Notes under the pieces: generated by a model
Databases searched by the model: none
Seen by the model: only the letters and a program-made list of their open reading frames with translations
Told to the model about the DNA's origin: nothing
Part shown: piece after piece, positions 1 through 64,000 of the stretch
Position numbering within the stretch: position 1 is the first letter of the stretch
Layout: the number at the start of each line of letters is the position of its first letter
Assembly (NCBI GenBank): GCA_018266875.1
Contig: JAFDZR010000014.1
Coordinates: forward strand, 1-64,000
DNA: 64,000 nucleotides
Source of the DNA: Bacteroidota bacterium
Lineage (GTDB): Bacteria > Bacteroidota > Ignavibacteria > Tepidaquicellales > Tepidaquicellaceae
Reading direction: 5' to 3'
Translations under genes and position numbers: made by a program

Positions 1-111
1 ACCTTCAGAAAAGCAATGACGGTTGGCTCAAACAGGAAATTTTTGCTTTTCGCCAATACTCTGAATTTCTTTTCGGCAATTTATCACAGGTGGGTTAAAA
101 AAATTGTTTAA
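1..111 (+). CDS. Possible 3' end of an upstream gene (partial)
   Basis: Frame 1 is open from the window edge to a TAA at 109-111 and encodes 36 residues ending in a basic, hydrophobic stretch. It could be the C-terminus of a gene that starts outside the window, but 36 open codons can arise by chance. No family is recognisable and there is no clear terminator after it. The following 150 bases up to the barrel gene are very AT-rich and hold nothing else I can name. Confidence 0.3.
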   Translation, partial: TFRKAMTVGSNRKFLLFANTLNFFSAIYHRWVKKIV

Positions 112-263
112 ATTAAAACATAAATTAGAGTTCATTATTAAAGTTTTTTTATTTATTTGAAAATGTTTTGGACAGCACTGATTACTGACGCATACCCATT
201 GAATTTAATTCACTCTTTTTTTCATTCATTATTAGTATTTTATTTAAATAAATATTTTGAGTC

Positions 264-1586
264 ATGAAAAAATTATTTTTTTTATTGCTCTGCATTCTTT
301 CATTTCACCGCCTCTCCGCTCAGGAAAATTCGGAGCCGGATTTACGGAGATTCATTGGCATCAATTCCCATTTAAGTTACAAAATGCTTGAGAATAATCA
401 GGACATAAGAAAGCTTGACATACTTCTCAATGAAAAGCGAAAAGGAGCTCTTGATAATTCAATTCTTATAATCGGCACTTCGATCACCGCACTTGCGGAT
501 TATCAGAAGACAAACACCGAGTCAAAATTCGCTTATCTCATGAGACATCCGACTGCAGCAAATGAGATCGGAATGGAAGTCTCCGAAGCGGTCCTTCATT
601 CATTTCAGCTTTCAGTGACCGGTTCTGTAAACAACTGGCTTACTATGTATGCGGAGATCCTGTATGACCCCGAACAGAGCTTCGGCGCAGGAACGATCAC
701 ATCTCTTACAAGAAATCAGCTTCAGCTCAGAAGAGGGATCATTGCTTTTGGTGATCTCAATAAATTTCCCCTTTATGGAGCAATCGGCAAGTTTGACGCT
801 CCGTTCGGAATGATGGGAAGCGTAAATCCTTTTTCAAATACATCTATGTGGCATGCATTTGCAGGACTTGGTTACGGCGCACTTGCCGGATTTACGAAAT
901 GGAATCTGAATGCTTCAGTCATGGCAATTCAGGGTGGAGCGCAGTTCAGAGGTCTTAATACTCCCGTCGGGGATTCGACAAATGTTCCGTCAAAGCTTAA
1001 TAACTTCGCAGCTGATATAAATTATACATTCATTATTCATGATGATTATTCTCTGAAGCTCGGAGGATCATATCTTTACGGAAGCGCTTACAATCAGGAA
1101 TTTCCGGTAATTCATTTCGGACCGGGAAAATCAAACAATCCCGCTTACACTTTTTACGGCGTTTTTTCTTTCAGAAATATACTGCTGATGGAGGGAGGTT
1201 ATGTAACTACTGTAAATGTCTGGCCCGGAACACATAATCCGAATCCTCCGCTTGATGTATTTGAAGCCTCAAAAGTTTCTTCAATTGATGCGGGAATAAA
1301 GTATACTTTTAACGCCGACGGTAAAATCCCGATTTCCGCTTCAGCAGAATTTTCCAAATTCATCTCAGGTCCGGAAGGTTCACCCTGGCAGAGGCAAAAT
1401 CAGATCATAGTTGGATTTTCATCGGAAATAAACAAGTCCGTCAGATTTTTTACCGAATATTTCAGAACAGTCGGCTACACACCTCTGAATTTTATCAGCG
1501 GCGGGAATTTAGCTCCCGGCAAAACACACAGCGACAGGGATGTTAACACGTTCGGAATTGTTCTTGGCGGGATGGTTACACTATGA
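264..1586 (+). CDS. Outer-membrane beta-barrel porin-like protein
   Basis: A 440-residue secreted protein. Residues 1-19 form a signal peptide (basic start, hydrophobic Phe/Leu core, cleavage near Ser-Ala-Gln). The rest is rich in alternating polar/aromatic segments and Gly/Asn turns and ends in hydrophobic residues (MVTL), as outer-membrane barrels do. The middle (about residues 120-190), with an 'AEILYDPE' strand and then 'GAIGKFDAPFGMM', resembles the LbtU/DUF3573 siderophore-porin group; that assignment is tentative. Its role is probably passive uptake or efflux of a small solute across the outer membrane. It stands alone, with AT-rich flanks and no partner transporter in the window. Confidence 0.7.
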   Translation: MKKLFFLLLCILSFHRLSAQENSEPDLRRFIGINSHLSYKMLENNQDIRKLDILLNEKRKGALDNSILIIGTSITALADYQKTNTESKFAYLMRHPTAANEIGMEVSEAVLHSFQLSVTGSVNNWLTMYAEILYDPEQSFGAGTITSLTRNQLQLRRGIIAFGDLNKFPLYGAIGKFDAPFGMMGSVNPFSNTSMWHAFAGLGYGALAGFTKWNLNASVMAIQGGAQFRGLNTPVGDSTNVPSKLNNFAADINYTFIIHDDYSLKLGGSYLYGSAYNQEFPVIHFGPGKSNNPAYTFYGVFSFRNILLMEGGYVTTVNVWPGTHNPNPPLDVFEASKVSSIDAGIKYTFNADGKIPISASAEFSKFISGPEGSPWQRQNQIIVGFSSEINKSVRFFTEYFRTVGYTPLNFISGGNLAPGKTHSDRDVNTFGIVLGGMVTL

Positions 1587-1851
1587 CCGGAAATAACTGA
1601 GCGGAAATAAATAATATTGAACAGTCTTGATTTTAAAATTCCTCTGAAATGAACTGCTGAAACTTACTGCAGCAGATATAATAATTTTTTAAATAAAATA
1701 AAAATATTTCAAATAAAACTTCCGGCTGCCGGAAAGCTGAATATAAATAAACTTAAAAATTAATCAGCTCATTAAGTAAAATGCCCGCTGTTTTATCTGT
1801 TAATTTATATTAAAATATATTGTCAATTTAAATCCCCTGAATTAATACTCT

Positions 1852-2307
1852 ATGGAAAAATTAAAAATAAGAAAAGCCCGCAGGACAGATAAGAAAAGTA
1901 TATTAAGATTAGTCAACGAACTTGCCGAATTTGAGAAACTTACTCCTCCTGATAAAAACGCCCGGAACAGACTTATCAAAGACGCCTTCTCCGCCAATCC
2001 GCCGTTCAGGGTTTTACTTGCTGAATATGAAAATGAAGTTGTCGGTTATTCGTTCTATTTTTTCACATATTCTTCTTTCCTTGCAAAGAGGACTCTGTAT
2101 CTTGAGGATATTTATATTTCAGAAAAATACAGAAACCTCGGCATAGGTAAATCTTTTTTCAATGAACTCATAAAGATCGCCGAAAAGAACAAGTGCGGCA
2201 GAATGGAATGGGTTGTCCTGGACTGGAATGTCAGCGCAATTAAGTTCTATGAGAAATTAAACGCCAGGGAACTCAAGGAGTGGAAAACTTTCAGGAAAAT
2301 GATCTGA
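1852..2307 (+). CDS. GNAT-family N-acetyltransferase (diamine/SSAT-like)
   Basis: A 151-residue acetyl-CoA-dependent N-acetyltransferase, cytoplasmic. It has the full GNAT fold: N-terminal 'IRKARRTDKKSILRLVNELAEFEK', beta-4 'LYLEDIYIS' near residues 83-92, the acetyl-CoA pyrophosphate loop 'RNLGIGKSFF' near residues 94-103, and a C-terminal 'AIKFYEKLNA'. The N-terminal 'ELAEFEKL' followed by the 'LEDIYI' strand is typical of spermidine/spermine and thialysine acetyltransferases, so a polyamine or diamino acid is a plausible acceptor. The exact substrate cannot be read from the sequence. It is monocistronic, since the next gene starts 125 bases later. Confidence 0.8.
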   Translation: MEKLKIRKARRTDKKSILRLVNELAEFEKLTPPDKNARNRLIKDAFSANPPFRVLLAEYENEVVGYSFYFFTYSSFLAKRTLYLEDIYISEKYRNLGIGKSFFNELIKIAEKNKCGRMEWVVLDWNVSAIKFYEKLNARELKEWKTFRKMI

Positions 2308-2432
2308 TACGAAAACGGATCTTGCGATTAATTAAACCAATTCAATATCATAATTGTCTTAAATATGAACTTAATAAGCGGCTTTAAATCAAATTTAATC
2401 TGTGAATTTAAATTAATACAGGATAAAATATA

Positions 2433-3029
2433 TTGACGGATATTAATTTAGATATTAACAGTGAAGATAATGTGCTTATTGATTCTTTTAAAAACGGAAA
2501 CAGGAATGCTTTCAATTTGCTTGTCCGGAAATATCAGAAAAGAATATACATGGTTATAAGAAAAATGGTGCTTGATCATGACGATGCGGATGACATTACT
2601 CAGGAAGTCTTTATTAAACTTTACAGATCAATTGTGGACTTCAGAGGTGATTCAAAGTTTTTTACATATTTATATAAAATTGCAGTCAATTATTCCCTGA
2701 ACCATTTGAACAGGAATAAGAAAATACTGCCCCGTAAGTCTGAATTCGATGAAAAGCTGGAAGATCATTCTTACACTAATGCATCAGGAGCGGATGAAAT
2801 CATAGATGAAAAAGACAGGTCGGTCGTTCTTAGGAAAGCAATAGAGTCGCTGCCCGAACAGCAGCGCGCAGTCTTTGTGATGAGATATTATGATAATCTG
2901 AGTTATGAGGAAATTTCCAAAATACTTAATAAATCAGTCGGCGGAATGAAAGCAAATTATTTCCATGCTTTAAAAAAAATAGGAACCTGTTTGAAAAATA
3001 ATAAACTGTTTGAGTCTTTGAATTCCTAA
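2433..3029 (+). CDS. ECF-type RNA polymerase sigma factor
   Basis: A 198-residue sigma-70 family extracytoplasmic-function factor. Region 2 lies near residues 25-90 ('RKYQKRIYMVIRKMVLDHDDADDITQEVFIKLYRS', which contains the core-binding DDITQEVF helix). Region 4 lies near residues 135-185 ('LPEQQRAVFVMRYYDNLSYEEISKIL', a helix-turn-helix). Regions 1 and 3 are absent, as expected for ECF factors. The start is a TTG at 2433 with an AGGA about 9 bases upstream; no ATG gives a full region 2. The next gene, 9 bases downstream, is a membrane anti-sigma factor candidate and the third is a Spy-like periplasmic protein, so this is a cell-envelope stress module. Confidence 0.9.
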   Translation: MTDINLDINSEDNVLIDSFKNGNRNAFNLLVRKYQKRIYMVIRKMVLDHDDADDITQEVFIKLYRSIVDFRGDSKFFTYLYKIAVNYSLNHLNRNKKILPRKSEFDEKLEDHSYTNASGADEIIDEKDRSVVLRKAIESLPEQQRAVFVMRYYDNLSYEEISKILNKSVGGMKANYFHALKKIGTCLKNNKLFESLNS

Positions 3030-3038
3030 TACAATTAT

Positions 3039-3872
3039 ATGAAAACCAATAATAAAATTAATTTAACGAAGCAGGAGATTCTGGAAAATCTTCCTGACTT
3101 TGCTGCGGGAAATATTTCAGACAGGGATATCTCAGATTCAGTCATGAAAGCCCTTGAATCTGATCCTGAATTAAAGAGGGAATATGAAGAGATACTCATT
3201 TCAATGAATTTTCTTGAAAAGTCTGAACTCAGCGAACCGCCTGTTAACTATTTCAACAATCTTTCAGTCAGAATAAATGAAAGGATCGGTGAAAATACTC
3301 CTTACGAAAGATCCCCATCATTTATTCCGGGTCTGAATAAATTTTTCAGGATACTTATCCCGTCGCTTGCAGTTTTACTGATTGCGCTATATTTTATCTT
3401 CAGACAGAATGAACCTGTTAATCAACTGACCGGAAATGACAGCTCAAATATAAACAAATCAGTTATAGTTGCCGAGAACACTACAGACGGGACAAAAGAT
3501 TCAGCTATGATCAATAAGGAGTTAATTACCCAGCCGGATGTGATTATTTCCAAGGAAGGGAATGTTCATAAGAAAAACAATTCCCGTAAAACAGCAAATG
3601 AGAAAAAAGTAATTAGAACTGACATTGCAGAAATTAAGAAAGGCAATGAAGATAATAATTCAGATCTATCAGATTCTGCCGTAAACAATATTCCATCCGG
3701 ATATGCCGATATTTTTGATCTTGAAATAAATGAAGAGACAGATCCGGTTGAAGAAAACGAAATTATAGATGCAGACGAAAATTCCGAGATAGATCTACAG
3801 GAAGAATTCCGTCAGCTCTCACCGCAGGATCAGCAGGAAATAATAAGTATTTTAAAAGATTCTAAAATTTAA
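3039..3872 (+). CDS. Membrane-anchored anti-sigma factor candidate
   Basis: A 277-residue protein directly downstream of the ECF sigma gene. Residues 1-90 are a soluble acidic, helical domain ('NLPDFAAGNISDRDISDSVMKALESDPELKREYEE') like the N-terminal zinc-independent anti-sigma fold. No HxxxCxxC zinc motif is present. A single transmembrane helix lies near residues 107-126. The remaining 150 residues are a polar, Asn/Asp/Glu/Lys-rich periplasmic tail ending in 'QLSPQDQQEIISILKDS'. By position and architecture it should hold the sigma factor at the membrane and release it on an envelope signal. The periplasmic part matches no family I recognise. Confidence 0.75.
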   Translation: MKTNNKINLTKQEILENLPDFAAGNISDRDISDSVMKALESDPELKREYEEILISMNFLEKSELSEPPVNYFNNLSVRINERIGENTPYERSPSFIPGLNKFFRILIPSLAVLLIALYFIFRQNEPVNQLTGNDSSNINKSVIVAENTTDGTKDSAMINKELITQPDVIISKEGNVHKKNNSRKTANEKKVIRTDIAEIKKGNEDNNSDLSDSAVNNIPSGYADIFDLEINEETDPVEENEIIDADENSEIDLQEEFRQLSPQDQQEIISILKDSKI

Positions 3873-3878
3873 ATTATC

Positions 3879-4358
3879 ATGAAAACTTTAATCAGATTGT
3901 GTTTAATTATTCCGCTTTTGATAAGCGTAAATTCTTTCGCCCAGAGTGATTCATCCAGAGAGCTGAGACGCCAGAATCTAGAGTCTGTGCTGAAAGAAAA
4001 ATTAATGACGAGTCTGAACATTGACGAATCAACCGCGGACAGGGTCATAAAAACCCATAAAGAAAACAGCAGTTCCATGCGGGAGATCAATAAAGAAAGA
4101 AAGGAACTTTACAGATCGATAGAATCAGATCCCGATGCTTATGATGTGAATACAAAACTTGACAAGATAATTGACCTTGAGCAGAAAATAATCGATCAGA
4201 AAAAAAAGTTCTATGATGAGTTAAAATCATTCCTCACTCCCCAGCAGATAGCAAAATCCATCTTCATGAGAAAAAAGTTTAATAAAGAACTGAGAAAGGA
4301 AATGAAAAAAAGAGGTTACAAAAATAAAGGTAAAAGAAATAAATTCGATAATAACTGA
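3879..4358 (+). CDS. Spy/CpxP-like periplasmic LTxxQ protein
   Basis: A 159-residue exported protein with a signal peptide over residues 1-21 (core LIIPLLISVNSFA). The mature part is almost wholly helical and charged. It carries 'SFLTPQQIAKSIFMRKKFNKELRKEMKKRG' near residues 122-150, the LTxxQ signature of Spy/CpxP-type chaperones and periplasmic stress sensors, and a very basic C-terminus. It lies 6 bases after the anti-sigma gene, so all three genes should be cotranscribed. The likely job is sensing or buffering misfolded envelope protein, or a metal, and feeding back on the anti-sigma factor. An intrinsic terminator follows. Confidence 0.75.
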   Translation: MKTLIRLCLIIPLLISVNSFAQSDSSRELRRQNLESVLKEKLMTSLNIDESTADRVIKTHKENSSSMREINKERKELYRSIESDPDAYDVNTKLDKIIDLEQKIIDQKKKFYDELKSFLTPQQIAKSIFMRKKFNKELRKEMKKRGYKNKGKRNKFDNN

Positions 4359-4422
4359 ATTTATTCCTTAAGAAGTGTTCTGAATCAGAGTTTTATTGTA
4401 AATGTTAGTAATAGAAAAAATT

Positions 4423-4462
4423 GCCGGAATTAATTTGATATAAATGTAATTCCGGCTTTGTT
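4423..4462 (+). terminator. Intrinsic terminator of the sigma/anti-sigma/Spy operon
   Basis: A perfect 10-bp stem pairs 4423-4432 (GCCGGAATTA) with 4447-4456 and is followed by TTTGTT. It lies 65 bases after the Spy-like gene and before ileS, separating the two transcription units. Confidence 0.75.
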
Positions 4463-4573
4463 CCCCCCGAAACCCACATTACACCAAAAGTATTGCTTAA
4501 CATATAAGTCTTCTTATTTCATTGAAATTAAGTCGCTATTTTTTTAGCTTACTTACTTATTTAATTAATTTTG

Positions 4574-7500
4574 ATGTACGAGAATCTCCCTGAGAATATA
4601 ATTTTACCCGACCTTGAGAACGAAATACTTGAATTCTGGAAAGAAAATGAGGTTTTTAAGGAAAGTATAAAATCCAGACCTTCCGACAACACCTTTACAT
4701 TTTATGAAGGTCCGCCTACTGCAAACGGAACGCCGGGTATTCATCATGTAATCTCCCGAACAGTTAAAGATATGATCTGCAGATACAAGACTATGCGCGG
4801 TTTCAGGGTTTTCAGAAAAGCAGGCTGGGACACACAGGGTCTGCCGGTTGAAGTGGAAGTCGAAAAAAAATTAGGAATAAAATCAAAAAGCGATATTGAG
4901 CATTACGGTGCGATAGAATTCAACAACGCCTGCAGGGAATCAATTTTCACTTACCTGAAGGAGTGGGAGGAAATGACCGACAGGATCGGATACTGGATAG
5001 ATCTCAATGATGCATATGTCACATACCATAATGAATATATTGAATCGGTATGGTGGGCACTGAAAAAATTTTTCGAGAAAGGATTCATATATAAAGGCTT
5101 CAAGATACTCCCTTTCTGTCCGGTCTGCGAATCTCCGCTTTCTTCACATGAAGTAGCGCAGGGATATCAGGATCTGAAGGATCCTTCCGTTTATGTAAAA
5201 TTCAGGATCACCGAAGGCGAATTTAAGGATTCATATTTTCTTGTCTGGACCACCACTCCTTGGACGCTTCCTTCAAATGCAGCGCTGGCTGTTAATCCTG
5301 ATTTTGATTATGTTCAGATCAGAAATGAAAACGATGAAAAATTCATACTTGCAAAGGAAAGACTTGAGGTAATCAGCGGAGAGTATTCTGTAATAAAGGA
5401 AATCAGGGGAAGTGAACTTGAGAACATTCCTTATCAGAAACTTTTTGATTTTTTTGATGATGAGAAAAAAGCTTTTTATGTTACGCTTGGAGATTTTGTT
5501 ACAATGGAAGACGGAACGGGAATAGTTCACATTGCTCCTTCTTACGGCGAAGATGATTATCAGACAGGATTAAAATATGATCTTCCGGTTTTTACTGCAG
5601 TCGGAAAGAACGGGTTGTTTACAGAAAAAGCAGCGCCATACAGCAACAAGAATTTCAAAGACGCTGATCAGGATATAATTGCCGATCTGAAAAAAAACGG
5701 ACAGCTCTACAGGAAAGAGATGTTCACACACTCTTATCCTCACTGCTGGAGACATAAAGTCCCCCTTATGTATTTTGCCACAGATTCATGGTTCATAAGG
5801 ACCACTGAATACAAAGACAAAATGATAAAGTACAACAATGAGATAAACTGGAATCCTAAAGCTATTGGATCAGGAAGGTTCGGAAAATGGCTGGAGGAAA
5901 ACAAGGACTGGGCGATTTCCAGGAACAGATTCTGGGGAACGCCGCTGCCGATCTGGTTTTATACTGATGAAAACGGAAAAGAGCATTATCACTGCATTGG
6001 CAGTATTGAAGAACTTAAGGACATGGCTGTAAATTACAAAGAAGTATATGGAGACGAACCGGAAATGGATCTTCACAAACCATACATTGACAATATTATA
6101 ATTGAAACGAAAGACGGAAAACAGATGAAACGTGTTCCGCAGGTAATTGACTGCTGGTTTGACAGCGGCTCAATGCCTTTTGCTCAGTTTCATTATCCTT
6201 TTGAGAATGAAGAGCTTTTCAGGGAAAATTATCCTGCTGATTTTATAGCTGAAGGACTCGACCAGACACGCGGTTGGTTCTATTCGCTTCATGCTATAGG
6301 GACTTTTCTTTTTGGAGGGCCTGCGTATAAAAATCTTATTGTAAACGGATTAATACTCGATAAGAACGGAAAGAAAATGAGCAAGTCAATCGGCAACGTT
6401 GTGAATCCCTTTGAGATGATTCAGATTTACGGCGCAGATGTCTTAAGGTGGTATCTGATCTATTCATCCCCTATTGGAAACTCCAAACTTTTCAACGAAG
6501 ATGACCTTATAGAATTACAGAATAAATTTTTTGATACGCTGATAAATACAGTCAGATTTTTCATTCTTTATTCAAACCTTTCCGGATTTGATCACAGGAA
6601 GGATAAGGAAAACGATATTGAGGAAAGACCGGTAATAGACAAATGGATAATATCAAAGATCAATTCTCTGAAAAAAGAATATCAGGAACTGATGGATGAA
6701 TATGACATAACCAGGACCACGAGAATTTTGTTTGATTTTACAAACGACGAACTATCGAACTGGTACATAAGAAGGAACAGAAAAAGATTAAGAAATCCCG
6801 AAGATGAAAATGACAGGATATCCGGTTACCATACTCTTCATTATGTAATTACGGAACTGCTGAAAATGATCGCACCGGTATCTCCTTTTCTTTCTGAAAA
6901 ACTATACATGACAATGACACAGTCTGAGGATTCAATACATCTTTCCTATCTTGAAGATCCGGACCTGAGTGTTATTGATAAAAATCTTGAGGAAGAAATG
7001 AAAATGGCTCAGAACATTGTTTATCTTGTGAGATCCATTCGGGTTAAGAACAATCTCAGGGTGAGACAGCCGCTGCGTCAGATACTTATTCCCGTATTGA
7101 ACAAGAAGGACAGGGAAATGATCGAGAATGTTAAGGATATAATACTTGAAGAGGTAAATGTAAAAGAACTTAATCTGCTTGAGGGAAATTCAAATATAAT
7201 TGAAAAGAAAGCCAAGCCGAATTTCAAATCAATAGGACCTAAATTCGGAAAGAACGTAAAGATGGTTCAGAATCTAATACTGAATCTCGATCATCAGCAG
7301 ATTTCGGAAATTGAGGTAAAAGGTTACATTGAAACCGATGGAATAAGGATACAACGGGAAGATATAGAAATTTACACTAAGGATATTGAAGGCTGGATAC
7401 TTGATACAAAGGACAATCTTACTGTTGCTCTTGATATAAAGCTTGACGAGAAATTAATTGAGGAAGGCATTGTAAGGGAATTCATCAACAGGGTTCAGAA

Positions 7501-7717
7501 TTTTAGAAGGAATAATAATTTTGACGTCAGCGACAGGATTAATGTTTATTACAATACTTCTGACGAGATAATAAGTGTATTAAAGAAAAACCTCAAATAT
7601 ATAAAAAATGAAACACTGAGCAATAAGATTGAAATTTCAAACGGTCATGATCATGATTATACCAAAACAGACATTAACGGAATTGCATGCGACATATTCA
7701 TTCAAAAAATAAATTAA
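4574..7717 (+). CDS. ileS: Isoleucine--tRNA ligase, type 2 (IleRS2)
   Basis: A class Ia aminoacyl-tRNA synthetase that charges tRNA-Ile; cytoplasmic, about 1047 residues. In order it shows: the Rossmann signature region at residues 47-58, which reads GPPTANGTP then GIHH; the CP1 editing domain with 'WTTTPWTLPSNAAL' near 225-240 and 'GTGIVHIAPSYGEDD'; the KMSKS loop at residues 601-605; and the anticodon-binding helices. The length, the 'FRKAGWDTQGLPVEVEVEKKLGI' block and the C-terminal architecture are those of the eukaryote-like type 2 enzymes, which lack the zinc tail of type 1. Where most enzymes have HxGH, this one has GxHH. I chose the ATG at 4574 over the in-frame TTG at 4571. Downstream are the dksA-like gene and lspA, a familiar ileS-lspA neighbourhood. 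Confidence 0.97.
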   Translation: MYENLPENIILPDLENEILEFWKENEVFKESIKSRPSDNTFTFYEGPPTANGTPGIHHVISRTVKDMICRYKTMRGFRVFRKAGWDTQGLPVEVEVEKKLGIKSKSDIEHYGAIEFNNACRESIFTYLKEWEEMTDRIGYWIDLNDAYVTYHNEYIESVWWALKKFFEKGFIYKGFKILPFCPVCESPLSSHEVAQGYQDLKDPSVYVKFRITEGEFKDSYFLVWTTTPWTLPSNAALAVNPDFDYVQIRNENDEKFILAKERLEVISGEYSVIKEIRGSELENIPYQKLFDFFDDEKKAFYVTLGDFVTMEDGTGIVHIAPSYGEDDYQTGLKYDLPVFTAVGKNGLFTEKAAPYSNKNFKDADQDIIADLKKNGQLYRKEMFTHSYPHCWRHKVPLMYFATDSWFIRTTEYKDKMIKYNNEINWNPKAIGSGRFGKWLEENKDWAISRNRFWGTPLPIWFYTDENGKEHYHCIGSIEELKDMAVNYKEVYGDEPEMDLHKPYIDNIIIETKDGKQMKRVPQVIDCWFDSGSMPFAQFHYPFENEELFRENYPADFIAEGLDQTRGWFYSLHAIGTFLFGGPAYKNLIVNGLILDKNGKKMSKSIGNVVNPFEMIQIYGADVLRWYLIYSSPIGNSKLFNEDDLIELQNKFFDTLINTVRFFILYSNLSGFDHRKDKENDIEERPVIDKWIISKINSLKKEYQELMDEYDITRTTRILFDFTNDELSNWYIRRNRKRLRNPEDENDRISGYHTLHYVITELLKMIAPVSPFLSEKLYMTMTQSEDSIHLSYLEDPDLSVIDKNLEEEMKMAQNIVYLVRSIRVKNNLRVRQPLRQILIPVLNKKDREMIENVKDIILEEVNVKELNLLEGNSNIIEKKAKPNFKSIGPKFGKNVKMVQNLILNLDHQQISEIEVKGYIETDGIRIQREDIEIYTKDIEGWILDTKDNLTVALDIKLDEKLIEEGIVREFINRVQNFRRNNNFDVSDRINVYYNTSDEIISVLKKNLKYIKNETLSNKIEISNGHDHDYTKTDINGIACDIFIQKIN

Positions 7718-7742
7718 CAACTTAATATCAAGGAGAATTAAA

Positions 7743-8633
7743 TTGGCAAAGACTAAAAAAGTTTCTGTTAAAAAGAAAGCAGCCGTTAAGAAACCGGCGG
7801 TGAAAAATAAATCCTCAAAAAAATCCGGAAGCCCTGAAAAAAAGGTCTCTACGGTAAAAGCCGGTAAGAAATCAGTTGTTAAAAAAGCCGCTGTCAAAAA
7901 GCCGGCTGTTAAAAAAGCTGTAAAAAAAGCAGTCCAAAAATCCTCAGGCAGCAGGACAGCTGTCAGGAAGGTTAATGCACAAAAATCCGGCGGAGATAAA
8001 ACCGCAGTTACGAAAACCGCTGCTAAGAAAATTTCCGTCAGCAAGCTGACTGATTCCATGAGTAAGGAAATTAAGAAAAAAGTAAAGAAGGTACTTGCTA
8101 AATCAAAAGCAAAATTAAAATCAGTCGGAAAGCCCGGTAAAGTGCCGAAAATTATCAGACCTGTCATTAAAAGCTCTGCTGAACCGGAAGTCAAGACCGT
8201 AAAACAAAAAAAATTCAAACCGAATAAAAAAGTTAAATACAATACTTCTGAACTGAAATTTTTCAGGAATATTATCCTTCATGAGAGAAAGGCAATCCTT
8301 GAAAGCGCAAAAGCCAATATGGAAGCTCTGGTGGATAAAGATTCGGGCGAATATAAAGGAGATAACCTGACATACTCTTCGCATATGGCCGAGCAGGGTA
8401 CGGATGAGATGGAAAGGGAAAAGAATTATCTTTTCGTGCAGAGAGACGAAAAATATCTCGGATATCTTCAGGATGCACTGATGAGGATCGATCAGGGAAC
8501 ATACGGTATCTGCGCCGACTGTAAGGACGAGCCCAAGAATCTTTGCAGGACCTGCCCGCTGATTGACAAAGAAAGACTGGAACTTGTTCCTATTACGCAG
8601 CATTGCATTGAATGTAAAAATCTAAGAGGATAA
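7743..8633 (+). CDS. DksA/TraR-type C4 zinc-finger protein with histone-H1-like N-terminal tail
   Basis: A 296-residue protein in two parts. Residues 1-165 are an extremely basic Lys/Ala/Pro/Val repeat tail ('KKAAVKKPAVK', 'KKAVKKAV' and similar), like bacterial histone-H1 homologues and predicted to bind DNA or RNA. Residues 170-296 form a DksA/TraR module: a helical hairpin ('FRNIILHERKAILESA ... MAEQGTDEMEREKNY'), then 'RIDQGTYGICADC' and a zinc finger. Six cysteines (C257, C260, C268, C271, C288, C291) occupy the finger where four are usual. It probably acts on RNA polymerase in the secondary channel or as a nucleoid protein. The start is a TTG with a strong AAGGAG seven bases upstream. 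It lies between ileS and lspA, 7 bases before lspA. Confidence 0.88.
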   Translation: MAKTKKVSVKKKAAVKKPAVKNKSSKKSGSPEKKVSTVKAGKKSVVKKAAVKKPAVKKAVKKAVQKSSGSRTAVRKVNAQKSGGDKTAVTKTAAKKISVSKLTDSMSKEIKKKVKKVLAKSKAKLKSVGKPGKVPKIIRPVIKSSAEPEVKTVKQKKFKPNKKVKYNTSELKFFRNIILHERKAILESAKANMEALVDKDSGEYKGDNLTYSSHMAEQGTDEMEREKNYLFVQRDEKYLGYLQDALMRIDQGTYGICADCKDEPKNLCRTCPLIDKERLELVPITQHCIECKNLRG

Positions 8634-8640
8634 TTCCCTT

Positions 8641-9525
8641 TTGAAAGTATTATTTTTAACTTTTTTTATCGTTCTTGCCGATCAGATTACAAAGATAATG
8701 GTAAAGGGAATTTCGATTCCCTCGCTTGGAATAAATATAGAAGGGATGCCTTATCAGTCATCAAAAAAGATCTTCGGTGATTTATTCAAGATTACGTTTA
8801 TAGAAAATCCTGGAATGGCATTCGGACTTCAGATCGGTGGGAAACTCTTCCTTTCTATATTCACAATCATAGCAACTATGCTTCTTGTATTTTTTCTATA
8901 CAAGAACAGAAAAGAAAATCTGCTTCTCAGAGTTTCTCTCGCCCTAATACTTGGAGGCGCGATCGGAAATCTTATAGACAGGGTTTTTTACGGTGTGATT
9001 TATTCATACGCTCCTCTTTATTACGGCAGAGTAGTTGATTTCCTTCATATTGATTTTCCGAATTTCACATTGTTCGGAAAGACAATTTACTCATGGCCGA
9101 TCTTCAACATTGCTGATATCTCTGTAACCGTGGGCTTTCTGATGATCCTCATTGGATACAAGAAAGTATTCCCGCATCACGAACCCGAACCGGAAATAAT
9201 CCATAATGATGATTTCGAATATAAAAGTTATTTTGAAGGGGAATCAATGGAATACAGCGACAGACCTCTTGCGGAAGATCAGGTTGAATTCCACGAATCT
9301 TCAAGGAAAGAATCGGAAATTCCGGATGAAAGAATTACGATAAACTCGGATGAACTCTCCGCTGATGCAGAAGTCACTTCCGGGATAGAAATAGATATTC
9401 CCGTAAAAGATGCAGATTCAAATTCAGACACCCTTCCCGATAATACTGTAAACAGTAATACAACAGTCGAAAATCCTGACACCCCCGCTTCCCCGGAAAA
9501 GACATCCGGCGGTATGAACACATAA
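8641..9525 (+). CDS. lspA: Lipoprotein signal peptidase (signal peptidase II) with acidic C-terminal extension
   Basis: An inner-membrane aspartic peptidase that cleaves prolipoprotein signal peptides. Residues 1-175 are the canonical enzyme with four membrane helices: 'DQITKIMVK' after helix 1, 'FIENPGMAFGL' near 53-63, catalytic D113 in 'GNLIDRVFYG', and catalytic D159 in 'FNIADISVTVG'. Residues 180-294 are extra: an acidic, low-complexity Glu/Asp/Ser/Thr/Asn tail starting 'HHEPEPE', which should face the cytoplasm. Typical LspA is 160-210 residues long. The start is a TTG with AGAGGA upstream inside the preceding gene. Lipoproteins encoded at 46.7-48.1 kb are potential substrates. Confidence 0.95.
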   Translation: MKVLFLTFFIVLADQITKIMVKGISIPSLGINIEGMPYQSSKKIFGDLFKITFIENPGMAFGLQIGGKLFLSIFTIIATMLLVFFLYKNRKENLLLRVSLALILGGAIGNLIDRVFYGVIYSYAPLYYGRVVDFLHIDFPNFTLFGKTIYSWPIFNIADISVTVGFLMILIGYKKVFPHHEPEPEIIHNDDFEYKSYFEGESMEYSDRPLAEDQVEFHESSRKESEIPDERITINSDELSADAEVTSGIEIDIPVKDADSNSDTLPDNTVNSNTTVENPDTPASPEKTSGGMNT

Positions 9526-9557
9526 AAAAAACCGGTCAGAGAATTTCCAACCGGTTT
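9523..9557 (-). terminator. Terminator between lspA and the ferredoxin gene
   Basis: An 8-bp perfect stem (AAACCGGT at 9529-9536, ACCGGTTT at 9550-9557) separates the convergent lspA and ferredoxin genes. Read on the minus strand it is followed by an eight-base U-run (9523-9530), so it is a good terminator for the ferredoxin transcript. It may also stop lspA readthrough, with a weaker tail on that side. Confidence 0.8.
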
Positions 9558-9582
9558 AATAATCCATAAAATATTTATTACT

Positions 9583-9915
9583 CTATCTGCCTTCAGAATC
9601 TAGGGCTTCCTTTTTCTTAAGCAGCTGTTCCTTATCCTCAACGTGTCCGGGATCAGGAATACAGCAGTCTACAGGGCAAACCGCAGCGCACTGAGGTTCA
9701 TCATGGAACCCAACACATTCAGTACATTTATCAGGTACGATATAAAAGAATTCGCTTGAATAGAATCCCGCAGCTCCTGAAGGGGCAGGATCGTTTTCAC
9801 CGTGAGTATTACCGCCCAGAACCCAGTCAACACCGCCTTCATAAATAGCAGTATTAGGGCATTCCGGCTCACATGCTCCGCAGTTGATACATTCGGTTGT
9901 GATCATTATTGACAT
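9583..9915 (-). CDS. 2[4Fe-4S] ferredoxin
   Basis: A 110-residue low-potential electron carrier, cytoplasmic. Cluster motif 1 is '[12 protein letters not shown]' (residues 9-20). Motif 2 is '[22 protein letters not shown]', with the eight-residue insertion after the second cysteine that marks the Chlorobium/Allochromatium ferredoxin type. Between the two halves is an unusual 25-residue Gly/Asp/Asn-rich insert ('[21 protein letters not shown]'). A strong AGGAGG precedes the ATG. It is divergent from secA across a 242-bp AT-rich gap. In an organism with an ATP-dependent Fe-S activase system (17-22.6 kb), such a ferredoxin is the expected electron donor; that link is inference. Confidence 0.93.
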
Positions 9916-10056
9916 ATAGTATATAACCTCCTAAAGATTTTGATTTCTGTAAATTAATTAATTAATCCTTGTGATTCAATTTATAAACTTCTCATATATA
10001 TTCAAAATTTATTTTTTTTAGAACTCTGAAAGTATAATTTCATTTATAAATTTCAA

Positions 10057-10085
10057 TTGACTGAACAAAGATTTTGCATTATTTT
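10057..10085 (+). promoter_or_regulatory. Candidate sigma-70 promoter for secA
   Basis: TTGACT (five of six matches to the -35 consensus) at 10057-10062, a 17-base spacer and TATTTT at 10080-10085, leaving a 5' leader of roughly 65 bases before secA. The region is so AT-rich that a chance match is quite possible. Confidence 0.3.
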
Positions 10086-10157
10086 TTATTTTTCATTTAG
10101 TGTTTAAAAATCGTAAATTAACAGTTACAGCTAATTTTATCTAAAAATTAAGAATAA

Positions 10158-13100
10158 ATGTTAAACATATTTAAAAAAATATTTCCTTCCAAGCATGATA
10201 AGGACGTAAACGCAATTATACCTGTTATTGATGATATTAACAGAATTTATGAAGAATTTGAATCTCTAACAGATGAACAGCTGAAGGAAAAAACCAATGA
10301 ATTCAAAGCAAAAATTAACGCCGAAACTGAAGAGAGTTCGAAAAGAATTGCTGAGCTTCAGGAAAGTCTGAAACAGGACCTTGAACATAATGACAGAATA
10401 GATATTTATGATGAAATTGACAAGCTTGTCAAAGAAAAATATGAGATAACCTGCGCAGTTCTGGACGATATTCTTCCGGAAGCTTTTGCAGTTGTAAAGC
10501 AGACTTGTAAAAGATTGATAGGAAAAGAATGGGAAGCAGCAGGAAACAAGATCCGATGGAACATGATACCCTATGATGTTCAGCTCATCGGAGGCGTGGT
10601 TCTCCATCAGGGGAAAATCGCTGAAATGGCAACAGGTGAAGGTAAGACACTTGTTGCAACTCTTCCTATGTATCTCAACTCGCTGGCAGGAAGAGGCGTT
10701 CATCTTGTTACAGTTAATGATTACCTTGCAAAAAGAGACAGCGAATGGATGGGAGAGATATTCAGATTTCTCGGTCTGACTGTCGGAGTGATACTGAACG
10801 ATATGGATGCCAATAAAAGACGGGAAATGTATAACTGTGATATTACTTACGGAACGAACAATGAATTCGGATTCGATTATCTAAGGGACAATATGGTTGT
10901 CGATAAGGAATTTCTCGTTCAGCGCGAACACTTTTATGCAATTGTTGATGAAGTGGATTCCGTTCTCATTGATGAAGCAAGAACACCTCTGATAATTTCA
11001 GGTCCTGTGGAAGCTGCAAAACATAAATACGATGAACTGAATCCAAGGATCAAACGACTTGTAGAGGCACAGAAAAATCTGGTTAACAAACTTACGGCGG
11101 AAGCTGAAACAATTCTGGCTAAGGAAAATCCATCAAACGATGAAAAATCTCAGGCTGGTCTTGCGCTGTTAAGAGCAAATCACGCTCTGCCGAATCACAA
11201 AAAACTCCAGAAGTTACTGAGCGAACCAACCAATAAAAAACTTCTTCTTGCAACAGAAGCAGAGTATATGAGAGACAATTCCAAACAGATGTATATTGTT
11301 GACGATGAATTGTATTTCATAATAGATGAAAAATCCCATGTAACTGACCTCACAGAAAAAGGAAGGGAATTCCTCGCGCCAAGCGCTGAGGAAAGGGATT
11401 TCTTCACGCTCCCTGACTATGGTTCGGAGATAGCTTCAATCGAAAACAATGCCGAACTTTCAATTGAAGAAAAGGAACTTAAGAAAGATGAACTGAGCAA
11501 AATTTATGCAGAGAGAAGCGATATGCTTCATACTGTTCATCAGCTGCTGAAAGCTTACGGACTTTATGACAAGGACGTGGATTATGTGGTTCAGGACGGA
11601 AAGGTAATGATCGTTGATGAGTTTACAGGCAGGATTCTTTCCGGAAGAAGATATTCCGAAGGACTTCATCAGGCGATAGAAGCCAAAGAGAATGTTCACG
11701 TTGAGAAAGATACTCAGACTCTTGCAACTATAACTCTTCAGAATTATTTCAGACTGTATAAAAAATTAGCCGGAATGACAGGAACGGCAGAGACAGAATC
11801 TGCGGAGTTCTTTGATATTTACAAGCTTGATGTAACTGTTATCCCTACAAACAGGGAATGCATCAGAGATGACATGAATGATTTCATATACAAGACCAAA
11901 CGTGAAAAATACAATGCAGTGATTGATGAAATAGCCGAGATGAGAAGCAAGAGAAGACCTGTGCTTGTCGGTACCACTACGGTTGAAGTATCTGAGACCA
12001 TTTCCAGATTATTAAAAAGGAAAAGCATACCTCATGAAGTCCTTAATGCGAAACAGCATGCAAGAGAAGCTCAGATAGTTGAGAATGCAGGACTTCCGGC
12101 AGCTGTTACCATTGCTACAAATATGGCGGGTAGAGGAACGGATATAAAACTCGGACCAGGAGTTGCTGAAGCGGGCGGACTTCATATTATCGGAACCGAA
12201 AGACATGAATCCAGGAGGATTGACCGGCAGCTGAGAGGAAGAGCAGGAAGACAGGGTGATCCGGGCGCTTCCAAATTCTTTCTTTCTCTTGAAGATGAGC
12301 TCATGAGACTTTTCGGCAGTGAGCGGATTGCAAACGTAATGCAGCGTCTTGGTATCAAGGAAGGCGAGGCGATTGAACATAAAATGATCACTAACTCTGT
12401 GGAAAGAGCGCAGAAGAAAGTTGAAGAAAATAACTTTGCAATCAGAAAAAGACTTCTTGAATATGATAATGTCATGAATCAGCAGCGTGAGGTTATCTAT
12501 GCAAAAAGACGTCAGGCGCTTACAGGCGAAAGACTGAAAGATGAAATTTTTGAAATGGTTGATAAATCAGTCGAAAGCACTATTAACAAATATTACGAAA
12601 GCGGCGATATTGACGGTCTCATTGATGAAATTCAAAGGACATATCTGGTAAGAATAAATATTACTCCTGAAGATTTTCAGAAACTCGGAGAAACAGGACT
12701 AAAAGAACTGATCTTAAAAGAAGCCAGGGCTTATTATAACAGGAAAGAAGAAAAATACGGAGCTGAACTCATGGGCAAAATAGAAAGATTTGCGACTCTG
12801 AGTATCATAGATGAAAAATGGAAAGACCATCTCCGTGAGATGGATGACCTTAAGGAAGGTATCAACTTCAGAGCTTACGGTCAGAAAGATCCGCTCCTTG
12901 AATACAAGACTGACGGATTTAAGCTTTTTGTTGAAATGCTGGATTCATTATCGGATGAAATTATTAAATTCATATTTAAATTCACAGCTCAGGCACCGGA
13001 ACAGGCGCAGAATGTCAGAACTCCAGTTCAGTCAAATCCATCAAGACTGAGAACTTATCACGAATCCACTGAAGGTATGGGTTATGTCGGAAGTCCGCAG

Positions 13101-13244
13101 GAAAGCAGTGATCATGATCCCAATGTCAAACAGTCCCCAATCAAAGTCGGCGAGAAGATCGGCAGAAACGATCCTTGTTACTGCGGCTCAGGTAAAAAAT
13201 ATAAAAACTGCCACGGCAGACTAAGCAAAGAAGCGGTAAAATAA
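10158..13244 (+). CDS. secA: Preprotein translocase ATPase SecA
   Basis: The 1028-residue motor that drives unfolded preproteins through SecYEG. Walker A is 'MATGEGKTLVATLP' (residues 157-170). The DEAD-like 'DEVDSVLIDEARTPLIISGP' follows, then a long insertion (about residues 295-440) in nucleotide-binding domain 1 that is usual in Bacteroidota/Chlorobiota SecA. The second motor domain has 'TNMAGRGTDIKLG' and 'RRIDRQLRGRAGRQGDPG'. The C-terminus carries a SEC-C zinc motif with C1007, C1009, C1018 and H1019, which binds SecB or the ribosome. Length and motifs are complete. A small unknown gene starts one base after the stop. Confidence 0.98.
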   Translation: MLNIFKKIFPSKHDKDVNAIIPVIDDINRIYEEFESLTDEQLKEKTNEFKAKINAETEESSKRIAELQESLKQDLEHNDRIDIYDEIDKLVKEKYEITCAVLDDILPEAFAVVKQTCKRLIGKEWEAAGNKIRWNMIPYDVQLIGGVVLHQGKIAEMATGEGKTLVATLPMYLNSLAGRGVHLVTVNDYLAKRDSEWMGEIFRFLGLTVGVILNDMDANKRREMYNCDITYGTNNEFGFDYLRDNMVVDKEFLVQREHFYAIVDEVDSVLIDEARTPLIISGPVEAAKHKYDELNPRIKRLVEAQKNLVNKLTAEAETILAKENPSNDEKSQAGLALLRANHALPNHKKLQKLLSEPTNKKLLLATEAEYMRDNSKQMYIVDDELYFIIDEKSHVTDLTEKGREFLAPSAEERDFFTLPDYGSEIASIENNAELSIEEKELKKDELSKIYAERSDMLHTVHQLLKAYGLYDKDVDYVVQDGKVMIVDEFTGRILSGRRYSEGLHQAIEAKENVHVEKDTQTLATITLQNYFRLYKKLAGMTGTAETESAEFFDIYKLDVTVIPTNRECIRDDMNDFIYKTKREKYNAVIDEIAEMRSKRRPVLVGTTTVEVSETISRLLKRKSIPHEVLNAKQHAREAQIVENAGLPAAVTIATNMAGRGTDIKLGPGVAEAGGLHIIGTERHESRRIDRQLRGRAGRQGDPGASKFFLSLEDELMRLFGSERIANVMQRLGIKEGEAIEHKMITNSVERAQKKVEENNFAIRKRLLEYDNVMNQQREVIYAKRRQALTGERLKDEIFEMVDKSVESTINKYYESGDIDGLIDEIQRTYLVRINITPEDFQKLGETGLKELILKEARAYYNRKEEKYGAELMGKIERFATLSIIDEKWKDHLREMDDLKEGINFRAYGQKDPLLEYKTDGFKLFVEMLDSLSDEIIKFIFKFTAQAPEQAQNVRTPVQSNPSRLRTYHESTEGMGYVGSPQESSDHDPNVKQSPIKVGEKIGRNDPCYCGSGKKYKNCHGRLSKEAVK

Positions 13245-13245
13245 A

Positions 13246-13677
13246 ATGGATCTGTCAGAAAAAACAATTGAAATCATTGACAGATTAAACGACAGTTCGT
13301 CACGATTGATTAAAAACAAATATGAGGTCTCAATTCTTATTGAGATCTCTTTTTTTTCCGGTAAACATGATCTTTTCCGGGATCTGATCTTTAATTCTAA
13401 ATATGTAAACGGTTTGAAAAATGTATTGTCGTCTGGAAAGGTATCGGATGACGCATTTAAAAAAAAGACATACAGTGATTTCAATTCAGCTCTTCAGAAA
13501 TCATTTGACCTGCTGAAACTTATCCTTGCAGATGAGGATAAGACAGTTAATGATTTTTTTGAGAACAAGTATTTCCAGATGGCTCAGAACAGCGTTATTA
13601 ATTTGATGGAACTGACGGAAGATCTTGCTTTATGTAAAGAATTTATGAACAGAAATCCGGGGATTTTCGGTCCCTGA
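13246..13677 (+). CDS. Conserved-looking hypothetical protein, coupled to secA
   Basis: A 143-residue cytoplasmic protein with no signal peptide or membrane helix and no family I recognise. It is predicted mostly helical, mildly acidic, with one Cys (in 'EDLALCKEFMN'). The ATG sits one base after the secA stop, so ribosome binding must occur within secA and expression should be translationally coupled. The reading frame has the codon habits of its neighbours, which argues it is real. It converges on the regulator gene, and a hairpin spans both stop codons. A role linked to secretion is possible by position only. Confidence 0.7.
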   Translation: MDLSEKTIEIIDRLNDSSSRLIKNKYEVSILIEISFFSGKHDLFRDLIFNSKYVNGLKNVLSSGKVSDDAFKKKTYSDFNSALQKSFDLLKLILADEDKTVNDFFENKYFQMAQNSVINLMELTEDLALCKEFMNRNPGIFGP

Positions 13678-13698
13678 AATATTACGCCGATATTTCAG
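13674..13698. terminator. Hairpin spanning two convergent stop codons
   Basis: A perfect 9-bp inverted repeat (CTGAAATAT at 13674-13682, ATATTTCAG at 13690-13698, 7-base loop) includes the stop codons of both converging genes. There is no good U-run on either side, so termination could be partial. Confidence 0.45.
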
Positions 13699-16600
13699 AA
13701 TAATATTTCTCAAATTCATCAGCAGGCGGAATGCTCAGATCCTCCATTAACCTTTTCTGATAAGACCTGAATACATGAATGAATTTTCTCTTGTCTTTTT
13801 CCTTCATTAATATTTTCAACAGAAGTGAAAGCATTTCTTCGTCGCTGTTCCTGGTTTCGCAGAGTTTTTCAAGAAATACTTTAAGCTTACCGCCGTTTTG
13901 ATCCATCTTTCTGATGATCCTGTTGACAGAATTCATATACACAAACCTGTAGTTTACTCTCAGATCCTCAGCCCAGTTGTGATATATCCCCTCTGCAAAA
14001 TCATTTTTATACAATTCAGTTAATCTGCCATGGTTATTACTGTCTGCTTCTGAAGACAGTTTGAGCAGCTCATCAACATCAAAGTCCAGATATATCCTGC
14101 AGCTTCCCGATGAAAGAAAATACTTCTTTTTTCTGAGCGTAATAAGATCCTTTCCTTTATCAAACTGGAATTCCTCTGAAAAATAATTCTGAAGGGCTTT
14201 CCTGACATTATTAATTTCTACATCCGCTATTGCTTCGTAATTCACTTTTTTGGAACTGAACAGCAGATCATCAATAATTGTCTCCTTTGTAACAGGGAGA
14301 TTAAACTTCGTTCTGTATGCAATGTAAAGGAAAATTGATTTCGATCTTGGTCTCAGCCATGCCGTATCCTTTAGCTCTTTCCCGTTTATAAATATTTTAT
14401 TTTTATCAAAGAATTTAACAGAAATACTGAATTCAGATTTTTGTTCAGGCATCAGCTGATTTATCCTGTCAGGGATTACTTTTTTAAGATAATCTTCACA
14501 GATGGAATATCTGAGAGCGTAAGTGAAAACATACCTCAGGGAATTTGAGCCGGCGCGGAAGGCAATGTAATCCTCATATCCGAATTTTTTAGAAAGTGAA
14601 ACAAATTCAGTGAATTTCGATTTAAAGGGATTTTTCATTTCATTAAGAGCGCAGTAGTAACATTCATAAAACAAGATAACCGCCTGATTGAATAATGTGA
14701 AATTAGTTACTTTCTTTTTATTTATTTCCCTGAATGTGCTCTGATAATTTTCAAAATCATTTTTAATAAGATACGCCTCCTGCCTTAGTATCAAAGCCCT
14801 GGTGGAGGAAACATTATATTCGCCTGACTGGATATTCCTCAGCACTGCTGCAGGGTTTTCAAGAAGATTATAGCAGTAAAGGATCAGCGCATCGATAAAA
14901 TAAATATAGTTTTTAAGATGAGTTTTCTTTTTCATTATTTCAAGTTCCGTAATTACTTTCGCGTAATTATGACCGAGGAATAATTTTAGGATCCTCTGAA
15001 ATTCATACTGGTTTTTATAAGCGGAAAAAATCGTCTTGTTCTTAACCGTATTTTTAATTTTAAGCTGTTCAAAGAAATAATCAAACGCTTTTTTATTGTA
15101 GCTTGTGAACAAGGCAAAACATACCTGGCTAAGATTTGAAAGATCAAATTTGTCCAGATCAATATTGTTTGAAATATAATTTATTACTTCATTTCCGGAT
15201 TTATAATCCCCGTAATCAAAAAACAATATCATGGAGAAAATGCTTTCAATAAACGTGTTTTCCTCAATATCCGGAGAATTACTGTTTTTCTGCCGGACTA
15301 CTTTATCAAATAGCACCCTCAGTCTTTTCATGTATTTTTTACTCTTGGAATTCTCTCCCGTGGCGATGTATGATTTGACAAGAGAGACGATGAACTGAAT
15401 TTCCTGGTCAGATTTAAGTTTGAATTTAAGAATATGTTCGGATATTCTTATATTGTCTTTTGAGATTCCTTCTTTCAGGAACATACAGTTGCAAATCAGC
15501 ATCAGTATCTCTGCATAATAATCAAGATCTGATTTTCTGATCTTTGCTGCGGAAATGAGAATGCTGTCATTATTTCTCAGTCTGAATCTGACTCTGAGTA
15601 TATTCTTAAGATAATGAAGAGCTTTGTCAATTTCTTTATCTTTATAAACGAATGTATTTACTTTCAGAAGAATATATTCCAGAGAATAACTGAATTTATC
15701 ATTGGTAATTTCCTCAAGTTTACTGTAAAGTCCGCTGGAATGTATCAGAAGGAGTTTATCGGAAGTATTCATTTTTATCCAGTATCTGAGATGCGGATAT
15801 TCCCTGGCAAGAATAAGATAATTCAGACCAATATAATCTTCCCGCCATTCCCTGTTCTGCAGATAATGAATTCCCAGTTTTCTGTAGAGTTCAATGATCT
15901 CCTCCTCCTTTAATGTTTCCACGGCAATTTTGTTCAGATAGCCTCTGAGCAGTTCATGAAATCTGAAATTTTCGTCTTCCCTGTTTATAAAAATATTCTT
16001 TTGATACAGATTAAACAGTATCCTGAATCCGTTCTTAATTTCAAGCACATCCTCAATGATCTCTTTGTTGAAGTATTCAGGATAAGACAAAACAAGCATT
16101 AATCGTTTTTCCTCATCCTTCAGCTGGGAAAACAGTTCGTATGTAAAATATTCAAATATATCTGCCCTGCTGCTGATCAGGTCTGCATCCTTTATTGCCG
16201 AGAATTCATTTCTAAGCAGAAGCAAATGTATAGCCGTTACCCAGCCTTCAGCTGATTTGATGAACTTTTCAAGAAGGTTTTTATTTATGCTGCCTGTTTT
16301 TAATTTTTTTATTCTGATGAATTTTTTCACATCCTGATCGCTGAAGACCAGATCCTCTATTGTTATCTTGCCCATCCAGTTTTTTGCCAGGAATTTCGGA
16401 TAGTTAATCTTTGCTGGATCACGTCTTGAAATAAATACCAGATGAACATTAGATGGCAGGAATTCAAGGAAATAATTCAGAGCGGTGCAGACTTCATCAC
16501 CTTCGTCTATATTGTGAAAATCATCAAGAAAGATATAAATGTCTTTGTTTCTTTTTTTAAGATAAGCGAAAAGGTCGCTTGAAAAAGATGATATTACGTT

Positions 16601-16954
16601 ATTAACCTTTTCATCAAAAGGTAAATTCTGTGAACGGGATATAACCGATTTTAGATTTGCGCCGAATCTGGTTTTCTTAAGATTACTTTCAAAAGCAAGG
16701 GCGAGAAGAAGAAAAAAATTCTCAATGGAGTTATCGTAAGTACTGATACTTATCCAGATCTTTTCCTGGTTTTTCAGTCTGTGAAAAAATTCCACTGAAA
16801 GCGAGGTCTTGCCGTATCCGGCCGGAGCCGTGATCAGAATAAGTTTTTTATCCCGGAATGATAAAAGCTTCCCGGTCAGCCTGTCCCTTGAATAATAAAA
16901 ATCCGGGATTTCAGGCGTGATTATCTTTTGAGTGAATTCAATATTTTGTACCAA
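13682..16954 (-). CDS. MalT/SARP-like STAND ATPase transcriptional regulator
   Basis: A 1090-residue signal-transduction regulator. Residues 20-300 are a MalT-type STAND nucleotide-binding domain: P-loop 'APAGYGKTS' at 43-51, Walker B 'IYIFLDDFHNI' at 139-149, then a winged-helix half. Residues 300-820 are helical repeats like those of MalT/AfsR sensor regions. The C-terminal 250 residues contain an OmpR-type winged helix ('VKFFDKNKIFINGKEL ... RSKSIFLYIAYR') followed by a BTAD-like helical domain ('FAEGIYHNWAEDLR ... RSYQKRLMEDLSIPPADEFEKYY'). It therefore combines ATP-dependent sensing with SARP-type DNA binding and lacks a LuxR helix-turn-helix. The start is TTG, 30-odd bases after a good promoter. 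It lies 109 bases after the Fe-S activase gene in the same direction; regulation of that operon is inference. Confidence 0.85.
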   Translation of the reverse strand: MVQNIEFTQKIITPEIPDFYYSRDRLTGKLLSFRDKKLILITAPAGYGKTSLSVEFFHRLKNQEKIWISISTYDNSIENFFLLLALAFESNLKKTRFGANLKSVISRSQNLPFDEKVNNVISSFSSDLFAYLKKRNKDIYIFLDDFHNIDEGDEVCTALNYFLEFLPSNVHLVFISRRDPAKINYPKFLAKNWMGKITIEDLVFSDQDVKKFIRIKKLKTGSINKNLLEKFIKSAEGWVTAIHLLLLRNEFSAIKDADLISSRADIFEYFTYELFSQLKDEEKRLMLVLSYPEYFNKEIIEDVLEIKNGFRILFNLYQKNIFINREDENFRFHELLRGYLNKIAVETLKEEEIIELYRKLGIHYLQNREWREDYIGLNYLILAREYPHLRYWIKMNTSDKLLLIHSSGLYSKLEEITNDKFSYSLEYILLKVNTFVYKDKEIDKALHYLKNILRVRFRLRNNDSILISAAKIRKSDLDYYAEILMLICNCMFLKEGISKDNIRISEHILKFKLKSDQEIQFIVSLVKSYIATGENSKSKKYMKRLRVLFDKVVRQKNSNSPDIEENTFIESIFSMILFFDYGDYKSGNEVINYISNNIDLDKFDLSNLSQVCFALFTSYNKKAFDYFFEQLKIKNTVKNKTIFSAYKNQYEFQRILKLFLGHNYAKVITELEIMKKKTHLKNYIYFIDALILYCYNLLENPAAVLRNIQSGEYNVSSTRALILRQEAYLIKNDFENYQSTFREINKKKVTNFTLFNQAVILFYECYYCALNEMKNPFKSKFTEFVSLSKKFGYEDYIAFRAGSNSLRYVFTYALRYSICEDYLKKVIPDRINQLMPEQKSEFSISVKFFDKNKIFINGKELKDTAWLRPRSKSIFLYIAYRTKFNLPVTKETIIDDLLFSSKKVNYEAIADVEINNVRKALQNYFSEEFQFDKGKDLITLRKKKYFLSSGSCRIYLDFDVDELLKLSSEADSNNHGRLTELYKNDFAEGIYHNWAEDLRVNYRFVYMNSVNRIIRKMDQNGGKLKVFLEKLCETRNSDEEMLSLLLKILMKEKDKRKFIHVFRSYQKRLMEDLSIPPADEFEKYYSEISA

Positions 16955-16989
16955 TTTATTCCCGGTCCGGATTATTAATAAATATTAAT

Positions 16990-17018
16990 AATCTACTTAA
17001 CAAATAATATATTGTCAA
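16990..17018 (-). promoter_or_regulatory. Promoter of the STAND regulator gene
   Basis: On the minus strand TTGACA (six of six) at 17018-17013, a 17-base spacer, and TAGATT at 16995-16990. The predicted transcript start is near 16983, about 30 bases before the TTG start. This suggests the regulator can be expressed separately from the upstream operon. Confidence 0.55.
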
Positions 17019-17063
17019 TTATGAAGACATAGCATAATGCAGAATAAATTACCTGCACGTTTA

Positions 17064-20000
17064 TCAGACATTCTCAAATTTCTTACGGAAAACCTTTACT
17101 TCGTCCGAATGTATAATATTCTGCCCGTTATTTTTCCTGTCAATGCCGGGATCCGTTTCTTTCATTTCTTTTATCTTTTCCTGAAGTTCCAGATTTTTTC
17201 TTATCTTCATTTCAAATTCCTTCAGCTTCTCTTCTATGCTCATCTTCTTTCTGATCTTCATTACTATATCTTCCCTGTATCTTTTAAGGAAATATCCTAT
17301 TGTCTCTACCCTGATCTTTATTGAACCGCTCGGCTTGTTCTCGTCAATATCCTTGAAAGAAAAATAAGGAGTGCCGGAATCTTCAACTATCTCCTGGATT
17401 ACAGTATAAATCGGAGCGTCGTGACCGCATTTGAAAGATGAGAGTTCAAGAGCAATTAAATTCGGATGTCTTGCTGTATATTTCGCAGCCCATACTTTTC
17501 TCGATGTATTCTCAGAATATGAATTCTTCCAGACGTCTTCAATGTCAAACGGAGTTCTGATAATTCCGGCTCTGATCTCATCCCCGAAGAGTCTGTCCAG
17601 AGTTTCTTCATCGGTCGGGAGTGTATCCTGATAGAAAACAGGATATCCAAGCTTCTGAAATTCCTCAAGTATCTCGTGATTGATGCCGGGATCATTGTGA
17701 TATGGTCTTGCCAGAACTACTATTCCAATCTTGTTCTCTTCTTCCAGTCTCTTCAGAACTTCCGAAGATTTTTCCTTGTGTGTATTTACGAATTTGTAAT
17801 ATGCCTTATAACCTTCTCTGACTGCTTTGATATTTTCCTCTTCAGTAAGCCCGAGTCTTTCACTGAAACATTCAAACATCTGTCTGCATGTAAGCTGTTC
17901 ATTGTAAAGCTGTATGAAAGGATTTATATATTCAGTGTGATGCTCTTTGAAGAGATCACCTTCTTTTATAAATGCAGCTTTGGCTGCTTCAATGGTAGCG
18001 GTAATAGTAGGACATGCATTATGCGCCTGCGCAAATTCCAGCTCTGACGGCATGTTGTCAACCATCGGAGAAAAAATAAAATCAATTTTCTTCTTTTTGC
18101 TCTGAACATACAGAAGGTTATGAATATGAGGGATTGCAACTTTTGAAGGGAAGCAGGGATCTATGCTTCCTCTCTTTGCTCCGGCTTTATACATTTCCTC
18201 CGATGTGAATTCTGAATAAACAAAATTCCCTGATTTAACTCCCAGTGATTCGAAATATGCCGTAAAGAAAGGAGTGTGCTGATACATGTTGAGTATTCTC
18301 GGAATTCCAATAACCAGCTTTGATCTCATTTCAGTTTTCTCAAATCTCTGTCTGTATTCTTCCTTTTTCTTTTTGGACAATAGCAGACCCTTTGGTTCAG
18401 GGATCTCTCCGGTTACCAACTGGGGTTTATAAGATATCCAGGCATTTTTTGCCGCTTCATCCACTATGTTTGGATTCTGCTTTTTGATTTCGTCTATTCC
18501 CTGTTTGATACCTCTCATGTCTGCTACATCTTCAACAGTTCCTTTTTCACAGGTTGCAATTATAAGTCTCTGCGTCCCCTCTTCAAGCGGAACTTTGGAA
18601 GTGGGATTTATTATTTTATCCGGGGAAATTTCTTTTTCTTCAATAAATTTCTTTCTTGTTTCTTCTATTTTATCAAGAGGAATATTCTCAGTTTTTACAT
18701 CAATGAAAGTTCTCAGACACTTATTTTTACAGAAATAGCATCTTGTAGATTCCTCTCTTGTTGTTTTGAAAAGAATATTCTTTACTCTTTCCAGCCCGAT
18801 AAATTCAGTTCGCTTTCCGTTCTGAAAAAGTCTTGCCGCTTCTATTCCGCATCCGATTGCTCCTGCTTCTCCGGTATGTTTATGCACAAATACTTTCGGT
18901 TCAATTCCGCTTCCTTTAAATCTTTCTTCTATAAAATCAACCTGTGTCTTTACAGCTGCAAGGTTATGCTGCGTTCCGCCCTGAAGCACAAATGTGGAAC
19001 CAAGTTTTGCAAGATTTGGGATCTGTGAAACATACAGCCAGATATTTTTCGGAAGCACATTTGCTAGACCGGCCATGATCTCTTCTGCTCTCCAGCCCTG
19101 TCTCTGAAAATCAACTATGTCAGACTGCATGAATACGGCGCATCCGTATCCGAATTTCGGGAATGTCTTCGCTTCAAAAGCTTTCTCGGCAAATTCCTCC
19201 ACGGTATATCCGAATCCCTGCGCTGTTGACTGAAGGAAATATCCGTTACCAGCTGAGCACTGAGTGTTGAGTTTGAAATCTACAACCCTTCCCTGATTGA
19301 GGATTATAATTTTAATATCCTGACCGCCTACATCACAGATCACATCTGTTTCAGGATAAAAATGAAGACCCGCCTGCGTGTGCGCAACAGTTTCAACCAA
19401 TGCAACGTCGGCCTGCAGCACATCTTTAAGAATATCTTTTGCATATCCTGTCGTCCCGACCCCGAGAATTTCAAGTTCTGCTCCCTGATCTTCAACCTGT
19501 TTTTGAATATTCGAAAGAATGTCAATAGTATCCTCTATCGGATTGCCTTTGGAAAGCTGATATGCTTTAATGAGTACTTCCTTATCAAGAGAAACCAGAG
19601 CTGCTTTAGTTGATGTAGATCCGCCGTCAATCCCAATAAATCCTTTTACGACCTCGCCTTTTTTAAATACTGCGGGCGTGAATTTTTCTATCCTGTGCTT
19701 TTTCTTGAATTCAACAAGTTCGTTGTCAGTCTTGTAAAGACCTGTTGTGTTTCCGCCGTTAAGCTTTTTCTTTTCTTCTTCCCTTCCGACAAGTATATAA
19801 TGTTCAAGAGCTTTCCATCCTGTATAAACTCCGATATGTTCTTCTTCTTCTTTTCCGTATTCAACAGCGCCGATTGCGGCGAAGTACTGAGCGTTGTCAG
19901 GAACCTTGATAAGATCTTCAGGGGCAATGCCTTCAGGAAGTTTTATTTTTCTTTCTTCCCAGATCTTCGGAATGTTATATTTCCAGCATTCCTTCATTCC

Positions 20001-20705
20001 TTTAATATAACAGTTTGGTCCGCCAAGCAGCAGCACTTCAGGCATCAGAGTATGCCCTCTTGTAAGCACCGAAATATTCTGCTGGATTATTGATTCAAAT
20101 AAAGAAGCCATAAGCTGATCCGCAGGAACACCTGATTTCTGAAGACCATTGATATCAGTTTCGGCAAAAACCCCGCACTTCCCTGCAACCGGATGAAGAC
20201 GCAGATCATAATAGCCCATATTGCAAAGTTTGTCTGCAGGTATCTTTAGCTTGGCATTTATCTTGTCAATGACTGCGCCGGTTCCGCCTGCGCATTTATC
20301 ATTCATGGAAGGAATTTTTTTCTTCTTCCCGGTTTCTTCATCAGGCTTGAAGATTATGATCTTTGCATCCTGACCGCCGAGCTCGATAACAGAATGTGTA
20401 GCGGGATATAATTTCTCCACGGCAAGGGAAACTGCATTAACTTCCTGGACAAATTTTGCTCCTATATGTTTGCCGATATTGGACCCGCCCGAACCGGTAA
20501 TAAAGCATCTCATTCCTTCCGTGCTTTCAAGGTCAAGATCCTTTTCCATTTTCTTAAGAAGCTCAAGAGATTTTTCTGGCTGCTTTGTATCATGCCGCTG
20601 ATAATCCGACCATATTATTTCATCTTTATCAGTATCGATAACAACGGCTTTAACCGTAGTTGATCCTACATCAAACCCGATAGAATAATTTCTTTTTGCA
20701 GACAT
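17064..20705 (-). CDS. Double 2-hydroxyacyl-CoA dehydratase-type activase with DUF2229 (COG1924/COG3580)
   Basis: A 1213-residue Fe-S ATPase. Two ASKHA (BadF/BadG/BcrA/HgdC) domains run in tandem. Domain 1 has 'GFDVGSTTVKA' (residues 10-20), C138 in 'KCAGGTG' and C177 in 'GKCGVFAETD'. Domain 2 has 'GIDGGSTSTKA' (358-368), C483 in 'QCSAGNG' and C522 in 'YGCAVFMQSD'. In HgdC-type activases these two cysteines per subunit hold one [4Fe-4S] cluster at a dimer interface, so the tandem copy could form it within one chain. A third motif, C656-x2-C659-x3-C663, follows, then DUF2229 from about 795 and a charged coiled tail. By family it couples ATP hydrolysis to delivery of a low-potential electron to a partner, here most likely the protein encoded upstream. 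The true substrate is unknown. Confidence 0.9.
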   Translation of the reverse strand: MSAKRNYSIGFDVGSTTVKAVVIDTDKDEIIWSDYQRHDTKQPEKSLELLKKMEKDLDLESTEGMRCFITGSGGSNIGKHIGAKFVQEVNAVSLAVEKLYPATHSVIELGGQDAKIIIFKPDEETGKKKKIPSMNDKCAGGTGAVIDKINAKLKIPADKLCNMGYYDLRLHPVAGKCGVFAETDINGLQKSGVPADQLMASLFESIIQQNISVLTRGHTLMPEVLLLGGPNCYIKGMKECWKYNIPKIWEERKIKLPEGIAPEDLIKVPDNAQYFAAIGAVEYGKEEEEHIGVYTGWKALEHYILVGREEEKKKLNGGNTTGLYKTDNELVEFKKKHRIEKFTPAVFKKGEVVKGFIGIDGGSTSTKAALVSLDKEVLIKAYQLSKGNPIEDTIDILSNIQKQVEDQGAELEILGVGTTGYAKDILKDVLQADVALVETVAHTQAGLHFYPETDVICDVGGQDIKIIILNQGRVVDFKLNTQCSAGNGYFLQSTAQGFGYTVEEFAEKAFEAKTFPKFGYGCAVFMQSDIVDFQRQGWRAEEIMAGLANVLPKNIWLYVSQIPNLAKLGSTFVLQGGTQHNLAAVKTQVDFIEERFKGSGIEPKVFVHKHTGEAGAIGCGIEAARLFQNGKRTEFIGLERVKNILFKTTREESTRCYFCKNKCLRTFIDVKTENIPLDKIEETRKKFIEEKEISPDKIINPTSKVPLEEGTQRLIIATCEKGTVEDVADMRGIKQGIDEIKKQNPNIVDEAAKNAWISYKPQLVTGEIPEPKGLLLSKKKKEEYRQRFEKTEMRSKLVIGIPRILNMYQHTPFFTAYFESLGVKSGNFVYSEFTSEEMYKAGAKRGSIDPCFPSKVAIPHIHNLLYVQSKKKKIDFIFSPMVDNMPSELEFAQAHNACPTITATIEAAKAAFIKEGDLFKEHHTEYINPFIQLYNEQLTCRQMFECFSERLGLTEEENIKAVREGYKAYYKFVNTHKEKSSEVLKRLEEENKIGIVVLARPYHNDPGINHEILEEFQKLGYPVFYQDTLPTDEETLDRLFGDEIRAGIIRTPFDIEDVWKNSYSENTSRKVWAAKYTARHPNLIALELSSFKCGHDAPIYTVIQEIVEDSGTPYFSFKDIDENKPSGSIKIRVETIGYFLKRYREDIVMKIRKKMSIEEKLKEFEMKIRKNLELQEKIKEMKETDPGIDRKNNGQNIIHSDEVKVFRKKFENV

Positions 20706-20757
20706 TGGTTATATTTATTTTAAGAATCTTTTTAAAAAAAAATTTTCAGTTTTAATT

Positions 20758-22560
20758 TCAACCGACGTTTTCAATCTCCGTCTTTTTCTCACGTAAACTG
20801 TTGATTCCGTCTTTCTTCATCATATCAGAGACATCAAGAATGAAATTTGCGCCCATCCCCGAGATTCCTTTTCTGTGAGAGATACCGTAAAAAGGTCTCT
20901 GCAGATCTTCGTGCGAATCAACATATGCTTTGATTTCTTCAAGCGTATATCCTGTTTTCTCCAGACATTCTTTATATTCTATCTTTGCCTTGGCCTTTGC
21001 CTCTCCGAGAGCCATCTGGACCCTTGAATGAGCGTTTACATCTCCTTCTCCGGAAGTTTCAATCGGAAGAAAGATCATGTCCTTGTAGAAATTTGAAACC
21101 GCCGACTGCACTCCGTCAGACTGTGTTGACGGCATGCATCCGAATGGCTTAAGAGAAAGTATCATGTGACAAAGATTATTCACTGTATAATAAATACTCT
21201 TGCCGATCTCAAGATGCCCTTCCCCGCCTTCCACTCTGGAATGATAAAAATCATGCGCAAGCGCTTTAAGGATTTTCTGATCAACAAGTTCGTGCGGTAT
21301 ATTCTTAAATGTCTTTCTGTATCTGTTGTATTCTCTTTCAAATATTTTTTCAGAAAGTGTCAATATCGCTCTGCTGCTGTTGTATTCCTTCATCAGTTTA
21401 AGTTTTTCTTTGGCAGTCTGCTTTTCATCCAGGTCTTTGCTGACATTGAGTCCTTTCTGATCCTCATTCATGGATTTTGCCTGATGCAGCATATACATTA
21501 TCCATGTTGAAATCGGTTCGACAAGAAGCTGCGCTCCTTCTTTTTCAAGAAACGGGAACATATTGAAATTTCCGTCTCCTTCAGTGGTCTGAGCCCAGAA
21601 CTCACCGGTTATCTTTACTATTGGTTTTAATCTGGTCCTGTCTACTTTTATTTCATTGAACTTTCTGAACGCTTCCTCTCCCGCTTCGAGATAGTATTCG
21701 CCCAGTATCTGATCTACAAACTTAGTCAGATATTCGGATGCAGGGATTTTCTGCAGAAGTTTTCCAAGCTTTGAATTAAAATCAAAATACTTTTTGCCCT
21801 TTAGCTTTTCATAAAAAATATCAATTACTTCCTCCATTACTCTGTTGGTCTCGCCTTCATTGACTTCATATGGTCGGATATTGTAACCGATCTCATTGAT
21901 AATATCCCCGAGCATCATGGCATTAATAATTCCAAGAAAGAAATCCAGATTCATTTCAAGACCGGCTTCGAGTTCATTTTGAGAAAGTCCTCCGGTCTGC
22001 TGGAAAAGAAGAACCCTGAATCCGTCAAAACCTGAATTCCTGAGAGCCAGTCTGTATTCAGCTTCATACATTCCGAATCTGCACGGACCACATGCGCCGG
22101 CTGTAAAGAATACATGTCTGTCAATAATCTCCTGTTTACTCATTCCTTTTTCCTCAAGACCCTGAAGATACTGAACAAGATTCCCCACGGTGAAATAAGT
22201 CGGATTACACTGACCGTTATTTCCGTATTCCTTGCCGAGCTGAAAAGCTTTCTTATCCGGAGTCGGGATATAATCAGTGTTATAACCGATACCTTCAAGC
22301 GCTCCTTTGATCAGCTTCTCATGTTTCCAGGTAAGACCGCCGAAAAGGATCGTGGTATCTTTTCTCTGATCCTTTGTAAAAGCTTTTTCCAGAGGTCTCT
22401 TGAAATGATTGATGTTCTTGTTCTCAATTCCGTTTTCCTTTTCAAGTCTTTTTCTTTCCTCCATCAGCATCTTTTTGATAAGCTGCTCTTTGTCGCTTTC
22501 TTCCGTCTGATCTTTGCTTATCAGAGGGATTGAACCGGGAATTAAAGTTTTCGTTTCCAT
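20758..22560 (-). CDS. 2-hydroxyacyl-CoA dehydratase-type Fe-S protein (COG3581)
   Basis: A 600-residue cytoplasmic protein of the COG3581 family, related to the HgdB/BcrB fold that binds catalytic Fe-S clusters. Conserved cysteine blocks are visible: C118 in 'NNGQCNPTYF', C157 and C160 in 'AGACGPCRFGMYEAEY', C464, and C475 in 'KPFGCMPSTQSDGVQ'. It should accept electrons from the double activase encoded 52 bases downstream. Related pairs include (R)-2-hydroxyacyl-CoA dehydratases, benzoyl-CoA reductase and the double-cubane-cluster proteins. The specific reaction of COG3581/COG3580 pairs is not established to my knowledge. It follows hpnE by 34 bases on the same strand, so it is probably cotranscribed with the squalene genes. 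Confidence 0.85.
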   Translation of the reverse strand: METKTLIPGSIPLISKDQTEESDKEQLIKKMLMEERKRLEKENGIENKNINHFKRPLEKAFTKDQRKDTTILFGGLTWKHEKLIKGALEGIGYNTDYIPTPDKKAFQLGKEYGNNGQCNPTYFTVGNLVQYLQGLEEKGMSKQEIIDRHVFFTAGACGPCRFGMYEAEYRLALRNSGFDGFRVLLFQQTGGLSQNELEAGLEMNLDFFLGIINAMMLGDIINEIGYNIRPYEVNEGETNRVMEEVIDIFYEKLKGKKYFDFNSKLGKLLQKIPASEYLTKFVDQILGEYYLEAGEEAFRKFNEIKVDRTRLKPIVKITGEFWAQTTEGDGNFNMFPFLEKEGAQLLVEPISTWIMYMLHQAKSMNEDQKGLNVSKDLDEKQTAKEKLKLMKEYNSSRAILTLSEKIFEREYNRYRKTFKNIPHELVDQKILKALAHDFYHSRVEGGEGHLEIGKSIYYTVNNLCHMILSLKPFGCMPSTQSDGVQSAVSNFYKDMIFLPIETSGEGDVNAHSRVQMALGEAKAKAKIEYKECLEKTGYTLEEIKAYVDSHEDLQRPFYGISHRKGISGMGANFILDVSDMMKKDGINSLREKKTEIENVG

Positions 22561-22594
22561 GAGTTTGTTTTTTTTGTTTTATGAAAATTATTTT

Positions 22595-23914
22595 TTATAT
22601 GTGATCACTAATTATCTTAGAACTCTTTACAGCGCTTTCAATGGTTGAAGGCAGTCCTGTATCTGTCCAGTCTCCTGCAATGAAAAAATTTTCAAATTCC
22701 GTCCTCTGGCCTGGTCTGTTTCTTCCGCTTTCAGCAGACGGTATAAATGTAGCTCGTTTTTCCTTTATTACTCTGTAATCGGAGATCTTAATCTTATCAA
22801 AATCTCTTATGCATTTCTTAAGATCATTAACGCATGTTTCAAAAATCTTTTCAGGACTTTCATCAGTCAGTCCGATATCGTCTGCGCCGCTGATGACCAG
22901 ACTTAAATGTTTTCTGCTTCTCAGGAATATCCACTGCACTGAAGTTCCGGTCAGTCCTGTCATTCCAAGTGAATTATCCGGTATCATTTCCTCCGGAATC
23001 TCTTCTTTTAAAAAAATGTGTACAGAAATTATACATGAATGCTTTAGAGAGTCAGGATCAAACTTAAACTTTCCTGATATCTTTTCATCAAAAAGCCTTG
23101 CAAAAGAAAAGAACGGGACAGCGCTTATGTAATAATCGGAAAATATCTTTTCACCGTTTTCAAGAATAATGAAGTTTACCTTTTCACCAATATCAATTTG
23201 CTTTACTCTTTCTCCTGTAATAACTGTTACATCTTTTCTTTCAAAATATTCAACTGTCTTATTTATCAGCAGTGCATTCAGATCGACAGACGGTATTACA
23301 AGATTCGAATTTCCCTTTTCACCGAAGCCGGTCTTTAATACATTAATGAAAACTTCTGTTCCTACATTCAATGGTTTAGTATTGAAGACAGCAAGTATCA
23401 GCGGTTCCCAGAAGTACTTCATGAGATTGTCCGTCTGATTTAAATCTCTCAGTAGTTCTCCTGCATTATCATATTTCAGCAGACTGTCTTTCTCCCCTTT
23501 CAGGATTTTGTTAATATTTCTGAGACGGAATTTGTCATTAAAATTCAGGGCTTTGAATTTCAACAAACCCATAACAAGATTCATGGGAGGATCATCATCA
23601 GTGCACTTAAGCCGGAATATCTGCATATTCTCATTTATGAAATTAATTTCAAGTGCGCTCTGAAAATCAAGAAGTCCAAAACTTCCGGTGATCTTCAGAA
23701 AGTCGAAAGTGTTTTCATACCATCCTGCAAGTATATGCTGACCGTTGTCAAAGAACATTTTTTTTTCCTGGTCATAAAAACTGTAAGCTCTGCCTCCGAG
23801 TTTTGGCGACGATTCAATTAATTTCACTCTGCATCCTTTTTCTGCCAGGAATACTGCTGATGACAGTCCCGCTATTCCGCCCCCGATCACAGTTACGCTT
23901 TTTCCGGAATTCAT
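22595..23914 (-). CDS. hpnE: Hydroxysqualene dehydroxylase HpnE
   Basis: A 439-residue FAD flavoprotein of the amine-oxidase/phytoene-desaturase fold. The dinucleotide motif 'VIGGGIAGLSSAVFLAEKG' is at residues 9-27 and the second FAD motif 'FIAGDWTDTGLPSTIESAVKS' is at the C-terminus. In the three-enzyme route it reduces hydroxysqualene to squalene. The call rests on the fold plus immediate linkage to hpnC and hpnD: the ATG overlaps the hpnD stop by four bases (ATGA). Taken alone it could be read as a carotenoid desaturase. No squalene-hopene cyclase lies in the window. Confidence 0.85.
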   Translation of the reverse strand: MNSGKSVTVIGGGIAGLSSAVFLAEKGCRVKLIESSPKLGGRAYSFYDQEKKMFFDNGQHILAGWYENTFDFLKITGSFGLLDFQSALEINFINENMQIFRLKCTDDDPPMNLVMGLLKFKALNFNDKFRLRNINKILKGEKDSLLKYDNAGELLRDLNQTDNLMKYFWEPLILAVFNTKPLNVGTEVFINVLKTGFGEKGNSNLVIPSVDLNALLINKTVEYFERKDVTVITGERVKQIDIGEKVNFIILENGEKIFSDYYISAVPFFSFARLFDEKISGKFKFDPDSLKHSCIISVHIFLKEEIPEEMIPDNSLGMTGLTGTSVQWIFLRSRKHLSLVISGADDIGLTDESPEKIFETCVNDLKKCIRDFDKIKISDYRVIKEKRATFIPSAESGRNRPGQRTEFENFFIAGDWTDTGLPSTIESAVKSSKIISDHI

Positions 23915-24819
23915 TTTCCGTTAACGGCTAAATTCTTTTCACCGAAACCATAAAGAAGTTTATACTTTATGAAAACACCCGCCGTTATGAATATCTTTTT
24001 AAGTTTTGACACCTTCACTGTTTCCTCAAATACATTATAATTTCTTTTCTCAATTTTTTTCAGGATCCGAAAATAAATATGCTGCATAATCCTTGCCGCA
24101 AACATTAGACCTTTGTCATCCTCAGTCAGGGATTCGTTAGCTTTCCTGTAATATGAATGAGCTCTTTCGCATTCAAACTTCATCAGGTTCCTGAATTTCT
24201 CATTATAACTGAGATTCATTAATTCATTTTCACCGTAATTGAATTTCTCAAGATCTTCCAGCGGGATGTATATTCTTCCCAGCGCTGCATCGGTTTTTAT
24301 ATCCCTTAAGATATTTGTAAGCTGAAGCGCAATTCCGAGATTGACTGCAAAGTCTTTGGTCTTTGGATTTTTGTAACCGAAGATCTCTATGCTCATAAGT
24401 CCTACCGTTGAAGCTACTTTATAACAGTAGTCATTTAGTTCTCCGAAAGTATTGTATCTGTTCTTTGCAATATCAAGCTCCATTCCTTTTATAAGATCGA
24501 AGAACGGCTCTGAAGGAATGCTGAATTTTTTCATCACGCTGCTTACCTTATTCAGCAGACTGAATTTTGAATTCTGATTTTTTATCGCCTCTTCAAGTTC
24601 GGTTTTCCATTCCTGTATCCTTGACTTTTTAATATCAGCGCTGCTGTTATTTTCATCAACAATGTCATCGGTTTCCCTGCAGAATTCATAAACAGTATTT
24701 ATTGCTTCATTTTTTTCCTTAGGCAGAAGAGAAAAAGAATAGAAGAAACTCGACCTGCTGTTTTTATTTTCAGCTTTGCCTGATTCCCTTGATTCCCTCT
24801 TCTCTTTATATCCGTTCAC
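23911..24819 (-). CDS. hpnD: Presqualene diphosphate synthase HpnD
   Basis: A 302-residue trans-isoprenyl diphosphate synthase of the squalene/phytoene synthase family, which condenses two farnesyl diphosphates to presqualene diphosphate. It has 'SSFFYSFSLLPKEK' near 23-36, first Asp-rich motif D51-D52-x2-D55 in 'RETDDIVDEN', and second D173-x3-D177 in 'NILRDIKTDAALGRIYIP'. The 'SFFYSF.LLP' and 'FCRE.DD.VDE' blocks are those of HpnD. The start is GTG and overlaps the hpnC stop by four bases (GTGA). The first 22 residues are charged and could mean the true start is slightly downstream. Confidence 0.9.
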   Translation of the reverse strand: MNGYKEKRESRESGKAENKNSRSSFFYSFSLLPKEKNEAINTVYEFCRETDDIVDENNSSADIKKSRIQEWKTELEEAIKNQNSKFSLLNKVSSVMKKFSIPSEPFFDLIKGMELDIAKNRYNTFGELNDYCYKVASTVGLMSIEIFGYKNPKTKDFAVNLGIALQLTNILRDIKTDAALGRIYIPLEDLEKFNYGENELMNLSYNEKFRNLMKFECERAHSYYRKANESLTEDDKGLMFAARIMQHIYFRILKKIEKRNYNVFEETVKVSKLKKIFITAGVFIKYKLLYGFGEKNLAVNGK

Positions 24820-25691
24820 TTTATTAATGATTTGATTAATATTTTTATTTTATCTTTGGTGTTAAGTTTCACTCTTTCAGAAAGCACATTATAATTGATC
24901 TTTCTTATTTTGCTTAGTATTTCCCTTCCTCCGTATATTGTTGCCTTTATCTCAAGTCTAAGTCTGCCTTTAAGTTCGCTGACTATACCGGAACCATCAT
25001 CAAACAGTTTTTCGGTTTTCCCTGCAAGATCCCTTATCATATTCCTGAAATCATCATTTTCAATTTTATTCTTCAGCTTGTCAGTGTTATAATTGAATTC
25101 ACTCATTGAATTTCCGGGAATATAAATTCTGTCAATCTTCAGATCCTCAGATACATCCTGCCAGAAATTCGTAAGCTGCAGGGCAGTGCATATTCTGTCT
25201 GAATCCCTGAATAATTTTCTATTGGTTTTTTTATCATATCCGAAAATATAAAGAACAAGATGACCGATCGGATTAGCGGATCTCTGTGAATATTCAATTA
25301 ATTCTTTAAAATTTCCGTAATCTCTTTTAACTGAGTCCTGCTTAAATGCGCTTAGCAGATCTCTGAATTCATGCACGGGAATATTCAGATTACTGACAGT
25401 ATCGGAAAGCGCTGTAAAAATATCAGCTGTATTTTCCGCGAATTCCTCCGCTCTTCCGGATTCAAGTTTATCAAGCTCGGTTTCAAGCTGTTCAAGTTTC
25501 CTTAATTTATTTTCTTCATCATATTCAACTGAATCGGCAATATCATCTGCAAATCTTGAAAATGCATATACACTGTAAAAATACTTTCTCTTATCTTCAG
25601 GTATCAGGAATGAGCCTACAGGAAAATTTTCATAATGATTTAACGCAATTTTTCTGCAGTATTCATAAGCAGAATCATAATCTTTTAACAT
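24816..25691 (-). CDS. hpnC: Hydroxysqualene synthase HpnC
   Basis: A 291-residue squalene/phytoene-synthase family enzyme that converts presqualene diphosphate to hydroxysqualene. The N-terminal 'HYENFPVGSFLIPEDKRKYFYSVYAFSRFADDIADS' (residues 19-54) is the HpnC form of the family. Asp-rich motif 1 is D49-D50-x2-D53 and motif 2 is D179-x3-D183 in 'TNFWQDVSEDLKIDRIYIP'. With hpnD and hpnE it makes a full squalene pathway, usually feeding hopanoids. It follows the 138-residue membrane protein gene by 55 bases. Confidence 0.9.
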   Translation of the reverse strand: MLKDYDSAYEYCRKIALNHYENFPVGSFLIPEDKRKYFYSVYAFSRFADDIADSVEYDEENKLRKLEQLETELDKLESGRAEEFAENTADIFTALSDTVSNLNIPVHEFRDLLSAFKQDSVKRDYGNFKELIEYSQRSANPIGHLVLYIFGYDKKTNRKLFRDSDRICTALQLTNFWQDVSEDLKIDRIYIPGNSMSEFNYNTDKLKNKIENDDFRNMIRDLAGKTEKLFDDGSGIVSELKGRLRLEIKATIYGGREILSKIRKINYNVLSERVKLNTKDKIKILIKSLIK

Positions 25692-25746
25692 CGTGAATTT
25701 AACTTAAAAGGAATAAGATCTAAAGATATGAGAAATATTGGATTTT

Positions 25747-26163
25747 CTAGATCAGATAGGATGAATCAAGCGTAATAATATCGGGTGATCTGAATTTTAC
25801 TTTTTCCGTATTGACAAGCGAATCGGATAAAAGTATTAATTTATTTGATATAAAATCTATAAATTTGCCGGTGCTTATTATCAGTCCGGTAAAGAGATTT
25901 ACAAGTTTTGTGTAAAAAGAAGATCTGTTCAGGTTTGCAGGATCTTTCGGCGAATAAAAAAACGAAAGGAAGAGCAATGGTATAATTGAGAGTAAAAGCA
26001 GAACAATCTGCCTGAATAGATTATGTTTTTCCGAATAAACGCTGCTCCAGTAACAGTTATTGCAGATCTTTCTGTAAAATTCCATTGTCAGAAAATTCTG
26101 AAAACACCAGACCGTTTTGGAGATCAAAGCTGCGTGCAGCAATTTGTTTGTTAGTACAGACAT
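25747..26163 (-). CDS. Small hypothetical membrane protein heading the hpn operon
   Basis: A 138-residue protein with no family I recognise. It has one strong hydrophobic helix near residues 52-72 ('IVLLLLSIIPLLFLSFFY') and a second weaker one near 84-104. An 'ICNNCYW' CxxC motif lies before the first helix. It is preceded by a perfect TTGACA box and followed 55 bases later by hpnC in the same direction, so it may be the first gene of the squalene/Fe-S operon. Given its position just after the promoter it is more likely real than a chance frame, but confirmation by conservation is lacking. Confidence 0.5.
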   Translation of the reverse strand: MSVLTNKLLHAALISKTVWCFQNFLTMEFYRKICNNCYWSSVYSEKHNLFRQIVLLLLSIIPLLFLSFFYSPKDPANLNRSSFYTKLVNLFTGLIISTGKFIDFISNKLILLSDSLVNTEKVKFRSPDIITLDSSYLI

Positions 26164-26181
26164 AACTAATCTATTTCGTAA

Positions 26182-26210
26182 AAATTACTTCATCTGAAAT
26201 TAAATGTCAA
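26182..26210 (-). promoter_or_regulatory. Candidate promoter of the hpn/Fe-S operon
   Basis: On the minus strand TTGACA (six of six) at 26210-26205, 17-base spacer, and TAATTT at 26187-26182 (three of six to TATAAT). The implied leader before the ATG at 26163 is only about 10-12 bases. Confidence 0.4.
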
Positions 26211-26284
26211 GATTTAATTTACTGTTTTTTAAAACCTGACAAAGTTAATTTTCAAAGAATCACTTTCAGAAGGGCTTAATAGTG

Positions 26285-26316
26285 AAAAACCCTTCAGAAA
26301 ATTATTCTGAAGGGTT
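26285..26316 (-). terminator. Terminator after the first T9SS cargo gene
   Basis: A 12-bp perfect stem (AACCCTTCAGAA at 26288-26299 with 26305-26316), 5-base loop, followed on the minus strand by a U-run (26285-26289). Confidence 0.85.
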
Positions 26317-26351
26317 GATCAATTTCAGCTGATAGTTCAGTGCAAACTGTT

Positions 26352-27683
26352 TTACTTAAGGAGAATAAACTTTTTAGCGGATACAAAATCCCCGGCGGTG
26401 AGAGTATAAAAATACACGCCGGAATTCAGTAAAGATCCTGCGGTAAATTCTGCTGAATAATTTCCAGCGCTTTTAAATTCATTCACAAGCGTGCTCACTT
26501 CATTTCCAAGTGTATTATATATTTTCAAAGTAACCTTGGAGGAAACAGGAATTGAATAATTAATTTTAGTCGAAGGATTAAACGGATTCGGGTAATTCTG
26601 TTCGAGTTTGTATTCAGATGGAAGAATTCCGCCGGACTGAGAGATACCCGAAGGTCCGTTGTATCTTACAAAAATCCCGCCTGCGCATCCTGCATATCCC
26701 AGAGTCTGATTTACAAAAGCCATATGCTGAATAGGATTTGCCTGAAGTGATGTAGGAAGTGTTTCCTGAATCCATGTCAATCCGTAATCGGTGGTTTTGT
26801 AAAGCCAGCTCTGAACTACATTTGCTGAGCTCATAGCTATTCTGATTAAATTGGAACCGTCTTTAAATGAATGCATATCGTTGACTGCAAATGAAGGTAT
26901 TCCTGGTGGATTAGTTACGGCAGTCCATGTTGATCCACCGTTAGTGGTTCTCCTGATGTTACCGTTATTTGTGCCAAGCATTCCAAAAGACGCATCAGTA
27001 AATCCTATTCCCTGAGAATAAAGACCATCGGGAGTTCCCGATCCGCCGAACTGACCGAATGTAAAAGTCCCTGCGGCAAATCCTCCGGTTGCTTTGTACA
27101 CTTTTGAATTTGTTGCATTTGAAACGGCATTCGCAACTCCAAGCCATATCGTTGCAGTATCCAGCCAGTCCCATGCATTTACGACACCGTATTCATTTGA
27201 AACAACAGGCGCATTTGGTGCAAGCAGCCAGTTTGTTCCGCCGTTGGTTGTATACCTGTACTGAAAAGTCTGTCCCGATGCTGCAGCGGGGTCAGCATAA
27301 TAAATGCCGTAACCGGAATTAAACATGTGGATTCCGTCGGAGAAGCTTCCGGGAACAGAAAGCTGCTGTATCCATGTAGAACCGCCGTCACTCGTTCTGT
27401 AGATAGAACCGCTGGCATTGCCGATCCAGCAGTTTGAAGTATCAAGAGCAGAAATGCCGTAAACATTTCCAGTAGGGATTCCTGTATTCCTGAGATCCCA
27501 GTTTACGCCGCCGTTAGTGCTTCTGTATACTTTACCGCCGTCACATCCTATCCAGATGAGATTCTGATCAACTACTGAAATTGAATTTATAAGCGGAGAT
27601 GTAGGGACTGTACTTACTATAGTCCATTGTGAAAATGAATTGCAGAAAATAAATGAGAACAAAATTACAAATAATTTTTTCAA
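26352..27683 (-). CDS. Secreted YCF48/BNR-repeat protein with T9SS type A sorting domain
   Basis: A 443-residue exported protein. The signal peptide covers residues 1-18. The body (20-340) is a beta-propeller-like series of repeats around 'STNGGVNWDLRN', 'TSDGGSTWIQQL', 'TNGGSTWTAV' and 'TTDYGLTWIQE', the Asp-box/YCF48 pattern. The last 85 residues are a T9SS C-terminal domain: 'YKLEQNYPNPFNPSTKINYSIP', then beta strands and the final 'KKFILLK'. It should be exported by Sec, then passed through the outer membrane by the type IX system, with the tail removed. It is a paralogue of the next gene upstream and has its own terminator. The ligand or enzymatic role is unknown. Confidence 0.88.
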   Translation of the reverse strand: MKKLFVILFSFIFCNSFSQWTIVSTVPTSPLINSISVVDQNLIWIGCDGGKVYRSTNGGVNWDLRNTGIPTGNVYGISALDTSNCWIGNASGSIYRTSDGGSTWIQQLSVPGSFSDGIHMFNSGYGIYYADPAAASGQTFQYRYTTNGGTNWLLAPNAPVVSNEYGVVNAWDWLDTATIWLGVANAVSNATNSKVYKATGGFAAGTFTFGQFGGSGTPDGLYSQGIGFTDASFGMLGTNNGNIRRTTNGGSTWTAVTNPPGIPSFAVNDMHSFKDGSNLIRIAMSSANVVQSWLYKTTDYGLTWIQETLPTSLQANPIQHMAFVNQTLGYAGCAGGIFVRYNGPSGISQSGGILPSEYKLEQNYPNPFNPSTKINYSIPVSSKVTLKIYNTLGNEVSTLVNEFKSAGNYSAEFTAGSLLNSGVYFYTLTAGDFVSAKKFILLK

Positions 27684-27751
27684 GGTAAATCCTTTCTTTT
27701 TTTTAAATTATTATTATTTGTAATTAGCTGTTACGTTGGGTTTTGTAACAA

Positions 27752-27789
27752 TTTATAAAACCCGCCATTGAGAAGACGGGTTTTATAAA
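27752..27789 (-). terminator. Terminator after the second T9SS cargo gene
   Basis: A 13-bp perfect inverted repeat (27752-27764 with 27777-27789, core AAAACCCG/CGGGTTTT, 12-base loop). On the minus strand it is followed by a moderately T-rich tract, consistent with a terminator for the gene ending at 27808. Confidence 0.75.
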
Positions 27790-27807
27790 TTTTAAAACAT
27801 AAATTCT

Positions 27808-29169
27808 TTATTTCACTAACATCAGCTTTTTCGTCTCTGTAAAATTGCCGGCTTTTATTGTATAGAAATAAATTCCGGAAGTAAGATCTGAAGAAGCTGT
27901 AAATTTTGTGGAATAACTTCCTGCGTTCAGGAATTCGTCAACAAGCGTTGATACTTCTTTTCCCAGAGAATTGTAAACTGTAAGGTTTACTTTAGAAGAA
28001 TTTGGGATTGAGAAATTAATGGTTGTTGAAGGATTGAACGGGTTAGGATAATTCTGATCAAGTTTATAATCAGCCGGAACCGAACTGCTGATGTTGTTAA
28101 CAGTAGTTACGGTTTCAACCAGTTTAAGAACTGCACCGTTGGATGTTACTGCAAATCCGTAAACTGTAGTTCCAACTCTTCTGAATTCCATGTGCGTAAC
28201 ACCTGTAAGACTTGAAGTAGTCATTACGCTCCATGTAAGTCCGCCGTCTGTGCTTTTTTCAATTACTCCTGCTGCTCCGACCTGACCTGACATGTAAACT
28301 GTATTGGTTCCTTCTATCCATTTTATTGTTGCGTAACCTGTGACTCCTGCCTGGGCAACAACGGTTGTCCATGTCAGACCTCCGTCTGTTGTTCTTGATA
28401 CCTGAGGAAGTGAAGTACTTGATGCTACCAGACCGCGCTGCTTATCAGTGCTGAAAGCAACACCTGAAGTAAAATTACCCGCAACTGAAGTTCCGATTTT
28501 TGCCCAGTTTGTTCCACCGTTTGAAGTATAGATCAGTGAAGGCGGAGAAGTATTGCTTCCGAATCCATAGAACTGATTATCCAGACAAACTATGGAATTC
28601 TGAGCTGATGCAGTGCCTGCAAATCCGGGAGGAGCTGTTGGAGTCCATGTTGAGCCGCCGTCAGTTGTTACAGAAAAATAATAAGGCTGTCCAGCACCTA
28701 AAGGAGGATCACTCTGAGCTACACCGAAAGTAGGCTGCGTTTTGGAAAAGACAATCCCGTTAAAAAATCCTGCTGATCCGCCTGTGGACCCGACTTCAGT
28801 CCAGTTCGCACCGGCATTGGTTGTCTTGTAGAATCTGGCGTTTCCGCCTGCTCCGCCTGCTGCTCCGCCGTCGCCAACATAAGCTGTATTCTCGTCAATT
28901 CCCCAGACGCAGTATACTTCAAGCAGAATTCCATTAGTCGGCATATTGGTCCAGTTGACGCCTCCGTTGGTTGATCTTGCAACTACCGGTGTTCCCGTCG
29001 GTCCGCCGGCTACCCAGATAACATTCTGATCTACAACGGAAATGCTCGGGAACGTTCCGGGATTTGAAACAAGTCCCGCAAGCGTCCACTGTGAATATAC
29101 TTCCGTTTTAAAACCTAATGCTAGGATTACGATTACAAGAAAAGTTAACAATTGTTTAGAACTTCTCAT
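27808..29169 (-). CDS. Secreted YCF48/BNR-repeat protein with T9SS type A sorting domain (paralogue)
   Basis: A 453-residue exported protein with the same plan as its downstream neighbour. The signal peptide is over residues 1-26. Asp-box repeats include 'STNGGVNWTNM', 'TNAGANWTEV', 'TTDGGSTWTPT', 'SNGGTNWAKI', 'TTDGGLTWTTV' and 'STDGGLTWSVM'. The T9SS tail has 'YKLDQNYPNPFNPSTTINFSIP' and ends 'KKLMLVK'. The two genes are a tandem duplication that has since diverged, most in the propeller and least in the tail. Each has its own terminator, so they are probably separately expressed. Adhesion or polymer binding at the cell surface is plausible but not shown. Confidence 0.88.
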   Translation of the reverse strand: MRSSKQLLTFLVIVILALGFKTEVYSQWTLAGLVSNPGTFPSISVVDQNVIWVAGGPTGTPVVARSTNGGVNWTNMPTNGILLEVYCVWGIDENTAYVGDGGAAGGAGGNARFYKTTNAGANWTEVGSTGGSAGFFNGIVFSKTQPTFGVAQSDPPLGAGQPYYFSVTTDGGSTWTPTAPPGFAGTASAQNSIVCLDNQFYGFGSNTSPPSLIYTSNGGTNWAKIGTSVAGNFTSGVAFSTDKQRGLVASSTSLPQVSRTTDGGLTWTTVVAQAGVTGYATIKWIEGTNTVYMSGQVGAAGVIEKSTDGGLTWSVMTTSSLTGVTHMEFRRVGTTVYGFAVTSNGAVLKLVETVTTVNNISSSVPADYKLDQNYPNPFNPSTTINFSIPNSSKVNLTVYNSLGKEVSTLVDEFLNAGSYSTKFTASSDLTSGIYFYTIKAGNFTETKKLMLVK

Positions 29170-29300
29170 TTTTAGCTCCTGTTTTTAATTTATGAAATAT
29201 AATATTTTAAGTCATTTTAATTATTATTTACAAAATAATCAAGTTGAAATTAGTATCTAAAAACCTAAATAATCAATCTCAATATATTCTCATTTAAAGT

Positions 29301-29326
29301 AAAAAAAGCGGACCGAATGATCCGCT
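29301..29326 (-). terminator. Terminator after the Omp28-like T9SS gene
   Basis: A 6-bp GC-rich stem (AGCGGA at 29307-29312 with TCCGCT at 29321-29326) followed on the minus strand by a seven-base U-run (29301-29307). Confidence 0.75.
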
Positions 29327-29354
29327 CTGCAAGTAGTGAATTAATTAATAAATG

Positions 29355-30419
29355 TTACTTTGTTAAAAGCATTCTTTTTGTTTCACTGAAACTTCCGGCG
29401 TTAATAGTATAGAAATATACTCCGCTGGAAAGATTTGTACCGTCAAATTGAACGCTGTATGTTCCTGCATTCAAAACTCCGTCCACATAAGTGTCAACTA
29501 CATTTCCGAGAATATCATAGATCTTCAGACTTACTTTTTCAGTTTTCGGAATTGAAAAGCTGAAGTTAGTAGAAGGATTAAACGGATTAGGATAATTCTG
29601 AGTCAGCTTATATTCTGAAGGAGTAATGTTCTGACTGCTGATACCTGTTGTTCCTGTCAGGGATGTTTTCATTGCATTCTGAACATAACTGCTCTGGGAA
29701 ATACTTGCTCCCTGTTTGTAAACGAAAATGTTAATGTCACAGTTATCCGTAACGCTCACCTGAGGATCACCGGGAATTACATAACTTATATTCCTTGTAA
29801 TTGTCTGACCGGAGGTCCATGTTCCTGAACTTAATAATTCACCCTGATCTCCGTTAAGCATGCTTTTTACTACATCATCATGCTCATAATTTGAACCGCC
29901 AGTACATGAGCTGTTTCCGGTCTGGGAATAAATAAGATTATTTTCAGTAAGAACGTAATTGATCTTGAAATCTCCTGTAAGGTCTTCATTTGCCGTCACA
30001 TTAACAGTAGCATTCAGGGTTCTTGTGTTAGCGTCATAAGATTTGCCTGATACAGAAATATTCACGCCCGGCTGAACGAGCAGTGACTGGATCACTACTT
30101 CATTATTCCATGCGGATCTGTCAATCACTCCGCTTCTTCTGCCAACGCATCCTGTCGGATAAGCGCTGAATCCGAAAATTGACCTGATGCCCTGAGAATA
30201 ACTCTGCCAGGGATCGCTTCCTGCCCCGTGATATGCCAGGACTACTGTGTTTGGATAATTTAAAAGTATGTCATGAATTATGTCATGACCGCAGGGACAC
30301 CACTGACACCATGTTCCGGTGCAGAATTCTAGAAGAACATTATTCTGAGATTTAGCATTATCAATGTTCAAAGAAAATGATATAAGTAAAGTGATAAAAA
30401 ATGTTGAAATTTTCTTCAT
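29355..30419 (-). CDS. Secreted Omp28-like thioredoxin-fold protein with T9SS sorting domain
   Basis: A 354-residue exported protein. The signal peptide is over residues 1-24. A thioredoxin-like domain follows with 'NVLLEFCTGTWCQWCPCGHDIIHDIL' near 27-52, including a WCxWCPxG block, and later 'GFSAYPTGCVGRR'; this is the Omp28-related family pattern. A middle beta-sandwich contains 'VSGKSYDANTRTLNATVNVTANE'. The last 85 residues are the T9SS tail ('YPNPFNPSTNFSFSIP', ending 'KRMLLTK'). It may be a surface disulfide or redox protein; the activity is unproven. It is divergent from the MlaF-like gene across 181 AT-rich bases, which must contain both promoters. Confidence 0.85.
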   Translation of the reverse strand: MKKISTFFITLLISFSLNIDNAKSQNNVLLEFCTGTWCQWCPCGHDIIHDILLNYPNTVVLAYHGAGSDPWQSYSQGIRSIFGFSAYPTGCVGRRSGVIDRSAWNNEVVIQSLLVQPGVNISVSGKSYDANTRTLNATVNVTANEDLTGDFKINYVLTENNLIYSQTGNSSCTGGSNYEHDDVVKSMLNGDQGELLSSGTWTSGQTITRNISYVIPGDPQVSVTDNCDINIFVYKQGASISQSSYVQNAMKTSLTGTTGISSQNITPSEYKLTQNYPNPFNPSTNFSFSIPKTEKVSLKIYDILGNVVDTYVDGVLNAGTYSVQFDGTNLSSGVYFYTINAGSFSETKRMLLTK

Positions 30420-30600
30420 ATTTTAACCTTTCGTTATTATTTAGTATTGTTTTAATTTATAAAAATAATTCTGGAATTACAAAGTTATTTTTTGTAAAAT
30501 TATTATTTAAAAATTTAGTGGATTCAATTTAAATTTTTTTAGTAAGTTTCTTATATCTTTTAATAATGTTAATTTTCTAAAAAATTTTTGGGCTTTGTAA

Positions 30601-31335
30601 ATGATTGAAATAAAGAATTTAAAAAAGAGTTTCGGAAGCAAAGAAGTCCTCCGCGGAGTAGATCTTACAATTGACAAGGGTATAACTCAAGTAATTATAG
30701 GAAGGAGCGGCTGCGGAAAATCCGTCCTGCTTAAACATATTATCGGCCTGCTTAAACCTGATGAAGGCGAGGTATTAATCGACGGAGAGGATATTGCCAA
30801 AATGAGCGATAAAGAGCTTTATAAAGTTAGAAGAAATTTCGGGTTTCTGTTTCAGGGAGCAGCCTTGTTTGATTCTATGGATGTGGAAGAAAACATTGGT
30901 CTTGCACTGAAAGAAAATACAAATATGTCTAAACCCGATATAGCAGCGGTCGTAGCAGAGAAACTTGAACTCGTAGGACTGGCTGATATTCAGAATATGA
31001 AACCTTCGGATCTTTCGGGCGGAATGAAAAAACGGGTTTCCCTTGCAAGATCTCTTGCAACAAATCCGGAATACATTCTATATGACGAACCGACCACAGG
31101 TCTTGACCCGGTAATGAGCGATCAGATAGATGATCTGATAAAGGATCTTTCGGATAAACTGAAAGTAACTTCCATAGTTGTGACCCATGATATTTTCAGC
31201 GTATATGATGTCGCTGACAGAGTTGCGATGATGCATGAAGGGAAAATATATTTTGAAGGTACGCCTAAAGAATTGACCGAGACCAATGATCAGCTGATAA
31301 GGGATTTCCTTAACAGGACAGATAAAAAGATTTAG
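30601..31335 (+). CDS. ABC transporter ATPase, MlaF-like (MCE-type lipid transport)
   Basis: A 244-residue ABC ATPase. Walker A is 'IGRSGCGKSVLLKHIIG' near residues 38-54, Q-loop 'FLFQGAALFDSM', signature 'LSGGMKKRVSLARSLA' near 138-153, Walker B 'YILYDEPTTGLDP', and H-loop 'VTHD'. The 'GRSGCGKSVLLKHIIGLLKPD' and 'QGAALFDSM' blocks are typical of MlaF/Ttg2A ATPases that power phospholipid movement between the membranes. The MlaE permease and MCE protein are usually adjacent but are absent here, so the partners must be elsewhere. No terminator is obvious after it; it converges on the rhodanese gene. Confidence 0.85.
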   Translation: MIEIKNLKKSFGSKEVLRGVDLTIDKGITQVIIGRSGCGKSVLLKHIIGLLKPDEGEVLIDGEDIAKMSDKELYKVRRNFGFLFQGAALFDSMDVEENIGLALKENTNMSKPDIAAVVAEKLELVGLADIQNMKPSDLSGGMKKRVSLARSLATNPEYILYDEPTTGLDPVMSDQIDDLIKDLSDKLKVTSIVVTHDIFSVYDVADRVAMMHEGKIYFEGTPKELTETNDQLIRDFLNRTDKKI

Positions 31336-31360
31336 AAATGTTTAATTAAAAATATTTGAA

Positions 31361-31726
31361 TCACCCTGTTTCAGTTTCACCGCCAGCTGCATTCCATCCT
31401 CTCCAGCCGCCGTTCATTGAAACGACTTTTGAATAACCCATTTTCTGAAGCGACTCCGCAGCGATAAGCGATCTGAAACCTCCTCCGCAGTAAAGCACGA
31501 TTTTTTTATCATGATCTTTTACATGCATGTGAATGTCTCTTTCTATGATACCCTTCCCGATGTGAACCGAATCTTTTATTCTTCCTTTTTCAAATTCATT
31601 GTCTTCCCTTATATCAACCAGTAAAAAATCTTCACTGTTTTTTTTCATTTCCATTACTTCTTTTACTGTACATTCCTTCACGTTTTTTCTTACATCGTTA
31701 CACAGTTCGTGAAATGTTTTTTTCAT
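31361..31726 (-). CDS. Single-domain rhodanese
   Basis: A 121-residue sulfurtransferase-like protein, cytoplasmic. It has 'FLLVDIREDNEFEKGRIKDSVHIGKG' near 33-58 and the active-site loop 'LYCGGGFRS' with the catalytic Cys near residue 79, then 'MGYSKVVSMNGGWRGW'. It is last in a compact mnmA-pta-rhodanese operon with 11- and 14-base gaps. Sulfur relay to MnmA is a reasonable idea from the linkage, since MnmA needs a persulfide donor, but that is inference. Confidence 0.85.
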   Translation of the reverse strand: MKKTFHELCNDVRKNVKECTVKEVMEMKKNSEDFLLVDIREDNEFEKGRIKDSVHIGKGIIERDIHMHVKDHDKKIVLYCGGGFRSLIAAESLQKMGYSKVVSMNGGWRGWNAAGGETETG

Positions 31727-31740
31727 ACAGAAATTAAATT

Positions 31741-32712
31741 TTAAATATTTGAAATTATCAGACTCATATTAAAAATATCTTCAGCGCTGCATCCTCTTGA
31801 TAGGTCCATCACAGGCTTAGAAAGTCCCTGCAGTACCGGTCCGGTCGCCGAAGCTCCGCCGATCCTTTCAGTTATCTTATATGCTATGTTCCCGGAATTC
31901 AGATCCGGGAAAATGAAAACATTTGCATCCCCTTTTATTTTCCCATTCGGATTTTTTCTTTCCGCAACCTCGGGAACGAAAGCGGCATCGAACTGGAGTT
32001 CACCGTCAATGATCATTTTCGGAGCTCTTTTTTTTGTTATTCTCACCGCTTCAATTATCTTGTCAAGCGATCCGCTTTCAGCGCTGCCTTTGGTTGAAAA
32101 TGAAAGGAAGGCAACCCTGGGTTGAATTCCTGTTATCTTTCTGAAATTCTCTGCTGTACTCAATGCAATATCAGACATCTGTTCTGCATCGGGATCCGGA
32201 ACTACGCCGCAGTCTGCATAGGCAATAATTTTTTTACCGTGGACATGCCCTGCAGGGAATGTAAAAAGAAAAAAAGAAGATACGGTTTTATTATTTTTTG
32301 ATGTGCCGATTATTGAGATCGCATTTCTCAGTACTTCCGAAGTGCTGTAAACACTTCCTGCTATTAATCCGTCCGCAAAATTATTCCTCAGAAGCATACA
32401 GCTGAAAGTCAAAGGGTCGCTGATCTCTTTCAGAGACTGCTCCTTTTTCTGTTCTTTTTTTTTGGCTGATCTTATTCTGTGGTAATCTTCAGCGAATTGA
32501 CTGCTGAAGTTATTGTCTATTACAAGAAGTTCTCTGCAGTCAGGGATTGTTACATCTGAATTTTTTCCGTTATCAATTAAAATCACTTCAGCAGTTTTTT
32601 CCTTCAGTATTCTTTTTACAGCGCTGATCACCCTGCTGTCGCCTGACTCGGGGAAAATAATTGTCTTCTTTTTTTTTCTGCTCTTCCTGATTAAATCTTT
32701 GTAAAGATCCAT
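31741..32712 (-). CDS. pta: Phosphate acetyl/butyryltransferase
   Basis: A 323-residue enzyme of the PTA_PTB family, which interconverts acetyl-CoA and acetyl phosphate. Recognisable blocks are 'IIFPESGDSRVISAVKRIL' at the N-terminus, 'ADGLIAGSVYSTSEVLRNAISIIG' near 133-156, 'AYADCGVVPDPDAEQMSDIALSTAENF', 'MIIDGELQFDAAFVPEVAERKNP' and the C-terminal 'NVFIFPDLNSGNIAYKITERIGG'. The length is that of the short single-domain Pta without the DRTGG regulatory region. An acetate kinase gene is not in the window. Distinction from phosphotransbutyrylase is likely but not certain. Confidence 0.9.
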   Translation of the reverse strand: MDLYKDLIRKSRKKKKTIIFPESGDSRVISAVKRILKEKTAEVILIDNGKNSDVTIPDCRELLVIDNNFSSQFAEDYHRIRSAKKKEQKKEQSLKEISDPLTFSCMLLRNNFADGLIAGSVYSTSEVLRNAISIIGTSKNNKTVSSFFLFTFPAGHVHGKKIIAYADCGVVPDPDAEQMSDIALSTAENFRKITGIQPRVAFLSFSTKGSAESGSLDKIIEAVRITKKRAPKMIIDGELQFDAAFVPEVAERKNPNGKIKGDANVFIFPDLNSGNIAYKITERIGGASATGPVLQGLSKPVMDLSRGCSAEDIFNMSLIISNI

Positions 32713-32723
32713 TAATAAGAATA

Positions 32724-33827
32724 TTAGCTTAGAATTTTATCAATAATACCGCCGCCGATAACATCTGCACCTGAATAAAATACGGCTGACTGTCCGGGAG
32801 TGATAGCCTTCTGCGGATTCTCAAACTTTACTCTGATCTCATTTTCACTGATCTGCTCGAGCACCGCTTCATTGCCTTTATCATTGTATCTGATCTTGAC
32901 TTTTGCGTTAACAGGGTCATTGAGTTTTTCAGTCATCATCAGATTGATTTCCTTAACTGTAAATTCCGAGTTCAGCAAAGCTGTTTCATCATCAATAAAT
33001 ACTCTGTTGTTCTGAGCGTCAATTTTTGAAACATAAAGTCTTTTACCGACAGAAACTTTCAGACCCCTTCTCTGCCCTATTGTAAAGTAAGGATAACCTT
33101 TATGATTTCCGACTTTTTTATCATTGTAAATAATTTCTCCTCCGGAAAGTTTTTCATTCATTCCGGGAAGCCTTATCTCAAGAAGTTCCCTGTAATCATT
33201 ATTCGGCACAAAACAAATTTCCTGTGAATCCGGAGTATCGGCAGATTTGAGATTCATATCATGCGCAAGTTTTCTTATTTGGTCCTTAGAATAATCTCCC
33301 AGCGGAAATAAAGTTTTACCAAGGGCATGCTGTGAAACTCTCCACAAAGCGTATGACTGATCCTTTTTCAGGTCATCGGAAGTTCTGATATTGTATCTGT
33401 CTGTATCTTTGTTATAATTAATTTTTGCATAATGTCCTGTCGCAAGATAATCAGCTCCTAGGGATTCGGCTTTATCTAGTAAAGCTCCCCATTTAATGGA
33501 TTTATTGCAAAGTACGCAGGGATTCGGAGTATTACCTTTTAGATATTCCGATATGAAATTATCTATTACGACTTCATTGAATTTTTCAGTAAAATCCAGC
33601 GTGTAGTGACTGAAACCGAGATTCTGCGCTACATTTCTTGCGTTGTAAATTGTTTCAAGAGAACAGCATCCCGAATCTTTTTCAGGAAAGTCATCATATC
33701 CCCATGTTTTCATGGTGATTCCGATAAGATCATAGCCTTCATTTTTAAGCAGGGCGGCTGCTACAGAAGAGTCAACTCCGCCGCTCATGGCTACAACTAC
33801 TGTCTTTTTATTATTACTTTTATTCAT
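32724..33827 (-). CDS. mnmA: tRNA-specific 2-thiouridylase MnmA
   Basis: A 367-residue enzyme that thiolates U34 of Lys, Glu and Gln tRNAs using ATP and a persulfide sulfur. It has the PP-loop 'VVVAMSGGVDSSVAAALL' (residues 10-27), the catalytic cysteine pair in 'NPCVLCNKSIKW' and 'SQEICFVPNNDY', 'TGHYAKI' and a C-terminal beta-barrel ending 'VFYSGADVIGGGIID'. All active-site parts are intact. It is first in the mnmA-pta-rhodanese operon and divergent from the Lys/Ser-rich secreted protein gene. Confidence 0.96.
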   Translation of the reverse strand: MNKSNNKKTVVVAMSGGVDSSVAAALLKNEGYDLIGITMKTWGYDDFPEKDSGCCSLETIYNARNVAQNLGFSHYTLDFTEKFNEVVIDNFISEYLKGNTPNPCVLCNKSIKWGALLDKAESLGADYLATGHYAKINYNKDTDRYNIRTSDDLKKDQSYALWRVSQHALGKTLFPLGDYSKDQIRKLAHDMNLKSADTPDSQEICFVPNNDYRELLEIRLPGMNEKLSGGEIIYNDKKVGNHKGYPYFTIGQRRGLKVSVGKRLYVSKIDAQNNRVFIDDETALLNSEFTVKEINLMMTEKLNDPVNAKVKIRYNDKGNEAVLEQISENEIRVKFENPQKAITPGQSAVFYSGADVIGGGIIDKILS

Positions 33828-33941
33828 ATTAGTTAAAGTAAAATATGAATTGAGATTTATTTAAAAAAGTTAAAAAATGAATTGAACTTTAAACATTATT
33901 GAAGTAGTTTGATAGCTGACATAATTAAAAAGGAGAAAAGC

Positions 33942-34409
33942 ATGTCAAAAAGATCATTATTTATATTGTCTTTTTTATTTGTTTTTACTTTTTTCGGTAC
34001 AATCAGTCATCTATCGGAATTGAATGCCAAATCCCCGACAAATGTTGAGGAAATGAATCAAAGTAAAAAGAAAAAAAAGAGCACCAAGAAAAAGAAAAAA
34101 TCTTCTAAGAAGAAGAAAAGAAGCACCAAAAAGAAAAAGGTATCTTCAGGAAAAAAGAAATCTTCCAAGAAAAAATCTTCAAAGAAAAAATCTTCAAAGA
34201 AAAAATCTTCAAAGAAAAAGTATTCAAAGAAGAAAAAATCCTCCAAGAAGAAAAAAAGAAGCAGAAATACAACCAAGACTTATAATCCCGGTACTTACAC
34301 ACCGCCAAAGACCTATGATTCAGGAAACGACGGTTCAAGGGAATATAAGAGAAGCGAGGACAAACCCGTAGAGAACTTCAAGAAAAATCCGAAAAAAGAC
34401 GGCGAATAA
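33942..34409 (+). CDS. Secreted poly-Lys/Ser repeat protein
   Basis: A 155-residue exported protein of no known family. I start it at the ATG 33942 because AGGAG lies six bases upstream and a signal peptide follows at once (residues 1-29, core SLFILSFLFVFTFFG, cleavage near Leu-Asn-Ala); an in-frame TTG at 33909 has no such site. Residues 40-105 are almost only Lys and Ser with a little Thr/Arg, built on SSKKK units. The C-terminus is Tyr/Pro/Gly-rich ('TYNPGTYTPPKTYDSG') and then charged. The mature protein would be extremely basic. Binding of extracellular DNA, LPS phosphate or another polyanion is a fair guess. A strong terminator follows. Confidence 0.75.
   Translation: MSKRSLFILSFLFVFTFFGTISHLSELNAKSPTNVEEMNQSKKKKKSTKKKKKSSKKKKRSTKKKKVSSGKKKSSKKKSSKKKSSKKKSSKKKYSKKKKSSKKKKRSRNTTKTYNPGTYTPPKTYDSGNDGSREYKRSEDKPVENFKKNPKKDGE
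34161..34235 (+). repeat. Tandem 15-bp repeat, five units, inside the Lys/Ser gene
   Basis: Units begin at 34161, 34176, 34191, 34206 and 34221. The consensus is TCTTCAAAGAAAAAA. Units 2 and 3 are identical; units 1 and 4 differ from them by one base each, and unit 5 by two. Each unit encodes Ser-Ser-Lys-Lys-Lys (Tyr replaces one Ser in the fifth). The 15-base period keeps the frame whatever the copy number. Confidence 0.9.
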
Positions 34410-34430
34410 AAAATTCAATATCCAATAATG

Positions 34431-34464
34431 AGCCCGGACTGGAAACAGCCCGGGCTTTTTTTTT
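34431..34464 (+). terminator. Terminator of the Lys/Ser-rich protein gene
   Basis: A 7-bp GC-rich stem (AGCCCGG at 34431-34437 with CCGGGCT at 34450-34456) followed by a nine-base T-run to 34464. Confidence 0.9.
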
Positions 34465-34553
34465 GCAGGAATTATTTTCAGATTGAAAAGCTTCATAATG
34501 CCTTGTTGATATAATAGTTTTATTCAGTTAATTTTATTTAAATTCATTGCCGT

Positions 34554-35195
34554 ATGAATAAAATTAAAGAAGAAAACATCTCATCTCTGAAAAAATTCGG
34601 AGGTCTTTGCGGAATTACCGGAACTGTATTATATATTCTGACAAATTTCCTTCCTCTTGGTCACATTTCTTTGTATGCACTCGCAATGCTCTGGCCGTTG
34701 CTTTCAATTATTTTTGTCTATTCCATTTACAGCTTTTTATCATATGAAAAGCAGTCTGCTGCAAACAGGATTGCTTTTCTTTTTGCTGTACTTGGTTTTA
34801 CGCTTGTTGCATGCATGATATCAGTTCAGCTTGCGGTCCGCTGGGGAATTGAGGAAAACATTTCCGCTTCACCGGAAAGTAAACAGCTTTATTCAGTCAT
34901 ACTCGGTTCGGTCAGACTGGTTGATCATGGAATTGACGTTGCCTGGGATCTGTTTATTGGAACGTCTCTGATATTTCTTTCTGTTGCTCTCTCAGGAAAT
35001 TCGAATTTCGGGAAACTCTGGGGAATCCCTTCTGCTGTTCTTGGGATACTGCTGATAATTCTGAATGTCCTGACATTTCCCTGGCCGCCTGACAGCAGAG
35101 GATTGTTTGACGCTGGTCCGCTGATAGGCGTTTACATTATTATTTTATCAGTAAAGCTTATTTCAGTAAAGAATAAAGAATTGGTAATTTCATAA
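34554..35195 (+). CDS. Six-helix integral membrane protein (DUF4386-like)
   Basis: A 213-residue membrane protein with six predicted helices (about residues 14-32, 38-60, 72-96, 125-145, 155-173 and 185-203) and short loops. The pattern of a cytoplasmic N-terminus, 'FGGLCGITGTVLYILTNF', and a Trp/Pro-rich loop before the last helix is reminiscent of DUF4386 proteins; I cannot confirm this. It has no partner gene and no catalytic motif. A 203-base AT-rich gap separates it from the DUF1003 gene. Confidence 0.65.
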   Translation: MNKIKEENISSLKKFGGLCGITGTVLYILTNFLPLGHISLYALAMLWPLLSIIFVYSIYSFLSYEKQSAANRIAFLFAVLGFTLVACMISVQLAVRWGIEENISASPESKQLYSVILGSVRLVDHGIDVAWDLFIGTSLIFLSVALSGNSNFGKLWGIPSAVLGILLIILNVLTFPWPPDSRGLFDAGPLIGVYIIILSVKLISVKNKELVIS

Positions 35196-35398
35196 CGAGC
35201 CGGGAAAATTGTCCTTGGATCATTTGCTGTTAATATTCTGCAAACCGTATTATCCGTATTGCTTTCATTTTAGCAATGTCAGCACCCGTTAAATTATATA
35301 TACCGGTTAATTATTAAAACATTGAACAATATTTTTAATAAATCTAATTTAACAGGTTAATATATTTATTCCTAATATTTTAAAATAATTCTGCAAAT

Positions 35399-36106
35399 AT
35401 GGTAAAGAGTAAAATAAGCAATGAACTTATCAGCGAAGGAGAGGAAGTAAAGGGTTCTGATTTAAGGCAGGGGATTTTTGACCTTATTCTCCGGCAGCAA
35501 CCTGACTTCGGATTGGATGATTTTATTTCTCTTGATGAACTTAACAGTTTCAGAAGACTTTATATCACTTCACTTATCACACAGGAAAAAGGGGAACTTG
35601 CCGTCATTGACAATGACGTCATGGAAGCTATAAAAAACAATTCCATACTTTCAGAAAATATTCAGGATGAGATCGAATCAAGACTTACGCTTGGTCAGAG
35701 ACTTGCAGACAAGATCGCTGTATTCGGTGGAAGCTGGACATTCATAATCACCTTCTTTTCATTTATAATTTTATGGATGATCGTAAATGTAATTTATTTA
35801 TCTTCAAATCCGATTGATCCCTTTCCTTTCATTCTTCTCAATCTGATTCTTTCCTGTCTTGCCGCAATTCAGGCGCCGATAATCATGATGAGCCAGAACA
35901 GACAAGAGCAGAAGGACAGGGAACGCGGAGAACATGATTATAAAATTAATCTTAAAGCCGAGCTTGAAATTAAACTGCTTTCAGAAAAAATTGACCACCT
36001 GCTTGTTCATCAGAACAAAAAACTTCTTGAGATACAGGAACTCCAGACCGATTATCTGGAAGACCTTATGAAAGAGATCAAAAAAAATAATATTCCGAAA
36101 CTGTAA
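35399..36106 (+). CDS. DUF1003 membrane protein
   Basis: A 235-residue protein. Residues 1-95 are a soluble N-terminal domain ('DLRQGIFDLILRQQPDFGLDDFISLDELNSFRRLYI'). Residues 98-195 are the DUF1003 core: 'LGQRLADKIAVFGGSWTFIITFFSFIILWMIVN', a second helix pair 'PFPFILLNLILSCLAAIQAPIIMMSQNRQEQKDRERGEHDY', then a coiled-coil tail. The family is widespread and of unknown function. The two helices anchor it in the inner membrane with both ends cytoplasmic. It may be expressed with the VOC gene 25 bases downstream. Confidence 0.88.
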   Translation: MVKSKISNELISEGEEVKGSDLRQGIFDLILRQQPDFGLDDFISLDELNSFRRLYITSLITQEKGELAVIDNDVMEAIKNNSILSENIQDEIESRLTLGQRLADKIAVFGGSWTFIITFFSFIILWMIVNVIYLSSNPIDPFPFILLNLILSCLAAIQAPIIMMSQNRQEQKDRERGEHDYKINLKAELEIKLLSEKIDHLLVHQNKKLLEIQELQTDYLEDLMKEIKKNNIPKL

Positions 36107-36131
36107 TAATTTTTTTTTTAAAAGTTAAAAC

Positions 36132-36623
36132 ATGCAAAAAAAATATACAATACCTGAAAAAGCAAGGATCGGACATGTTCATTTGAAGGTTTCCGATTTA
36201 GAAAGGTCTCTGAAGTTTTACCGTGACCTGCTTGGCTTTCAGGTAACTGCAAAATACGGTAACAGCGCTGTGTTTTTATCAGCAGGCGGCTATCATCATC
36301 ACATTGGTTTAAATACCTGGCACAGCAGGGATATGCCTCCCGCGCCGGTAAACAGCGTCGGTTTGTATCACACCGCAATTTTGTTTCCCACGAGAAAAGA
36401 TCTAGCCGAAATTTATGAACGTCTTCAGAAAACCGGTTATCCTCTGACAGGAGCAAGTGATCACGGTGTTTCAGAAGCTTTGTATCTGAATGATCCTGAC
36501 GGAAACGGAGTTGAGCTTTACTGTGACAGACCTAAAGAACAGTGGACTTACAGCTCTGACGGCGATCTGATAATGTTTACAGAAGCGCTTGATCCGGATG
36601 ACCTTCTGAAAGAACTTCATTGA
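36132..36623 (+). CDS. VOC-family protein, catechol-dioxygenase/glyoxalase-like
   Basis: A 163-residue metalloenzyme-type protein with two beta-alpha-beta-beta-beta modules. The usual metal ligands are visible: His in 'IGHVHLKVSDLERSLKFYRDLLGF', His in 'GLYHTAILFPTRKDLAEIYERL' and Glu in 'DPDGNGVELYCDRP'. The 'YHHHIGLNTWHS' strand and C-terminal 'WTYSSDGDLIMFTEALD' match the CatE-like group of single-chain catechol-2,3-dioxygenase-type proteins. Substrate unknown. Neighbours (a methyltransferase and another VOC protein) give no pathway. Confidence 0.82.
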   Translation: MQKKYTIPEKARIGHVHLKVSDLERSLKFYRDLLGFQVTAKYGNSAVFLSAGGYHHHIGLNTWHSRDMPPAPVNSVGLYHTAILFPTRKDLAEIYERLQKTGYPLTGASDHGVSEALYLNDPDGNGVELYCDRPKEQWTYSSDGDLIMFTEALDPDDLLKELH

Positions 36624-36845
36624 AAAATCAATTCTGTCAGTTTATTCCCTGAGAAAGAAATCCCGCTGCTATTCTCACATTTTGCCAATTTGAATAATAA
36701 TATTCTTGTGGCAAATGAAAAAGAATTTCAATATTTTTATCATTACAAAATCTGCATTTACCAGGGTATGCAGTCAAACAATATCTGTCAGATTATGATC
36801 CGGCGGATATTTTTAGAAAATTTTACTAACCAATAAAAAAAAATT

Positions 36846-37691
36846 ATGGAACAGGCTTTAATTAAGATCCGGGATCAGCAGAGGGAATCATGGAACAAAT
36901 TCTCGCCGGGATGGAAGAAATGGGATCATCTCATGATGGAATTTCTAATGCCAATGGGTGATCAGATCATAAGTAATTTAAATCCAAAAGATGATCATCT
37001 TGTGCTGGACGTTGCAGCAGGCACAGGCGAACCGGGTCTCACAATTGCCGGACTGATGAAAAACGGAAAAGTAATTCTGACGGACATTTCAGATAAAATG
37101 CTGGAAGTTGCGCGAGAGAATGCCAAAATCCATAATGTCAGTAATTTTGAAACAAGCGTTTGCGATGTGTGTGAACTTCCCTTTGAAGATAATACATTTG
37201 ATGCAATCAGCTGCAGGTTCGGATTCATGTTTTTCCCGGACATGCAGATTGCTGCGAAAGAAATGTACCGTGTTCTCAAGCCGGGAGGAAAAATCTCAAC
37301 GGCTGTCTGGCACGTTCCGGAAAAAAATTACTGGGTGACAACTATCGGCGGAACGATCAACAGGAATATGGGACTTACTCCCCCGCCCCCCGAAGCCCCG
37401 GGAATGTTCCGTTGCGCGCCTAATGGTCTTATACTTGAAATCTTTAAAAATGCAGGCTTGAAAAATACTTCAGAGACAGAAGTCAGCAGTAAAATGAGAT
37501 GCGGCACTGCTGATACTTACTGGGAAATGATGACGGACGTTGCAGCTCCGTTTGTGGCAGCTTTAAGTAATGCTGATGATAACATGAAGAAAAAAATAAA
37601 GGATGAAGTATACGAGCTTGTGGCGCAGCGATTTCCTGACGGTATTGTTGAATTCGATACAGGCGCTCTGGTGATATACGGAGAGAAATAG
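36846..37691 (+). CDS. Class I SAM-dependent methyltransferase (UbiE-like)
   Basis: A 281-residue methyltransferase. SAM-binding motif I is 'LVLDVAAGTGEPGLTIAGL' near 52-70, motif II 'VILTDISDKMLEVARENA', then 'DVCELPFEDNTFDAISCRFGFMFFPD' and 'MYRVLKPGGKISTAVW' (motif III), the order of the UbiE/COQ5 branch. The C-terminal half is not diagnostic, so the methyl acceptor is unknown. The N-terminal 'RDQQRESWNKFSPGWKKWD' is usual for this subfamily. It stands apart from quinone genes. Confidence 0.85.
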   Translation: MEQALIKIRDQQRESWNKFSPGWKKWDHLMMEFLMPMGDQIISNLNPKDDHLVLDVAAGTGEPGLTIAGLMKNGKVILTDISDKMLEVARENAKIHNVSNFETSVCDVCELPFEDNTFDAISCRFGFMFFPDMQIAAKEMYRVLKPGGKISTAVWHVPEKNYWVTTIGGTINRNMGLTPPPPEAPGMFRCAPNGLILEIFKNAGLKNTSETEVSSKMRCGTADTYWEMMTDVAAPFVAALSNADDNMKKKIKDEVYELVAQRFPDGIVEFDTGALVIYGEK

Positions 37692-37734
37692 TAAAATATT
37701 TTTTTGAGTATTCCATTAAATTAATTAAAATCCT

Positions 37735-38082
37735 ATGGCTGAAAAAATTTCAAGAGTAATATTGTTTGTAAATGATGTTTCAAATTGCGCTGAGTTTTAC
37801 AAAAAAGTACTGAAGCTTAAAGTAATCGGCAAAGAAGATCCCGGCTGGACAGAGCTGAATGCAGGTTCATGCAGTCTGGCGCTTCATAAAACGGGGGGAA
37901 AGGGCAGAGGGAAATTTCACAATAACTTTAAAATAGTCTTTTACAAAAAGGATGTAAAGAAAGCAAAAATATCTCTTGAAAAAAAAGGCGTTAAGATGGG
38001 AAAGATATTTATTTTCGACGGAATGAGTTTCTGCGACGGGAGCGATCCTGAAGGAAACAGGTTTCAGATCTCAGACAGATAA
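37735..38082 (+). CDS. Small VOC/glyoxalase-like protein
   Basis: A 115-residue single-module vicinal-oxygen-chelate protein: 'ISRVILFVNDVSNCAEFYKKVLKLKV' at the N-terminus and 'GMSFCDGSDPEGNRFQISD' at the C-terminus. The usual metal His in the first strand is replaced (Leu/Phe in 'VILFV') and the last-strand Glu is Gln, so it probably does not hold the normal metal site. It may be a binding or resistance-type protein working as a dimer. It lies 43 bases after the methyltransferase gene. Confidence 0.75.
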   Translation: MAEKISRVILFVNDVSNCAEFYKKVLKLKVIGKEDPGWTELNAGSCSLALHKTGGKGRGKFHNNFKIVFYKKDVKKAKISLEKKGVKMGKIFIFDGMSFCDGSDPEGNRFQISDR

Positions 38083-38632
38083 AATCCGCAGAAATTTTTT
38101 TAAGTCCCGAGTTGCATTCAATCTTATAATATGTTAAGGCTAATTTTGATTAATGAAAATGTTCGTTCTGATTAAAAATTTTCAACTTTATTTATTCCTG
38201 CTCAAACTTTCTACTGCCAGCATTACTTAAAAAAGAGAACAGCATTATGAAGGGAAACAAAGTTAAATTCATATTTATAAAATACCCGGCAGCCAATTGA
38301 CTTCCCTGAATTAAACAATATTCTGATCAGATAAATTTAAATAAAATTTTCAAATACTGTGATATAAAGCTGATCCTGCATTCTCCCGGCAATGTGAAAA
38401 TTTTTAAATTCTGAACTGAAAAAATTCCAGAAAAGAAAATGCCAACTTCACGGGATAGTCACCGATTTCCTCTTTGTGTATCTTTAAAAATCTTGCCATA
38501 ATAAAAAATTAATTTCTCTGAGGATCTGAATATAAATTGACTGATAGAGATTAACTGATTTCAGGTTAAGTTATAAGAACATTTGCTTTCAAAGAATGAT
38601 AAAGTAATTTTCTTAAAATAAAATAACATTTA
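38083..38632. other. 550-base AT-rich gap with no recognisable gene
   Basis: It lies between the convergent small VOC gene and the bicupin gene. Only short frames are present, the longest in-frame ATG segments being under 20 codons with no ribosome-binding site worth noting. I see no tRNA fold, no strong terminator and no repeat. It may be decayed sequence. Confidence 0.5.
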
Positions 38633-38660
38633 TCCGGCAGAAGAAATTTATTTTGCCGGA
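38633..38660 (-). terminator. Weak hairpin at the 3' end of the bicupin gene
   Basis: A 7-bp stem (TCCGGCA at 38633-38639 with TGCCGGA at 38654-38660) overlaps the stop codon. The tail beyond it on the minus strand is AT-rich without a clean U-run. Confidence 0.4.
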
Positions 38661-39676
38661 GGAATCATGAATTTATGATCAGCCGGGAATTTATTTATGA
38701 TTTCTTCACCTACTTTAAAATTTGTCTCAAGCAGACTTTTCGGATTTGTCCTGAGCCAGTCGCTGATATCGAGCGCCTGATAATCCCCGTCATTGAATCC
38801 AATCAGTATTTTCAGGACTTCTTCTCCGGTGTTCTTAATGTAATGTCCTGCGCCCATTGGAACATATCCGACATCACCTGCTTCGAACTGTTCAGTTACA
38901 TTATTTCCCTGCGCGAGGAATATTCCCATCTGAGCTTTACCCTGAATATAATACTGCCATTCGTCGGCATTTGGATGCCAGTGCATTTCCCTCAGTCCTC
39001 CGGGCTGAATTTCGAGAACCGATCCAGCCATTGTCCTGCTGACGGGAAACTCTTTACATGTAACCGTCTTCTGCGTTCCACCGCCCGGAACCCTCCTCGG
39101 TTCCTGAGCTTCCAGCGGATAGCGGTGAACTGAAGTCAGATCAGGTTCATCGCTTTTTGCAGAAATGAATGAATGATCATCCGGCACTTTGCCAAGGGCA
39201 AAGTAAACTTCTTTTTTCGGAAGCATATTAACTTCCTCAATGCTTATACCCAGATTCTGCGCGACAATATCTGCAGGCGTACAGGAAACAAAATCCGTAA
39301 TGCTGAAAGTATGATCTTCGGAAAAATCACCGTTATCAAATATGAGAATAAAATGACATTCTTCATCGCTGATTCCCTGAATGGAATGACCGTAGCCGCG
39401 GGGGAAATACCAGACATCTCCCGGATCGAAAGTGTCAATATACGAGGAACCGTCAGGATGGAGCAGAGTGGTCCGGCAGCTTCCTTTAACGACATAACCC
39501 CATTCGGCGGCGTTAGCATGCCAGTGCAGTTCTCTTAATCCGCCCGGATCAAGGCGCATGGAAACACCGGCGATTCCTACCGATGCCGGGAAATCAGTTA
39601 CTGAAGCTCCGCGGGTAATTCCTCCGGGCAGGATTTTTGGTACTTTTTTCTCAAGCTGATACCTGAAAGAAATCAT
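38648..39676 (-). CDS. Oxalate-decarboxylase-like bicupin
   Basis: A 342-residue cytoplasmic bicupin. Each half has a full Mn-type ligand set: H51, H53, E58, H97 in the N-terminal cupin ('GGLRELHWHANAAEWGYV', 'FPRGYGHSI') and H231, H233, E238, H277 in the C-terminal cupin ('GGLREMHWHPNADEWQYY', 'VPMGAGHYI'). The layout and motifs are those of OxdC, which converts oxalate to formate and CO2. The N-terminal active-site lid, SENST in Bacillus OxdC, reads SEDHT here (residues 119-123), so the catalytic Glu is kept while its neighbours differ. There is no signal peptide. It is downstream of terC on the same strand, a 58-base gap. Mn2+ use would fit a TerC partner. Confidence 0.85.
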   Translation of the reverse strand: MISFRYQLEKKVPKILPGGITRGASVTDFPASVGIAGVSMRLDPGGLRELHWHANAAEWGYVVKGSCRTTLLHPDGSSYIDTFDPGDVWYFPRGYGHSIQGISDEECHFILIFDNGDFSEDHTFSITDFVSCTPADIVAQNLGISIEEVNMLPKKEVYFALGKVPDDHSFISAKSDEPDLTSVHRYPLEAQEPRRVPGGGTQKTVTCKEFPVSRTMAGSVLEIQPGGLREMHWHPNADEWQYYIQGKAQMGIFLAQGNNVTEQFEAGDVGYVPMGAGHYIKNTGEEVLKILIGFNDGDYQALDISDWLRTNPKSLLETNFKVGEEIINKFPADHKFMIPPAK

Positions 39677-39734
39677 AACAGTTATTTTTAATAGTTTTAG
39701 TAATATTGAAATTTAAATTCATTTTTTAATTCTG

Positions 39735-40652
39735 TCAGTTTTTCTTTACAGGTTTAATTAAAGAAAGTATTACCGACATTGCCAGAATAACAGCGATGAC
39801 ACCAAGGGAATATCCTATAGGAATTTTATACAGATCGACTATCAGCATTTTGAATCCTATAAATATAAGTATCATAGACAGACCGACTTTGAGATAATGG
39901 AATTTATCAATTACACCTGCAAGGGCAAAGTACATTGCCCTGAGACCCAGAATTGCGAATATATTGGAAGTATAAATAATGAACGGATCATCAGTGACGG
40001 CAAAAATCGCAGGGATAGAATCAAAGGCAAAGACTAGGTCTGTAAATTCAGTTGCAATCAATACGACAAAAAGAGGAGTAGCCATTCTGGTCCCGTTTTT
40101 AACAGTAAAAAAATTTCCTTTGTCATATTCAGCAGATACGGGGAATAACTTTCTGTAAAATCTGATTACAATATTTTTTTCAGGGTGAATATCTTCTCCG
40201 TTGTGCATAGCCATTTTAAATCCCGTATATACAAGAAAAGCCCCGAATACATAAATTATCCAGGCAAATTTTGCTATAAGAATTACTCCCAGAGCAATCA
40301 GAGTAGCTCTTAGTATAAGCGCTCCGAGTACTCCCCAGAACAAGACTTTATGCTGATATTCCTGCGGTACCTTGAAATAGGAAAACAGAATTACAAAAAC
40401 GAAAATATTATCTATGCTAAGCGATCTTTCGATAAGATACCCTGTAAAAAATTCAAGGGCTTTCTGCTTGCCAAGATCAAAATAAATGAACAGGTTAAAA
40501 AGAAGAGCAAGTAATATCCAAACCGTACTCCATATCAGAGCTTCCTTAACTGAAATAATGTGAACCTTTTTCTGAAATACGCCGAGATCAAGCGCAAGCA
40601 TTAAAAGTATAAATATGTTGAATCCGATCCAGAGAACTAATTCGTGCGACAT
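39735..40652 (-). CDS. TerC/Alx-family membrane protein
   Basis: A 305-residue integral membrane protein with about eight helices. Family Asp-containing motifs are in place: 'LMLALDLGVF' near 17-26, 'ERSLSIDNIFVFVILFSYF' near 75-93, 'LIATEFTDLVFAFDSIPAIFAVTDDPFIIYTSN' near 199-231, and a charged cytoplasmic loop near 150-175. Alx/TerC proteins export manganese or help load metal on secreted proteins. There is no yybP-ykoY-type leader upstream. A 23-base inverted repeat sits between it and the divergent pheT gene. Confidence 0.92.
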   Translation of the reverse strand: MSHELVLWIGFNIFILLMLALDLGVFQKKVHIISVKEALIWSTVWILLALLFNLFIYFDLGKQKALEFFTGYLIERSLSIDNIFVFVILFSYFKVPQEYQHKVLFWGVLGALILRATLIALGVILIAKFAWIIYVFGAFLVYTGFKMAMHNGEDIHPEKNIVIRFYRKLFPVSAEYDKGNFFTVKNGTRMATPLFVVLIATEFTDLVFAFDSIPAIFAVTDDPFIIYTSNIFAILGLRAMYFALAGVIDKFHYLKVGLSMILIFIGFKMLIVDLYKIPIGYSLGVIAVILAMSVILSLIKPVKKN

Positions 40653-40736
40653 AAATTAAAATTTATAAAAAAAATATTTCTTCTGAGAATTAAACAATAC
40701 AAAGTACATAAAATAAGAATTTGGCTTGAAAGAAAA

Positions 40737-40759
40737 ATCGGTATAATTAATATACCGAT
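40737..40759. promoter_or_regulatory. Inverted repeat between terC and pheT
   Basis: A perfect 9-bp inverted repeat, ATCGGTATA (40737-40745), AATTAA-type 5-base centre, TATACCGAT (40751-40759). Both flanking genes point away from it, so it is not a terminator. It sits 85 bases from each start codon, a fit for a regulator-binding site. Confidence 0.5.
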
Positions 40760-40843
40760 ACAGCAGATTAAAAATTTTTTAAAATTTCAAACTACTGTTT
40801 AACTATATTTAAACTCCCCGCTCAATTAAGTATATTACGGGCT

Positions 40844-43255
40844 ATGAAAATAAGTTTAAACTGGATAAAAGATTATATTCCCGGCATTGAAACCGGACAG
40901 ACGGATTCACTCATTCAAAAAATGATAGAAACCGGACTTGATATCGAATCGGTCGAAGATGAAAGTATCAGATTCCGGAATTTTGTTATCGGGGAAGTAA
41001 TTGAAAAGCAGAAACATCCGAATGCCGATAAACTTTCACTCTGCAGAGTAGATACAGGAGACGGAATTAAAAGTATTGTATGCGGAGCGCCTAATGTAGA
41101 CCAGGGTCAGAAAGTATGTGTTGCAAAGATCGGAGCAGTAATTCCCAACGGTGAATTCGAGATTAAAAAATCAAAGATACGGGGAGAAGTATCCGAAGGC
41201 ATGATTTGTTCCGGAAAGGAACTGAACTTGTCTGATGATCACGATGGTATAATGGTACTTGACACAGATCTGAAAAACGGGACACCTTTTGCCGAACTGA
41301 TGAAACTTGATGATGTTGTTTTTGATATTGGCATTACTCCTAACAGAGGCGATCTTTTTTCACATTTTGGAGTGGCAAGGGAAATTGCAGCTGTCTTTGA
41401 TAAAAAGATAAAAATACCTGAAAATAAGTTTGAGGAAAGTTCAGAGGAAACCGAAAAACTCATCACAATCGAAATAAAGAATAAAGATCTCTGCAAAAGA
41501 TTTACTGGAAGAGTAATTAAGAATGTGAAGATCGGTGAATCGCCTGAATGGCTTAAGAAAAGACTTGTCTCAATAGGGTTGAGACCGAGAAATAACATAG
41601 TGGACATCACGAATTTTGTCATGATGGAGACTGGTCAGCCGCTTCATGCATTTGATTATGACAGAATACGAGGTAAGAAAATAATAGTAAAGACGGCATC
41701 AGAAGGAGATAATTTCATTACTCTTGATTCAAAGGAAAGGAAGCTCGGAAAGGATTCACTTATGATATGTGACGCAGAAGGATATTCGGGAATAGCGGGA
41801 ATAATGGGTGGGGAATTTTCTGAAATTACTGACAGCACAAAAAATGTTTTTCTTGAAGTGGCATATTTTGATCCTGTAAGCATAAGAAAAAATTCCAAAA
41901 GACTCGGACTTCAGACCGATGCGTCACAGAGATTTGAAAGAGGAGTGGACATTGATACAGTAAAGTATGCAAGCGAAAGAGCGACAGCTCTCATAAAAGA
42001 ACTGGCAGGTGGGGAAGTTTCAGCAGGATTGTATGATGTGTATCCGGAAAAATTTATTCAGCCGGAAGCCGGAGTAAGAGTTTCAAAAGCGAACGGGCTT
42101 ATCGGAACTAATCTTACAAAGGAGGAAATTATTTCACTTCTTGAAAAAATAGAGATTAACTTCAAAGAGGAATCCGAAGGGAAACTAATTTTCAGAATCC
42201 CTGAATTCAGGAGACATGATATCAGCAGGGAAGCTGATCTCATTGAGGAAATTGCCAGATTATACGGATATCATAACATTCCTGCAGATAACAGTTTCAG
42301 AGTAAATACCGGAAATGCATCCGCAATAGACGAGAGCAGCCACAGGTTACTTAAATTCATTTCCGGATATTTTGTCGGAAGAGGATTCAATCAGATACTG
42401 ACATCTCCTCTCACGGACGGAACTAAAAACTCAGAAGATCACGATAATCCGGGGGAAAGCATAAAACTAATTAATTCAGTTTCAGCTGAAATGAATACCT
42501 TAAGGTCGGGACTTCTGAACGGAATGCTCGGCGTAATAAGAAATAACTATAATAATAACGGAAAAGGTATATCACTAAAGCTTTTTGAAACCGGGAATGT
42601 CTATTCTCATTCGGAAAACGGATTCAGTGAGGAACCGAAGCTGATACTTGCTTTATCCGGCAAAAGCGATGAAGCAGAGCTTTACGGAGGCGGAAGAGAG
42701 TTTGATATTTATGATCTTAAAGGCGAGGTGGAAATGTTCATGTCTAAATTAAATCTTGATAAACTTGGATTATTTTATTATTATGACAAGGATATAACAC
42801 GATTCAGAATAGATATAAGTTTAAATAAAGATAACATCGGATTTATATATAAAGCAGATAGCAGACTTAAGAAAGAATTTGAGATTGATTCTGACGTTTA
42901 TATTGCTGAATTTTGTCTTAATAAAATTTTTGAGAATTCTTTCAAAACAGTTTTATACAAAGAGATTTCTAAATTTCCAAAGGTAAAGAGGGATCTGGCT
43001 GTAGTTGTTAAGAAGGAAGTTCCATACAGTGAGGTAAATTCGCTCATACTGCGCAGCGGAAAAGGGCTCCTTGAAAAGCTTGAACTGTTTGATATATATA
43101 CAGGCGAGAAGATCGGACCTGAAAACAAGAGTCTGGCTTTCAATATGGAGTTTTCCTCTCAGGAGAGGACGCTTACGGACAGCGATATTGCTGCAGCAAT
43201 GGATAAAATAATCGGAGACCTTAAAAGCAAACTTGATGCATCAATCAGGTCTTAA
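40844..43255 (+). CDS. pheT: Phenylalanine--tRNA ligase beta subunit
   Basis: The 803-residue beta chain of the (alpha-beta)2 synthetase. In order: N-terminal 'MKISLNWIKDYIPG'; an EMAP-type tRNA-binding domain near 42-150 ('KHPNADKLSLCRVDTGDG ... GAPNV'); the B3/B4 editing domain ('RKNNIVDITNFVM'-like 'RPRNNIVDITNFVMMETGQPLHAFDYD'); B5; a catalytic-like core; and a C-terminal anticodon-binding ferredoxin fold ('SKFPKVKRDLAVVV'). The length is full. The alpha-subunit gene pheS, often directly upstream, is not in the window. Confidence 0.97.
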   Translation: MKISLNWIKDYIPGIETGQTDSLIQKMIETGLDIESVEDESIRFRNFVIGEVIEKQKHPNADKLSLCRVDTGDGIKSIVCGAPNVDQGQKVCVAKIGAVIPNGEFEIKKSKIRGEVSEGMICSGKELNLSDDHDGIMVLDTDLKNGTPFAELMKLDDVVFDIGITPNRGDLFSHFGVAREIAAVFDKKIKIPENKFEESSEETEKLITIEIKNKDLCKRFTGRVIKNVKIGESPEWLKKRLVSIGLRPRNNIVDITNFVMMETGQPLHAFDYDRIRGKKIIVKTASEGDNFITLDSKERKLGKDSLMICDAEGYSGIAGIMGGEFSEITDSTKNVFLEVAYFDPVSIRKNSKRLGLQTDASQRFERGVDIDTVKYASERATALIKELAGGEVSAGLYDVYPEKFIQPEAGVRVSKANGLIGTNLTKEEIISLLEKIEINFKEESEGKLIFRIPEFRRHDISREADLIEEIARLYGYHNIPADNSFRVNTGNASAIDESSHRLLKFISGYFVGRGFNQILTSPLTDGTKNSEDHDNPGESIKLINSVSAEMNTLRSGLLNGMLGVIRNNYNNNGKGISLKLFETGNVYSHSENGFSEEPKLILALSGKSDEAELYGGGREFDIYDLKGEVEMFMSKLNLDKLGLFYYYDKDITRFRIDISLNKDNIGFIYKADSRLKKEFEIDSDVYIAEFCLNKIFENSFKTVLYKEISKFPKVKRDLAVVVKKEVPYSEVNSLILRSGKGLLEKLELFDIYTGEKIGPENKSLAFNMEFSSQERTLTDSDIAAAMDKIIGDLKSKLDASIRS

Positions 43256-43330
43256 TTTAAATTAAAAAATTAAATAAATCTGAATACTCAGGAAAATAAT
43301 AAGGATTTTTTCAAGGAACAGAAAAACACA

Positions 43331-43666
43331 TTGAGAATATCTCTTGATGAACTCTTTTCAAAGATTAAATTATTATTATCAAAATACAAAGACCTGAAAA
43401 GCGAAAACAGTCTTCTAAAGGAAAACGTCAAGAACCTGAATCTGAAGATCTCTGAGCTGAAGCTTCAGCAGACAAAGCTTAACACTGAAATAATCAACAA
43501 AGATAAAGAAAATTCGGAATTAAAGAACATGGTGCTGAATTCCGGAGACAACAAAATTTCACTCAAAGACAAAGACCTGGCGAAATCCAGGATAAAAGAT
43601 CTTATAACAAGAATAGACACTCATTTGGATCAATATGACAACGAAGAGGAATACAGTGACAATTAA
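43331..43666 (+). CDS. Small coiled-coil protein upstream of zapA (ZapB-like)
   Basis: An 111-residue protein dominated by a heptad coiled coil ('LFSKIKLLLSKYKDLKSENSLLKENVKNLNLKISELKLQQTK'). The C-terminus is acidic ('DQYDNEEEYSDN'). It lies between pheT and zapA, where many bacteria encode a small coiled-coil division protein, so a ZapB-like role with ZapA is likely but not proven. The start is uncertain: TTG at 43331 is the first standard start, but the frame stays open upstream and a CTG at 43280 would add 17 plausible residues. Confidence 0.7.
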   Translation: MRISLDELFSKIKLLLSKYKDLKSENSLLKENVKNLNLKISELKLQQTKLNTEIINKDKENSELKNMVLNSGDNKISLKDKDLAKSRIKDLITRIDTHLDQYDNEEEYSDN

Positions 43667-43722
43667 AATGTTTGACTTAACAAATTTCAAAATCACTAAA
43701 TTATTTTAATCATTATTGGGTT

Positions 43723-44022
43723 ATGAGTCAGAAGGAAATCAGAGTTAAGATATTCAATAATGAATATAATCTTCAGGGAGACAGCGCTGAGAAGGTTGAA
43801 AGAATATCGGATTATGTAGACGGTATTATGAGACGCCTGAACAGTGAATCCCCGAATCAGCCGGAAGAGACAATTGCAGTTGTATCAGCACTTAACATAG
43901 CTGAAGAATTATTCAAGGAAAAGGACATCAGGACAAAACTTGAAAAGGATTTTTCGGATATGCTGGACGAACTGATCTCAAAAGCGGATTCGATCTCGGA
44001 AGCAATTGATGATAATTTGTGA
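43723..44022 (+). CDS. zapA: Cell division protein ZapA
   Basis: A 99-residue ZapA-family protein that bundles FtsZ filaments at the division ring. It shows 'IRVKIFNNEYNLQGDSAEKVERISDYVDGIMRRL' at residues 5-38 (the ZapA globular head) and a C-terminal helix for tetramer formation. The order small coiled coil, zapA, 6S RNA, rny is a common arrangement and supports the call. Confidence 0.9.
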   Translation: MSQKEIRVKIFNNEYNLQGDSAEKVERISDYVDGIMRRLNSESPNQPEETIAVVSALNIAEELFKEKDIRTKLEKDFSDMLDELISKADSISEAIDDNL

Positions 44023-44063
44023 TAAAGAAATTTCTGTTCTTTAAATAATTTTAGGTTTTTAAA

Positions 44064-44300
44064 AAAACCGCTCAGACTCGATAGTCAAACATTATAAAGA
44101 ACCAACAGGTTTAACTATATGGGAGGTAAGCTCGGGAAAAATGTCAATTACAGGCCTCATCCGTTTTAGGAATCATTGACGCTGAATAAGTGTCGGATAA
44201 TGATCAGTGGAAGTAAAAGACATTCTGGCACCACCCACCGTATGATAGGAAAGGTTCTTTTATACCTTTGCACTATATACGTGTCTGCAGCGGTTTTTTT
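44064..44300 (+). ncRNA. ssrS: 6S-like RNA (ssrS candidate)
   Basis: The 388 bases between zapA and rny carry no open frame but form a closed structure. The ends pair: AAAACCGCT (44064-44072) with AGCGGTTTT (44289-44297), then GAC (44075-44077) with GTC (44283-44285), and a T-run to 44301 makes the 3' end a terminator. Inner helices include GTCAAT (44143-44148) with ATTGAC (44175-44180). The length of about 237 bases is within the range expected for a 6S RNA. 6S RNA lies right after zapA in many bacteria. It would bind housekeeping RNA polymerase as a promoter mimic. The RNase P, SRP RNA and tmRNA signatures are absent. Confidence 0.6.
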
Positions 44301-44410
44301 TATTCATTTTGAATTTTAAATGAACAGGTTTTTCCGATTAGCGAAAGAAATAAATTCTATAATATAAATTATAAACAAAATACAACGATGTAATGGAGGA
44401 TTATAAATAA

Positions 44411-46069
44411 ATGATGGATCTTGAATTATATATTTTATTACCTATTTTAGTAGCGCTTTGTCTTCTGACTTTTTTTCTCGGATGGTATATCAACTCACGT
44501 TCAAACAAAACAAAGCTCGAAGGCGCTGAGAATGTCGCCAAAAAGATAATTTCGGATGCGGAAGCTAAATCAAAGGAAAAGATAGAAAGCGCCGAAAAAA
44601 GATCTAAAGAGATTCTCTCCGATGCGGAGAAAGCATCATCTAACCTCAAAAAGGAAAAACTTCTTGAAGTAAAGGATGAATTTCTCAAAAGAAAGCAAAA
44701 ACATGAGGAAGAAGTCAAGGAGAGAGAAAAGGAAGTTGTCGCTGATGAAAAAAGGATTAAAATTGAAAAAGATAAAATTGAATCCGCAAGGAGTGAACTT
44801 TCAAACCTCGAGGCAAAACTTCAGAAAGCGGTTGAACTGAATGAATCAAAAACCAGGGAAGCCGAGATCAGGATCAGTGAATCAGACAAACTGATCCGAA
44901 CAAACAGCGAGATACTTGAAGAACAGAGAAACAAGCTGCAGAGAATTTCCGGCTTTACTGAAGAAGAAGCAAAGAAAGTTCTTTTTGAGAATCTGATAAA
45001 CGACGCTAAAATCGAAGCTGCTCACAAAATACAGGAGATAAGGGAAGAGACTAAACTTGAATCCAACAGGATATCAAAAAATATTATCATTCAGTCTATA
45101 CAGAGAACCGCATCGGACCATTCAGTCGAAACAACTGTGAGCGTGCTTCAGATAAATTCAGATGAACTCAAAGGACGGATAATCGGCAAGGAAGGCCGAA
45201 ATATCAGAGCTTTCGAAGCGGTCACAGGAGTTGATATTATTGTTGATGATACGCCTGAAGCTATAATTATTTCCGGATTCGATCCGTTCAGAAGAGAAGT
45301 TGCCAGAGTTTCAATGGAAAGACTCATTGCAGACGGAAGAATTCATCCGGCAAGAATTGAAGAGATCGTTGAGAAAGTCCAGAGGGAACTTACAGAAGAG
45401 CTTATCCGCGTTGGAGAAAACACTCTGATCGAGATGGGAATTCAGGGAGTTCACAGGGACATAATCACGCTCATTGGAAGAATGAAATACAGATCAAGTT
45501 ACGGTCAGAATGTTCTTCATCACTCAATAGAAGTCGGACATCTTGCAAGTATTATGGCTGCGGAGCTCGGACTCGATGCCCAGATGGCAAAAAGAGCGGG
45601 ACTTTTGCATGACATGGGAAAAACCATTGACAGGAATATTGAAGGACCGCATGCGATATTAGGTTATGAAGTAGCAAAGAGATGCAAGGAACATCCGATT
45701 ATCTGCAATGCTATCGGAGCTCATCACGACGAAATGCCCATGGAACATCCGATCTCAATACTTGTTCAGGCCGCGGACTCTATCAGCGGTGCAAGACCGG
45801 GAGCAAGGAGAGAATCAATTGAAGCATATTCAAAACGACTTGAAAAGCTTGAAACCATTGCCAAATCTTTTGAAGGTGTCGTAAAGACCTATGCTATACA
45901 GGCAGGGAGGGAAGTCAGAGTAATTGTGGAGCAGGATAAGGTTGACGATACTCTTCAGGATCAGCTTGCATCTGATATAGCCCACAAGATCCAGGAGGAA
46001 ATGGAATATCCCGGACAGATAAAAGTAAATGTGATCAGAGAACGAAGGTCTATTTCATATGCGAAATAA
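44411..46069 (+). CDS. rny: Ribonuclease Y
   Basis: A 552-residue membrane-anchored endoribonuclease that starts mRNA decay. The N-terminal helix is over residues 5-25, followed by a long charged coiled coil (35-220), a KH domain with 'GRIIGKEGRNIRAFEAVTGVDIIVDD' around residue 256, and an HD domain with 'LHHSIEVGHLASIMAAELG' and the metal-binding 'HDMGK' at residue 399-403. GGAGG lies about 12 bases before the ATG. All parts are intact. It is followed by coaE in the same direction, 29 bases apart. Confidence 0.97.
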   Translation: MMDLELYILLPILVALCLLTFFLGWYINSRSNKTKLEGAENVAKKIISDAEAKSKEKIESAEKRSKEILSDAEKASSNLKKEKLLEVKDEFLKRKQKHEEEVKEREKEVVADEKRIKIEKDKIESARSELSNLEAKLQKAVELNESKTREAEIRISESDKLIRTNSEILEEQRNKLQRISGFTEEEAKKVLFENLINDAKIEAAHKIQEIREETKLESNRISKNIIIQSIQRTASDHSVETTVSVLQINSDELKGRIIGKEGRNIRAFEAVTGVDIIVDDTPEAIIISGFDPFRREVARVSMERLIADGRIHPARIEEIVEKVQRELTEELIRVGENTLIEMGIQGVHRDIITLIGRMKYRSSYGQNVLHHSIEVGHLASIMAAELGLDAQMAKRAGLLHDMGKTIDRNIEGPHAILGYEVAKRCKEHPIICNAIGAHHDEMPMEHPISILVQAADSISGARPGARRESIEAYSKRLEKLETIAKSFEGVVKTYAIQAGREVRVIVEQDKVDDTLQDQLASDIAHKIQEEMEYPGQIKVNVIRERRSISYAK

Positions 46070-46098
46070 TTTAATTACTTTATAGAAAAGAAAAATAA

Positions 46099-46710
46099 AT
46101 GAAACAAAAAAAGAAATTATTAATAGGTGTCACGGGAGGCATTGGTTCCGGAAAGACTGAAGTCTGTAAAACGCTTGCAAAGAGAGGGTTTAAAGTACTT
46201 AATTCGGATACGGTTGCCAAGAATTTATATCTTACCGATAAAAATCTTGTAAAAAAAATCATAAGGGTTTTTGGAAAAGATATTGTCAATTACAAAGGAA
46301 AGATCAATCTTCCTAAATTAAAGGAAAGGATATTTTCTTCAAAAAAACTATATACTCAGATTAATAAGATTGTACATCCGGTCGTAATAAACGAGATCAA
46401 GAAATTTGTAAAGAAGAACAATTACGAAATTGTCATTGTAGAATCCGCTCTCCTTTTTGAAAGCGGATTTCATAAATCGATGGATTACATCATTACCGTA
46501 TTCGCAAACAAAAAAGACAGGATCAACAGACTCAAGATAAGAGATGAAGCTACTACAAAATCCATCAACGAGCTGATGAAGTTTCAGATTGACGGAAGGA
46601 AGAAAATGGAAATGTCAGATTTTGTAATAATAAATAATAAATCACTTAAAGAACTTAAAGTGCAGGTTGATTTTCTGAGCAAGATCCTCAAAGCGCTTGA
46701 ATCAAATTAG
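46099..46710 (+). CDS. coaE: Dephospho-CoA kinase
   Basis: A 203-residue P-loop kinase for the last step of CoA synthesis. It has 'IGVTGGIGSGKTEVCKTLAKRGFKVLNSDTVAKNLY' (residues 9-44, Walker A and the Asp of the substrate site), 'LKERIFSSKKLYTQINKIVHPVV', 'IVESALLFESG' and the lid 'RINRLKIRDEATTKS'. Full length. Its stop codon overlaps the stop of the convergent lipoprotein gene. Confidence 0.93.
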   Translation: MKQKKKLLIGVTGGIGSGKTEVCKTLAKRGFKVLNSDTVAKNLYLTDKNLVKKIIRVFGKDIVNYKGKINLPKLKERIFSSKKLYTQINKIVHPVVINEIKKFVKKNNYEIVIVESALLFESGFHKSMDYIITVFANKKDRINRLKIRDEATTKSINELMKFQIDGRKKMEMSDFVIINNKSLKELKVQVDFLSKILKALESN

Positions 46711-47336
46711 CCGGGGAAAGTGCTTTTCTTCCTTGGTCTTCTGACAATGAAATCACCATTCAGTTTGAATTTACCGTGGCAGACATTATTAATTATATTG
46801 TCTCCGTTATCTTCACTATTTGTTCCAGCCCAGTAAGCCCTGGCATATTTCTGTCCGCCGATCTCCAATTCCGATTCAAAAATAATTACATGACCGTTCC
46901 AGACTATAAGATCTCCGGCTTTCGCGTTTGAAATATCATTTACTCCCACAACCGGCAGAATATCCCTGAAATTATTAGTATCATACAGATCACGCGAGAG
47001 AGCATTAACCTCAGGCGTCATGCACCCTGATCTTTTTAATACATTCAAAGCGTATATATTGCACTTGGTGGAGCCGTTGAGAATTATCAGCCGGGAATCC
47101 AGCCAGTAAAGATAAGTAGAGTCAACCGAGACACTGTACATTTTATTTTTCTGTTCCTCTGCAGCAGTTTTCAGGATAGCTGAAGAGGTTAACTCCTCCT
47201 GATCATATTTTTCAGTTTCATCATATTCATTTTCCTCTTTATCATCAGTTTTTGAAGAAGAGCAGCCTGATACAACGATCAACGAAACAAAAATAAAGTA
47301 TAATAAAAAGAAATATAAATTATTTTTATTTGTCAT
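46707..47336 (-). CDS. Lipoprotein with NlpC/CHAP-like domain
   Basis: A lipoprotein of about 209 residues when started at the ATG 47336; a longer frame to 47387 exists but would bury the signal. The lipobox is 'VVSGC' near residues 20-24. After an acidic linker there is a cysteine-peptidase-like domain: 'STKCNIYALNVLKRSGC' offers the nucleophile Cys and 'NAKAGDLIVWNGHVIIFES' the His, as in NlpC/P60 and CHAP amidases. It could trim peptidoglycan; the third catalytic residue is not obvious. Its start overlaps the upstream lipoprotein gene by 11 bases. Confidence 0.68.
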   Translation of the reverse strand: MTNKNNLYFFLLYFIFVSLIVVSGCSSSKTDDKEENEYDETEKYDQEELTSSAILKTAAEEQKNKMYSVSVDSTYLYWLDSRLIILNGSTKCNIYALNVLKRSGCMTPEVNALSRDLYDTNNFRDILPVVGVNDISNAKAGDLIVWNGHVIIFESELEIGGQKYARAYWAGTNSEDNGDNIINNVCHGKFKLNGDFIVRRPRKKSTFPG

Positions 47337-48087
47337 ATTTTTCGCCGACAAATTCCTTATTGAATTTATCCCATTGACCGATTGCATAATTCCTCAGGAC
47401 ACGCTGCGCGTCTTCAAACGAAACATCAAGATTCATTTCACCTTTGGTTGGTTCTTCATCATTTATTTTCAGTATCATACTTCCTCTGATTGCGAATTTC
47501 TTAAATCCCTCGTGCATGATAAGTTTCATGTCATCAGGGCTTACGTCACTTCTGCATGAGAGCTTATACAGGAAAGTGGTCTCTGCAATCCCGTTATCAT
47601 TGAGATCTGTTACAGTAAGAGATTTGTCCATATATGCAAGAGTAATGTCAAAAGGACAATCTTTGACAAAGTCATAAATTTTCCACAGAAATCTCGGTCT
47701 GGGCTCTTCCAGAATATATTGATAAGCAAACAATTCCCTGATTCTGTTTTCACCGAATTGACTTCTTTCTTCCGAAAGAGTAATAAATAATAAGTTAACT
47801 CCCAGACTGTCTTTCCATTTAACTGCTTCAATTATCTTATTGCCGTCGTAAAGAGAAGCAGGCACTCTATCAACGCCGTATTCGATATCAGTTACTTCCG
47901 CAAGGTGATCTACATGTCTGAGCATTGTATCCATATGCATATTCACTCCTTCATGCGGATCATCGCCGATTTTGTTTTCTCTTTTAACTTCTTCAGAAGG
48001 AGCTGCATTTTTTGTTGAATCACTTTCATTGCTGTTGCATGAAGATATAAAAATTACAAGTATGATAGTTATGAAATATAATTTCAT
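47326..48087 (-). CDS. Lipoprotein, M949_RS01915-like
   Basis: A lipoprotein of about 253 residues starting at ATG 48087 (a longer frame to 48150 exists). The lipobox is 'IFISSC' near 15-18. The mature part has 'IEAVKWKDSLGVNLLFITLSEE', 'YQYILEEPRPRFLWKIYDFVKDCPFDITLAY' and 'VTDLNDNGIAETTFLYKLSCRSDVSPDDMKLIMHEG'. These blocks recall a Bacteroidota family named after Riemerella M949_RS01915, linked to surface polysaccharide; I make that match from memory and hold it loosely. It is translationally coupled to the CHAP-like lipoprotein. Confidence 0.65.
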   Translation of the reverse strand: MKLYFITIILVIFISSCNSNESDSTKNAAPSEEVKRENKIGDDPHEGVNMHMDTMLRHVDHLAEVTDIEYGVDRVPASLYDGNKIIEAVKWKDSLGVNLLFITLSEERSQFGENRIRELFAYQYILEEPRPRFLWKIYDFVKDCPFDITLAYMDKSLTVTDLNDNGIAETTFLYKLSCRSDVSPDDMKLIMHEGFKKFAIRGSMILKINDEEPTKGEMNLDVSFEDAQRVLRNYAIGQWDKFNKEFVGEKYDK

Positions 48088-48113
48088 TTCAGTATTTTTC
48101 AGTTTTTTATTTA

Positions 48114-48139
48114 TAAAAAAAGGGAGCGCGGCTCCCTTT
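48114..48139 (-). terminator. Terminator after the barrel protein gene
   Basis: A 9-bp stem (AAAGGGAGC at 48119-48127 with GCTCCCTTT at 48131-48139, 3-base loop), followed on the minus strand by an eight-base U-run. Confidence 0.88.
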
Positions 48140-48166
48140 AATTTTTTCAATATTAAAATTTACAGT

Positions 48167-48919
48167 TCAAAATCCGACTCTGAGACCGGTAAATACTCCC
48201 CAGCTGTTGGTTGTTACTTTTTCAATACTGCCTGTACTCAGGAGATTGTTAAGACCGCCGTACTGGAATTTTGTTCCGAGTATTACACTCATGAACGGAT
48301 TGAGAAGATAATTTCCCGTAAGGATTCCGTTAAGACCAAGATCAAAATCCTTGAAACCGCTAACGGCATTTGCGGGATTCAGAAGTATTCCGAAATAAGG
48401 ACCGCCGCTGAAACTTATCCCAACCTTATCAGATACCATTCCGCCGACATTTACATTAATGGGTATATTCAGATAAGAATTTTTAATCGAGTTTACTGCG
48501 GAATCAAGAGGGTCCTGAGGATTAGATACATACGGAATTCCGTATTCATATTTTTTATTGATAAAATCCAGTCCGGTGGATAGATCAAGCAGTCCGAAAA
48601 GATTAAGATTGACAAGAGCGCCGAGAGTAAAGCCACCTTTGTTTGTAGTGTTGATGTCTTTAACATTTTCCCTTGAAGTTACATTTGGTGAAGTAGAGCC
48701 GTAACCGATCTGGAAATCAACTGACGCACCGAAGAATTCCCCGGTGATCTTCTGATGATAAAGTTTTGCTTTTTCGTAATCTCTCTGTTTAATTTCCGCA
48801 GAATGATCTTTTGTATCATTTAACTTCAGCTTTGGATCGAAATTCACACCCGCAGAAATACCTTGTACGCTGAGCAGAATTATGCAGAAGACTGTAAATG
48901 CAATGATTACTTTATTCAT
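48167..48919 (-). CDS. Outer-membrane beta-barrel protein
   Basis: A 250-residue exported protein with a signal peptide over residues 1-23. The mature part has repeated amphipathic strands ('GASVDFQIGYG', 'GGFTLGALVNLNLFGLLDLSTGLDFINK', 'VGISFSGGPYFGILL') and ends 'WGVFTGLRVGF', with the terminal Phe of outer-membrane barrels. It fits the PorT/OmpW-sized group; function unknown. Its ATG lies inside the end of the ABC-F gene (8-base overlap), an unusual coupling of a cytoplasmic translation factor to a barrel protein. Confidence 0.8.
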   Translation of the reverse strand: MNKVIIAFTVFCIILLSVQGISAGVNFDPKLKLNDTKDHSAEIKQRDYEKAKLYHQKITGEFFGASVDFQIGYGSTSPNVTSRENVKDINTTNKGGFTLGALVNLNLFGLLDLSTGLDFINKKYEYGIPYVSNPQDPLDSAVNSIKNSYLNIPINVNVGGMVSDKVGISFSGGPYFGILLNPANAVSGFKDFDLGLNGILTGNYLLNPFMSVILGTKFQYGGLNNLLSTGSIEKVTTNSWGVFTGLRVGF

Positions 48920-50903
48920 GATTTATTGTTTGATTATTTAGTTTGTTTTCAAGTTCATTCAGAATTTCAGTTTTCTTTTCCCAAAGTGAATATACATTTT
49001 TTAATTTTTCCTTTAAACTGTTATATTTGTTCGTAACATCCACCACATTATAGTTGCCTTTGTAAAAATCCTCACTGATCATTATCTTTTCTGTCTTTGC
49101 AATTTCAGATTCGAGATTAGCTATGCTTTCTTCAATGGTCTTTATTTCTTTTTTTACGGGTTCGATCTTTTTATTGATTTCTTTTCTGGCGCTTTTATTT
49201 TCTTTTTCGGATTTCCTGTCAGGTTTAGATTTGCTTTCTGAAACCGGTTTTTCAAACGAACTCTTTTTCCGGGATGTCTCGCCTTTAAGAAACTCTTTTT
49301 CTTTTTCCTTCAGATATTCCGTGGCATTTCCAATAAAGGTTTTGATCTTTTTATTTTTAACCTCAATGACTTTATCCACAATGCCGTCTATGAATTCCCT
49401 GTCGTGTGAAACTATGAGAACCGTTCCGTTGTATTTCTTCAGAGCGTTCATAAGTACTTCCTTTGAGCGCATATCCAGATGGTTTGTAGGCTCGTCAAGA
49501 ACAAGAAAATTTGACGGCTCTATCAGCATCTTTGCAAGCGCAAGCCTGGATTTTTCTCCTCCCGAGAGGACTTTTACTTTCTTGAAAACATCATCGCCTC
49601 TGAAAAGAAAACTGCCGAGGATTGTTCTTAAATTTTTTGCAATCTCTCCCGAGGCAGCCTGCTCCATAGTCTCCAGAACAGTAAGTTCCGGATTAAGCTC
49701 TTCGGCCTGATTCTGCGCATAGAATTTTATTTCCGCAAGATGACCCAATTTTACTTCCCCGCTGTTGATCTTTTCGTGACCTGAAATTATTCTTGTGAGT
49801 GTGGATTTACCGGCTCCGTTTACTCCGAAAAGGACTATCTTCTCTCCCCTGCCGATTATCAGATCTATATTCTCGAGAACATTATTAACATTATCATAGC
49901 TCTTTGTTACCCGAGTCAGTTCTATTGAAGTCTTTCCGGAATGAGTAGCCGGAGGGAAGTTAAAACTAACTGTAGCTTCCTCATCTTCAATTTCGATCCA
50001 GTCCACTTTATCAAGAAGCTTTATCCTGCTCTGCACAGCTTTCGCCTTTGACGCCTTGTATCTAAATCTTTCTATGAATTTTTCCTGCTGGCGGAGATAA
50101 TTCTGCTGATTGTAGAACTGATTTTCCTGTAATTCCTTTCTTATCTCTTTTTCTGTTTTGTAGAAAGTATAATTTCCGGAATATTCGGTAACATTTCCAA
50201 GCGAGATCTCGACAGTCCTTTCGGTAATATTATCAAGGAAACTTCTGTCGTGCGAGACCAACACAATTGCTCCCTGATAGTTCATGAGATAATTCTCAAC
50301 CCAGATTAGTGATTCAATGTCAAGATGATTTGTAGGCTCGTCCAGAAGCAGAATGGAAGGATTGACAAGCAGAAGTTTTGCAAGAGCAATTCTCATCTGC
50401 CATCCACCGCTGAATTCATTTGTCATTCTTGTGAAATCCGATTCAAAAAATCCAAGTCCTATCAGTATCTTTTCTATCTTTGATTTCAGTCTGAATCCGT
50501 CAAGCATCTGGAATCTTTCCTGAAGCTCACCGTATTCATTTATAAGATCCATGAATTCATCCGAAGCAGTATCTTCAAATTCCCCCATCTCAGTTTCTAT
50601 CTGACGCATTTCTTCCTGGATCTTGTTGATATCCCCTGCCGAGCTGTAAACTTCATCATACAAAGTCTTGCCGAGAAAGTGTATTCCTTCCTGAGGAAGG
50701 TATCCGACAGTCGTATGTTTGGAGATCGCAACCTCACCCGCATCGGAAGTAATTAGTCCGGCAATAACTTTGAGCAATGTTGATTTTCCTGCGCCGTTTG
50801 ATCCGACAAGTGAAACCCTGTCTTTTCCGGCTACACGAAGAGACACATTATCAAAAAGCACCTTCGAGCCGTACCTCATCGAAATATTATTAAGTGAAAT
50901 CAT
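48912..50903 (-). CDS. ABC-F ATPase (ribosome-associated)
   Basis: A 663-residue soluble protein with two ABC domains and no membrane helices. Walker A sites are 'LVGSNGAGKSTLLKVIAG' near 35-52 and 'LFGVNGAGKSTLTRIISG' near 350-367. Signatures are 'FSGGWQMRIALAKLL' and 'LSGGEKSRLALAKML', with Walker B 'LLLDEPTNHLD' in each. The interdomain linker (about 240-310) is the basic P-site tRNA interaction motif. A C-terminal coiled coil (about 560-655) follows a Lys/Ser-rich stretch. It belongs to the Uup/YdiF/EttA group, which remodels stalled or vacant ribosomes. Antibiotic protection cannot be read from the sequence. Confidence 0.93.
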   Translation of the reverse strand: MISLNNISMRYGSKVLFDNVSLRVAGKDRVSLVGSNGAGKSTLLKVIAGLITSDAGEVAISKHTTVGYLPQEGIHFLGKTLYDEVYSSAGDINKIQEEMRQIETEMGEFEDTASDEFMDLINEYGELQERFQMLDGFRLKSKIEKILIGLGFFESDFTRMTNEFSGGWQMRIALAKLLLVNPSILLLDEPTNHLDIESLIWVENYLMNYQGAIVLVSHDRSFLDNITERTVEISLGNVTEYSGNYTFYKTEKEIRKELQENQFYNQQNYLRQQEKFIERFRYKASKAKAVQSRIKLLDKVDWIEIEDEEATVSFNFPPATHSGKTSIELTRVTKSYDNVNNVLENIDLIIGRGEKIVLFGVNGAGKSTLTRIISGHEKINSGEVKLGHLAEIKFYAQNQAEELNPELTVLETMEQAASGEIAKNLRTILGSFLFRGDDVFKKVKVLSGGEKSRLALAKMLIEPSNFLVLDEPTNHLDMRSKEVLMNALKKYNGTVLIVSHDREFIDGIVDKVIEVKNKKIKTFIGNATEYLKEKEKEFLKGETSRKKSSFEKPVSESKSKPDRKSEKENKSARKEINKKIEPVKKEIKTIEESIANLESEIAKTEKIMISEDFYKGNYNVVDVTNKYNSLKEKLKNVYSLWEKKTEILNELENKLNNQTINHE

Positions 50904-51000
50904 GTGCGTAATTTACGAAATTGAGCTTTTAATTTAAGTAATAAAATAATAGATAATGACTCAAAGGATTGGAAGACAATGGTCGATCAATAATAATATT

Positions 51001-51435
51001 CTACAGTTTTACAGTAGAGATCACATCATCACCAACTTTCATTTCTGTAAGTTCAAACCCAAGGCTTTGATATAATTTTATGGCATGAAAGTTATCAGGT
51101 TTGTGAAGTATGTCCACTTTTTCAATTTTTCTTTCTCTGAGTTCATTTAACAGCATTGCTAACGCCTCCCGGCCGAATCCTTTTCCCTGGAATTTTTCAT
51201 CAATCATAAATCTGTTGATATAAAAAATGCCGTCGTCCGGATCGCGCGCATACATGATGAATCCCACCATTAATTCTTCATTATATATTGCAAGCGGATT
51301 CATCTCTTTATGCACATAGGCAAGTGCAAGACCGTTTTCATTTGTTGCTACGAACCTTTTCTGATCGTTCCCGACTCTCAGTTTTATACATTCCCTCCAG
51401 TTATTTTCATCTATTTTTCTAAAAGAAATATTCAT
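51001..51435 (-). CDS. GNAT-family N-acetyltransferase (BltD/PaiA-like)
   Basis: A 144-residue acetyltransferase: 'YINRFMIDEKFQGKGFGREALAMLL' near 70-95 with the acetyl-CoA loop 'QGKGFG', and 'NFHAIKLYQSLGFE' at the C-terminus. The 'W.EC..L.V...Q..FVA.N..SLA.AY' type N-terminus ('NNWRECIKLRVGNDQKRFVATNENGLALAYV') is typical of the BltD/PaiA spermidine acetyltransferase group. Substrate not proven. It lies 52 bases after egtD on the same strand. Confidence 0.85.
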   Translation of the reverse strand: MNISFRKIDENNWRECIKLRVGNDQKRFVATNENGLALAYVHKEMNPLAIYNEELMVGFIMYARDPDDGIFYINRFMIDEKFQGKGFGREALAMLLNELRERKIEKVDILHKPDNFHAIKLYQSLGFELTEMKVGDDVISTVKL

Positions 51436-51487
51436 TTATTTCAGAATTAAATTTCAGATATACCTGTATTATAAATTAATCCGAATA

Positions 51488-52528
51488 TTATTTTTTAACA
51501 GTGAGAGAAGTCAAAGTAAAGTAATTCTCTGTATCCGTGTAATGATCAGAAACTGCGAGTCCGGACTTGTCTGCCAAATCTGCGATTGATTCGAAAGTGA
51601 ATTTGCAGGAATTCTCCGTGTGAATGGTTTCCCCTTTTTTGAAACTGATTTCATATCCCGGTTCGTCAATCCATACTTTCATATCTTCTCCGGATATAAG
51701 ATGCATCTCCATTCTCATTTTCCCGGAATTGTAAAATGCCTTATGTGAAAATTTTTTTAAATCGAAATCTCCTCCCAGTTCCCTGTTGATCCTTTCGAGA
51801 ATATTTAAATTAAAGGCAGCTGTATATCCTTTACTGTCATTATAAGCTCTATTGAGAACCTCAGTATCCTTCTCAAGATCAAAACCGACCATAAACCGTT
51901 CATCAGGATTCATGGACTGTCTCACCATTTTTAAAAATTCCACCGAATCTTTCCTTGTAAAATTCCCAATACTTGAACCCAGGAACAGAATTAGCTTAGG
52001 AGAACTGTCAATATGACTGATCAGTTTAATACCATTTTCATAAAAAGATATAATTCCTGACACATTGAGATTATTAAATTTTTTCAGAAGCGATTCCGAA
52101 CTATCCATCAGAACGGGAGATACATCTATGGGTATGTAATGCAGAAAGTTCCTGTCTTTAAGAAATGAATTAATAAGAAGTTCTGATTTCTCAGAGCTTC
52201 CGCTTCCAAGTTCCGTTATTGTTCTGATCTTTTTGTTTTTTAAAGAAATCTCATCTGATCTTTCTAACAGTATCCGCTTTTCAGTTCTCGTGGGATAATA
52301 CTCATCTGTTGTGCAGATCTTTTCAAAAAGTTCTGATCCTTTGTCGTCATAAAAATATTTCGGGAGCAGAAATTTTTTCTTTGATGAAAGACCTTTCCTC
52401 ACGTCTTCAGAGAATCTGCTTCTTGTTTCCTTTTTAAGGGATTTAAAAATTTCAAACCGATCATTGATGATACTGCGGTCAAAATTTTTAAGGAATCTGT
52501 CAGGGGATATGTTTTCAGGTAAGTTCAT
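51488..52528 (-). CDS. egtD: L-histidine N-alpha-methyltransferase (EgtD/EanA)
   Basis: A 346-residue SAM enzyme that trimethylates histidine to hercynine, the first step to ergothioneine. It has 'KYFYDDKGSELFEKICTTDEYYPTRTE' near 57-83, SAM motif 'ITELGSGSSEKSELL' at 104-118 and 'LFLGSSIGNF' at 181-190. Residues known to read histidine in Mycobacterium EgtD are all present here: Tyr60, Asn189, Met275 (in 'MRMEMHL'), Glu305 and Ser307 (in 'HTENSCKF'). So the enzyme should be active on histidine. No EgtB, EgtC or EanB is in the window. It is divergent from tnaA. Confidence 0.9.
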   Translation of the reverse strand: MNLPENISPDRFLKNFDRSIINDRFEIFKSLKKETRSRFSEDVRKGLSSKKKFLLPKYFYDDKGSELFEKICTTDEYYPTRTEKRILLERSDEISLKNKKIRTITELGSGSSEKSELLINSFLKDRNFLHYIPIDVSPVLMDSSESLLKKFNNLNVSGIISFYENGIKLISHIDSSPKLILFLGSSIGNFTRKDSVEFLKMVRQSMNPDERFMVGFDLEKDTEVLNRAYNDSKGYTAAFNLNILERINRELGGDFDLKKFSHKAFYNSGKMRMEMHLISGEDMKVWIDEPGYEISFKKGETIHTENSCKFTFESIADLADKSGLAVSDHYTDTENYFTLTSLTVKK

Positions 52529-52714
52529 TTAAAGGCAATATAAAAAAATACATTTATAATTTTAAGTGAAAGAGTAAACGCTCAGATTATAAAAGTCTGC
52601 CGGTTTTTCTGCATAATCCTTAGATATGACTTAAATCATAACTTAATTTTTTTAATATCTTTAACTTATCAAAAATCAATTAACAGAGAATATTTTAATA
52701 TCAGGAGAAAATAA

Positions 52715-54094
52715 ATGAAATTCAAAACGATCTTTGAACCATTCAAAATCAAGTCAGTCGAGCCCATCACTATGTCAACAGAATCCGAAAGACTTGAATA
52801 TTTAGAACAAGCGGATTACAATCCATTCCGTCTGAATTCTAAAGACGTACTAATAGACTTTCTGACCGACAGCGGTACTTCGGCAATGAGCTCAAAACAG
52901 TGGGCATCACTTATGGATGGAGACGAGGCATATGCCGGATCCAAAAGCTGGATTAAGATGGAAAAGGAAATAAAAGATCTAACAGGTTTCGAGCATATAC
53001 TCCCGACTCACCAGGGAAGAGCCGGGGAAAGGATTTTGTACGGTTATCTGGGGGGAAAGGGGAAAATATTTATCAGCAACACTCATTTTGACACAACCCG
53101 CGCAAACATTGAATATTCAGGAGCGGAAGCAATTGACATTCCGATTCCGGAATCCGCAGAACCAATGCTGTCACATCCTTTCAAAGGGAATATGGATACT
53201 GATAAGCTGAAAGAGTTACTGAAAAATCACAGCAGTGAAGAGATCGGCGGAGTCATTCTTACCGTGACAAACAACAGCGGAGGCGGGCAGCCGGTCAGTA
53301 TGAAAAATGCAATTGAGGTCAGCAACCTTTGCAAAAAGTTCAATGTGAAATTTTTCCTGGACTGCTGCAGAATAGCGGAGAATTCATATTTCATTAAAAC
53401 AAGAGAACCCGGTTACAGGAGAATGTCTTACAGAAATATCGCCCGTGAAATGTTTTCGCTTGCTGACGGATGCGTCATGAGCGCAAAGAAAGACGGACTC
53501 GTAAATATGGGAGGATTTCTTGCTTTAAAAGACAAGGATCTTTCAGACGCATGCACCAATCTTCTAATAATCACCGAAGGCTTTGTAACTTACGGGGGAT
53601 TATCGGGAAGGGACATGGAAGCAATTTCGCTCGGACTGCGCGAAGTGTTTGACGAGGATTATCTCAAATACCGGATCAGAAGCACTGAATACCTCGGAGA
53701 AATGCTTTACAGGATGGGAATCCCGCTTATATGGCCAATCGGCGGTCATGCAGTTTATATTGACGCAAAGTCATTTTATCAGCACATTCCTGTTGATCAG
53801 TATCCGGGACAGGCGCTGGTCTGCGAATTATATATCAAAGGCGGAATACGTTCGGTTGAGATCGGTTCGGTAATGTTTGGCAAATATGATGAAGACGGCG
53901 ATCTGATTCCCGCTCCTAATGAACTTGTAAGACTTGCAATTCCAAGAAGAGTATATACTCAAAGTCACATAGAATACGTGATCGAAGTTTTCAAACTGCT
54001 TTTAGAAGAAAGGGATTCTGTAAAAGGATTTGAAATCACAGAGGAGTCAGAATTTCTGAGACACTTCACTGCAAAATTCAGGAGGGTCAGTTAA
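52715..54094 (+). CDS. tnaA: Tryptophanase (tryptophan indole-lyase)
   Basis: A 459-residue PLP beta-lyase. The PLP lysine is K259 in 'SAKKDGLVNMGGF'. The family also includes tyrosine phenol-lyase, so I compared deciding residues. Asp126 ('HFDTTRA') matches tryptophanase Asp137, where phenol-lyase has Thr. Ile in 'SVEIGS' matches tryptophanase, where phenol-lyase has the substrate-binding Arg. His450 ('LRHFTAKF') matches tryptophanase His463, where phenol-lyase has Phe. The product is therefore expected to be indole, pyruvate and ammonia. The gene has AGGAG before the ATG and no recognisable tnaC leader peptide. A bidirectional terminator follows. Confidence 0.9.
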   Translation: MKFKTIFEPFKIKSVEPITMSTESERLEYLEQADYNPFRLNSKDVLIDFLTDSGTSAMSSKQWASLMDGDEAYAGSKSWIKMEKEIKDLTGFEHILPTHQGRAGERILYGYLGGKGKIFISNTHFDTTRANIEYSGAEAIDIPIPESAEPMLSHPFKGNMDTDKLKELLKNHSSEEIGGVILTVTNNSGGGQPVSMKNAIEVSNLCKKFNVKFFLDCCRIAENSYFIKTREPGYRRMSYRNIAREMFSLADGCVMSAKKDGLVNMGGFLALKDKDLSDACTNLLIITEGFVTYGGLSGRDMEAISLGLREVFDEDYLKYRIRSTEYLGEMLYRMGIPLIWPIGGHAVYIDAKSFYQHIPVDQYPGQALVCELYIKGGIRSVEIGSVMFGKYDEDGDLIPAPNELVRLAIPRRVYTQSHIEYVIEVFKLLLEERDSVKGFEITEESEFLRHFTAKFRRVS

Positions 54095-54104
54095 AGGAAA
54101 AAGA

Positions 54105-54133
54105 AAAAGTCCTGTATAAATAACAGGACTTTT
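54105..54133. terminator. Bidirectional terminator between tnaA and the carboxylase gene
   Basis: An 11-bp perfect stem (AAAAGTCCTGT at 54105-54115 with ACAGGACTTTT at 54123-54133, 7-base loop). The A/T ends give a U-run in both directions. Confidence 0.88.
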
Positions 54134-54149
54134 TCGGTGTCAATCAGAT

Positions 54150-55691
54150 CTATAAAGGAATATTTCCGTGTTTCTTTCTGGGATTTGAATCTACTTTGTT
54201 TTCAAGAATTTCAAAGTAATAAATAAGTTTTTTTCTGGTATCCTTCGGTTCTATCACATCGTCAATGAATCCCCTTTCTGCAGCAAGATAAGGATTTGCG
54301 AACTTAACAGTGAACTCATCCACTTTTTCCTTAAGAGCAGCTGCTTTATCCTCAGCCGCTTCGATCTCTTTCCTGAAAATAATCTCAGCAGCGCCCTGAG
54401 CTCCCATCACGGCAATCTCGGCTGTTGGCCATGCAAGATTGATGTCGCCTCTGATGTGTTTTGAGTTCATGACATCATAAGCTCCTCCGTATGCTTTTCT
54501 TAAAATAACAGTAATTTTCGGGACAGTTGCTTCACAGAAAGCGTAAAGAAGTTTTGCACCGTGTCTGATCACGCCTCTCCACTCCTGATCGGTTCCTGGC
54601 AAAAACCCGGGAACATCTTCCAGGACTAAAAGCGGGATATTGAAAGCATCACAGAATCTGACGAATCTTGCGCCTTTGATGGATGAATTCAGATCCAGGA
54701 CACCGGCTAGAACCAGCGGCTGATTTGCAACGATCCCGATTGATCTTCCGCCGATCCTTCCGAATCCCACTACAATGTTTTCAGCATATTCCGAATGTAC
54801 CTCAAAGAAAGAATCCTCATCTATCAAAGCAGAGATCACTTCCTTTACATCATATGGCTTGTTTGGATTATCAGGCATGTAAGTATTCAGAAATTCAAGG
54901 TCCTTTTCTCCGCCGCTGTATTCCACCGAAGGAGCGGGATCTACGTTATTGAGAGGAATATATGACACAAGTTTTCTGATGTCCTGATAGCACTGAATTT
55001 CATTTTCAGCGGTAAAGTGACTGACACCGCTTTTTATAGCGTGGGTTCTCGCTCCACCGAGGTCATCGAACGTTACTTCCTCATGAGTTACGGTTTTTAC
55101 AACGTTGGGTCCGGTTACAAACATATAGGATACTTTATCCACCATAAAAACAAAATCGGTTATCGCCGGAGAATAGACCGCTCCTCCAGCGCATGGTCCT
55201 ACAATTGCCGATATCTGCGGTATCACTCCGCTTGAAAGAGTATTTCTCAGAAATATATCTGCATATCCGCCGAGTGAAATAACTCCTTCCTGGATCCTGG
55301 CTCCGCCGCTGTCATTTATTCCGATTACCGGGACACCGATCTTCATGGCGAGATCCATTATCTTGCAGATCTTCTTAGCGTGATATTCAGCCAGCGATCC
55401 GCCGTGGATCGTAAAATCCTGTGAGAATACACAGACCGTTCTTCCGTCAATTTTGCCCGTTCCCGTGATTACTCCGTCTGTATAGAATCTCTGGTTAGCC
55501 AGATCAAAATCATAGGACTGGTGTCTTACGAAAATATCTGTTTCTTCAAAGCTTCCTTCATCAAGCAGAAGCTCCACTCTTTCTCTTGCAGTTAACTTTC
55601 CTTTTTTATGCTGCGAATCAATTCTCTTCTGTCCTCCGCCCTGCAATGCTTCGGATCTTTTGTCTTTTAATTCCTGTAGTTTATCTTTCAT
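54150..55691 (-). CDS. pccB: Acyl-CoA (propionyl-CoA) carboxylase, carboxyltransferase subunit
   Basis: A 513-residue biotin-dependent carboxyltransferase with two crotonase-like halves. It shows '[19 protein letters not shown]', oxyanion loops '[22 protein letters not shown]' and '[15 protein letters not shown]', and in the second half '[29 protein letters not shown]' and '[40 protein letters not shown]'. This is the PccB/MmdA type, acting on propionyl- or methylmalonyl-CoA. The biotin carboxylase and carrier subunits are not in the window, so carboxylase versus decarboxylase cannot be settled. Confidence 0.92.
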
Positions 55692-55767
55692 GTCAGTATG
55701 TATTGATTACTTTATTTTATTAATGTGTTGAAAAAAATTTTAAAAAAATTAACAATTCGGAAAAATC

Positions 55768-57078
55768 TTAAATTCTTCTGATCTCCGCCCCGAGATCCCT
55801 GAGCTTAAGATCAATTTCCTCATAACCTCTGTCAATATAAACTGCGCCGTTTACAACTGATTCTCCGCTTGCAATGACTCCTGCAATCAGATATGAAAAT
55901 CCGGCTCTGAGATCCGGAACATTTATTTCCGCTGCCTTCAGAGGCGTGGGTCCTTTAATAACAGCGCTGTGAAAATAGTGAGTGTTTGCAAATCTGCACT
56001 GAAGCCCGCCAAGGCAGGTATCGTAAAGTTCAATTTCAGCTCCCATTTTCTTAAGCTCGCTTACGTATCCGAATCTCTCTTCATATACTGTTTCGTGAAC
56101 AATTGAAATCCCGTTTGCCTGTGTCATAAGAATCACAAACGGCTGCTGCCAGTCTGTCATGAATCCGGGATGAACGTTCGTTTCGATTGGTATTGATTTG
56201 AAAGGACCGTCGTAAAAGAATCTTATTCCTTTTTCCATTATCTCAAATTTACCTCCTACCCTTCTTACCGTATTCAGAAATGTAATCAGATTATCCTGCA
56301 TTGCATTTTCTATAAAGACATCGCCTTTTGACGCAAGTCCGGCGCATGCAAAAGAAGCTGACTGATTTCTGTCAGGTATCACAAAATGTTCAGCGCCGGA
56401 TAATTTATCTACACCTTCAATTGTTATCTTCCTGTCAGTATTGATCTCTATTATCGCCCCCATTTTCTGAAGGAATTTAATGAGATCAATTATCTCAGGC
56501 TCGACGGCAGCGTTTGTAAGAACCGTCCTGCCTTGTGCTAAAGTGCTTGCGATGATAATGTTTTCAGTCGCACCTACACTCGGATAATCCAGTCTTATAT
56601 TATTACCGGTAAGTTTGTCAGCTTCCAGAATAAAATAATTATCCTTTACAGCAACATTGCATCCGAGCTTTTCAAGAGAATCAATATGAAAATTCACTGG
56701 ACGAGAGCCGATCTTACATCCGCCGGGGATCGGGATCTCCGCCTTTCCTGTTCTCAGAAGAAGCGGTCCGGCGAGAAGAATTGCTATTCTGTTTTTATTT
56801 CCCAGATCTTCAGGAATGTGAGCTGTTTTGATCTTCTCTGATCTGACTTTCAGTCTGTCTTCATCAAATTCTATAATGCTGCCAAGCGCTTTGCAGATAT
56901 CTGTTGTAATAGTTAGATCGCTGATCTTGTTAGGAGAATTGTGCAGAATGCACTGCTCGTCAGTAAGAAGCGAAGCAACGAGAAGTTTTGTCGCGGAATT
57001 TTTTGCACCGCTGACTTTAACCCTGCCATGAAGGGGATGTCCTCCCTTTATCAGAAATTTAGTGTTATTATCCGTCAA
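55768..57078 (-). CDS. murA: UDP-N-acetylglucosamine 1-carboxyvinyltransferase
   Basis: A 436-residue enzyme that starts peptidoglycan synthesis by adding enolpyruvate to UDP-GlcNAc. It has 'VSGAKNSATKLLVASLLTD' at 22-40 (Lys and Asn of the active site), the catalytic loop Cys121 in 'IPGGCKIGSRPVNFHID', 'HPGFMTDWQQPF' and the C-terminal 'GYEEIDLKLRDLGAEI'. The loop Cys, target of fosfomycin, is kept, so sensitivity by this criterion is expected. It lies between the two carboxylase genes on the minus strand. Confidence 0.97.
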   Translation of the reverse strand: MTDNNTKFLIKGGHPLHGRVKVSGAKNSATKLLVASLLTDEQCILHNSPNKISDLTITTDICKALGSIIEFDEDRLKVRSEKIKTAHIPEDLGNKNRIAILLAGPLLLRTGKAEIPIPGGCKIGSRPVNFHIDSLEKLGCNVAVKDNYFILEADKLTGNNIRLDYPSVGATENIIIASTLAQGRTVLTNAAVEPEIIDLIKFLQKMGAIIEINTDRKITIEGVDKLSGAEHFVIPDRNQSASFACAGLASKGDVFIENAMQDNLITFLNTVRRVGGKFEIMEKGIRFFYDGPFKSIPIETNVHPGFMTDWQQPFVILMTQANGISIVHETVYEERFGYVSELKKMGAEIELYDTCLGGLQCRFANTHYFHSAVIKGPTPLKAAEINVPDLRAGFSYLIAGVIASGESVVNGAVYIDRGYEEIDLKLRDLGAEIRRI

Positions 57079-57140
57079 TCTTTTTAATCGTAATTATGAA
57101 AATTAAATATCCAGAAAGTATTCGGAGGAAATCAGAATTA

Positions 57141-58094
57141 TCAGTCTTTGAAGAATCCCATGTCTCCGAATTTCTTGATCCTGTTATCAAGGAATTTATC
57201 TTTTTTGATCTTGGAGACGGTATCGAGTTCTTCCAGCAGAACTTTCTTCAGCATTTCAGCGGCCTGAGCATGATCCCTGTGAGCTCCGCCTTCAGGTTCG
57301 TCAACGATCCTGTCAATGATCTTCAGGTCGAGCATGTCTTTTGCTGTAAGCTTAAGTGATTCCGCCGCCTGTTCCTTATAATCCCAGCTTCTCCATAATA
57401 TCGAAGAGCAGGATTCGGGAGAGATCACTGAATACCAGCAGTACTTCAGCATTATAACTCTGTCCCCTATTCCGATTCCAAGAGCCCCGCCTGAAGCGCC
57501 TTCTCCGATTATTGCTACTATTATCGGCACCTTCAGTCCTGACATTTCAAAAAGATTTCTTGCAATCGCTTCGGCCTGTCCTCTTTCTTCAGCTTCAATT
57601 CCCGGAAATGCCCCGGGTGTGTCTATTAATGTAATTACCGGTTTGTCATATTTCTCTGCCAGTTTCATTAATCTCAGCGCTTTTCTGTAACCTTCGGGAT
57701 TCGGCATTCCGAAATTTCTGTAAATATTTGATTTAGTATCTCTTCCCTTCTGCTGTCCGATTATCATTACTGTTCTGTCATCCAGACTTGCAAATCCTCC
57801 GACGATTGCCTTATCATCACCGAAATGTCTGTCACCGTGCAGTTCAACAAAATTCTCCGTCATTAAATAAATGTAATCAAGCGCATATGGTCTTTCCGGA
57901 TGTCTCGCAAGCTGTACAATCTGCCAGGGAGTAAGATTTTCAAAAATTTCCTTTCTGAGCTGGTTTATTCTTTCCTCAAGCTTGCTGATCTCATGCGAAA
58001 TGTCCAGATGGTCGGACATTCTCCTCATCTCCCTGATCTTGTTTTCAAGCGTAATGATCGGTTTTTCTATTTCAAGATAATTCTGTACTGCCAT
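57141..58094 (-). CDS. accA: Acetyl-CoA carboxylase carboxyltransferase subunit alpha
   Basis: A 317-residue subunit for the first step of fatty-acid synthesis. It has '[19 protein letters not shown]', '[40 protein letters not shown]', '[37 protein letters not shown]', '[23 protein letters not shown]' and '[21 protein letters not shown]'. Full length. The start is one base after the glycosyltransferase-fusion stop, so it is probably cotranscribed with the envelope sugar genes. accD is not in the window. Confidence 0.97.
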
Positions 58095-58095
58095 T

Positions 58096-60051
58096 TTATT
58101 TTTTTTTGAAAATTAAAAAGAAAGTTTTTAATAAAATCTCCGTATCAAGCACAAGCGACTGATTCTTTGCGTAAAATAAATTCATATTCACTATCTCTTC
58201 ATCAGTTATACCTTCATAGGAATTAAGCTGCACAAGCCCTGTCAGTCCCCTCTTTCCTATGAACTGTCTGTCATCAGTCTCGAGCCACACAGGATAACCT
58301 ACAAAACTCGTATTACCTTTGAATACATCAGGAAGAAGCAGCAGCTTTGAGACCTGTTTCGAAGGTTTAAAATTAAAGATCTTTATCATTAATAACATAA
58401 CCGGATAAACCGTTATGAGCAGAATGAAAGACAACACAAGATCAAAAATTCTTTTTAAAAATATATTTAATTTATTATTAATATTATATTCAATTTCTAT
58501 TAAGTTTATCTCATCAATGCTGCTGGTATTTAATTTTGAAAGCATCAGTTCCTTTCCGGATGGAAATATACGGAATCTCACATTCCTGCTGCGCATATCC
58601 CACATTAGATTCAGCATGTCCTCATTTGAAAACAGATTGCCGGAGAATACAACTTCGTCTATCTTGTTAATCGTTATTATTTCCTCAAGCTCTGAAATAT
58701 TGCTCTTTTTTGAGATGTCGGAATAATGAAGTATATTGTATTTGGAGTTGAGCTTGTCTTCTACATTCTGATTGAGCTTATCAGCTCCTACCAGCAGAAG
58801 ATTGACCTTATTAAGAAGTATGTTCTTTGAGATAATGAAAAGATAAAGTTTGTAACCGCCCCGGAATAAAAGCAGGAAAATTATTGACAATACCGTGGAG
58901 GCAAGTATAACTCCTCTTGAGAAAGCATATTCCTTGAAGAAATAAGTTATTGATGAATTGATAAAAAATCCTACAATTACCGCATTAAAGGTATTTCTGA
59001 GTGAGAAGAAATGCTTTTTCGAATATGAACCGAATACAACAAGAGTCAGCAGCCATACAAACACATATACTGAAATGATGAACAAGTAATCTTTATTCGG
59101 GAATATGTCAAACCGGAATTTAACTGAAATAATAAGTGACAGATATAGAAGCAGAATATCCGCAATGGGAAAAATAAAAGTCCTGAAAATTCTCTGCATA
59201 TATGACATTAACTGTCTCCAGTAAATACCGGCCTGCAGCAGCGGGGAAAGGAATCTGGAAAATCCCGTGAAATTTTTTCTTACGAATATTATCATCGCTC
59301 CGTAAAAATTATTCACGTATGACAAATTCGTTTTTCTGGTGCTTTCACCTTTGAAATGGATCGTTGTTACTTCCGGGTAATAGAATATTTTAAAACCGTT
59401 TTTCTTTATCCTGTAACAGAGATCAATGTCTTCTCCGTACATAAAATAGTCCTCATCAAAGAGTCCCGCCTTGTCAAGCACATGTCCGGGTATGAACATA
59501 AAAGCCCCGCAAATTGCATCCACTTCCCAGGTTTTGTTTTCGTCGAGATAAGTAAGATTATATTTCCCGAATACCCTGCTTTCCGGAAATAAAGAAGACA
59601 GTCCGAGTATGCGCGGGATTGCAACCGAAGGGGTTGGAAAACTTCTCTTGCAAGCGGAATCAAGTTTTCCGTTTCCAAGTATCAGCTTTGAAGTTACGGC
59701 TCCGGCATCCTTATTTTCCTCACAGAATTTTATGAGTTTGTTGAAAGTGTTTTCCTCAAGCAGCGTATCGGGATTGAGTATAAGAATGTATTTCCCGTTT
59801 GCCTGCCTTAATGCTATATTATTTGCTTTTGAGAAACCAATATTCCGGGAGTTGCGGATTACTTTTACCTCAGGATAAACCTCTGCAATGTGATCAGAGC
59901 TTCCGTCTATCGAGTTGTTGTCAACGAAAAAAATTTCGAGACTGTGCTCATTGTTGTTCGCTTTGTAAATTGAGGCAATGCAGTTATCGACCAGTTCCTT
60001 TACATTATAATTAACGATCACTACCGAAATGTCAACACTGGAACCGTTCAT
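58096..60051 (-). CDS. GT2 glycosyltransferase fused to a degenerate polyprenyl glycosylphosphotransferase
   Basis: A 651-residue membrane protein. Residues 1-255 are a complete rhamnosyltransferase-like GT2: '[16 protein letters not shown]', 'NPDTLLEEN', and '[34 protein letters not shown]'. Residues 285-420 have four membrane helices, then a CoA-binding-like cytoplasmic domain, then the remains of a WbaP-type transferase: the membrane hairpin '[23 protein letters not shown]' and the tail 'GNTSFVGYP ... [16 protein letters not shown]'. About 55 residues holding the catalytic Asp-Glu dyad and the YKFRSM block are missing, as shown by the intact paralogue encoded at 60833-62218. The second half should therefore not transfer phosphosugars; it may act as an anchor or dimerisation partner. 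Confidence 0.85.
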
Positions 60052-60106
60052 TGATTTTTTTTAGAAATGGGAAACAATTCGTGAAATTCATTTCCTGCTC
60101 CGGAGT

Positions 60107-60829
60107 TCATAATTTCCCGAAGATGGATTTGAATTTTAATTTCCAGACCATGAAATATGCTTCATACACTACCTTGCGGGACATTTTGGATTCGCCTTCC
60201 CTTCTGTCTATGAATAATATAGGAACCTCCACAATCTTGAAGCCTTTTTTATACATTTTAAACTTCATCTCTATCTGAAAGGAATATCCGTTAGATCTCA
60301 CTTCATCCAGATTTATCTGCTTAAGCGCGGAAACCCTGTAACACATGAATCCAGCAGTTGTATCCATAACTTTTAATCCTGTAACGGCTCTCGTATAAAC
60401 CGATGCAAGATAACTGAGAATAAGTCTTCTCAAAGGCCAGTTCAGGACAGAAATCCCGTCAATGTATCTTGAGCCGATCACCAGATCAAAACCACTGTCA
60501 ATTTTTTCTATAAATCCTTTAAGATATTTCGGATCGTGAGAAAAATCCGCATCCATTTCAAAAACACAGTCGTAGTTTTCCTTAATAGCATATCTGAATC
60601 CGGCTACGTAAGCCGTGCCGAGTCCTGATTTTTTATCTCTCTTAAGTATGTGAACATGATCGTGATTCAGGTCTTGAACAAGCTTTGCCGTTCCGTCCGG
60701 TGAATTGTCATCCACAACGAGAATACTGAATTCATTTTCTGGATCAGAATTTTTCAGAATCAGCGGGATTATTTTTAAAATATTATCCGCTTCATTGTAT
60801 GTCGGAATTATAACAAGTATTCTTTTCAC
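60107..60829 (-). CDS. Polyprenol monophosphomannose synthase-like GT2
   Basis: A 240-residue soluble GT2 of the DPM1/Ppm1 branch, which charges polyprenyl phosphate with a hexose from a nucleotide sugar. It has 'ILVIIPTYNEADNILKIIPLIL', 'ILVVDDNSPDGTAKLVQDL', 'CVFEMDADFSHDPKYLKGFIEKI' (metal-binding DAD), 'VIGSRYIDG' and 'SYSFQIEMKFKMYKKGFKIVEVPILFIDRREGESKMSR'. No C-terminal membrane helices, so it is the catalytic domain only. It lies between the two phosphotransferase-type genes, with only 3 bases to the upstream one. Confidence 0.9.
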   Translation of the reverse strand: MKRILVIIPTYNEADNILKIIPLILKNSDPENEFSILVVDDNSPDGTAKLVQDLNHDHVHILKRDKKSGLGTAYVAGFRYAIKENYDCVFEMDADFSHDPKYLKGFIEKIDSGFDLVIGSRYIDGISVLNWPLRRLILSYLASVYTRAVTGLKVMDTTAGFMCYRVSALKQINLDEVRSNGYSFQIEMKFKMYKKGFKIVEVPILFIDRREGESKMSRKVVYEAYFMVWKLKFKSIFGKL

Positions 60830-60832
60830 CTG

Positions 60833-62218
60833 TCAGTGACCTTTCATTAAAAGTATTACGATTATGGTATTTATCATGATCTTGAAATCAAGTTTAAGGC
60901 TCATGTTTTCTATATAATAAAAATCAAACTGAAGCTTTGACTTCACATCGTCAACGGATGTATCATATTTATGTTTTATCTGAGCCCATCCGGTAATTCC
61001 CGGTTTCACGGATAATCTTTTATAATAATAAGGTATTTCTTTCTTTAACTGCTCCACAAAAAAAGGTCTCTCAGGTCTCGGACCTATGAGACTCATTTCA
61101 TTTTTCAGTACATTGAACATCTGCGGGATCTCGTCTATGTAAAGTCTTCGGATGAATTTCCCCGTTCCGGTGATTCTCGGATCATTCTCCCCCGCCCATT
61201 CAGGACCGTATTCTTCGGCATTGACTACCATTGACCTGAATTTATACATAATGAAAATCTCTCCCTTCTTTCCAACTCTTTCCTGCTTGTATAATACCGG
61301 TCCCTTTGAAGTGATCTTTATGATAAGGGATATAAGCAGAAGAAAAGGTGACAATATCATCAGAGTCACAGCGGAAATGAATACATCAATAAGTCTTTTA
61401 GTCAGCAGTCCGGCAGGCGACATGATATCCGGCATCACTTCTATAAGCGGTACGCCGTAGATCTGATTTGTCTTTGCCATTCCGCTTACTATCTCATACA
61501 TGTCAGGAAGTATCTTCATGTTAACTTTTTCTTCGCTGCAGTATCTTATCACGTCGATCAGTCTTTCCTTTTCATTGGGTTCAAGCGCAATCAGAATTTC
61601 CGAAATATCTTTCTCCCTGATCAGATTCCTTATTTCAGACAGACTTCCAATACCGGTTCCCGTATCGCCTTTGTTTTTTCCGTTAATGCTGACAAATCCC
61701 TTAAAGCTGTAACCAAGCTGCGGATATTTCTTGATCATGGCTTCGAGTTCAGAAGCCTTTTCCCCGCTTCCGACGATCAATGAATGTCTCAAGCCGATTC
61801 CCTTTTCCAGCAGGTTCCGCTGAATGCTCCTGATAATTATTCTGCCTGTGCTGACGCAGATCACCGTAAGCAGCCAGTATATGAGAATAAGAAATCTCGA
61901 AATTATCGGAGCGTTATTCATCATGTCATCCAGAAATATTAGAAAGAACAGAATAAAACAGCCGAATGATACTGTTTTAAATACTGATGAAAATTCATCA
62001 AACCTGGACCTGACAAACCAGTGCTGATATAATCCGGCAAAGGAAAATATTACAAGCCAGTATAAGTATATAGCAGTGAGCGGTCCCAGGAATGCGGGCG
62101 GATTTGCATATATTATCCATCCCGAATCCACTCTTATGTAATAATAAATCGTCCATGCCAGAGTTATAAAAATAAGATCCGACAGAAATAAAAATATTTT
62201 TTCCTTCCTTTTGGACAA
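60833..62218 (-). CDS. Polyprenyl glycosylphosphotransferase (WbaP/WcaJ-type)
   Basis: A 461-residue membrane enzyme that moves a sugar-1-phosphate onto undecaprenyl phosphate to start surface glycan assembly. Four N-terminal helices (about 8-125), a CoA-binding-like domain near 140-260 ('LIVGSGEKASELEAMIKKYPQLGY'), the re-entrant helix 'KRLIDVFISAVTLMILSPFLL', then the catalytic core 'YKQERVGKKGEIFIMYKFRSMVVNAEEYGP', 'YIDEIPQMFNVLKNEMSLIGPRPERP' and 'VKPGITGWAQIKHKYD'. The Asp-Glu catalytic pair is present. It is the functional counterpart of the degenerate copy encoded at 58096-60051. Confidence 0.95.
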   Translation of the reverse strand: MSKRKEKIFLFLSDLIFITLAWTIYYYIRVDSGWIIYANPPAFLGPLTAIYLYWLVIFSFAGLYQHWFVRSRFDEFSSVFKTVSFGCFILFFLIFLDDMMNNAPIISRFLILIYWLLTVICVSTGRIIIRSIQRNLLEKGIGLRHSLIVGSGEKASELEAMIKKYPQLGYSFKGFVSINGKNKGDTGTGIGSLSEIRNLIREKDISEILIALEPNEKERLIDVIRYCSEEKVNMKILPDMYEIVSGMAKTNQIYGVPLIEVMPDIMSPAGLLTKRLIDVFISAVTLMILSPFLLLISLIIKITSKGPVLYKQERVGKKGEIFIMYKFRSMVVNAEEYGPEWAGENDPRITGTGKFIRRLYIDEIPQMFNVLKNEMSLIGPRPERPFFVEQLKKEIPYYYKRLSVKPGITGWAQIKHKYDTSVDDVKSKLQFDFYYIENMSLKLDFKIMINTIIVILLMKGH

Positions 62219-62232
62219 TTATATTTTTTTAA

Positions 62233-62949
62233 TTAAAAATCGTATCCCGCAGACTTAGCGTCATTGTAAAACATTTTTACTGTATCAAGGGAAAGTTCCT
62301 TAAGATCCTTTCCCACCATTTTCAGTTTTTTTAGAAGATCATTTGTAACTGTAATTATGTGACAGCCGCATTCTTCCGCCTGTATAATATTCAGGAGTTC
62401 CCTTGAACTTGCCCAAAGAAGTTCCACGCTTTCCGAATCCCTGACAATTTCAATATTCTCTTTCATATATGGAATCGGGTCCCTTCCCGTATCGGCTATT
62501 CTGCCTGCAAACACGGATATAATGGAAGGGGTTTTTTTATCGAGACTTTCATATACTTTTTTAACCTGTTCAGTCGTAAGAATTGCAGTCACATTAAGCT
62601 TTAACCCGTTTGAAGATAATTTATTTATAAGTTCATATGACGTCTGATCCTTTGTATTGGTTACGGGAATTTTGATGTAGACATTATCGCCCCAGCCTGC
62701 GATCACATTGGCCTGCCTCTCCATGGATTCAAAATCATCAGTAAATACTTCGAAAGAGATCGGCATGTCCTTAATTTCGGAAAGAACGTTTTTTGCGAAA
62801 GCGACATAATCCTTTACTCCGTCTTTTTTCATAAGAGTGGGATTTGTAGTAAAGCCGGATACTATGCCTTCACTGTAAACTTTTTTCATTTCATCTACAT
62901 TTGCTCCGTCAGCAAATATCTTGATCTTAAGATCATTACCGGTTGTCAT
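62233..62949 (-). CDS. Transaldolase-family enzyme
   Basis: A 238-residue (beta-alpha)8 enzyme of the transaldolase/fructose-6-phosphate aldolase family. It has 'KIFADGANVDEMKKVY', 'VSGFTTNPTLMKKDG', the Schiff-base Lys in 'NVYIKIPVTNT' near residue 93, 'GLKLNVTAILTTEQV' and 'SIISVFAGRIADTGRDP'. It has the short form of TalC/MipB. Transaldolase makes or uses sedoheptulose 7-phosphate, which is the substrate of the sugar isomerase GmhA encoded at the window end; the genes share an operon with 11- and 14-base gaps. Confidence 0.88.
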   Translation of the reverse strand: MTTGNDLKIKIFADGANVDEMKKVYSEGIVSGFTTNPTLMKKDGVKDYVAFAKNVLSEIKDMPISFEVFTDDFESMERQANVIAGWGDNVYIKIPVTNTKDQTSYELINKLSSNGLKLNVTAILTTEQVKKVYESLDKKTPSIISVFAGRIADTGRDPIPYMKENIEIVRDSESVELLWASSRELLNIIQAEECGCHIITVTNDLLKKLKMVGKDLKELSLDTVKMFYNDAKSAGYDF

Positions 62950-62960
62950 TTTTCTTATAA

Positions 62961-63533
62961 TTATTTTTTATTCAATATTATTTTTACGGCTTCAGACAGG
63001 TTACCAGCAGTGAAATCAGCTTTAACCGAATCCGTATAATCGTTGTATTTGTTTTTTATCAAAATTGTGTTTAATGATGCATTGCTTCCGCATTTTATGT
63101 CGGTCTCTCTGTCGCCCGTCATCCATGATTTTTCTCTGTCCAGATCATATTTCCCTGCAGCTTTGTCAATAAATAATGTCTTTGGTTTCCTGCATTCACA
63201 ATCAAATGAATACTCTTTTACTGTTCCCTGCGGATGATGGAAACAATAAAAGTCCTCGGTAATTATTTTTTCCCGTTCATTTAACAATTCCATAAATCTG
63301 TTCCTGACTTTCTGTAAATTTTCCAGAGAAGTCTTGCCCTTCGCATAGTCCGGCTGATTTGAAATTATAAAGAGTTCAAATCCCCCGTCCTTTAATTGTT
63401 TAAGCGATTCGGCAACATTATCAAAAAATTTAATATCTTCAGTCCTGTGCGGCGGTTCGTATTCACTGTTCTTTTCATTATATATAAGCTCATTTAAAAC
63501 TCCGTCCCTGTCAAGAAAAACAGCTTTCTTCAT
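62961..63533 (-). CDS. gmhB: D-glycero-D-manno-heptose bisphosphate phosphatase (GmhB-like)
   Basis: A 190-residue HAD phosphatase when started at the ATG 63533, which overlaps the upstream stop as ATGA; a longer frame to 63551 exists. HAD motif I is 'AVFLDRDGVLNELIY', motif II 'ELFIISNQPDYAKG', the zinc-binding loop is near 'CFHHPQGTVKEYSFDCECRKP' and motif III/IV 'DREKSWMTGDRETDIKCG'. This is the histidinol-phosphatase/GmhB subfamily that removes the 7-phosphate from heptose bisphosphate. The upstream GmhA-like gene supports the call. Confidence 0.92.
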   Translation of the reverse strand: MKKAVFLDRDGVLNELIYNEKNSEYEPPHRTEDIKFFDNVAESLKQLKDGGFELFIISNQPDYAKGKTSLENLQKVRNRFMELLNEREKIITEDFYCFHHPQGTVKEYSFDCECRKPKTLFIDKAAGKYDLDREKSWMTGDRETDIKCGSNASLNTILIKNKYNDYTDSVKADFTAGNLSEAVKIILNKK

Positions 63534-64000
63534 TTTACGGCTGATTCCCATTTCATTTCAAATTCCTTTACGGAAGGATGAGTGACTAGCAAATGCCAGA
63601 CCGTTCCCTGAAAAGATTCCGTATGAGGTGTAATCGTTTCGGGATTTACAGTTGGAATAATCACAACAGCGTCTGCTACTTTTGCGGTATATCCGCCGTC
63701 CTTTCCGACTATTCCTATAATTTTAGATCCGGTTTCTTTTGCAAATCTCAGAGCATTTACAAGATTTACACTGATATTCTTTACTTCATTCCCGCCTCCG
63801 ACTGAGAAAACAAAAATACAGTCTTCTTTTTTAAGACGGCTGCCCATGAGCCAGTTCACATAAGATGTTTCCCAGCCGTCATCATTGATCCTTGCAGTCA
63901 GCTCGGATACATTATCTGACGGTGAATAGCTCTCAATGCCCGCGATCTTTCTGAAGTCATTTACAGCATGGGAAGCGTTACCCGCTCCTCCTCCGACTCC
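63530..64000 (-). CDS. gmhA: SIS-domain phosphoheptose isomerase-like protein (partial)
   Basis: The gene runs off the window end; 156 C-terminal residues are visible. They begin 'GVGGGAGNASHAVNDFRKIAG', the sugar-phosphate-binding loop of GmhA/SIS isomerases, and include 'SYVNWLMGSRLKKEDCIFVFSVGGG' and 'GSKIIGIVGKDGGYTAKVADAVVIIP'. GmhA isomerises sedoheptulose 7-phosphate to heptose 7-phosphate. The 'SVGGGNEVKN' stretch is that of a subgroup found with GDP- and ADP-heptose clusters. Its stop overlaps the gmhB start by four bases. Confidence 0.9.
   Translation of the reverse strand, partial: GVGGGAGNASHAVNDFRKIAGIESYSPSDNVSELTARINDDGWETSYVNWLMGSRLKKEDCIFVFSVGGGNEVKNISVNLVNALRFAKETGSKIIGIVGKDGGYTAKVADAVVIIPTVNPETITPHTESFQGTVWHLLVTHPSVKEFEMKWESAVK

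Follow-up and report, generated by a model that had tools for sequence, protein, structure and literature searches.

The protein encoded at 58096–60051 of the window (the whole stretch of DNA analysed here, 64,000 nucleotides) is, as judged from its sequence, a GT2 glycosyltransferase carried on a WbaP-type large monotopic phosphoglycosyl transferase (Lg-PGT) that has been stripped of its catalytic block. Across the fusions of this kind the predicted scaffold is kept and the predicted chemistry is lost, and comparison among relatives supports a dead state that is old and conserved. With a probability of roughly 0.5, the degenerate half is a membrane/polyprenyl docking platform from which the GT2 receives an Und-PP-sugar as acceptor for the second sugar. 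The features on which the analysis is based are as follows.

57141..58094, minus strand: accA (PF03255, 493 bits); it starts one base past the fusion stop codon
58096..60051, minus strand: GT2::pseudo-Lg-PGT fusion gene, 651 aa (Pfam and single-row full-length matches in relatives)
58099..58350, minus strand: retained PGT-core end with S.VG, GxTG.xQ and YxxN.S...D, residues 568–651 (motifs, PglC match)
58351..58374, minus strand: junction without catalytic block, residues 560–567 (alignments; insertion of WbaP 8t53 here)
58375..58473, minus strand: re-entrant membrane helix with KRxxD and P550, residues 527–559 (column conservation)
58474..58545, minus strand: stretch matching the WbaP hairpin region, residues 503–526 (alignment to WbaP 8t53)
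58546..58815, minus strand: Rossmann-like DUF (PF13727-like), residues 413–502 (Pfam)
58816..59241, minus strand: linker and predicted membrane helix bundle, residues 271–412 (helices of the structure model)
59242..60051, minus strand: GT2 domain, residues 1–270 (Pfam, conserved acids, fold match)
60107..60829, minus strand: DPM1-like GT2 gene, 240 aa (PF00535; "DPM1-like" is our own label)
60833..62218, minus strand: intact Lg-PGT of WbaP/WcaJ type, 461 aa (PF02397, 228.5 bits; PF13727, 69.7 bits)

Architecture of the fusion protein

Profile, fold and conserved acids all identify the N-terminal half as a GT2. Both PF00535 and PF13641 score above their cut-offs on it (Pfam match over residues 8–239), and its fold matches range from Z 20 to Z 24, including 6p61 (Z 23.9), WrtF 9omm (Z 23.4) and RmlT 8bz6 (Z 22.1). 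Residues D44, D49, N93-P94-D95, E207-D208 and H232 are invariant among 74 sequences, and the GT2 half is therefore probably catalytically active.

Because the full-length model retrieved GT2 structures, a separate model of the C-terminal half was made and used as query. A profile of this half aligns with almost all of WbaP 8t53 (E 7e-37, residues 69–522), in which the catalytic block forms an extra stretch of about 65 residues at the junction. The structural match to 8t53 extends over 235 residues (Z 13.8) at an rmsd of 17.1, which means that the domain positions differ between the model and WbaP. Foldseek gives low TM-scores (0.30 by query length for 8t53, rmsd 18); thus the domains match those of 8t53 and their arrangement does not. 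Against PglC 8e37 the model gives Z 11.9, with an rmsd of 3.0 over 124 residues.

In the monomer model, helices are predicted at residues 263–314, 320–339, 351–371 and 379–411. PF13727 reaches 22.8 bits on the 651-aa protein, below its cut-off of 25, and lies above the cut-off in two relatives, L159 (45.2 bits) and L183 (42.2 bits). The stretch 503–526 shows small length differences from the corresponding part of 8t53 in the profile alignment, and residues 503–512 have a pLDDT below 50. The re-entrant helix of Lg-PGTs, with its basic start and proline, is present: K533, R534, D537 and P550 are conserved in 95, 92, 95 and 91%, respectively, of 91 fusion rows. PF02397 covers only profile positions 94 to 178 of 179, whereas in the intact protein at 60833–62218, which also matches WbaP 8t53 (E 9e-40), it covers positions 1–178.

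Loss of the catalytic centre

The distance from K533 of the re-entrant helix to S582 of the S.VG motif is 49 residues in the fusion protein, compared with 102 residues (K274 to S376) in the intact neighbour, so that the fusion is 53 residues short; the YKFRSM motif falls inside the absent stretch. A second shortfall, of 14 residues, lies between the S.VG motif and Y627. The columns of the Asp-Glu dyad lie just past the missing stretch and are occupied by S568-K569, and PRP is also substituted. Over 182 partly overlapping alignment rows, the span from K533 to S582 varies from 32 to 76 residues with a median of 49; gap lengths derived from regular expressions (median 114 for fusions) were discarded, and all spans quoted here are taken from the alignment. 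By eye, a longer remnant of the core is seen in KSB1/Calditrichota records and in some members of the phylum set (for example, L193–L196), which would fit a less advanced degeneration in these.

For motif counts, 197 fusion open reading frames were reduced to 169 distinct ones, 161 of which encode at least 600 aa. A KFRSM-like motif, the dyad in the form DE[LIFVWM]P[QR], and GPRP were each found in none of these 161, and PRP occurs at another place in four of them. Among 89 stand-alone Lg-PGTs from the same loci, the three motifs are present in 85, 86 and 86 proteins, respectively. A phosphotransferase half that is catalytically dead is thereby well supported by motif content; with the nucleophile and the nucleotide-sugar motifs gone, it should not form the covalent sugar-phosphate intermediate.

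The first-pass annotation had described a phosphotransferase without its catalytic centre, and the motif counts bear this out. Its statement that the C-terminal half keeps the membrane helices, the re-entrant hairpin and the ends of the WbaP core agrees with the alignment to WbaP 8t53 and with the conserved columns; its estimate of about 55 lost residues including YKFRSM is close to the 53 counted, and the intact paralogue that it placed two genes upstream is found at 60833–62218, with the DPM1-like gene (60107–60829) between. It was right that the dyad is lost, and wrong in placing the dyad inside the deletion, since these columns follow the gap and are substituted rather than strictly deleted.

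The conservation alignment comprised 90 Lg-PGT rows and 91 fusion rows (90 sampled from the 161 fusions, plus the 651-aa protein). Sixty-three columns are conserved in at least 90% of the Lg-PGT rows; in the fusions, 20 of these still have the Lg-PGT residue in 50% or more of the rows, another 20 are missing, and substitutions account for the remainder. Retention is seen in the re-entrant helix (KR..D and P), in S.VG (its S and G), in GxTG, and at Q, Y, N, S, D and I positions. At the dyad columns, DE occurs in 87 of the 90 PGT rows, and no pair prevails among the fusions. A charge swap was also observed in the C-terminal helix, where an acid/base pair in 78/90 Lg-PGT rows (E437/K446 in the 60833–62218 protein) corresponds to base/acid in 67/91 fusion rows (K629/E638 in the 58096–60051 protein); a salt bridge with exchanged sides or a contact specific to one partner protein might explain it.

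Gene neighbourhood

A frequent order in the cluster is intact Lg-PGT, DPM1-like GT2, fusion and accA. Counting only loci with enough flanking sequence, accA directly follows the fusion at 72 of 73 named loci, the DPM1-like gene directly precedes it at 58 of 66, and 42 of 53 have an intact Lg-PGT no more than 6 kb upstream; the named and class sets share genomes. Overall, accA was found at 141 of 167 loci and starts within 60 bases of the fusion stop in 126 of the 167. It sometimes overlaps the fusion stop, a fatty-acid gene being tied in this way to a glycan gene. In the distant phylum set the corresponding counts are 16/39 for accA, 2/34 for the DPM1-like gene and 0/4 for the PGT, so that the order seen at the 58096–60051 locus is weaker there; several distant members have the same genes nearby in another order. 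Although the order changes, the genes remain clustered at many loci.

An intact PF02397 protein is present in all of 30 hand-picked fusion genomes. It lies about 5 kb or less from the fusion in 20 of them, and none stands beside the fusion in the other 10; in five (G058, G067, G124, G258 and G353) the sole intact PGT is the neighbour of the fusion. The KSB1/Calditrichota clusters L159, L168 and L169 contain no intact PGT within about 9 kb, and accA and the DPM1-like gene are the steadier neighbours there. Beyond the window, the cluster encodes members of the Poly_export/SLBB, GNVR, GHMP kinase, nucleotidyl transferase, SIS and epimerase families. These export and sugar-nucleotide families indicate that an envelope polysaccharide destined for export is the probable product.

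Distribution, selection and origin

In whole-protein searches, 46 of 59 related genomes gave a single-row full-length match to the fusion; in eight the match was incomplete or divided, owing to contig ends, frame breaks or a weak C-terminal end, and five gave none. In a KSB1/Calditrichota-type phylum-level group around a Caldithrix-record genome, 53 of 59 genomes gave a full-length single-row match. The C-terminal half matches 189 of 197 class genomes, a count that includes weaker matches to ordinary PGTs, and it has no match in the plasmids searched. Named loci belong to Ignavibacteria, Kryptonia, Chlorobi-type, KSB1 and Calditrichota records; among the carriers is a cultured relative, Stygiobacter electus (L183). 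The occurrence of a fusion with a dead partner in several large bacterial groups suggests that it has a real job.

Some loci deviate from the usual form. At L099 (G004), L100 (G005) and L112, the GT2 and pseudo-PGT halves are in two overlapping frames, through either a true split or a frame break in the assembly, and at L194 (G294) the fusion lies within a 1492-aa open frame to which an extra domain may be attached. The proteins encoded by L262:1548-4046 (833 aa) and L263:1092-3671 (860 aa) begin with a PGT-like part in which the dyad position looks changed; by eye, their C-terminal part resembles a membrane sugar-nucleotide dehydratase, and they are possibly another pseudo-PGT fusion. Long PF02397 frames in G334, G383 and G072 were rejected as fusions because no GT2 part was seen by eye, and they look like 5'-extended PGTs.

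All four gene parts show pN/pS values of 0.07–0.35 in four pairwise comparisons, indicating purifying selection, and the PGT-core end has the highest or second-highest value of the four parts in all four. We quote pN/pS because synonymous sites were saturated and dN/dS was often undefined.

Catalytically complete GT2-Lg-PGT fusions also exist in the KSB1 group (L254:2692-7369, L255:2638-4896, L256:3548-5806 and L257:2999-5437). PF02397 extends over positions 1–178 in L254 (at 2692), L255 and L257, and L256 is complete by motif; the four are absent from the set of 161 because its open reading frames were picked by match to a pseudo-fusion profile. In a tree of the membrane-plus-DUF region, parts that diverge strongly, a branch with support 98/96 separates the 31 pseudo fusions from the remaining sequences, and the complete fusions cluster with intact PGTs, so that the complete fusions are apparently the result of an independent fusion event. 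The tree sampled 30 of 84 stand-alone PGTs, its root is arbitrary and the boundaries of the compared region came from a pseudo-fusion profile; an older common fusion ancestral to both kinds is therefore possible. Beside the complete fusion of L254 there is a tandem second copy in which Glu-Lys replaces Asp-Glu; this may represent another, more recent instance of the degenerative trend.

The first-pass annotation had called for the same fusion with the same deletion in other genomes, and the combination recurs in the 46/59 and 53/59 genomes given above, with the motifs in 0/161 fusions. Relatives with a full catalytic core, which it had regarded as a sign of a recent local deletion, were indeed found in L254–L257, but they belong to a separate lineage. 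Sequencing error or a local deletion was rejected, as loss of the catalytic block is common to families and phyla. Recent loss from a complete GT2-Lg-PGT fusion was likewise rejected, since the tree places the complete fusions among intact PGTs and unites the pseudo fusions in a single clade.

Possible role of the degenerate half

In the docking arrangement, an intact Lg-PGT (here probably the 60833–62218 protein) would make the Und-PP-sugar, the pseudo-PGT half would keep the GT2 on the cytoplasmic side of the membrane and present the Und-PP-sugar to it, and the GT2 would add the second sugar of an envelope polysaccharide. The architecture, the missing catalytic block and its conservation throughout the family, the purifying selection and the gene cluster are observed, whereas GT2 activity, the acceptor, the docking role and any physical contact with the intact PGT are inferred. 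The first-pass annotation had suggested a dead phosphotransferase that serves as anchor or regulatory partner and brings the GT2 to the newly made undecaprenyl-linked sugar. This is borne out in part: the half is without a catalytic centre, the state is old and conserved, and an intact Lg-PGT often accompanies the gene; the anchoring or regulatory function is a candidate role. The retained scaffold columns, the profile match to WbaP, the purifying selection and the intact PGT in 30/30 genomes are consistent with docking; the 10/30 genomes and the KSB1/Calditrichota clusters with no intact PGT beside the fusion, the PF13727 score below cut-off and the high pN/pS of the core end speak against it.

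The boldest version of the docking arrangement is a heteromer, in which the pseudo-PGT pairs with the adjoining intact Lg-PGT by exchange of DUF hairpins and either controls the PGT or channels its product to the GT2; we put this forward tentatively. According to the WbaP study (PMC10942596), swapped DUF hairpins hold the two subunits of the WbaP dimer together, and the hairpin is poorly placed in the monomer. The stretch of the fusion from hairpin to helix is almost of WbaP length, and its residues 503–512, of low pLDDT in the monomer model, behave like the poorly placed hairpin described there. EpsZ, an Lg-PGT of Myxococcus xanthus, is activated through contact with its protein partner EpsW, as reported in PMC12802240. 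The length of this stretch, the poorly placed residues and the two precedents are the reasons why docking is favoured. The intact PGT co-occurs in 30/30 genomes and adjoins the fusion in 20/30, and co-occurrence alone is weak support for pairing because Lg-PGTs are common; the absence of an adjacent PGT in 10/30 genomes and the strong divergence of the DUF and membrane parts argue against it.

A plainer possibility, which we consider nearly as likely as the heteromer, is that the dead half only tethers the GT2 to the membrane, perhaps as a homodimer, with no contact to polyprenyl or PGT. Membrane helices and a re-entrant helix that persist while the catalytic residues vary freely would suit such an anchor, but G585, G602, T604-G605, Y627, N630 and D636 are kept across many families, which is unexpected for a bare tether. 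It is improbable that the DUF is a sensor whose binding of UMP, or of another nucleotide, adjusts the GT2 or the PGT: PMC10942596 does propose that the WbaP DUF acts allosterically on UMP binding, but PF13727 is below cut-off in the 651-aa protein. Equally unlikely is a new chemistry, by which the C-terminal half would have another active site or offer Und-P to the GT2 for synthesis of Und-P-sugar, for, despite the steady DPM1-like GT2 neighbour and the invariance of K533, D537, Y627 and D636 in 74 sequences, these four residues are conserved in ordinary Lg-PGTs too and therefore look structural.

Taken at its widest, the docking arrangement would describe an old FCB-group family of pseudo-PGTs, in which a GT2 on a dead Lg-PGT is paired with an intact Lg-PGT within an accA-linked cluster, a proposal that is conceivable rather than probable. 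If it is true, glycan initiation and the first extension would take place in one membrane complex. To our knowledge, it is an open question by what route the product of the membrane enzymes initiating surface glycans passes to the enzyme that follows; a starter-enzyme scaffold without the chemistry separates docking from catalysis, and the hand-off becomes testable. No description of a pseudo-PGT was found in the literature searched; the superfamily network study was outside its scope, and an earlier mention is possible. The main network paper on the PGT superfamily reportedly appeared in PNAS in 2021.

Comparison with known systems

The GT2 rhamnosyl/fucosyltransferases RmlT and WrtF resemble the N-terminal half in both fold and catalytic residues, and WbbL is presumably comparable; we know of no PGT-like half in any of these three. 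The Lg-PGTs WbaP and WcaJ (PDB 8t53 and 9s7s) share with the fusion the membrane bundle, the re-entrant helix and the end of the core, and their DUF corresponds to a PF13727-like region that scores below the cut-off in the 651-aa protein. Compared with them, the fusion has gained an N-terminal GT2, lost the catalytic block and substituted the dyad and PRP. In bifunctional monoPGTs (Bi-PGTs), as described in PMC10942596, a functional domain is joined to an active PGT core, as a GT2 is joined here, but the core of the fusion is without its catalytic block and predicted to be dead, and the closest complete GT2-Lg-PGT fusions found (L254–L257) belong to another branch. The EpsZ-EpsW pair of Myxococcus xanthus (PMC12802240) is likewise a case of an Lg-PGT governed by contact with a partner; EpsW is a response regulator, whereas the partner proposed in the present system would be a pseudo-PGT.
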